A stretch of DNA of 20,914 nucleotides. It comes from a virus. This document shows, one piece after another, positions 1 through 20,914 of this stretch. The stretch lies in IMG/VR virus record IMGVR_UViG_3300031963_001103, positions 1-20,914 of that record; one strand, given 5' to 3'. A program made the translations under genes and the position numbers. Every line of letters begins with the position of its first letter. The first letter of the stretch is position 1. Under the pieces are notes generated by a model, which was not told the DNA's origin, did not search any database, and worked only from the letters and a program-made list of their open reading frames with translations.

Positions 1-128
1 GCGGGGCTGAGCGATTTTATCGCCTTCTCCGGCAAATAGCGCTCACCTGTTTTGGAGGACGGCTTTCCGCTCTTGGTGCGCCACTTCTGGTCGCCCCAGT
101 CTTTGAGGGATTGCTGGGGCGCTTTCAT
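1..128 (-). CDS. Small basic phage protein, C-terminus cut by window edge
   Basis: The minus-strand frame opens with ATG at 128 and runs off the left edge, so only the first 42 or so residues are visible (begins MKAPQQSLKDWGDQKW, then TKSGKPSSKTGERYLPEKAI). I recognise this N-terminus as a small, Lys-rich protein recurrent in freshwater tailed phages; no function is known to me. It lies one base after the stop of the upstream gene, whose last codons supply a Shine-Dalgarno-like AGGGA, so it is translationally linked to the run of small genes before it. The seen part is hydrophilic, with no signal peptide or membrane segment. Identification rests on the N-terminal pattern alone. Confidence 0.7.
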   Translation of the reverse strand, partial: MKAPQQSLKDWGDQKWRTKSGKPSSKTGERYLPEKAIKSLSP

Positions 129-129
129 G

Positions 130-405
130 TCAGTCCCTGTACCCGCCGCCAGCGGCTTTGTATTTCTTGGCCACAAGCTGTGCTTTACGAGCTGACCATT
201 GGCCTGCCCCAGTGCCTTGGGTTGCTGCGGCCTTCACCTGAGAAACAATCCGCTTGCGCAGACTGGGCTTGGTGTAATTGCCAGCGGCATTGACTTTACC
301 GCCTTCAGCGTACTGCGTGAAGTCGGTGTCATCCCGGCGTGCTTTTTTTACGCCTTTGGGCATCTTGGAGGGGGCGATGTCCCCCATGCCGCGACTGGCT
401 CTCAT
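130..405 (-). CDS. Small basic phage protein ending QWSARKAQ...GGGYRD
   Basis: 91 aa starting MRASRGMGDIAPSKMPKG. An in-frame ATG at 456 would overlap the previous gene by 50 bases, while the ATG at 405 lies just after that gene's stop and is preceded by AGGATGG, so I use 405. The protein is Lys/Arg-rich with a Gly-rich middle (YAEGGKVNAAGNYTKPSLRKR) and a conserved-looking tail (GQWSARKAQLVAKKYKAAGGGYRD region). I know the type as a recurrent hypothetical protein of freshwater phages; its role is unknown. Position late in the structural block suggests a virion-associated or DNA-binding minor protein, which is inference. Confidence 0.75.
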   Translation of the reverse strand: MRASRGMGDIAPSKMPKGVKKARRDDTDFTQYAEGGKVNAAGNYTKPSLRKRIVSQVKAAATQGTGAGQWSARKAQLVAKKYKAAGGGYRD

Positions 406-406
406 G

Positions 407-673
407 TCAGACCATCCTGCCTTTGGTCTTGCCGCGCTGAGCGCAGCCGTCAGCACGCGAAGAAGCGGAAGAAACCTTGCCGCCTTTTTTCATTGGCTGG
501 CCTTGCGCGGAAGCGGCAATGGCTTTTTGGCGCTCCTCTTCGGCTGCGTCACGTTGGGCGCTGCGTGCAATCGCCGCAGGCAATATGCCGCCAAAACCTT
601 TGCCAATGAGCTTACCCATCGCGCCTTCGCCGGTCAACATTCCAGCCAGAGGGGAAACGTCAGAGAGTTTCAT
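407..673 (-). CDS. Small Gly/Lys-rich phage protein with RADG...KGRMV C-terminal tag
   Basis: 88 aa. The N-terminus MKLSDVSPLAGMLTGEG is followed by an Ala-rich, probably helical middle (GGILPAAIARSAQRDAAEEE) and a basic Gly-rich tail (MKKGGKVSSAS then SRADGCAQRGKTKGRMV). The final 17 residues match the tail of the next gene upstream (676-876) at most positions and resemble the tail of 887-1384. The start is preceded by AAGGAAG, which is itself part of the codons for the upstream gene's KGRMV tail. Function is unknown; a shared tail on neighbouring small proteins suggests a common binding partner or packaging signal (inference). Confidence 0.75.
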   Translation of the reverse strand: MKLSDVSPLAGMLTGEGAMGKLIGKGFGGILPAAIARSAQRDAAEEERQKAIAASAQGQPMKKGGKVSSASSRADGCAQRGKTKGRMV

Positions 674-675
674 AA

Positions 676-876
676 TTAAACCATTCTTCCTTTTGTGCGG
701 CCCTTGGTCACACAGCCATCCGCACGCGTGACACCACCCTTGGCTTTTCGGTCCGTTGTTGGTGCTGGCGCTGGCGCTGGGGGTGTTTTACTAGCGGCGT
801 TATAGGCTTTTTCAGCGGCCTCGGCTGCCTTCTTGTCCGCAATCATTTGACGGGCGTCTTTTTCTGCTTGGCTCAT
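676..876 (-). CDS. Small phage protein with Pro/Ala linker and RADG...KGRMV C-terminal tag
   Basis: 66 aa starting MSQAEKDARQMIADKKAAE. The frame is open to 951, but that would overlap the upstream gene; ATG 876 has a strong AAGGAG seven bases ahead, sitting just past the upstream stop, so I choose it. Layout: charged helix (residues 1-30), Pro/Ala linker (TPPAPAPAPT), then a basic tail KAKGGVTRADGCVTKGR and TKGRMV. The tail is nearly the same as that of the following gene (407-673), with the helical part unrelated, so the tag appears to be a mobile module. No function known. Confidence 0.75.
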   Translation of the reverse strand: MSQAEKDARQMIADKKAAEAAEKAYNAASKTPPAPAPAPTTDRKAKGGVTRADGCVTKGRTKGRMV

Positions 877-886
877 GTTGCGCTCC

Positions 887-1384
887 TTAGCAGGTTTTGC
901 CACCACGAGCCATTTTGGGCATCGCGGCTTTGGTCTTGCCTTTGGTGGCAATACCGTCGGCAGAGCGAGTAAACCCGCCAGACTTCATGCCGGAATGGGC
1001 CTTGGAGGCTGGCGCTGCGGCATGAGCCTTCAAAGAAGTAGCGATGCCACCCTTGGCCATCTTGGCTTCAGCCATTTCGTGCTTGACCATGGACTTGGGA
1101 GCGCCCTTTTTCTTCATGAACGCAACCTCTTTGGCCATCATTGCTTTGGATTCTTTCATTTCACCACCTCTTGAAAAAAGTTCTGACTTGCCTTGATCCG
1201 TATCAGGGCGGTTAATTTTTTGAAGGTCAGCACGAGATTTTGGTCCCTTACCAAACTTCACCTCTTTGTCCGCTTTCACGAACTCTTTACCCACCGAGGC
1301 GGGTACACCTGCCTTCTTGGCAAACGACGGATTGTTGGCCACCGCCGCCATGAAGTTGTGCTGTTTTTTACTAACTGAGGGCAC
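887..1384 (-). CDS. Two-module Lys/Gly-rich phage protein, GTG start
   Basis: 165 aa. The start is GTG at 1384, supported by AAGGAG seven bases upstream inside the preceding gene; the two genes overlap by 14 bases. Module 1 (residues 1-60) begins PSVSKKQHNFMAAVANNPSF and contains AGVPASVGKEFVKADK, a pattern I know from small phage proteins. Module 2 (about 65-165) begins SELFSRGGEMKESKAMMAKE and has the pattern FMKKKGAPKSMVKHEMAEAK, often seen as a separate small phage protein, then a Gly/Lys tail with SADGIATKGKTKAAMPKM. It may be a fusion of two small genes whose tail is a diverged copy of the tag on its two downstream neighbours. Role unknown. Confidence 0.72.
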   Translation of the reverse strand: MPSVSKKQHNFMAAVANNPSFAKKAGVPASVGKEFVKADKEVKFGKGPKSRADLQKINRPDTDQGKSELFSRGGEMKESKAMMAKEVAFMKKKGAPKSMVKHEMAEAKMAKGGIATSLKAHAAAPASKAHSGMKSGGFTRSADGIATKGKTKAAMPKMARGGKTC

Positions 1385-1619
1385 TTCGCTGCTCCTTCAT
1401 AAAGTCATCAATCTTGCCCTCAAGCCGGTCCAGCCGGGCCAGAACACGATTGATGTCGCTGTGCACATCCGCCTTAGTCACGTACTTCTCAGCGTTCTCT
1501 TCGCGGGTTTTGCTCAGCAAAATGCTCACGCGCTTGACTTCGTCGTGAGACACCTTCACCCAAAAAAGCAACGCTGCTGACGCAAACGACAACAGTACGT
1601 TCCAAGCCATCAGTTCCAT
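1371..1619 (-). CDS. Membrane-anchored coiled-coil protein (holin/spanin-like topology)
   Basis: 82 aa starting MELMAWNVLLSFASAALL. A hydrophobic stretch at residues 4-20 would act as a signal anchor, followed by a charged heptad-rich helix to the end (VKRVSILLSKTREENAEKYV, then INRVLARLDRLEGKIDDFMK). TTG at 1640 is possible but overlaps the previous gene; ATG 1619, two bases after that gene's stop with GGAAG ahead, is preferred. One N-terminal membrane helix with a cytoplasmic or periplasmic coiled coil is seen in some holins, Rz-type spanins and small phage accessory proteins; no lysozyme gene is near, so a lysis role is only a possibility. Confidence 0.7.
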   Translation of the reverse strand: MELMAWNVLLSFASAALLFWVKVSHDEVKRVSILLSKTREENAEKYVTKADVHSDINRVLARLDRLEGKIDDFMKEQRSALS

Positions 1620-1620
1620 A

Positions 1621-1875
1621 TCAGCACTTCCACCTTGCAAGAGAAGCCGCCTTGCGGGTGGGCTTACCCTTTTCGTCTTTCATTGGGCCGGGCATACCTG
1701 ACATGCGTGCGCAAAACGAGTCCTTGCGCTTGCCACCCTGCGGTTGCGGGGCTTTGAGGTTGCTGCCGGTCGCAGCGTTGTATTTGGCACGGCCTTTGGC
1801 AGTTAGCCCAGCCCCCTTGGAAGCAGGTAACTTCTCACCACGACCGATTGCTAGGGAGGGGGTTTTCTTAGCCAT
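1621..1875 (-). CDS. DUF6321-like small phage protein
   Basis: 84 aa starting MAKKTPSLAIGRGEKLPASK, with a Gly/Lys-rich body (GAGLTAKGRAKYNAATGSN, LKAPQPQGGKRKDSFCARMS) and a tail ending AASLARWKC. The pattern 'GLTAKGRAKYNAATGSNLK ... KDSFCARM ... RKAASLARWKC' is what I recognise as the DUF6321 type, a small basic protein widespread in phages of aquatic bacteria with no assigned function. Two Cys are present, one at the very C-terminus. It overlaps the end of the glycosyltransferase gene by eight bases. Assignment from memory of the pattern, without a search. Confidence 0.78.
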   Translation of the reverse strand: MAKKTPSLAIGRGEKLPASKGAGLTAKGRAKYNAATGSNLKAPQPQGGKRKDSFCARMSGMPGPMKDEKGKPTRKAASLARWKC

Positions 1876-2614
1876 TGACGACTTTCAGTTTTGGCGTGCA
1901 ATGCTCGGCCAACAAAGGCTGCAACACGTCCTCTTCAAAGTTGCGGGTGAACTTCTCTTGGCCAACGTGGGGCAAGCTGATTGAGGGGTCGAGGAAAACA
2001 GTGAAGCCGTCTTCAGCAGCACGGTCGCAGAACAAATAGTCCTCGCCGTAGTACTCACCGTTGACGATCTTCAGGTCAAAAATTGCACTGTCGGTGCGGT
2101 TATCGACGTTGTTGTTGTACGCCCACTCAGGGTGGTTTGCGATCATCGTCTCAAGGACGTGGCGCTGAATCATCATGAACCCGGTGCCAATGCGCTTCAC
2201 ACGAAGCAAGCCGTTCTTGTCGAACTCCAAAGCGCCGTTTTCATCAAGGTAATAATCCAAGAAGAACTTGCGATCTATACCGCGCCGTGGGTAAATGCCA
2301 GCGGTGACGTCTTTGTCCAAGCTCAGGGCCATCAAACGAAGAATGGCGTCAGCGGAAACCACCACATCGGCATCGACGAACAGAAGCGTGTCTGCGTCGG
2401 ATTTGAGAAAGTCCGCAACCAAGCAGTTGCGAGCCTTCGTAATAAGAGAGCACCCCGAGAGGTGCGTGAGATAGAGCTTAACCCCCAACGACTGAACCTG
2501 AACGGCCAGATTGGACAAGGCAAAAGCTGAATCAATGTTCAGCTTGCCATCGTAGGCGGGGATCGCAACCATGAGTTTGCGGCCCGCTAGGTTAATGCTC
2601 TTCTCGTCAGCCAT
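1868..2614 (-). CDS. GT-A fold glycosyltransferase
   Basis: 248 aa. The N-terminal strand KLMVAIPAYDGKLN and the helix with KARNCLVADFL lead to FVDADVVVS (residues 79-87), the Asp-x-Asp metal/nucleotide-sugar motif of GT-A enzymes. Downstream IGTGFMMIQRHVLE and GEYYGEDYLFCDRAAEDGF look like the acceptor-side segment with catalytic acidic residues (GED, residues about 197-199). No membrane segment, so a cytoplasmic enzyme. Phages use such enzymes to glycosylate capsid proteins, phage DNA or host surface; the position among virion genes suggests a virion or DNA target (inference). The start overlaps the end of the upstream paralogue gene by eight bases. Confidence 0.82.
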   Translation of the reverse strand: MADEKSINLAGRKLMVAIPAYDGKLNIDSAFALSNLAVQVQSLGVKLYLTHLSGCSLITKARNCLVADFLKSDADTLLFVDADVVVSADAILRLMALSLDKDVTAGIYPRRGIDRKFFLDYYLDENGALEFDKNGLLRVKRIGTGFMMIQRHVLETMIANHPEWAYNNNVDNRTDSAIFDLKIVNGEYYGEDYLFCDRAAEDGFTVFLDPSISLPHVGQEKFTRNFEEDVLQPLLAEHCTPKLKVVNG

Positions 2615-3092
2615 AGTACACCATTGCTGTTACGCTCGGCCCGGTACCAAAAAAGATACCGTTGGGAAAAAGAATGCCTTGCCCGGGGATCAGAACAGAC
2701 AACCCAACCGTACTATACGTGTCCAGCTCCATGTACACGTCAGGGTAGACGTTCACGTTGCCAGAAGTCGAAACCGAGTTGGCTGTAGTCACGCTGAAGC
2801 TGTCGGCATTGATGTACGTAATGTCATACATGCCGTCACGGCTCGTGCCGGTTGTGAAATCTACAAACACGCGCTGTCCGTTGGTCAAACCGTGAGCGGT
2901 GATGCTGATGGTTGCCGTTGTGCCCGTCTGGCTGTAAGTACCAGACTCTACGGTTGTGGGATCACACGCAGCCACATTACGCAACGAAGACGTAGCGGAA
3001 GTTACTATGCACCCTTTGAGACGAGCGCGCAGTGGCGTGACCAGTATTCCGGAGCTTTTTACGTAAGCTGACTGGACGTCTGTTTGCATCAT
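2607..3092 (-). CDS. Beta-rich virion protein, tandem paralogue B
   Basis: 161 aa from ATG at 3092 (followed by a second ATG), with AAAGGG nine bases ahead; the frame is open further upstream but that would overlap the preceding gene. Opening MMQTDVQSAYVKSSGILVT and RARLKG parallel those of the neighbour at 3104-3598, as do the ending LIPGQGILFPNGIFFG and SVTAMVYYG. In between is a module TAHGLTNGQRVFVDF with following strands, a beta-rich repeat type found in phage tail and decoration proteins. No enzymatic motif seen. It probably decorates the head or forms part of a head/tail appendage. Confidence 0.72.
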   Translation of the reverse strand: MMQTDVQSAYVKSSGILVTPLRARLKGCIVTSATSSLRNVAACDPTTVESGTYSQTGTTATISITAHGLTNGQRVFVDFTTGTSRDGMYDITYINADSFSVTTANSVSTSGNVNVYPDVYMELDTYSTVGLSVLIPGQGILFPNGIFFGTGPSVTAMVYYG

Positions 3093-3103
3093 GGCCGTGC
3101 CCT

Positions 3104-3598
3104 TTATCCGTAAAAGATAGTGGAAGTCACCGATGCCGACGGTAGAAAAACGTAAATTCCGTTTTGGGCGAGAACGCCTTGGCCGGGAATCAGCGTGTAA
3201 AACGAGGTGCCTGTGGAGCAATCCACTTCGGTCAATATGTCCGTATACACAGACATGTTGCCGCTGGTAGTCAGCGTAGCCGTCGTCACCGTAAAGGTTG
3301 TAGGAGTCGGCGTGGTTTGCACCAGATACGCATCGCTTACAAAAGTACCGCTACTTGCAACCAGAAGCACGCGACTTTCGCCCGCAGTCAACCCATGCGC
3401 CGTCGGCGTGGTCACCGTACACACGGTGGTGCCGGGGATGTCGTACGTTGCCGCAATCGAGCTGTTGTCAACAATGGACGTATTGATTGTTACCGATGTA
3501 GAAGGCGAAATCACAACGCCTTTGAGCCGCGTGCGGTAAGGCACAGCCACCCCAGAAGTAGTGTTGTGATACGACTTTACGTCTGTCTGCATCGCCAT
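3104..3598 (-). CDS. Beta-rich virion protein, tandem paralogue A
   Basis: 164 aa from ATG 3598, which has AGGAG at the right spacing (a TTG six bases upstream is also open). The protein begins MAMQTDVKSYHNTTSGVAVP and RTRLKG, has the Ser/Thr-rich module TAHGLTAGESRVLLVASSG, and ends LIPGQGVLAQNGIYVFLP and SVTSTIFYG. Ends and framework positions match the adjacent gene 2607-3092 while loops and mid-region differ, so the two arose by tandem duplication. Low charge and high Thr/Val content fit an exposed virion component. Exact location on the particle cannot be told from sequence. Confidence 0.72.
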   Translation of the reverse strand: MAMQTDVKSYHNTTSGVAVPYRTRLKGVVISPSTSVTINTSIVDNSSIAATYDIPGTTVCTVTTPTAHGLTAGESRVLLVASSGTFVSDAYLVQTTPTPTTFTVTTATLTTSGNMSVYTDILTEVDCSTGTSFYTLIPGQGVLAQNGIYVFLPSASVTSTIFYG

Positions 3599-3641
3599 AA
3601 TCAATCTCCTATAAAGCGGGGGCCGAAGCCCCCAAGATCAA

Positions 3642-4064
3642 TTAGGCAATACGAGAGAACACGTATGCCGTTGCGCTCGCAAATGTGATGCGGAAGCAAG
3701 CAATACCTGTCACGCCAGATGGGACTGTCAACAAGCCAGCGCCAGCGCCAGAACCTGCGGCAGCGGCAGCAGACAAGATACCGTTTGTAGCAACAGCGAT
3801 AGTCACAGTGTTAGCGCCTGCGGTGTTATCCACCCACAAGTCCAAAGACGTGCCACGCGAAGCACCCAGAGCAGCGCCAAGCAGTGTGCCGGTTGGCAAC
3901 GTAATGGTCGTAGCCAGTGCGGAAGTCGAAGTGATGTAGCCGTCAGCAACTTGAGCCGCTGTAGCAGTGGCTGTTGCGTTGATTGCGTTGAAAGAGGTGG
4001 GTTGGTGGCCAACAATAAAACCGTTGAGGGATCGTACTGGGCCGGAGAAGGTGGTCAAAGACAT
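3642..4064 (-). CDS. Ala/Thr-rich virion protein
   Basis: 140 aa starting MSLTTFSGPVRSLNGFIVGH, with AGGA ahead of ATG 4064. The rest is Ala, Thr, Gly and Val rich with almost no charge (ITLPTGTLLGAALGASRG, LWVDNTAGANTVTIAVATN), typical of beta-sandwich head-decoration or fibre-like proteins. No catalytic motif, no signal peptide. It is the first gene after the capsid terminator and probably has its own promoter in the 4065-4170 gap, though I cannot point to convincing -35/-10 boxes there. Function is inferred from composition and position only. Confidence 0.65.
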   Translation of the reverse strand: MSLTTFSGPVRSLNGFIVGHQPTSFNAINATATATAAQVADGYITSTSALATTITLPTGTLLGAALGASRGTSLDLWVDNTAGANTVTIAVATNGILSAAAAAGSGAGAGLLTVPSGVTGIACFRITFASATAYVFSRIA

Positions 4065-4131
4065 GATGAATCCTCACATGCGAGTTAAGGTGCCCTGTCT
4101 GCATGTCGTCGGCCCGGAGCCGTCAGGAACA

Positions 4132-4145
4132 CCGGAAAAGTCCGG
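4132..4145. other. Small hairpin between capsid and next virion gene
   Basis: CCGGA (4132-4136), loop AAAG, TCCGG (4141-4145). It lies in the 149-base gap between the capsid stop and the next minus-strand gene and is not followed by a U tract on either strand. It could shape the leader of the gene ending at 3642; significance is low. Confidence 0.35.
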
Positions 4146-4170
4146 GAGTTGGGGCAATATACACCAAAAG

Positions 4171-4195
4171 AAAAAGGGGCACAAGGCCCCTTTTT
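4171..4195 (-). terminator. Bidirectional rho-independent terminator after major capsid gene
   Basis: A perfect 10-bp stem: AAAAAGGGGC (4171-4180), five-base loop, GCCCCTTTTT (4186-4195). It starts 18 bases beyond the capsid stop codon on the minus strand and would give a U run on either strand. It probably separates very high capsid expression from the genes downstream. Confidence 0.88.
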
Positions 4196-4213
4196 CAGTC
4201 ATACACCGAAGTA

Positions 4214-5146
4214 TTAGTTGGAGCCAGAGCTGCCAAAAATACCCAGCGCGTCGGACCAGCCAAAGCTGTAACGCTCACGGGCCTTGTAACGGACGTTGCC
4301 GGTGTCGAAGTCGCCGTCCATGGAGTTGGACAGAGGAGTACGGATGAAATGCTTCAAACCGTTAGGCACGTCTGTGGTCAGGAACCAAGCGTTGTTGTCA
4401 GTCAAGAAGTTGTTGACGGTGTAGCCTTCTGCCACAGAACCGTTGTTCTTGATCGCGTTGATGTCGTTGTCAGCAGTGCCAACGCGGAGGTTGGTTTCCA
4501 ACAGACGAGTAGCAACGAATTGCAGCGATGGAGGAACAATCATCTTCTTAGGCTTAGCAGCAATCAGCAGACCACGTTCATCAGTCCACTGAGCGATCTG
4601 AATAACGGCGGCTTCCAAAGAAGTCTCGTTCAGGTCAGCTTGGGTAGATGGAGTGTTGGCGTTGGTGCCGCCAGAGATCAACGGGTGGTTGACCAAAGTG
4701 CTGCTGCTGTTGTAGCCAAACAACGAAACACCGTCACCGCCCAAGTAACCACCGTTGAAACCGTTGTTCAAAACGGATGCGGCTTTAACTTGCTTGGTGT
4801 AAGCCATGGCGCGGGCCAAAGACTTGGTGTAACGAGCGGACAAGCTGTCGTACAAGTTATCTTCCACAGCTTCTTCAGTGATGGAGAAGCCCAACGCAAT
4901 GGTTTCGTGGGTGTAACGGGTAGACCATGCTTCTTGAGCGTTGTCATAAGCGATGGCTGCGCCTTCGTTCTTGACGGGTGCTGCGGAGAAGCCGGACAGC
5001 TTGGTTTCTTCTTCAAAACTACGCTCCGAAGTTTCGGTTTCGTAGATTTCTTTGTGTTGCTCGCCGTAACGTGCATATTCCAGACCGAACAAAGCGTTCA
5101 AGCCGGGGAGCAGTTCTTTAAGCAGTTGTGCGCGTGAAATTGCCAT
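4214..5146 (-). CDS. Major capsid protein (HK97-fold type)
   Basis: 310 aa starting MAISRAQLLKELLPGLNALF. The series ETETSERSFEEETKLSGFSA, NEGAAIAYDNAQEAWSTRYT, ALGFSITEEAVEDNLYDSLS and ARAMAYTKQVKAASVLNNGF is the signature I recognise for major capsid proteins of this freshwater phage type. A C-terminal segment with FIRTPLSNSMDGDFDTGNVR and GWSDALGIFGSSGSN closes it. The loop GVSLFGYNSSSTLVNHPLIS carries a longer Ser-rich stretch than I expect before HPL. It follows scaffold and decoration-like genes and is bounded by a strong terminator, as expected for the most highly expressed late gene. The start has GGAG about ten bases upstream. Confidence 0.92.
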   Translation of the reverse strand: MAISRAQLLKELLPGLNALFGLEYARYGEQHKEIYETETSERSFEEETKLSGFSAAPVKNEGAAIAYDNAQEAWSTRYTHETIALGFSITEEAVEDNLYDSLSARYTKSLARAMAYTKQVKAASVLNNGFNGGYLGGDGVSLFGYNSSSTLVNHPLISGGTNANTPSTQADLNETSLEAAVIQIAQWTDERGLLIAAKPKKMIVPPSLQFVATRLLETNLRVGTADNDINAIKNNGSVAEGYTVNNFLTDNNAWFLTTDVPNGLKHFIRTPLSNSMDGDFDTGNVRYKARERYSFGWSDALGIFGSSGSN

Positions 5147-5159
5147 GGTAATTTACTCC

Positions 5160-5756
5160 TTAAACACCAGTGGTGTTGTTGTATTGGTGGGCGTTGATTT
5201 TCACCAACAACTCGCAGTAAACACCGGGAGCAGTTGCAGTTTGCTCAACAACGTCGATAACGCGCAATGGGATGGTTGCAGTTGTACCAGCACCGGTCAA
5301 TGTCACAGCAAAAGCTGAGTTGCCAGTGGTAGTAGAACCAGCGTTCAACACCAAAGCCACGTTAGAACCGACATCAGCGCGGCTCGCGGTGCCCATAGTT
5401 GTACCAGAGGTAACAACGGCCACTTTGAACAGAGCTTGTTGATCGTCCACAACGTACGCGTAAGCTGGGTTAGCAGTAGTGGATGCCAAGGCAGGGATGT
5501 ACTGGCCCTGAACGGTTTGACCGTTAGAGTTCACGTACTGACCACCCATGCAAACACCAACAATAGTGCCAGCGTTAGTAGAGGTTGATTTAATCAAAAA
5601 CCCGGTGCTGTCGATTTGAACGGTGTCGCCATCAAAGATAGCGGTACCGAAGCCAGCAGCTACGGGAATTTGGCGAATTGCACCAGCATAGGGCTTGCCA
5701 TCAAGCGAATTGATGGGAACAAGGCCATAAGGTGCCGAAACGGTAGGAAATGCCAT
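5160..5756 (-). CDS. Head decoration-like protein
   Basis: 198 aa starting MAFPTVSAPYGLVPINSLDG, with GGAG ahead of ATG 5756. The sequence is rich in Ala, Gly, Thr and Val and low in charge (AGFGTAIFDGDTVQIDSTGF, GQYIPALASTTANPAYAYVV), with a predicted all-beta body and VIDVVEQTATAPGVYCELLV near the end. The place directly upstream of the major capsid gene and the composition fit a capsid-decorating or stabilising protein. No protease or nuclease motif. I know similar proteins only as hypothetical/structural in this phage type. Confidence 0.72.
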   Translation of the reverse strand: MAFPTVSAPYGLVPINSLDGKPYAGAIRQIPVAAGFGTAIFDGDTVQIDSTGFLIKSTSTNAGTIVGVCMGGQYVNSNGQTVQGQYIPALASTTANPAYAYVVDDQQALFKVAVVTSGTTMGTASRADVGSNVALVLNAGSTTTGNSAFAVTLTGAGTTATIPLRVIDVVEQTATAPGVYCELLVKINAHQYNNTTGV

Positions 5757-5771
5757 TTATGACTCCAAAAT

Positions 5772-6242
5772 TTAAGAACCAGAACCGAAAGTAACCTTCG
5801 ATTTCTTGTCCGAGAACAAGGGCATTCGAGGATCACTCTCACGAAGGAAATTGTTGTCCACGGATTCCATTTGAGACTTGTTCTGGTTAGCGTAGTACGC
5901 TGCCCGTTGACCCAAGAACTCCGACGGAATACGACAGAGCAACAAACCGCCCACTTCTACGTTGCCTTTAAAGCGACCTTCAGTGGTAGCGTGCATCATG
6001 AGCTCAGGATATTCCTCTGCTTTACAGGGTTCGTATCCTTCGCGTAGCTTAGAAGAGATATTGCTGGGGTCAGCGTTACCCAATGTGCTTGTCCGAATCC
6101 AGCGATGACTCCAGCCGGGGCGTTTGTCAGGGCTTGGCAAGGTCTCGGGAGGACGCCACGCTTGGGGACGTTGGAACGCCACCTCACGAGAATCCAGTTC
6201 ACGAGCCATACGATTTTGCGATTTGGTCTGTGCCTCAGTCAT
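5772..6242 (-). CDS. Conserved phage protein between scaffold and decoration genes
   Basis: 156 aa starting MTEAQTKSQNRMARELDSRE. The reading frame stays open to 6302, but ATG 6242 lies one base after the scaffold-like gene stop, and AGAGGTGAATG ahead provides a ribosome site, so I use it. It is hydrophilic with many Arg and Pro at the N-terminus (AWRPPETLPSPDKRPGWSHR), then EYPELMMHATTEGRFKGNV and LLLCRIPSEFLGQRAAYY, and an extended C-terminus KKSKVTFGSGS. No motif I can assign. Location between scaffold and head genes suggests a head assembly or completion role. Confidence 0.65.
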   Translation of the reverse strand: MTEAQTKSQNRMARELDSREVAFQRPQAWRPPETLPSPDKRPGWSHRWIRTSTLGNADPSNISSKLREGYEPCKAEEYPELMMHATTEGRFKGNVEVGGLLLCRIPSEFLGQRAAYYANQNKSQMESVDNNFLRESDPRMPLFSDKKSKVTFGSGS

Positions 6243-6243
6243 T

Positions 6244-7245
6244 TCATTCACCTCTATTAAGCATAGCAACCTGTTTGGCGTAAAGTTCCAAAGGAACCCC
6301 AAGTAGGCGAGCGATCGCTGCTTCGGATGCCTTTAGTCGCATACGACTAGGCGGAGTGCTGCGTGAAGCCGGAGCTACAACGGCAGCAGGTTTTGTTGCA
6401 CGGCGCGGAGGTTCGTCCTCGTAAGCCGGTTCTGACCTCTTTCGTGGAGGCGGGTCATCATCTTCCTCATCGCTCCGTTCACTTTCAAAGTGCTCGGGAA
6501 AACGCTTGCGCATAGTGCGGTCGATAGTTTTGAAATACTCGTCACTACCAACGTATTCAGAACCATACTCGCGCTGCAACTTCTTGTCAAGGCCCATTGC
6601 AGCCATGGTCATTTCGTCGTCTTTACCAAACCATTCGCTGTTTGTTTCCATCCAGCGTTTTGTGCGGCGATCCAGCGGAGTAGCTTCTTGTTTGGCGGGC
6701 TGGAACTCCCGCTCTTCTACTTCGATTGGGCGCATGGTGGTGGCACGATCAAGCTTCAAAGTGGCTTGTGCAACCTCTGCTTGCGCGTCTACCAATGCGT
6801 CGGAATCGCCCGAGTCATAGGCTTCCTTGAACCGGCGCTTGGCTGCTTGCAGCTCAGTCTCGGCGGCGGACTTAGAAGTCTCAATGTAGGCTTTGCTGCC
6901 CGTAGACAACTGCTGCTGGAGCTTTTTGTTCTCCTCGAAGACCTGACGGGCAAATGTTTCAGCGGCCTCGCGCTCGCGCAGGGCTTCTTCTTTGGCACGT
7001 CGCTCGTCGTGGTAGCCACGAGTGAACTTCTTAATGCGAGCCTGAACTTTCTCGTCATACGAGGCAAGTTCGTCGTCGGTGGGGTCTTCCACCGGCTCTT
7101 TCATGGGCTTGCGGCCACGGTCGGCTGCAGGTGTGTCGTCTTCGATCTCGACTTCGAAAGCATCGTCCGCAGCGGCTTTCGCAGCTTTGGCTTCCTTCTC
7201 GTCGGGAAATTCAAAGTCTTCGCCTTTGAAATCTGGCAATGGCAT
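6244..7245 (-). CDS. Acidic coiled-coil scaffold-like protein
   Basis: 333 aa. The N-terminal 60 residues are strongly acidic (FPDEKEAKAAKAAADDAF, EVEIEDDTPAADRGR). A long charged coiled-coil region follows at roughly residues 60-175 (RRAKEEALREREAAETFARQ, AETELQAAKRRFKEAYDSGD), then a globular-looking segment (TKRWMETNSEWFGKDDEMTM) and a Pro/Glu/Arg-rich tail with a terminal helix IARLLGVPLELYAKQVAMLN. Composition, size and place between portal and capsid genes fit a capsid scaffold whose C-terminal helix binds the coat protein. AGGAG precedes ATG 7245. No protease domain seen, so maturation protease, if any, is elsewhere. Confidence 0.7.
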   Translation of the reverse strand: MPLPDFKGEDFEFPDEKEAKAAKAAADDAFEVEIEDDTPAADRGRKPMKEPVEDPTDDELASYDEKVQARIKKFTRGYHDERRAKEEALREREAAETFARQVFEENKKLQQQLSTGSKAYIETSKSAAETELQAAKRRFKEAYDSGDSDALVDAQAEVAQATLKLDRATTMRPIEVEEREFQPAKQEATPLDRRTKRWMETNSEWFGKDDEMTMAAMGLDKKLQREYGSEYVGSDEYFKTIDRTMRKRFPEHFESERSDEEDDDPPPRKRSEPAYEDEPPRRATKPAAVVAPASRSTPPSRMRLKASEAAIARLLGVPLELYAKQVAMLNRGE

Positions 7246-7255
7246 GATTTACTCC

Positions 7256-7666
7256 TTATGCAGCGCGGGTAATTCCACGCGGGTCTTCGACAACGGCCTC
7301 AACCGAATCATCATTGATGATGCGGAACTCGCGACCGTGGATTTTCAGGCGGGTGCCTGAATTCGGGCGGACGATGATGAAATCACCTTCCTTGCAGCTC
7401 GGCCCACTGGGGAACCGGGTTTTGTCTGCGTAAGCATCAGGGCCAACCTTGACCACGAACAGCACGGGAGTCAGAACCTCCTCGTAGTGCATGGACTGAC
7501 CGGCTTTAATAATGCCTACTTCGCTGTCGGCGTACTCTTCCATTGCTTCTGGTACGACGCACAGAAGGCGAAAGGTCTTTGGATCAGGCAGCTGCTTGGC
7601 TTTGTCCTCGGTGTTTTTATTCAAAATACCCGATAGGTCAATCGCCGAAGCGTCAAATTCAGTCAT
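7256..7666 (-). CDS. GroES-like co-chaperonin (Cpn10 fold)
   Basis: 136 aa from ATG 7666, which overlaps the end of the 65-aa gene upstream by eight bases; an upstream in-frame start at 7690 would overlap it further. Residues 30-130 show the Cpn10 pattern: a first strand with FRLLCVVPEA, a charged mobile-loop-like segment, LFVVKVGPDAYADKTRFPSG, SCKEGDFIIVRPNSG and RIINDDSVEAVVEDP. Bacterial GroES is about 95 aa; this has extra N-terminal residues (MTEFDASAIDLSG). Known phage co-chaperonins (T4 gp31) cap host GroEL so that the capsid protein can fold; the location next to portal and scaffold genes fits that. The assignment is by fold pattern. Confidence 0.75.
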   Translation of the reverse strand: MTEFDASAIDLSGILNKNTEDKAKQLPDPKTFRLLCVVPEAMEEYADSEVGIIKAGQSMHYEEVLTPVLFVVKVGPDAYADKTRFPSGPSCKEGDFIIVRPNSGTRLKIHGREFRIINDDSVEAVVEDPRGITRAA

Positions 7667-7856
7667 CAGATTTCTCCATTTTTTGCACAAGGTCGTTAAT
7701 GATTACCTCTGCTTGCGATAGACCTTGGATAAGCCCGCAGAGGTGTTTGTACTCAGCATAATCCTTAGCGCTACCACGGCTAACCGCGCCAACGTAAGAG
7801 TCACGCTGCTCTACAAGTTGTTTGACCGTATGGGCCAAAATTTGATAGTCTCTCAT
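7659..7856 (-). CDS. Small helical protein downstream of portal
   Basis: 65 aa, almost entirely helical by pattern: MRDYQILAHTVKQLVEQRDS, AKDYAEYKHLCGLIQGL and AEVIINDLVQKMEKSDD. The start overlaps the portal stop as ATGA, so the two are translationally coupled, and the end overlaps the co-chaperonin start. I recognise it as a common small hypothetical protein of phages of this type placed just after the portal; no function is established. It might be an assembly accessory factor. Confidence 0.75.
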   Translation of the reverse strand: MRDYQILAHTVKQLVEQRDSYVGAVSRGSAKDYAEYKHLCGLIQGLSQAEVIINDLVQKMEKSDD

Positions 7857-10342
7857 CTGCTCTCCCTCTTAGGAGGTCTGTTGTTCTGTGCGGCTTGTTG
7901 CCGCTCCTGCTGCGCCAGCTGAGCTCTATGCTTGGCTGCATCAACCCCTATGCGAGCACCCTCAGCCTCCATCTGCTGCTTGAGTTTGTCGCGTGCAGCG
8001 GCGGCGGTAGCGCCCACCTGCATGGCCGCAATTTCTTTCTGCGCGGCAATACGCTCCTTCTCGATCTCCAACTGGTCGGCCTTGGCCGCAGCGTCGATCT
8101 GTTGCTTCTGCTGCTTGAGCTGGAGCTCTTGCTGCTTGATCTGGAGTTCTTGCTGTTGCATCTGCACCACTGGGTCTTGTGCTTGCTGCGCCGCTTGTTG
8201 CTGAGCTGCTTGCTGTTGATCGCGCTGAAGAATCTGCTGCGATGCTTGCGCTGCCATCATGGCAATCTTGTCGGCCAGCTCTGGAGGAACCTGCTTGTTC
8301 TGCTCCTCGGTCGGCAGAGGCATACCCATCGCCATCTCAACTTGCTTGCGCATCTCCAGCGCAATGTGCTCGTTGATGTGCGCCATAGCTGCAGCCATGA
8401 TCTGCTGCGCGGCTGGGTTCATCTGCAACAACTGCTGAACTTTGGGGTTCTGGATGGCAGCCATATGCACTTGGATATGCGCCTCATGGTTCTGCTCAAT
8501 GAACGCTTTGACTGGCTTGTTGTTGAGCACTGCTTGGTTCTCCGACACTGGGTCGGTAGGAACTGCATCTTCCTCCATAGGCACAAGTTTGGCTGCGTTC
8601 TTAATCCCCAGCACCTCAATCATCTGACGATGCAGCAAGGGCAAGTTGTACAAGTTCGGAGCGCTCTGGGCTAGCTGGAGGACCGCCTGATACTGAACAA
8701 TCTTCTGCGCCATCGTGGCTGCGTTGGGGTCAGACACAGGGATCACATCCACCAAGTCGTAGTCGGCTTTCTTCACCGAACGATCGCCATCTTCTGGCTG
8801 ATAGTCGTACGCCTCGGGGGTGTAGTCCGCGATGATGACTTTCAGGAGTTTGAACTCCATCTTCATGGCGTAGTGCAGGCGGGCCTGAACCGCTGTCATC
8901 ACCTTCAGTGTGCGCTCAAGGATGGCCAGAGTTGTACCCACTGGGGCTTGCGACGACATGTCGCTTACCTTCATGTCACCACTGGACGCAAACGCACGAC
9001 CTTCTTGGACTATACGGTCGAAGAGGGTGTACAGAACCTGACTCGGCTCTTTGTAGGGCAGTGGCAGGATGTTGTCACGGATTGAGCCGGAGGGCACATC
9101 CACGTCTCGGAATTCACCGGGCGCGATCGGGGTGTCGTCACCTTTGATTCGGAGGCCACGAGACTTGAGACCCCCGGGGAGGTTAGACAAAGTACCAGCA
9201 TCCACGAGCTGGCGAATAAGCATAGTAGCGGACTTAGCATATCCGCCGATGAGGTGGATGAGACCGTAGCCGTAGAAGCCAAAGCCCGGGATGTATTGAT
9301 AGTGCACAAAGTGCTGGCGCTTGGTGTGGAGCTCGTCGCCTTCATACCAATTTCTCCGTATTGCTAAGACTTTGGTCGTGCCCTTCTCAACCGTAACTAC
9401 GTACGGCAACGCGATGCCCGTGGGCTTTTTGTCCTTGCCCTTGTGCTCGAAGCCTTTGAGGTCCAAGTCAACGTGCATCTCCAAGAGGCGGAACCGCTCG
9501 TCGTGCGTAGCGGTCATGCCCATCTCTTCAGCCTTCTGCTTCTCGATGTCGTCTAGCTGATTAGTAGGCTCGCCCAAGTCCACGTCCATGTAGAACCCGG
9601 CATCCTGCAACTTCAGAATCTCGTTCGGCGATTTGCGCATGACGTGTGTGACGCGCTCGGCAGACTCAAGGTTCGACGCGCCGTACGGCACAACGATGTC
9701 TTCAGCAGGAATAAACATCGCTGCTTGGCGACCTTTGCTCGGGTCGTAGTAAACCTTCTTGAACGCGCTGCCCGCCAGTGGCAAGTTCCACAACAGCTTC
9801 TCATGCTCAGGGCGATACTCAGTCATCACCTCGGTGAGCTGGTAGTTCATGTCTTCGCGCACTCGGCCAGCAGCATCTTGCACCTCGGGGGTGTCTTTAC
9901 CAATGATGTTTGTCTTGACGGGCCCCTGCGCTGGGAACGTCTCAGTCATTGCCTCGGACTGAAAGCGCACAACAGACTCGGTCAGCATCGGGTGGAACAC
10001 ACCACAAGCGCCTGCCCATGGCTCGGTGCGGTCTTCGTACTTCAGGCCCAGCAGCTTCAGACCATCCACATATGTCTGCATCCACTCTTTGCGGTCCCCG
10101 ATGTCTTTGGTGAAGTCGTCCACCAGCTCAGAACCCAGCGACTCCAAGTCGCGCATGTCCATGAACTCAGCCAAGTTGGCGTTGAAGTCCTCAGCCGTAT
10201 CTTCCTTGGGCTCGATGTCTATCTCAACGTCGCCAATACCAATCCGGACGGCCTCGGGGTCCTCGATCTCAATCTCGATCTCGGGGTCTTGCCCCATGTC
10301 CAAACCCATTGGGGCCGCGTACAAACCTTTTTCCATTGCCAT
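7853..10342 (-). CDS. Portal protein with extended Gln-rich C-terminal coiled coil
   Basis: 829 aa, starting from ATG 10342 with AAGGA seven bases ahead. The N-terminal 60 residues are acidic and variable. The core (about 60-620) carries portal hallmarks of the P22-like type: KYEDRTEPWAGACGVFHPM, ESVVRFQSEAMTETFPAQGP, AGSAFKKVYYDPSKGRQAA, DIVVPYGASNLESAERVTHV and GFGFYGYGLIHLIGGYAKSA. The last ~130 residues form a Gln/Ala/Lys-rich coiled coil (QQQELQIKQQELQLKQQKQQ), comparable to the C-terminal barrel helix of P22 gp1. The protein makes the dodecameric DNA gate at the capsid vertex and docks the terminase, whose gene lies just upstream. Confidence 0.93.
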   Translation of the reverse strand: MAMEKGLYAAPMGLDMGQDPEIEIEIEDPEAVRIGIGDVEIDIEPKEDTAEDFNANLAEFMDMRDLESLGSELVDDFTKDIGDRKEWMQTYVDGLKLLGLKYEDRTEPWAGACGVFHPMLTESVVRFQSEAMTETFPAQGPVKTNIIGKDTPEVQDAAGRVREDMNYQLTEVMTEYRPEHEKLLWNLPLAGSAFKKVYYDPSKGRQAAMFIPAEDIVVPYGASNLESAERVTHVMRKSPNEILKLQDAGFYMDVDLGEPTNQLDDIEKQKAEEMGMTATHDERFRLLEMHVDLDLKGFEHKGKDKKPTGIALPYVVTVEKGTTKVLAIRRNWYEGDELHTKRQHFVHYQYIPGFGFYGYGLIHLIGGYAKSATMLIRQLVDAGTLSNLPGGLKSRGLRIKGDDTPIAPGEFRDVDVPSGSIRDNILPLPYKEPSQVLYTLFDRIVQEGRAFASSGDMKVSDMSSQAPVGTTLAILERTLKVMTAVQARLHYAMKMEFKLLKVIIADYTPEAYDYQPEDGDRSVKKADYDLVDVIPVSDPNAATMAQKIVQYQAVLQLAQSAPNLYNLPLLHRQMIEVLGIKNAAKLVPMEEDAVPTDPVSENQAVLNNKPVKAFIEQNHEAHIQVHMAAIQNPKVQQLLQMNPAAQQIMAAAMAHINEHIALEMRKQVEMAMGMPLPTEEQNKQVPPELADKIAMMAAQASQQILQRDQQQAAQQQAAQQAQDPVVQMQQQELQIKQQELQLKQQKQQIDAAAKADQLEIEKERIAAQKEIAAMQVGATAAAARDKLKQQMEAEGARIGVDAAKHRAQLAQQERQQAAQNNRPPKRESR

Positions 10343-10351
10343 GATGTGTCC

Positions 10352-11890
10352 TTACACTGTGTAGAACCGCTCTCTGCGAGGGCTCTTGAACCATTGAATT
10401 TCCTCGGGCTCGTCAACCGGCAGTCGCAAGAACCCGCCTTGGCGGAACCTCATAAGGGCCAAAGTTGTTGCGTCAACCAAGTCATCGTGCTCGCCAGAGG
10501 GGAACGCGGCGATCTCATCAACGAGCTCTTCCGCCCAGCGCGTACGGGGAACCCACACTTTCCCACTAGCAATTATGTCTGAGACTGCGTTCAAGCGGGC
10601 AATTTTGTCCTGCCCCTTGCTTGGCGTGTACTCTTGGACCGGTATGCCCATGGCCCGAAGCTCATAAATCAACGGTGCGCCAGACGCCTTCTTCTCAATC
10701 AACAGACCGTCAGGCTCGTAGTCGTTGTACTCCCGCAGCACGTCCTTCTTCAGCTCCACCCACTCAACCCGCTTCTTATATGTATTGAGCAAGATGATGT
10801 TCTTAGTATTGTCCTTGTGGTGAGTAAACACCCCCCACGTCGTACCTGCGGAATAGTCGGCCCGCTGGTGTTTCTCAAACGCCGTGTCCCAAGTCTGGAG
10901 GATGTACTCGCACTCTGGCGGGCGGTCCTCCTCCCACCACTGCCACCAGTCTCGCTTGACGATCGCAGACTCGTTACCCACGGGGTTCTGCTGGTACTGA
11001 GCCTGCCACTTGGAGTTCGGCAGTTCTTCCTTCAGCGCCGTCAGTTCACCCAACGACCAGAATTCAGGCCATAGGGGATTACCCGAAGGCATGATGGCGG
11101 GAAACTCAATGACCTCCCACTGCTCACCCCCTCGCCCAGACGCCGCTTTGAGCACCTGACCCGTCAAATCACGCTGCGCCCAGCGTGTCATCACCATGAT
11201 GATGGCCCCACCCGGCTGCAAACGCTGACGCGGGCCGGACGTGTACCACTCATACACCTTATCGTAGATGTCAGGGTTGGTCGCCGCCAGCGCCGCCTCC
11301 TGTTCAGAGTGCGGATCGTCAATAATCAGCAGGTTTGCACCCTTACCGGTCACTGTACCGCCCACACCGATCGCAAAATAGTCCCCACCCTTACTGGTAT
11401 TCCACCGCCCAGCCGCTTTTGAGTCCACGGACAGCTGCAAATTAGGGAAAATATCGTGATAAGTCTCCGTATCCACCAAATTTCGCACTTTTCGGCCAAA
11501 ACCTACGGCCAATTCACCAGTATTAGAGCACTGGATGATCTTTTTGTTAGGAAACTTACCCAAAAACCAAGCGGGCAGCAAGTATGACGCGAATTCTGAC
11601 TTGGTATGACGGGGTGGCATGTTAATAATGAGCCGTTTGCACTCACCCGTGGCCACTCTCTCGAACGCTTTGGCCATAATGGTGTGGTGTCGCCCGCCAA
11701 TAAAGTCTGGCCAGACCCTATCCACAAACCCCATGAACGTATCGCGGGCCCTTTCCTTCTCCAACAGCTTCTCGCGGCGCTCCAAGTCCTCCAAAATCAC
11801 CATCTTTTTAGAGTCCGGCAGCTTATCGAGCTGCGACAGCAGTATTTTCATCTCGTCATCGAGCGTCGAAACCTGCTGTTCATATCGCAT
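10352..11890 (-). CDS. terL: Large terminase subunit (packaging ATPase/nuclease)
   Basis: 512 aa from ATG 11890, chosen because GGAGGTG lies six bases ahead; an ATG at 11911 is in frame but overlaps the previous gene more. ATPase domain: Walker A variant RLIINMPPRHTKSEF (residues 86-100), Walker B NLLIIDDPHSEQEA (187-192 core) and a coupling motif region IIMVMTRWAQRDL. Nuclease domain: QTWDTAFE (Asp335), LLIEKKASG (Glu399) and GEHDDLVDA (Asp469/470/473), the RNase H-like metal ligands. It cuts concatemers and pumps DNA through the portal. The classical G of GKS/T is Thr here (HTKS), an allowed-looking variant. It overlaps the small-terminase candidate by 11 bases. Confidence 0.95.
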   Translation of the reverse strand: MRYEQQVSTLDDEMKILLSQLDKLPDSKKMVILEDLERREKLLEKERARDTFMGFVDRVWPDFIGGRHHTIMAKAFERVATGECKRLIINMPPRHTKSEFASYLLPAWFLGKFPNKKIIQCSNTGELAVGFGRKVRNLVDTETYHDIFPNLQLSVDSKAAGRWNTSKGGDYFAIGVGGTVTGKGANLLIIDDPHSEQEAALAATNPDIYDKVYEWYTSGPRQRLQPGGAIIMVMTRWAQRDLTGQVLKAASGRGGEQWEVIEFPAIMPSGNPLWPEFWSLGELTALKEELPNSKWQAQYQQNPVGNESAIVKRDWWQWWEEDRPPECEYILQTWDTAFEKHQRADYSAGTTWGVFTHHKDNTKNIILLNTYKKRVEWVELKKDVLREYNDYEPDGLLIEKKASGAPLIYELRAMGIPVQEYTPSKGQDKIARLNAVSDIIASGKVWVPRTRWAEELVDEIAAFPSGEHDDLVDATTLALMRFRQGGFLRLPVDEPEEIQWFKSPRRERFYTV

Positions 11891-12626
11891 CGGGCACCTC
11901 CGGTGACTCATCCGAGACGGGCGTAGCTTCTTCAGCGGGCTCAGTCACCTCCTCGGCATCCAATACCAGCGGCTTTATACCCAGCTCCGCGTCGATATCA
12001 ATATCAACCGGTGTCAAATCTGCACCATGGGACAACAGCATCTTGCGCACCTTGTCCTTGATGGCCTTGTCCAAATCGGCAACGCTGTTGTAGTTGACTG
12101 TAATCTCGGTCTTTTCAGTAAACAGCCCCACGTCACTGATTTTGCCCAGCATCTCGGCAGCCTTGATCTCTATGCGCGGGTCACCGCACATCGACAAGTC
12201 CAGTAGCTTGTTGGTCACAACCATACGCATCTCAGCCGCATCAGCCACGGTGTGACTGTTGTACTCATTGAGCATCGTGCGGATGCGCTCAGCAACGTTA
12301 CCTTGATATAGCTGTGGGGGATTGACGGGCGTATTCTCTGCGACCGGATACTTCCTCGGCCTGCCGCCTTTCTTCTTAGCGGGCTGTGTGGATTCCGGGG
12401 CCATCGCTTCTTCAAACTGCTGCTTGGCACGTTCGGAAAACGACTTGAACACCTCGTCGGCGAGGTCGTCATCAGTTTCGGTTATGTCGCCCGCTGGGCG
12501 CAGTTCAGCAAGTAACGCAGCTGTATTCGCCGCGATCTGCATGTTTTCGCGAAGCGTAGTTGCGGCCTCGGGGGTTTCGCCCGCTGGCAGGGGGACCAAC
12601 TTATCTGGTTTGATGTGTAGGGTCAT
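11880..12626 (-). CDS. Putative small terminase subunit / DNA-binding protein
   Basis: 248 aa from ATG 12626; a TTG at 12653 in frame is possible but neither has a clear Shine-Dalgarno. A basic AT-hook-like patch KKKGGRPRKYP lies near residue 90, then a helical domain (GNVAERIRTMLNEYNSHTVA, MRMVVTNKLLDLSMCGDPRI, IKAAEMLGKISDVGLFTEK) and an acidic C-terminal tail (DAEEVTEPAEEATPVSDESP). The helical segment with KAAEMLGKISDVGLFTEK resembles small-terminase/packaging proteins, and it lies directly upstream of and overlaps terL. The acidic tail may contact the ATPase subunit. It is the first gene of the leftward packaging/structural operon. Confidence 0.65.
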   Translation of the reverse strand: MTLHIKPDKLVPLPAGETPEAATTLRENMQIAANTAALLAELRPAGDITETDDDLADEVFKSFSERAKQQFEEAMAPESTQPAKKKGGRPRKYPVAENTPVNPPQLYQGNVAERIRTMLNEYNSHTVADAAEMRMVVTNKLLDLSMCGDPRIEIKAAEMLGKISDVGLFTEKTEITVNYNSVADLDKAIKDKVRKMLLSHGADLTPVDIDIDAELGIKPLVLDAEEVTEPAEEATPVSDESPEVPDAI

Positions 12627-12664
12627 AGCACCGAGTAGTTCGGGATTGGGCAAGTATCGCGTTT

Positions 12665-12692
12665 GTTATATACGCCGTGCATACAACGTGAA
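12665..12692 (-). promoter_or_regulatory. Candidate minus-strand promoter for packaging/structural operon
   Basis: On the minus strand TTCACG (12692-12687), 16-base spacer, TATAAC (12670-12665). Transcription would start near 12658, about 32 bases before the chosen start of the small-terminase gene. The -35 is a 4/6 match and the -10 a 5/6 match to sigma70. Late phage promoters often differ, so this is only a candidate. Confidence 0.4.
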
Positions 12693-13190
12693 GGTCTCCC
12701 AATCACCGCGATGCTCGCCACGCCCGCAATGTAACAGAAATATATAGTTGTGTGCAAGGGGAGGTTGAGACTCCTACCCGGGGGGTGTTTCTATAACGCA
12801 ACGCTTACAACCCCGGCTGGATTTTTATACCCCCCTCCCCCCTCTTCATTAGCTTCACGTTTGCACACCAGTTTTGTTGTTCGACTGTGCAAAACACTGT
12901 GTATATGTGTTGGGTCCCCTTTGCCGTTATTTTGGGGGGTGTGGGGTCGCGAGGGTCGATCTGGCTGATTTTGCTTGGGGTGCGGGGGTTTGGAGCTGAA
13001 CGCTTGATGAACGACGATAGTTGGTCAGCCTAGGGATTGGAGAGCTACCGGTTGATTAACAGTGAGGGTCGGTCAGCCCACAGTCGCTCGATTTTTTCTG
13101 GGGCTGGCGAAGCGGTCGGCGCTCTGCCCTGCCCGCCTTGCGGCAATGCTTGCGTTACCCGTGTGGAGTTTCCCCCTAAATCCAGTGGGT
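12693..13190. other. Gene-free divergent intergenic region with C/G tracts and an inverted repeat
   Basis: About 500 bases between the leftward structural operon and the rightward gene at 13307. The short frames in it lack ribosome sites and have poor composition. It holds a perfect 8-bp inverted repeat TTTGCACA (12860-12867) / TGTGCAAA (12886-12893), with a third partial copy TGTGCAA at 12751, runs of C at 12830-12842 and of G at 12934-12988, and a possible TATATG box near 12902. This is regulatory-looking DNA; nothing more definite can be said. Confidence 0.5.
12860..12893. repeat. Inverted repeat TTTGCACA / TGTGCAAA
   Basis: Two perfect 8-base arms separated by 18 bases, in the divergent region. 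The separation of arm centres is about 26 bases, so the half-sites would lie on roughly similar faces of the helix, as for a dimeric regulator. TGTGCAA also occurs at 12751-12757. It could be an operator; the regulator is unknown. Confidence 0.4.
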
Positions 13191-13206
13191 TTGATATAGT
13201 TAATAC
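13191..13206 (+). promoter_or_regulatory. Candidate -10 region for the 13307 gene
   Basis: The AT-rich stretch TTGATATAGTTAATAC holds possible -10 boxes (TATAGT, TTAATA) but no good -35 box lies 17 bases ahead. It precedes the first copy of the 29-bp palindrome by 32 bases, as the well-formed promoter at 15695 precedes its copy. Position supports it more than sequence does. Confidence 0.35.
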
Positions 13207-13238
13207 ATGGACAGAGGGGTGATGCCCGCTGTCTTGCG

Positions 13239-13267
13239 GAACAAACCGACACGGTGTCGGATTGTTC
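13239..13267 (+). promoter_or_regulatory. 29-bp palindromic element, copy 1 (leader of 13307 gene)
   Basis: Left half GAACAAACCGACA, spacer CGG, right half TGTCGGATTGTTC. As DNA it is a near-perfect palindrome; as RNA it makes CCGACA/TGTCGG and GAACAA/TTGTTC stems with one A/A mismatch, and GCCCGC (13224-13229) with GCGGGC (13269-13274) can extend the stem outward. It lies 39 bases before the ATG. This is the most symmetric of six copies in the window. Confidence 0.85.
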
Positions 13268-13306
13268 TGCGGGCGATATTGCCTGACCTTTATTGGAGAA
13301 TACATC

Positions 13307-13972
13307 ATGAGCAAAGCTATCGTTGCGGCACAAACCGCATTGCCCGGTGTCGAAGCTGTCGTTGACCTGTATGACGGTGCTGAAATCGGTATGTCGATGA
13401 TCGAAACCATCGAGCAACTGGGTCGTGAATACTGGTCACACACTGACACTATCGAGCGGGCTACCCGTTCGCTGTCACAGTGCGACACTGCGCTGTTTGA
13501 TCTGGTCAACGGCAAGCCTTACGTTGAGTTTATGACAGTTCGTAAGTATTACGTTACGGGCTGTCGTGACAAGGGCGCACCCACTGATGAAGCGGCTTCC
13601 AAAGTCTGGGAGCGTTCAATCAATCGCATCATGTCGTCATGCGGCTTTGAGCGTCCTAAGTCCGAGAGCGAAGCGGCTAAGCGCATGGCGGCTAAGCGGG
13701 CTGAGCAAGCGGCTAAGTTCGCTGACAAGTCTGACGGCGAGTTGATCGAACAACGTGCGTCCCTGCTGTCTCGCGGTGATTCCAAGTCCGTCAAAGCGGC
13801 CATGGAAATCGTCAAAGAAATCGAGCGGCGTGAGAAGCCACTGATTGATGCGGCTGAGACTGCCCGCAAAGCCTTGCTGGACAAGCTGGTTAAGCGTGCC
13901 AAAGAGCTGGCCAAAGCTGGCACTGATGATGCCGATCACAAGCTGACAGCGGCTTTGCTGGCGCTCAGCTAA
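13307..13972 (+). CDS. Helical protein of unknown function, first rightward gene
   Basis: 221 aa from ATG 13307, preceded by TTGGAG at eight bases. It begins MSKAIVAAQTALPGVEAVVD and has an N-terminal domain with MIETIEQLGREYWSHTDTIE, CDTALFDLVNGKPYVEFMTV and YVTGCRDKGAPTDEAASKVW, then from about residue 125 a long Lys/Ala/Glu-rich helix (AAKRMAAKRAEQAAKFADKS, RREKPLIDAAETARKALLDK). The C-terminal half is probably coiled coil or DNA/RNA-contacting. It is monocistronic: the palindrome-bearing leader is upstream and a terminator follows six bases after the stop. I do not recognise the family. High expression is likely given leader, SD and terminator. Confidence 0.75.
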   Translation: MSKAIVAAQTALPGVEAVVDLYDGAEIGMSMIETIEQLGREYWSHTDTIERATRSLSQCDTALFDLVNGKPYVEFMTVRKYYVTGCRDKGAPTDEAASKVWERSINRIMSSCGFERPKSESEAAKRMAAKRAEQAAKFADKSDGELIEQRASLLSRGDSKSVKAAMEIVKEIERREKPLIDAAETARKALLDKLVKRAKELAKAGTDDADHKLTAALLALS

Positions 13973-13977
13973 TCCAT

Positions 13978-14002
13978 GGGGCTTCGGCCCCTTCTTTCTT
14001 TT
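13978..14002 (+). terminator. Rho-independent terminator after 13307 gene
   Basis: GGGGC (13978-13982), UUCG tetraloop, GCCCC (13987-13991), followed by TTCTTTCTTTT. A UUCG loop closed by C-G is especially stable. It starts six bases after the TAA. Confidence 0.85.
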
Positions 14003-14140
14003 GGAGCGTCCAATGTGACATTCTGTCGGCTTTAAGACCAGCCGTTAAAAAGTCTACGCCCTTTCGACCCAGCGGCGGACACTAACGCTGGGTTACCTTT
14101 CGGCCCTCTTCGCTTCGGCGTTGAGGGCCGTTTTTTTTTT
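14003..14140 (+). ncRNA. Candidate structured RNA ending in a terminator
   Basis: Between two terminators and with no ORF. Hairpins in order: GACA/TGTC (14017-14027), CGGCT (14027-14031) with AGCCG (14040-14044), ACCCAGCG (14067-14074) with CGCTGGGT (14086-14093), then the terminator stem CGGCCCTC (14101-14108) / GAGGGCCG (14123-14130) with ten T. GGAG followed by an ATG immediately stopped (ATGTGA, 14013-14018) stands at its 5' end. The chain of perfect stems suggests a small RNA or the debris of a leader; no promoter is visible, so it may be processed from 13307 read-through. Confidence 0.45.
14101..14140 (+). terminator. Strong rho-independent terminator
   Basis: Eight-base-pair perfect stem CGGCCCTC / GAGGGCCG with a 14-base loop that includes TTCG, followed by an uninterrupted run of ten T (14131-14140). 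It backs up the terminator at 13978 or ends an independent short RNA. Confidence 0.88.
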
Positions 14141-14186
14141 GGCCCGCGCCGCCCGCTTGGCTTCGGCTTGGCTGGCGGCGCGGGCC
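14141..14186. repeat. 13-bp GC-rich inverted repeat
   Basis: Perfect arms GGCCCGCGCCGCC (14141-14153) and GGCGGCGCGGGCC (14174-14186) around a 20-base centre with TTCGG. It directly abuts the T tract of the preceding terminator. It has no U tract of its own on the plus strand and an A tract on the minus strand, so it is not a second standard terminator. It might protect an RNA end, block transcription coming from either side, or be a protein-binding site. Confidence 0.6.
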
Positions 14187-14198
14187 GCTTGATAGTAG

Positions 14199-14270
14199 TT
14201 ATCGAGGAGGATCGGTGTAGGCCATGTGGCGAGGATCGGTGTAGCCCGCATCGGTGGAGCTCTGGGTCAT
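14199..14270 (-). CDS. Possible 23-aa micropeptide with TDP repeats
   Basis: Minus-strand ATG 14270 preceded by AGGA at a fair distance gives MTQSSTDAGYTDPRHMAYTD then PPR and stop. The frame is open without stop back to 14414. It is the only frame downstream of the minus-strand promoter-plus-palindrome module at 14336-14414, which argues for it; the very short length and the fact that its repeats may be DNA-level repeats argue against. TDP/YTDP units come directly from the GGATCGGTGTAG-type repeats described separately. Confidence 0.25.
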   Translation of the reverse strand: MTQSSTDAGYTDPRHMAYTDPPR

Positions 14271-14315
14271 CGCTATCCTATGCGGGCGAATAGGATCTTC
14301 GTAGGATCGGTGGAG
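14208..14315. repeat. Four-copy short repeat (AGGATCGGTGTAG family)
   Basis: Copies AGGATCGGTGTAG at 14208-14220 and 14232-14244, GCATCGGTGGAG at 14248-14259 and AGGATCGGTGGAG at 14303-14315. First-copy spacing is 24 bases, the others irregular. Between copies 3 and 4 is a 7-bp inverted repeat ATCCTAT (14275-14281) / ATAGGAT (14290-14296). The array could be iterons for an initiator protein, operators, or the coding repeats of a micropeptide read on the minus strand. Confidence 0.6.
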
Positions 14316-14335
14316 CCTCGCCCGCCAAGCGGGCT

Positions 14336-14364
14336 GAACATTCCGACAGGCTGTCGTTTTGTAC
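14336..14364 (-). promoter_or_regulatory. 29-bp palindromic element, copy 2 (minus orientation)
   Basis: Read on the minus strand: left half GTACAAAACGACA, spacer GCC, right half TGTCGGAATGTTC. With copy 3 (15758) it shares the GTACAAA start and the GCC spacer and differs at only two positions. It follows, on the minus strand, a promoter-like sequence that also matches the one before copy 3. It is the only copy on the minus strand and lies 66 bases ahead of the possible micropeptide start. Confidence 0.8.
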
Positions 14365-14373
14365 AGTTTTGTC

Positions 14374-14394
14374 AATAATAAATGATGATGTTCA
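14374..14394. repeat. ATGATGATGTTCA repeat, copy a
   Basis: AATAATAAATGATGATGTTC plus a final A; its 21 bases are identical to copy b at 14726-14746, and an inverted copy c lies at 14855-14872. On the minus strand it overlaps the -10 zone of the candidate promoter at 14385-14414, so it could serve as an operator as well as a replication repeat. Confidence 0.75.
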
Positions 14395-14414
14395 CAAAAA
14401 CTGGACATTGTCAA
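14385..14414 (-). promoter_or_regulatory. Candidate minus-strand promoter, diverged duplicate of the 15695 promoter
   Basis: On the minus strand TTGACA (14414-14409) followed by ATGTCCAGTTTTTGTG, which matches the -35 and spacer of the plus-strand promoter at 15695 with one mismatch over 22 bases. The -10 differs: the best box is CATCAT at 18-base spacing (4/6), within the GAACATCATCATTT repeat. It may be a weak or regulated promoter. Confidence 0.5.
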
Positions 14415-14504
14415 CGGGGGGTCAGGGTCGCGGATTTGGGGGGCACAGGGGCCTCGCCCGCCTCGTACTGTGCGTCCATACAGTGCAATAACGTATAGTT
14501 ACCC

Positions 14505-14520
14505 GATTAACTATCATAAC
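14505..14520. repeat. TTAACTATCATAAC repeat, copy 1
   Basis: GATTAACTATCATAAC; a second copy, GGTTAACTATCATAAC, is at 14621-14636, 116 bases on in the same direction. A related sequence is the inverse (GATATAGTTAATAC) near 13193, before the 13307 gene. Such repeats in a gene-free region suggest binding sites for a regulator or initiator. Confidence 0.55.
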
Positions 14521-14620
14521 CCCCTGCGGGCGAAGCGAAGAATCACGGTTTCATGCGGGTTCCGGCACAGAGTATTACTTTATTTGATCAATAGCCATTT
14601 GTTCAGTACTACATTTTTCC

Positions 14621-14636
14621 GGTTAACTATCATAAC
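14621..14636. repeat. TTAACTATCATAAC repeat, copy 2
   Basis: GGTTAACTATCATAAC, 15 of 16 bases the same as copy 1 at 14505-14520. See copy 1. Confidence 0.55.
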
Positions 14637-14676
14637 TCACGCTTCTATATCAAACGACACGCCCTCCATGCACCGC

Positions 14677-14698
14677 TAAGTCGTTGATTTTATTGGAC
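14677..14698. repeat. 22-bp direct repeat, copy 1
   Basis: TAAGTCGTTGATTTTATTGG then AC. A second copy at 14887-14908 differs at three positions (C for G, C for T, A for G). Each copy is followed by a pyrimidine-rich run (TCTCCTCTCTTTA / ATTTTTCTCTTG) and then AT-rich DNA, so the duplicated unit is longer, around 50 bases, and ends in promoter-like sequence. Confidence 0.6.
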
Positions 14699-14725
14699 TC
14701 TCCTCTCTTTATTTTATATAAGATA

Positions 14726-14746
14726 AATAATAAATGATGATGTTCA
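14726..14746. repeat. ATGATGATGTTCA repeat, copy b (left arm of inverted pair)
   Basis: Identical over 21 bases to copy a. With copy c (14855-14872, opposite orientation) it makes an 18-bp inverted pair around a 108-base spacer with C-rich tracts (CCACCCCCCACCCCC, 14791-14805). A cruciform or a looped protein-DNA complex is possible. Confidence 0.75.
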
Positions 14747-14854
14747 TATTTTGACAGACAGAGAACAAAGCACCGAGAAATCCCTTTTGCCACCCCCCAC
14801 CCCCTGCGCGGGCATCTCCCCCTTGCCCACCCCTTTTCTCTATGTCTGAACTCG

Positions 14855-14872
14855 TGAACATCATCATTTATT
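14855..14872. repeat. ATGATGATGTTCA repeat, copy c (inverted)
   Basis: TGAACATCATCATTTATT, the inverse of copies a and b over 18 bases. Similarity with the minus strand of copy a extends further: ATGTCY before it and TTGA-CAAACT after it also match, so copies a and c are remnants of a roughly 50-bp duplicated, inverted segment. Confidence 0.75.
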
Positions 14873-14886
14873 TTTGATCAAACTCG

Positions 14887-14908
14887 TAAGTCCTTGATTT
14901 CATTGAAC
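14887..14908. repeat. 22-bp direct repeat, copy 2
   Basis: TAAGTCCTTGATTTCATTGA then AC; see copy 1 at 14677-14698. It sits just upstream of the promoter candidate at 14918, so it may be an activator or repressor site for the gene at 14975. Confidence 0.6.
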
Positions 14909-14917
14909 ATTTTTCTC

Positions 14918-14946
14918 TTGCAAAGATAAAAGATATATGGTATTGT
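14918..14946 (+). promoter_or_regulatory. Candidate sigma70 promoter of the 14975 gene
   Basis: TTGCAA (14918-14923), 17-base spacer ending TATATGG, TATTGT (14941-14946). Spacing is ideal, -35 is 4/6 and -10 is 4/6. The start site would fall near 14953 and leave a ~22-base leader with AAAGGAG before the ATG. Confidence 0.6.
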
Positions 14947-14974
14947 TCACAACCCTCAACAAAGGAGCAACACC

Positions 14975-15658
14975 ATGCCTCGCCCCATCAAGTACGTCAC
15001 CGCTGACGACCTTCTCTCCAACTGCACCATCAAAGACGAGTGCTTTGTCTGGCCTCGCTCATCCACCCCGATGCCGATGCTCAGCCCGCACGCACCCATG
15101 GCCCGAGAATTCGGCACAACCTCCGTGATGCGCATCCTGTTCACCATCTGCCGATACATACCTGCTGGCCCCAGATTGGTGCGTTGGTGCAACAACCCTT
15201 TCTGCGTTAACCCGTACCACCACACCGAGTCCAAGTTCTGGCGGGCACAGCGGGCACATCTATCTGACCCCAACGGATTGCTTCCCGAGCAAGAGCAACG
15301 CCGCCACCTGATCGCGCCACCAGATGATTTGCTAAAGCGTATGCGCCCCATCAAACCAGAGCACATCCGAATCCTGCTGGACTCTGCCGCCATGGCGGGC
15401 TTCGATGCCAAGGGAGTTGTGGACAAGCGCAGTTACGCCCCACCACCCAAGCCCAAGGTCAGGTACGCCGAACCCGATCAGCCCGTCCTCATCATCAAGC
15501 GTAGGGAGGAACCCGTGCTGGAGGAACCCGTGCCAGATGAACCAGAGTTCAAGTTTGAGATGCACTCGGGTGATATGCCGGACAACTCGGGCAGGGAACT
15601 GGACAGCATCTTTGACCTGATCGAGAAGCGCAACGCTGCTACACGAACACAGGGCTGA
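14975..15658 (+). CDS. HNH-like zinc protein, probably nuclease-dead
   Basis: 227 aa from ATG 14975 with AAAGGAG eight bases ahead. Residues 65-83, RLVRWCNNPFCVNPYHHTE, match the HNH_3 pattern HxCDNPxCVNPxHL of phage HNH proteins, with Cys72, Cys77, Asn79 and His82/83 present. The His normally two residues before the first Cys is Arg70, so the usual catalytic position is lost and the fold may serve only for DNA binding. The N-terminus (DDLLSNCTIKDECFVWP) is typical of the family. The C-terminal half is Pro/Glu-rich (VLEEPVPDEPEFKFEMHSGD), acidic and probably disordered. It may be an early regulator, as phage HNH-fold proteins often lie beside control regions. Confidence 0.75.
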   Translation: MPRPIKYVTADDLLSNCTIKDECFVWPRSSTPMPMLSPHAPMAREFGTTSVMRILFTICRYIPAGPRLVRWCNNPFCVNPYHHTESKFWRAQRAHLSDPNGLLPEQEQRRHLIAPPDDLLKRMRPIKPEHIRILLDSAAMAGFDAKGVVDKRSYAPPPKPKVRYAEPDQPVLIIKRREEPVLEEPVPDEPEFKFEMHSGDMPDNSGRELDSIFDLIEKRNAATRTQG

Positions 15659-15694
15659 AATCGCGAACAGGGGTGCGTATAGGCGAACGCGCCC

Positions 15695-15723
15695 TTGACA
15701 ATGTCTAGTTTTTGTGGTACAAT
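15695..15723 (+). promoter_or_regulatory. Strong sigma70 promoter of the rightward operon
   Basis: TTGACA (15695-15700), 17-base spacer, TACAAT (15718-15723): -35 is perfect and -10 is 5/6. A G two bases before the -10 (TGTGG) adds a weak extended element. It drives the operon beginning at 15812 with a leader of about 80 bases that includes copy 3 of the palindrome. Confidence 0.9.
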
Positions 15724-15738
15724 GTACTTTGTACATTG
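15720..15738. promoter_or_regulatory. 19-bp palindromic operator overlapping the -10 box
   Basis: CAATGTAC (15720-15727), TTT, GTACATTG (15731-15738), a perfect palindrome covering part of the -10 and the start site. A protein bound here would block open-complex formation. Its sequence differs from the 29-bp element further down, so two controls may act on this operon. Confidence 0.65.
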
Positions 15739-15757
15739 ATCGCTACGGGGCGACAAC

Positions 15758-15786
15758 GTACAAACCGACAGCCTGTCGGATTGTTC
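15758..15786 (+). promoter_or_regulatory. 29-bp palindromic element, copy 3 (leader of 15812 operon)
   Basis: Left half GTACAAACCGACA, spacer GCC, right half TGTCGGATTGTTC. About 30 bases after the expected transcription start and 25 before the ATG, so it is inside the leader RNA, where CCGACAG/CTGTCGG would form a firm stem. It is followed by CCTATATTGGAG, much like CCTTTATTGGAG after copy 1. Confidence 0.85.
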
Positions 15787-15811
15787 AACCTTCCTATATT
15801 GGAGTACCACA

Positions 15812-16024
15812 ATGTCATTTACACAACAAAATCTTCAAGCCATTCACCAAGATATGCGTGAAGCGGCCCAGATGTGGGTCAGCGGGCTAATCACTGACTC
15901 TGAAATTGCCGACCACTTTGCCAAGGTCGCGGCCAAATTCAAGACCGTGAACCACGTACTGCCTGGCCTCATCGACCCCAACACGGGCCTCCGTTACAAG
16001 CGCGAGGATCACCATGAAGCATGA
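15812..16024 (+). CDS. Small helical early protein, unknown function
   Basis: 70 aa from ATG 15812, with TTGGAG nine bases ahead; first gene behind the strong promoter at 15695. It begins MSFTQQNLQAIHQDMREAAQ and reads as one or two helices (MWVSGLITDSEIADHFAKVA) followed by an extended tail TGLRYKREDHHEA. I do not recognise a family. Its end overlaps the next gene's start by 11 bases. Position directly after a regulated promoter suggests an early phage function. Confidence 0.7.
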   Translation: MSFTQQNLQAIHQDMREAAQMWVSGLITDSEIADHFAKVAAKFKTVNHVLPGLIDPNTGLRYKREDHHEA

Positions 16025-16139
16025 CCCATTCGATTTCTTCGCATCGGGCATGACCCGTGCCCAACGTGCGTGGCGCATTGCGTTGCTTATTGCGCTCGTG
16101 GTCGTGCTTGTGCTTGACATTTATTTTTGGAGACCCTGA
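16014..16139 (+). CDS. Small single-pass membrane protein
   Basis: 41 aa, ATG at 16014 with AGGA five to eight bases ahead. MKHDPFDFFASGMTRAQRAW is followed by a hydrophobic segment at residues 22-38 (IALLIALVVVLVLDIYF) and ends WRP. The charge pattern (Arg before, none after) predicts the N-terminus inside the cell. It overlaps the gene before by 11 bases and shares its last A with the next ATG (TGATG), so it is locked into the operon. Early small membrane proteins of phages often act on host membrane functions or exclusion; no specific role can be given. Confidence 0.65.
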   Translation: MKHDPFDFFASGMTRAQRAWRIALLIALVVVLVLDIYFWRP

Positions 16140-16375
16140 TGGATATCCTTTCTACAGAATACCGTGATTGCCAACTGTGCGGCGATGACGTTCACATCGA
16201 ACGTTGGCGTCTGGGCTATCACACATGCCGCGCTTGCGGCGACCAACTTGCCCGCGAGGCACGCCAGTCGTGGTGCGTCGTGCAAGAGTACGGTAAGGGG
16301 CCGTACATGCTGGTGACCCCTGCGTCTGCACCACGGACGCTCAAGGACACCAACCAGAAAAACCCCCGTTCCTGA
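16139..16375 (+). CDS. Small zinc-ribbon protein
   Basis: 78 aa from ATG 16139, preceded by TTGGAG with six bases between; a TTG at 16127 is in frame but less likely. Two Cys pairs, CQLC (residues 11-14) and CRAC (30-33) with DDVHIERWRLGYHT between, form a treble-clef or ribbon-like zinc site. The C-terminal half (SWCVVQEYGKGPYMLVTPAS) is beta-like with a basic tail. I know it as a recurrent small hypothetical protein of freshwater phages. Its stop overlaps copy 4 of the palindrome, so the element is directly between this gene and the ATPase gene. Confidence 0.75.
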   Translation: MDILSTEYRDCQLCGDDVHIERWRLGYHTCRACGDQLAREARQSWCVVQEYGKGPYMLVTPASAPRTLKDTNQKNPRS

Positions 16376-16403
16376 ACAAACCGTCAATCCTGTCGGAATG
16401 TTC
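16374..16403 (+). promoter_or_regulatory. Palindromic element, copy 4 (leader of AAA+ ATPase gene)
   Basis: Left half GAACAAACCGTCA, spacer ATCC, right half TGTCGGAATGTTC; 30 bases because the spacer is one longer. There is a T/T mismatch in the stem (CCGTCA against TGTCGG). It starts within the stop codon of the preceding gene and ends 30 bases before the ATPase ATG; no promoter is visible, so it acts inside the polycistronic transcript. Confidence 0.8.
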
Positions 16404-16433
16404 TTTTCCAACCTTTGTATCAAGGAAACTGCA

Positions 16434-17516
16434 ATGTCTAAATCTGATTTGAATCTCTCTCGCCGTGTCAACTTCGCCGAAACGGTGGACATCTTGCTCA
16501 ACTCGGGCGAAACGGCTGTACACCTGACTGGTGAACCCGGCGTGGGCAAGACCGCTATTCAAGACGTTATCGTCGAGCGCACTGGCTATCGCAAAGTCTA
16601 CATCGATGGTCCCAACACCGATGTCGGCCAGTCTGGTATGCCCATTCCCAACCACGCCACGCGCACACTGGATTTTTATCCAGCTGAATATTACGGACTG
16701 CACACTGGCGAGCCACTGGTCATCATGATCGACGAGTGGACTAAGACCGATGACTACGTACGCAATACGTTGCACCCGCTTCTGCACGAGCGACGCCTCG
16801 GCGCATTTAATGTGCATCCCGACTCGATCGTGTTCACCACGGGCAACATGGACAAGGATGGTGTGGGTGACAGTGCCAAGGCACACACTCGCAACCGCCA
16901 GACTTGGTTGACCTACATGAAGCCCACTGCTAAAGAATGGTGTGCTTGGGCGGGCAACAACGGCGTGGCCCCCGAGGTTATCGCTTGGGTACACGAGTAT
17001 GAGCACTGCATGATGTCGTACATGGACGGCGGGCAAGACAAGAACCCGTACATCTTTAATCCCAATGATGCATCGCAGACTGCGTTCGTATCTCCACGCT
17101 CGCTGGTCAAAGCATCACACTGGGTTAACCGCAGGGGCAACCTGACTGACAACGCTTTCATCGGTTGCTTGGACGGCACGATCGGTTTCGCCGCATCGCG
17201 TGATCTTCAAGCGTTCATCGAGTTGGCTGATCAGTTGCCCACTCGTGAGGCTATCGAGAACTCACCCGAGTCGGCTCTCGTGCCCACATCACCTGCGGCT
17301 CAGTGCATCTTGATGTTCAAGGCTGTGTCTGTCGTGACCCGTGAGAACTTCGCCACTTGGATGAAGTACGTGCGGCGTATGCCCAAAGAGACACAAGCTG
17401 TATTTATCAACAGCTTGCTGGAACTCACGGCCAAGAAGGACTGGTCAATCATTCACCCATCGTTCGTGACATGGGCGCGTGAGAACCAGTACATGTTTGC
17501 TGGATTGAAAGGCTAA
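16434..17516 (+). CDS. MoxR-type AAA+ ATPase
   Basis: 360 aa from ATG 16434, with AAGGAA six bases ahead (an upstream in-frame ATG at 16398 lies in the palindrome and has no ribosome site). Walker A GEPGVGKT (33-40), Walker B LVIMIDE (95-101), sensor-1 TTGN (135-138), and Arg residues in HTRNRQ (151-156) as finger candidates. The domain layout and size match MoxR/CobS-like ATPases that partner VWA proteins; such a protein lies at 18710-19951. The pair likely remodels or loads metal/cofactor onto a target, or inhibits a host complex. Intervening small genes may be partners. It is soluble, without membrane segment. Confidence 0.88.
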   Translation: MSKSDLNLSRRVNFAETVDILLNSGETAVHLTGEPGVGKTAIQDVIVERTGYRKVYIDGPNTDVGQSGMPIPNHATRTLDFYPAEYYGLHTGEPLVIMIDEWTKTDDYVRNTLHPLLHERRLGAFNVHPDSIVFTTGNMDKDGVGDSAKAHTRNRQTWLTYMKPTAKEWCAWAGNNGVAPEVIAWVHEYEHCMMSYMDGGQDKNPYIFNPNDASQTAFVSPRSLVKASHWVNRRGNLTDNAFIGCLDGTIGFAASRDLQAFIELADQLPTREAIENSPESALVPTSPAAQCILMFKAVSVVTRENFATWMKYVRRMPKETQAVFINSLLELTAKKDWSIIHPSFVTWARENQYMFAGLKG

Positions 17517-17518
17517 TC

Positions 17519-17836
17519 ATGACCTATTTTATAGAACCGGAACAACTTGACTCGCTTCGGCGTGTCGCCTCGACCCTGCATGCGGGCACTGATGCAATGC
17601 GTGATCTCGGTCATCGCGTGTGGTACGTGGTCACAGGCGTAGCGGAGAACCAAAAACTTACCGACAAAGTGTCGGATTGTTTCGTGCAGAAACCAGCCGC
17701 TAATAAAGAATTGGCTGATCGTTTCTACACAACTGGGATGCACTTGGCTGACTGCTTGCGTCTCATGGGTAAACACGACGATTCGCGTGAGGTGGAAGTG
17801 TGGATATTAGAAACCTGTAAGGAGTATATGAAATGA
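17519..17836 (+). CDS. Unknown early protein containing palindrome copy 5 in its coding sequence
   Basis: 105 aa, ATG two bases after the ATPase stop, with AAAGG ahead. It begins MTYFIEPEQLDSLRRVASTL and appears wholly helical (TDAMRDLGHRVWYVVTGVAE, LADRFYTTGMHLADCLRLMG, EVEVWILETCKEYMK). Family not recognised. Residues around TDKVSDCF are encoded by the palindrome copy at 17660-17682, so the protein tolerates or exploits the element. The end overlaps the following ATG (ATGA), giving coupled translation. Confidence 0.68.
   Translation: MTYFIEPEQLDSLRRVASTLHAGTDAMRDLGHRVWYVVTGVAENQKLTDKVSDCFVQKPAANKELADRFYTTGMHLADCLRLMGKHDDSREVEVWILETCKEYMK
17660..17682 (+). promoter_or_regulatory. Palindromic element, copy 5 (intragenic)
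   Basis: Core CCGACA, AAG, TGTCGG and right half TGTCGGATTGTTT conserved; the outer left half (AAACTTA) is lost. It stands inside the 17519 coding sequence, in the direction of transcription, with all stem positions intact. Confidence 0.65.
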
Positions 17837-18063
17837 AAAAGCAACCTAAGTTGGGTATCCCTGTTGCGTACAAGGGATGCTGGATTGTGCCCGTGGGTGA
17901 CGGGTTTGACTGCGTTGACCGCACCACCGGTCGATGGATTCACCTGCCTGACTCAAGGCGGGCGAAGTGGAACGCCACTGTATGGACGCGGCTGTCCGAG
18001 GATTTTGGTGGCTCGACCATCAAGACATTCACAACTGAGCAGATCATGGAGGGACTGAAATGA
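17833..18063 (+). CDS. Small unknown early protein
   Basis: 76 aa beginning MKKQPKLGIPVAYKGCWIVP, with strands GDGFDCVDRTTGRWIHLPDS and a C-terminal helix TIKTFTTEQIMEGLK. It overlaps both neighbours by four bases (ATGA), so it is translated by re-initiation in the same operon. The middle resembles small beta domains but I cannot place it in a family. No membrane segment or zinc motif. Confidence 0.66.
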   Translation: MKKQPKLGIPVAYKGCWIVPVGDGFDCVDRTTGRWIHLPDSRRAKWNATVWTRLSEDFGGSTIKTFTTEQIMEGLK

Positions 18064-18401
18064 AAACACCAGAACTGACGGGCGCCGCCCTTGATTGGGC
18101 GGTGGCGAAGTGTGAGGGCGCATACAGCGTTAGCGTTGACACCGACATCGACGGAACCAAGCGGGTCAACTACGGCGGGATGTATCCTGAATGGTCAACC
18201 GACTGGGCACATGGTGGGCCGATCATTGAGCGGGAAAACATTGGCCTGTGGTCTGAGGGCTACGACTGGGAGGCCAAGATACAGACAGGCGTTGGTGAGT
18301 GGCTGGATATGTGGGATGCCTCTCCACTGATCGCCGCCATGCGGTGCTACGTGGTATCCAAGCTAGGCGATGACATTGAATTACCAGAGGAGTTGAAATG
18401 A
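18060..18401 (+). CDS. ninX: NinX-like (DUF2591) protein
   Basis: 113 aa. MKTPELTGAALDWAVAKCEG, then STDWAHGGPIIERENIGLW and a C-terminal SPLIAAMRCYVVSKLGDDIE are the hallmark of the DUF2591/NinX family of phage P22 and relatives: conserved opening L-x-G-A-x-L-D-W-A-V-A-K, the TDWxxGGPIIE box, and PLIAAMRCYV-SKLGD. The family is of about 110-120 aa, so this copy is full length. In P22-like phages NinX sits in the nin early region; function is unknown. It overlaps the genes on both sides by four bases. Confidence 0.9.
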   Translation: MKTPELTGAALDWAVAKCEGAYSVSVDTDIDGTKRVNYGGMYPEWSTDWAHGGPIIERENIGLWSEGYDWEAKIQTGVGEWLDMWDASPLIAAMRCYVVSKLGDDIELPEELK

Positions 18402-18562
18402 AAACGTATGAAGTTGAACTCAAGCGCACCAGCTACATCACTCTAACTGTGGAGGCTGATGACAGGGACGATGCTTTGGATAAAGCATGGGCCGAGTGTG
18501 GTGACCGCACTGACAGCGATGACGCTGTGTGGGATGTCGAATCAATCGAGGAGATGAAATGA
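18398..18562 (+). CDS. 54-aa beta-alpha-beta protein, DpnD/PcfM-like pattern
   Basis: 54 aa, ATG 18398 overlapping the NinX stop, with GAGGAG ahead. MKTYEVELKRTSYITLTVEA, DDRDDALDKAWAECGDRT and WDVESIEEMK describe two strands, a helix rich in Asp/Ala and a final strand with an E-rich end. Similar short proteins with 'xxYxVxxxxTxxxxVEVEAxSxEEAxxKA' are seen in phages and plasmids (DpnD/PcfM-like), which is a tentative match. Its final codons provide the GAGGAG ribosome site for the next gene. Confidence 0.62.
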   Translation: MKTYEVELKRTSYITLTVEADDRDDALDKAWAECGDRTDSDDAVWDVESIEEMK

Positions 18563-18723
18563 CACCAGAGAAAGAAGAACTCATGGTTGAGATGCTCAAC
18601 TCGTTGATCGAGTTGATGAACAAGGCGCGTCTTGAGAAGGACGCAACACTACTTGACTCATACGCACGACTCGTGCATGAGACATGGACACACCTAAAGG
18701 AAGCACAAGATGATTTTAAGTAA
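18559..18723 (+). CDS. 54-aa helical early protein
   Basis: 54 aa from ATG 18559 (ATGA overlap with the previous stop, GAGGAG ahead); the frame is open a further 30 bases upstream but without a better site. MTPEKEELMVEMLNSLIELM, ARLEKDATLLDSYARLVHET and HLKEAQDDFK read as a helical hairpin of two amphipathic helices. Not recognised. It overlaps the start of the VWA gene by 14 bases, so the two are tightly coupled, which may mean a physical partner. Confidence 0.62.
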   Translation: MTPEKEELMVEMLNSLIELMNKARLEKDATLLDSYARLVHETWTHLKEAQDDFK

Positions 18724-19951
18724 AGCAAAGATGCCTGCTGAGCGCAGGCTTGAACTTGTTCATGTGAGCCTGATGCGTGAGAAGCGATTCGCTTTCTTCG
18801 CAGGCTTGTTCATGGTCGGTAAGACATCCATTGTCGATCTACCCATCACAGCGAGGACCAATGGTCGTGACGCTGAGTATGGTCGCGCATTCGTGGACAC
18901 ACTCAACGATCGAGAGCTTGCCTTTCTTGTGTTGCACGAGAACATGCACAAGTGCTACCGCCACCTGACTACGTGGCGCAGTCTCTTTGAGAAGGATAGC
19001 CGCAAGGCGAATCATGCGTGTGACTACGTGATCAACATCCAGTTGGTTGATATGGACCGTGAAGAGAAGTTCATTGCCATGCCACGCGATAAGAAGACGC
19101 ACAAGCCTATCGGTCTGGTTGATACCAAGTACCGTGGTATGGACGCCAAGCAAGTGTGGGACATCCTCCGCGATGAAGAATGCGGTGGCGGTGGTGGCAA
19201 CGAACAATCCGACGGTGGGTCGGAAAGTTCTGGCGGTGGTGATGCTGGTCTTGACGAGCACGATTGGGAAGGCGCTCGGCAACTGACAGCTGAGGAACAG
19301 AAAGAGTTGGCCCAAGACATCGAGGGTGCTCTTCGCCAAGGCGGTATCTATGCGGGCAAGGTGGGCGGTGACATGCTTCGCTCTGTCAAAGAGATGCTTG
19401 AGCCAAAGGTGGACTGGCGTGAGGTGTTGCGCCGATTCGTGCGTACTTCACTCAAGGATCGGGACAGCCCAAGCTGGCGTCGCGCACACAAACGCTATCT
19501 CTGGCAAGACATCATATTGCCGAGCATCGTGGGTAAGCGCATGAAGCATCTCGCTGTGGGCATCGACACATCTGGTTCTATCCAAGGCGATCTGCTTGCA
19601 TCGTTCATGGGCGAACTCAACAAGGCTGTGACAACTGTGAATCCTGATCGTGTTGACATCATGTATTGGGACACTGTCGTGGCTGGGCATGAGGTGTACA
19701 AGGGTAGCAACCAGAACATTACGACTGCGACCAAACCCAAAGGTGGCGGTGGTACTGATCCTGACTGCGTACCTACGTTCATGGGTGAGAAGAAGATCGC
19801 GCCCGATGCACTCATCATGCTGACGGACGGGTACATGAGTAGCGACGCCAGCAGATGGTCCGGTGTAGGCTGTCCCATCCTGTGGTGTGTGATTGGTAAC
19901 ACCGATCTCAAGATACCGAAAGGTCAGGTGGTGCGTGTCGAACGTGATTGA
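18710..19951 (+). CDS. DUF2201-type protein: HExxH metallopeptidase-like domain plus VWA domain
   Basis: 413 aa from ATG 18710, with AAAGGAA eight bases ahead. N-terminal domain: LVLHENMHKCYRHLT holds HExxH (His76, Glu77, His80), the zinc motif of peptidase-like proteins; third ligand not certain (His91-120 region, NHACDYVIN). A Gly/Ser linker (about 158-180) follows. C-terminal VWA: LAVGIDTSGSI with MIDAS DxSGS (286-290), Thr349/Asp350 in GGGGTDPDC, and IMLTDGYM (Asp373). This matches DUF2201 proteins known as VWA-like predicted metallopeptidases, usually next to a MoxR ATPase; here that is 16434-17516. They may act together on protein or metal cofactors. The linker is encoded across palindrome copy 6. 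Confidence 0.9.
   Translation: MILSKAKMPAERRLELVHVSLMREKRFAFFAGLFMVGKTSIVDLPITARTNGRDAEYGRAFVDTLNDRELAFLVLHENMHKCYRHLTTWRSLFEKDSRKANHACDYVINIQLVDMDREEKFIAMPRDKKTHKPIGLVDTKYRGMDAKQVWDILRDEECGGGGGNEQSDGGSESSGGGDAGLDEHDWEGARQLTAEEQKELAQDIEGALRQGGIYAGKVGGDMLRSVKEMLEPKVDWREVLRRFVRTSLKDRDSPSWRRAHKRYLWQDIILPSIVGKRMKHLAVGIDTSGSIQGDLLASFMGELNKAVTTVNPDRVDIMYWDTVVAGHEVYKGSNQNITTATKPKGGGGTDPDCVPTFMGEKKIAPDALIMLTDGYMSSDASRWSGVGCPILWCVIGNTDLKIPKGQVVRVERD
19202..19230 (+). promoter_or_regulatory. Palindromic element, copy 6 (intragenic, in VWA gene linker)
   Basis: Left half GAACAATCCGACG, spacer GTG, right half GGTCGGAAAGTTC. It keeps GAAC/GTTC and TCCGAC/GTCGGA as a palindrome although inner and outer bases differ from the consensus. 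It lies in the sequence for the Gly/Ser linker, where protein constraint is weakest. Confidence 0.55.
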
Positions 19952-20330
19952 TACATCACCGATCATCAACGTGATCGACTGGGTGAACACAGTTTGTACG
20001 GTGGACCACACAAACTTCATGGTACGTGTGGACCCGAGAGGTATGGATGCTGTGTTAACGGTTGATCCCAAGGCTCGGTTCATCGAACGGTTCACGCACC
20101 ACTACGGTATGACAGCCACGCTCATGCGTGCTCGTACCGGAGGCTGGACTGAGAAGCTGAACACGGTGACTGGGTATGGGAAGTTCTACGACTACTGCGC
20201 GCGCAACGCGAAGTACGAAACGGCGTCGATCCTGCAAGGGGTGACGAATGGATTTTTGTTTGAGGTGGACTGTCACAAAGACAGCCCCCTCGTCGGTTGG
20301 TTCCTCGTATTAGGAGTTAAAAATGGATGA
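19944..20330 (+). CDS. Unknown early protein with probable GTG start
   Basis: 128 aa if the GTG at 19944 is used, overlapping the VWA gene stop by eight bases; another GTG at 19935 and a TTG at 19893 are in frame, and the only ribosome-like site (AGGTGG, 19926) fits 19935 or 19944 poorly. It runs VIDTSPIINVIDWVNTVCTV, DHTNFMVRVDPRGMDAVLTV, FIERFTHHYGMTATLMRARTG, GKFYDYCARNAKYETASIL and ends GWFLVLGVKNG: a mixed alpha/beta protein, no catalytic motif I can name. The start remains uncertain; the frame itself is well supported by length and composition. Confidence 0.62.
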   Translation: MIDTSPIINVIDWVNTVCTVDHTNFMVRVDPRGMDAVLTVDPKARFIERFTHHYGMTATLMRARTGGWTEKLNTVTGYGKFYDYCARNAKYETASILQGVTNGFLFEVDCHKDSPLVGWFLVLGVKNG

Positions 20331-20559
20331 TCATGTGATTCTGATTATTGGTGACAACAAGTTCTACTTGTCCACCCACGAAGCGTTCGACATCGCTCGC
20401 GCCCTCAACGGTGCGACGCGCATCAAGTCTGAATGGGTCAAAGGTTCCAGCTTGTTGACGTACGCCAAGCCCGAAGTGGGTGTGGCCTCTGTCACGCCAA
20501 TGCCCGGCCCACTTCAGTTGGAGTTGGAGACTAACACCAACGCGAGGGACACAAAATGA
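20323..20559 (+). CDS. Small unknown early protein
   Basis: 78 aa beginning MDDHVILIIGDNKFYLSTHE, with strand-rich N-terminus, helix AFDIARALNGATRIKSEW and a Pro-rich extended C-terminus (ASVTPMPGPLQLELETNTNA). TAGGAG lies ahead of ATG 20323. The pattern 'IxIGDxxFYLSxxEAxxIAxxLN' recurs in small phage proteins I have seen, with unknown role. It overlaps the upstream stop by eight bases and the next start by four. Confidence 0.68.
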   Translation: MDDHVILIIGDNKFYLSTHEAFDIARALNGATRIKSEWVKGSSLLTYAKPEVGVASVTPMPGPLQLELETNTNARDTK

Positions 20560-20723
20560 AAAACGTCGCGACGGGGTTCAATGTAACCCTTAACAAAGAA
20601 ACCTACGACCTGCTGGTTCAGGTCAAGGGTGCGCTGACGAACAAACTCGGGTTCGAGCCAACGAATGGTCAAGTCATTCGTCATTTGATTTCAATCTATT
20701 TTGGAGAAGCATATGGCCTATAA
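20556..20723 (+). CDS. Ribbon-helix-helix small DNA-binding regulator
   Basis: 55 aa from ATG 20556 (ATGA overlap). MKNVATGFNVTLNKETYDLL holds a short strand (FNVTL) followed by helix 1 to about residue 31 and a loop GFEPTNGQ; helix 2 VIRHLISIYFGEA follows. Strand-helix-helix at about 50 residues with T-N/S before helix 2 is the Arc/MetJ ribbon-helix-helix layout: a dimer puts its paired strand in the major groove and recognises palindromic DNA. It may be an autoregulator, and a candidate binder of the palindromes in this window, which is a guess. It overlaps the next gene by 11 bases. Confidence 0.65.
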   Translation: MKNVATGFNVTLNKETYDLLVQVKGALTNKLGFEPTNGQVIRHLISIYFGEAYGL

Positions 20724-20914
20724 CACATACGGTGCGCCGTGGATTTCATCCTATGCGGAAGCAGTTAAGCGGTACGAAGACACCAAACCAATTCGTGGGC
20801 AGACTGTGCGACCACTCGGGCATCGCAAGTATCACATGTGGGCAAGCATTGATAAGCAACAGGACACCATCGTGCTGATATACGAGCGGTTCCCCTGCGT
20901 GGTCTGGCGTGAGG
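20713..20914 (+). CDS. Unknown early protein, cut by right edge
   Basis: 67 codons visible from ATG 20713, which has TTGGAG eight bases ahead; the frame is open to the window end. Begins MAYNTYGAPWISSYAEAVKR, then YEDTKPIRGQTVRPLGHRKY and MWASIDKQQDTIVLIYERF. No motif recognised in the part seen; the last stretch reads as beta strands. It starts inside the preceding gene's last codons, so the operon goes on past the window. Confidence 0.65.
   Translation, partial: MAYNTYGAPWISSYAEAVKRYEDTKPIRGQTVRPLGHRKYHMWASIDKQQDTIVLIYERFPCVVWRE

What the first reader, a model, noticed from the sequence alone, without database searches (positions are those of the whole stretch)
16434..19951. Phage-borne MoxR ATPase and HExxH/VWA pair in an early operon with a cargo of small genes
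MoxR AAA+ and VWA proteins are known pairs (RavA-ViaA, CobS-CobT, MoxR-CoxE types) that remodel or load cofactor into targets; DUF2201 proteins add a peptidase-like HExxH domain. Here the two genes are split by five small coupled genes (unknown 105 aa, 76 aa, NinX-like, two of 54 aa), and palindrome copies sit in the ATPase leader and in the VWA gene. The set could be a host takeover or anti-defence machine with the small proteins as adaptors.
Basis: partly seen in the sequence, partly recalled or inferred. Interest (0 to 1): 0.65.

Follow-up and report, generated by a model that had tools for sequence, protein, structure and literature searches.

The report
Phage ATPase–protease module shared with plasmids
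A group of phages carries an early gene module in which a ring-type ATPase works with a protein that has both a protease-like zinc site and a protein-gripping domain; the pair is already known from other phages, but relatives show that a third, overlooked protein (DUF3150) belongs with it and that conjugative plasmids carry the same trio.

Summary
A MoxR/midasin-type AAA+ ATPase (16434-17516) and a DUF2201 protein (18710-19951) with HExxHxxxxH and a complete MIDAS flank five small coupled genes. The ATPase-VWA pair is real: 42/42 close relatives, 47/47 wider viral loci with enough flank, and every named phage opened. The five small genes are not a conserved part: 0 to 8 unrelated genes fill that slot. 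The pair itself is known (N4 gp24/gp25; Iyer 2021, jumbo phages). New here: a third gene, DUF3150, just beyond the window end, is kept in 36/36 relatives and is as conserved as the ATPase. It accompanies the pair in 27/30 wider viral loci; in 32/32 plasmids holding both, it lies 10-109 bp from the VWA gene. I read it as an MGE-borne MoxR-DUF3150-VWA/metallopeptidase remodelling machine; its target is unknown. Also new: the palindromes are six copies of a 29-bp dyad (expected about zero). Each relative has its own dyad sequence at the same positions, including inside the VWA linker, which suggests dispersed operators; the first early gene (13307-13972) is the best candidate reader.

The parts
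16434..17516 (+). MoxR/midasin-type AAA+ ATPase, 360 aa
   Evidence: AAA_5, PHROG 1297; best PDB relative Midasin E 2e-33; Walker A, D100, N138, R155, R222 invariant across phages and plasmids
16530..16553 (+). Walker A, GEPGVGKT (residues 33-40)
   Evidence: sequence, invariant P35 G36 G38 K39
16719..16736 (+). Walker B, VIMIDE (residues 96-101)
   Evidence: sequence, D100 invariant
17519..17836 (+). slot gene 1, 105 aa; family found in 23 relatives' slots, often next to VWA
17833..18063 (+). slot gene 2, 76 aa; family in 9 loci
18060..18401 (+). slot gene 3, NinX-like, 113 aa; in 4 loci only
   Evidence: PF10765 6e-20
18398..18562 (+). slot gene 4, 54 aa; family in 8 loci
18559..18723 (+). 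slot gene 5, 54 aa; family in 2 loci
18710..19951 (+). VWA protein with N-terminal zincin-like metallopeptidase domain (DUF2201_N + DUF2201), 413 aa; the 'HNH endonuclease' label of PHROG 1314 is not supported by its domains
   Evidence: AlphaFold2 model pLDDT 79, VWA part matches MDN1/Rea1 MIDAS and NorQD
18935..18964 (+). HENMHKCYRH, HExxHxxxxH metal site (residues 76-85)
   Evidence: H76 E77 H80 H85 invariant in 14 divergent and 64 mostly viral homologues; same pattern in N4, G, RaK2, CR3, SCTP-2, Munch, Callisto, pVa5, TM3_14A
19565..19579 (+). MIDAS DTSGS (residues 286-290); further ligands T349, D373
16139..16375 (+). 78 aa CxxC..CxxC zinc-ribbon-like gene just upstream of the ATPase, kept in nearly all relatives
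20323..20559 (+). 78 aa gene downstream of VWA, kept in nearly all relatives
20556..20723 (+). 55 aa gene downstream of VWA, kept in all relatives long enough
20713..20914 (+). start of the fast-evolving ~346 aa gene (cut by the window end); in relatives the next gene is DUF3150
16374..16403 (+). dyad in the ATPase leader (GAACAAACCGTCA-4-TGTCGGAATGTTC)
   Evidence: counterpart in ~40 relatives with genome-specific sequence
19202..19230 (+). dyad copy inside the VWA gene, in the Gly-rich linker between the two domains
   Evidence: at +492 to +622 of the VWA gene in 32/34 relatives
17654..17682 (+). dyad copy in slot gene 1
15758..15786 (+). dyad copy upstream of the 70 aa gene
14336..14364 (+). 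dyad copy in the largely non-coding stretch
13239..13267 (+). best dyad copy (26/26), in the leader of the first early gene
13307..13972 (+). 221 aa first early gene, candidate dyad-binding regulator
   Evidence: its divergence tracks dyad divergence best: partial r 0.70 given ATPase distance, next best 0.45; alignment

Best explanation
The two genes are the ATPase and the substrate-gripping/metallopeptidase subunits of a three-part, ATP-driven protein-remodelling machine carried by mobile elements; the third part is the DUF3150 protein encoded a few genes downstream. Shown: homology, motifs, linkage and co-conservation. Inferred: the ATPase forms a MoxR-type ring; the VWA MIDAS holds an acidic residue of the client or of DUF3150, as in Midasin; ATP hydrolysis pulls on the client; the HExxHxxxxH site, never lost, then cuts it or at least binds metal. 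DUF3150, largely helical and evolving as slowly as the ATPase, is a constant partner (scaffold or client-presenting subunit). The machine acts early inside the infected or recipient cell, on a host or element protein of DNA metabolism or defence, not mainly on the virion. The small genes between ATPase and VWA are variable accessory cargo. The operon is studded with dyad operators read by a phage regulator.
For: Domains and motifs. ATPase profile best matches Midasin in PDB, E 2e-33; VWA model matches MDN1/Rea1 MIDAS and a NorQD complex. Pair always linked. DUF3150 kept in 36/36 relatives reaching that far, 71-79% identical, mean distance 0.23, equal to the ATPase (0.23) against 0.65 for its two neighbours; Pfam DUF3150 hits in 27 of 68 members; in 27/30 wider viral loci with 4 kb on both sides; ATPase, DUF3150 and VWA clustered in three plasmids opened, in cyanophage MinM2 and in MAG contig L066; DUF3150 and VWA 10-109 bp apart in 32/32 plasmids with both. 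Plasmids have no virion, and the window group has the genes on the replication strand, against a virion-only role. Slot variability.
Against: No biochemistry, interaction or expression data; client unknown. N4, CRP-7, pVa5, phage G, RaK2, TM3_14A, CR3, SCTP-2, Munch and Callisto have the pair without a detectable DUF3150 in the stretches searched, as do L169, L170, L171 and L185, so DUF3150 is not universal. In RaK2 and Munch the pair sits next to virion genes, which favours virion assembly there. The DUF3150 gene of the window's own phage was not seen (window ends first). The N-terminal peptidase domain had no significant structural match of its own.
Confidence: 0.55

Rival explanations
1. 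Virion assembly and processing chaperone: MoxR-VWA remodels structural proteins and the zincin domain cleaves them during maturation, as Iyer et al. 2021 proposed for group 2.2 jumbo phages and by analogy with the Acidianus two-tailed virus.
For: Published proposal for the same domain architecture (PMC7824862). In RaK2 and Munch the pair lies beside tail, head-completion and other virion genes.
Against: In the window group the genes are on the replication strand, away from the structural block; N4 gp24/gp25 are middle, not late, genes (PMC4193335); homologous trios lie on plasmids, some conjugative, that make no virion.
Confidence: 0.2
2. Host-takeover or anti-defence machine in the strict sense: it disassembles or cuts a specific host defence or transcription complex.
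For: Early location, sharing between phages and conjugative plasmids that both enter a hostile cell, hypervariable small genes in the slot. Kaur et al. 2020 describe MoxR-vWA ternary systems in biological conflict (PMC7159879).
Against: No PADLOC family matched; no target; the ATPase and DUF3150 are slowly evolving, unlike typical arms-race effectors. Cargo genes have almost no informative family matches.
Confidence: 0.2
3. The seven genes act as one unit, with the five small proteins as adaptors.
For: Tight translational coupling; the 105-aa family recurs in 23 loci, often just before the VWA gene.
Against: Two relatives have no gene in the slot (4-nt gap) and no family is shared by all.
Confidence: 0.05

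Closest known systems
Escherichia phage N4 gp24/gp25 (Schitoviridae core genes; PHROG 1297/1314)
   Same: Homologous ATPase and VWA/metallopeptidase, same order and strand, HExxHxxxxH and MIDAS kept (PMC4193335, PMC7650795)
   Different: N4 has no gene between the two and no detectable DUF3150 in the regions searched; only 18-27% identity to the window proteins
Jumbo-phage MoxR plus metallopeptidase-vWA pair (Iyer et al. 2021, PMC7824862)
   Same: Same domain architecture and pairing
   Different: Proposed for virion assembly and, in RaK2 and Munch, located by virion genes; here on the early strand with DUF3150
MoxR-vWA ternary conflict systems (Kaur et al. 2020, PMC7159879)
   Same: MoxR plus vWA plus a third conserved linked component
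   Different: Third component is DUF3150, not VMAP, iSTAND, FtsH or beta-propeller; no polymorphic effector domain seen; carried by phages and plasmids
Midasin/Rea1, RavA-ViaA, NorQ-NorD, CobS-CobT
   Same: AAA+ of the MoxR clade working with a MIDAS-type VWA domain
   Different: Their clients are cellular complexes and, to my knowledge, their VWA proteins lack the zincin domain; no ViaA/CoxE or CobT Pfam match here
phiC31 conserved inverted repeats, L5 stoperators, P1 c1 operators (own knowledge), for the dyads
   Same: Many copies of one recognition sequence dispersed over the early region
   Different: Here each phage has its own dyad sequence at conserved positions, one copy lies inside a coding linker, and no integrase was found in the relative scanned

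Membership tests
MoxR-vWA chaperone/co-chaperone pair | MoxR-clade AAA+ ATPase with Walker A, Walker B, sensor 1 Asn and arginine fingers | tested here: met
   invariants; Midasin best PDB match
MoxR-vWA chaperone/co-chaperone pair | vWA partner with intact MIDAS (DxSxS, T, D) | tested here: met
MoxR-vWA chaperone/co-chaperone pair | genes linked | tested here: met
MoxR-vWA chaperone/co-chaperone pair | physical complex and ATP-driven remodelling | not testable with these tools
   needs biochemistry
N4 gp24/gp25 family (PHROG 1297/1314) | sequence homology of both proteins | tested here: met
   PHROG E 5e-42 and 4e-78
Schitoviridae (carrier phage) | giant virion RNA polymerase and N4-type RNAPs | tested here: inconclusive
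   none recognised in relative G009 in partial scans; largest protein 2331 aa
Group 2.2 jumbo-phage MoxR/MPTase-vWA (Iyer 2021) | metallopeptidase domain fused N-terminal to vWA | tested here: met
   DUF2201_N + DUF2201
Group 2.2 jumbo-phage MoxR/MPTase-vWA (Iyer 2021) | role in virion assembly | not testable with these tools
   genomic context argues against it here
Kaur 2020 MoxR-vWA ternary systems | third component VMAP, iSTAND, FtsH or beta-propeller | tested here: not met
   third component is DUF3150; so not filed as a member
DUF3150 (PF11348), third gene in relatives | Pfam match | tested here: met
   27 of 68 members at E up to 1e-3, best 5e-8; the first member just under the gathering score (24.5 against 24.9 bits)
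RavA-ViaA / CobS-CobT | ViaA/CoxE or CobT family match | tested here: not met
   only DUF2201 models matched in Pfam, nothing in NCBIfam
HNH endonuclease (database label) | HNH domain | tested here: not met
   no HNH match in Pfam; metallopeptidase and VWA-like models cover residues 26-410
phiC31 CIR / L5 stoperator-type immunity | dispersed operators in the early region | tested here: met
   dispersed dyads shown; that they act as operators is inferred
phiC31 CIR / L5 stoperator-type immunity | lysogeny functions (integrase, repressor) | tested here: inconclusive
   no integrase in Pfam scans of most G009 proteins; record may be incomplete

The most novel reading that the evidence does not exclude
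A further type of MoxR-vWA ternary system, defined by DUF3150 and a zincin-vWA subunit and carried by invaders (phages and conjugative plasmids): an ATP-powered protease that disarms or reprograms the cell early after DNA entry. In this phage group it is controlled by dispersed operators whose sequence differs between phages like immunity types.
Probability: 0.3. Interest if true: 0.8.

Novelty: new variant of a known kind. Interest (0 to 1): 0.55.

Why it matters
N4 gp24/gp25 are core genes of a large phage family, and I found no report of their function. Finding a third, equally conserved partner and the same trio on conjugative plasmids narrows the options: for this branch the job is unlikely to be virion building alone, and plasmids offer a tractable place to test it. 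The zinc site and MIDAS are invariant, so point mutants are a clean test. The dyad arrays, with a candidate reader, make a second testable question: a phage-specific regulatory code kept in place while its letters change.

Tried and rejected
Seven-gene unit: rejected by slot variability. HNH endonuclease label of PHROG 1314 and RefSeq: no HNH domain match. Known defence-system family: none in PADLOC. Cargo function: of 49 slot proteins only NinX had a strong Pfam match, and PHROG hits had no function. DUF3150 fold: no PDB match; the weak structural hit in Mycobacterium phage Dylan, probably gp94 next to an AAA-ATPase, has no sequence similarity and its ATPase is not MoxR-like. Dyads as plain transcription terminators: in-gene copies and genome-specific sequence make this unlikely. 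In one search the seed chosen for L010 failed; one search shows it does have sites, one in VWA. The genome-contig scan used too narrow patterns and gave only three loci; the distant DUF3150 alignment could not be used for a scan. Papers: nothing on DUF3150; the dCas13d phage screen paper does not mention N4-like phages or MoxR in its main text. No expression data were available.
Full report
What is in the window. The record is a 20.9-kb virus fragment from IMG/VR. Structural genes run leftwards up to about 12.7 kb, and early-type genes run rightwards from 13.3 kb. The seven genes named in the finding are all present and tightly coupled. The ATPase has the MoxR/midasin signature: its profile finds Midasin as best solved relative with E 2e-33, and Walker A, Walker B Asp, sensor Asn and two arginines are invariant across phages and plasmids. 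The second protein is DUF2201_N (putative metallopeptidase) plus DUF2201 (VWA-like). In 64 homologues H76, E77, H80, H85, D105, N109 and all MIDAS residues are invariant, and nine more distant phage copies keep HExxHxxxxH and DxSxS. So neither site is decaying.

Is the pair real? Forty-six close relatives were found. All 42 loci that reach far enough have the ATPase followed by the VWA gene on the same strand (this count includes the window's own locus L001). Among 80 wider viral VWA loci, at 42-69% identity and chosen as the best of at least 566, the ATPase is upstream in all 47 with 4 kb of upstream sequence. N4, CRP-7, pVa5, Bacillus phage G, RaK2, Rhizobium TM3_14A, Cronobacter CR3, SCTP-2, Munch, Callisto and cyanophage MinM2 all carry both.

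Are the small genes part of it? No. The distance between the two genes runs from 4 to 1696 nt. Two relatives have no gene there, and others have up to eight. Thirty-two slot proteins have no relative in the set, and the most frequent family is in 23 loci. The same kind of slot, with different genes, is seen in CRP-7, pVa5, phage G and TM3_14A. This is a place where accessory genes come and go.

A third conserved gene. Beyond the window, in relatives, follow a 346-aa gene, a 290-aa gene and a 288-aa gene. The flanking two are mostly only 22-38% identical, but the 290-aa protein is 71-79% identical to the query in 36 of 36 relatives that extend so far. Its mean distance (0.23) equals that of the ATPase. 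It is DUF3150. Plasmids of Burkholderiales and of Rhodovastum carry ATPase, DUF3150 and VWA-like genes together; in 32 of 32 plasmid records with both of the latter, the gap is 10-109 bp. Of three MAG contigs, L066 shows all three genes, L067 all three with the ATPase cut by the contig end, and L065 only VWA (cut) and DUF3150. In 30 wider viral loci with 4 kb on both sides 27 have DUF3150. It was not detected in N4, CRP-7, pVa5, phage G or the other phages opened, nor in four of the wider loci. The model of DUF3150 is confident (pLDDT 87), largely helical and without a PDB match. No paper in the library mentions DUF3150.

How it most likely works. In characterised systems (Midasin, RavA-ViaA and others, summarised in PMC7159879) a MoxR-type ring and a MIDAS-bearing VWA domain remodel a client complex. 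Here the VWA subunit also carries an invariant zinc-protease signature, so remodelling is probably linked to cleavage. DUF3150 would be a constant subunit. The location on the replication strand, N4's middle-gene timing (PMC4193335) and the presence on conjugative plasmids argue that, in this branch, the work is done inside the cell early on. The virion-assembly proposal of Iyer et al. (PMC7824862) fits the jumbo phages RaK2 and Munch, where the pair lies among virion genes. The family may have been recruited for both. All steps beyond homology, linkage and motif conservation are inference.

The palindromes. Six 29/30-bp dyads score at least 24 of 26 in the window, all between 13.2 and 19.2 kb, where simulation gives 0.13 per window at 20. 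In about 40 relatives each genome has its own dyad: half-sites match their own genome's consensus at 87% and other genomes' at 67%. The positions are nevertheless the same: ATPase leader, at or after the ATPase stop, before DUF3150, after the 288-aa gene, and inside the VWA linker in 32 of 34, with one of the two exceptions an artefact of seed choice. In two long genomes the sites are confined to about 10-11 kb of the early region. Median spacing is 1.2 kb. Dispersed dyads also occur in several more distant trio phages. This points to sequence-specific dispersed operators. The first early gene (221 aa, with the best dyad in its leader) is the best candidate reader: its divergence follows dyad divergence with partial r 0.70, next best 0.45. 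That is a correlation over related genomes, not proof.

Verdict. The new parts are the DUF3150 partner, the link to plasmids, and the dyad arrays.

Noticed in passing
window 13239, 14336, 15758, 16374, 17654, 19202; relatives L002-L047: Dispersed 29-bp dyads with genome-specific sequence at conserved positions, one inside the VWA gene; candidate operators.
   Followed up: yes
window 13307-13972: 221-aa first early gene whose divergence tracks the dyad sequence (partial r 0.70); no convincing family match in PHROGs or PDB.
   Followed up: partly
window 13973-14974: About 1 kb largely non-coding stretch with repeats (AATAATAAATGATGATGTTCA at 14374 and 14726, inverted copy near 14854; 44-nt inverted repeat 14722/14836); could be an origin or control region.
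   Followed up: no
PHROG 1314 and RefSeq records of N4-like phages: The VWA/metallopeptidase family is labelled 'HNH endonuclease', which its domains do not support.
   Followed up: partly
L061 (Ca. Manganitrophus plasmid) 3839-6861: DUF3150 next to a different AAA ATPase with DUF1257 and DUF2997 and no VWA gene: another context for DUF3150.
   Followed up: no
window 16139-16375: Small CxxC..CxxC protein directly upstream of the ATPase, kept in nearly all relatives; role unknown.
   Followed up: no
L195 (Mycobacterium phage Dylan) 27933-30525: Weak structural resemblance of a 275-aa viral protein (probably gp94) to DUF3150, next to an AAA-ATPase gene; no sequence similarity.
   Followed up: partly
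NZ_CP110465.1 (Acinetobacter baumannii, 75 kb): A plasmid record with a VWA-like homologue, of phage-like size; possibly a phage-plasmid.
   Followed up: no
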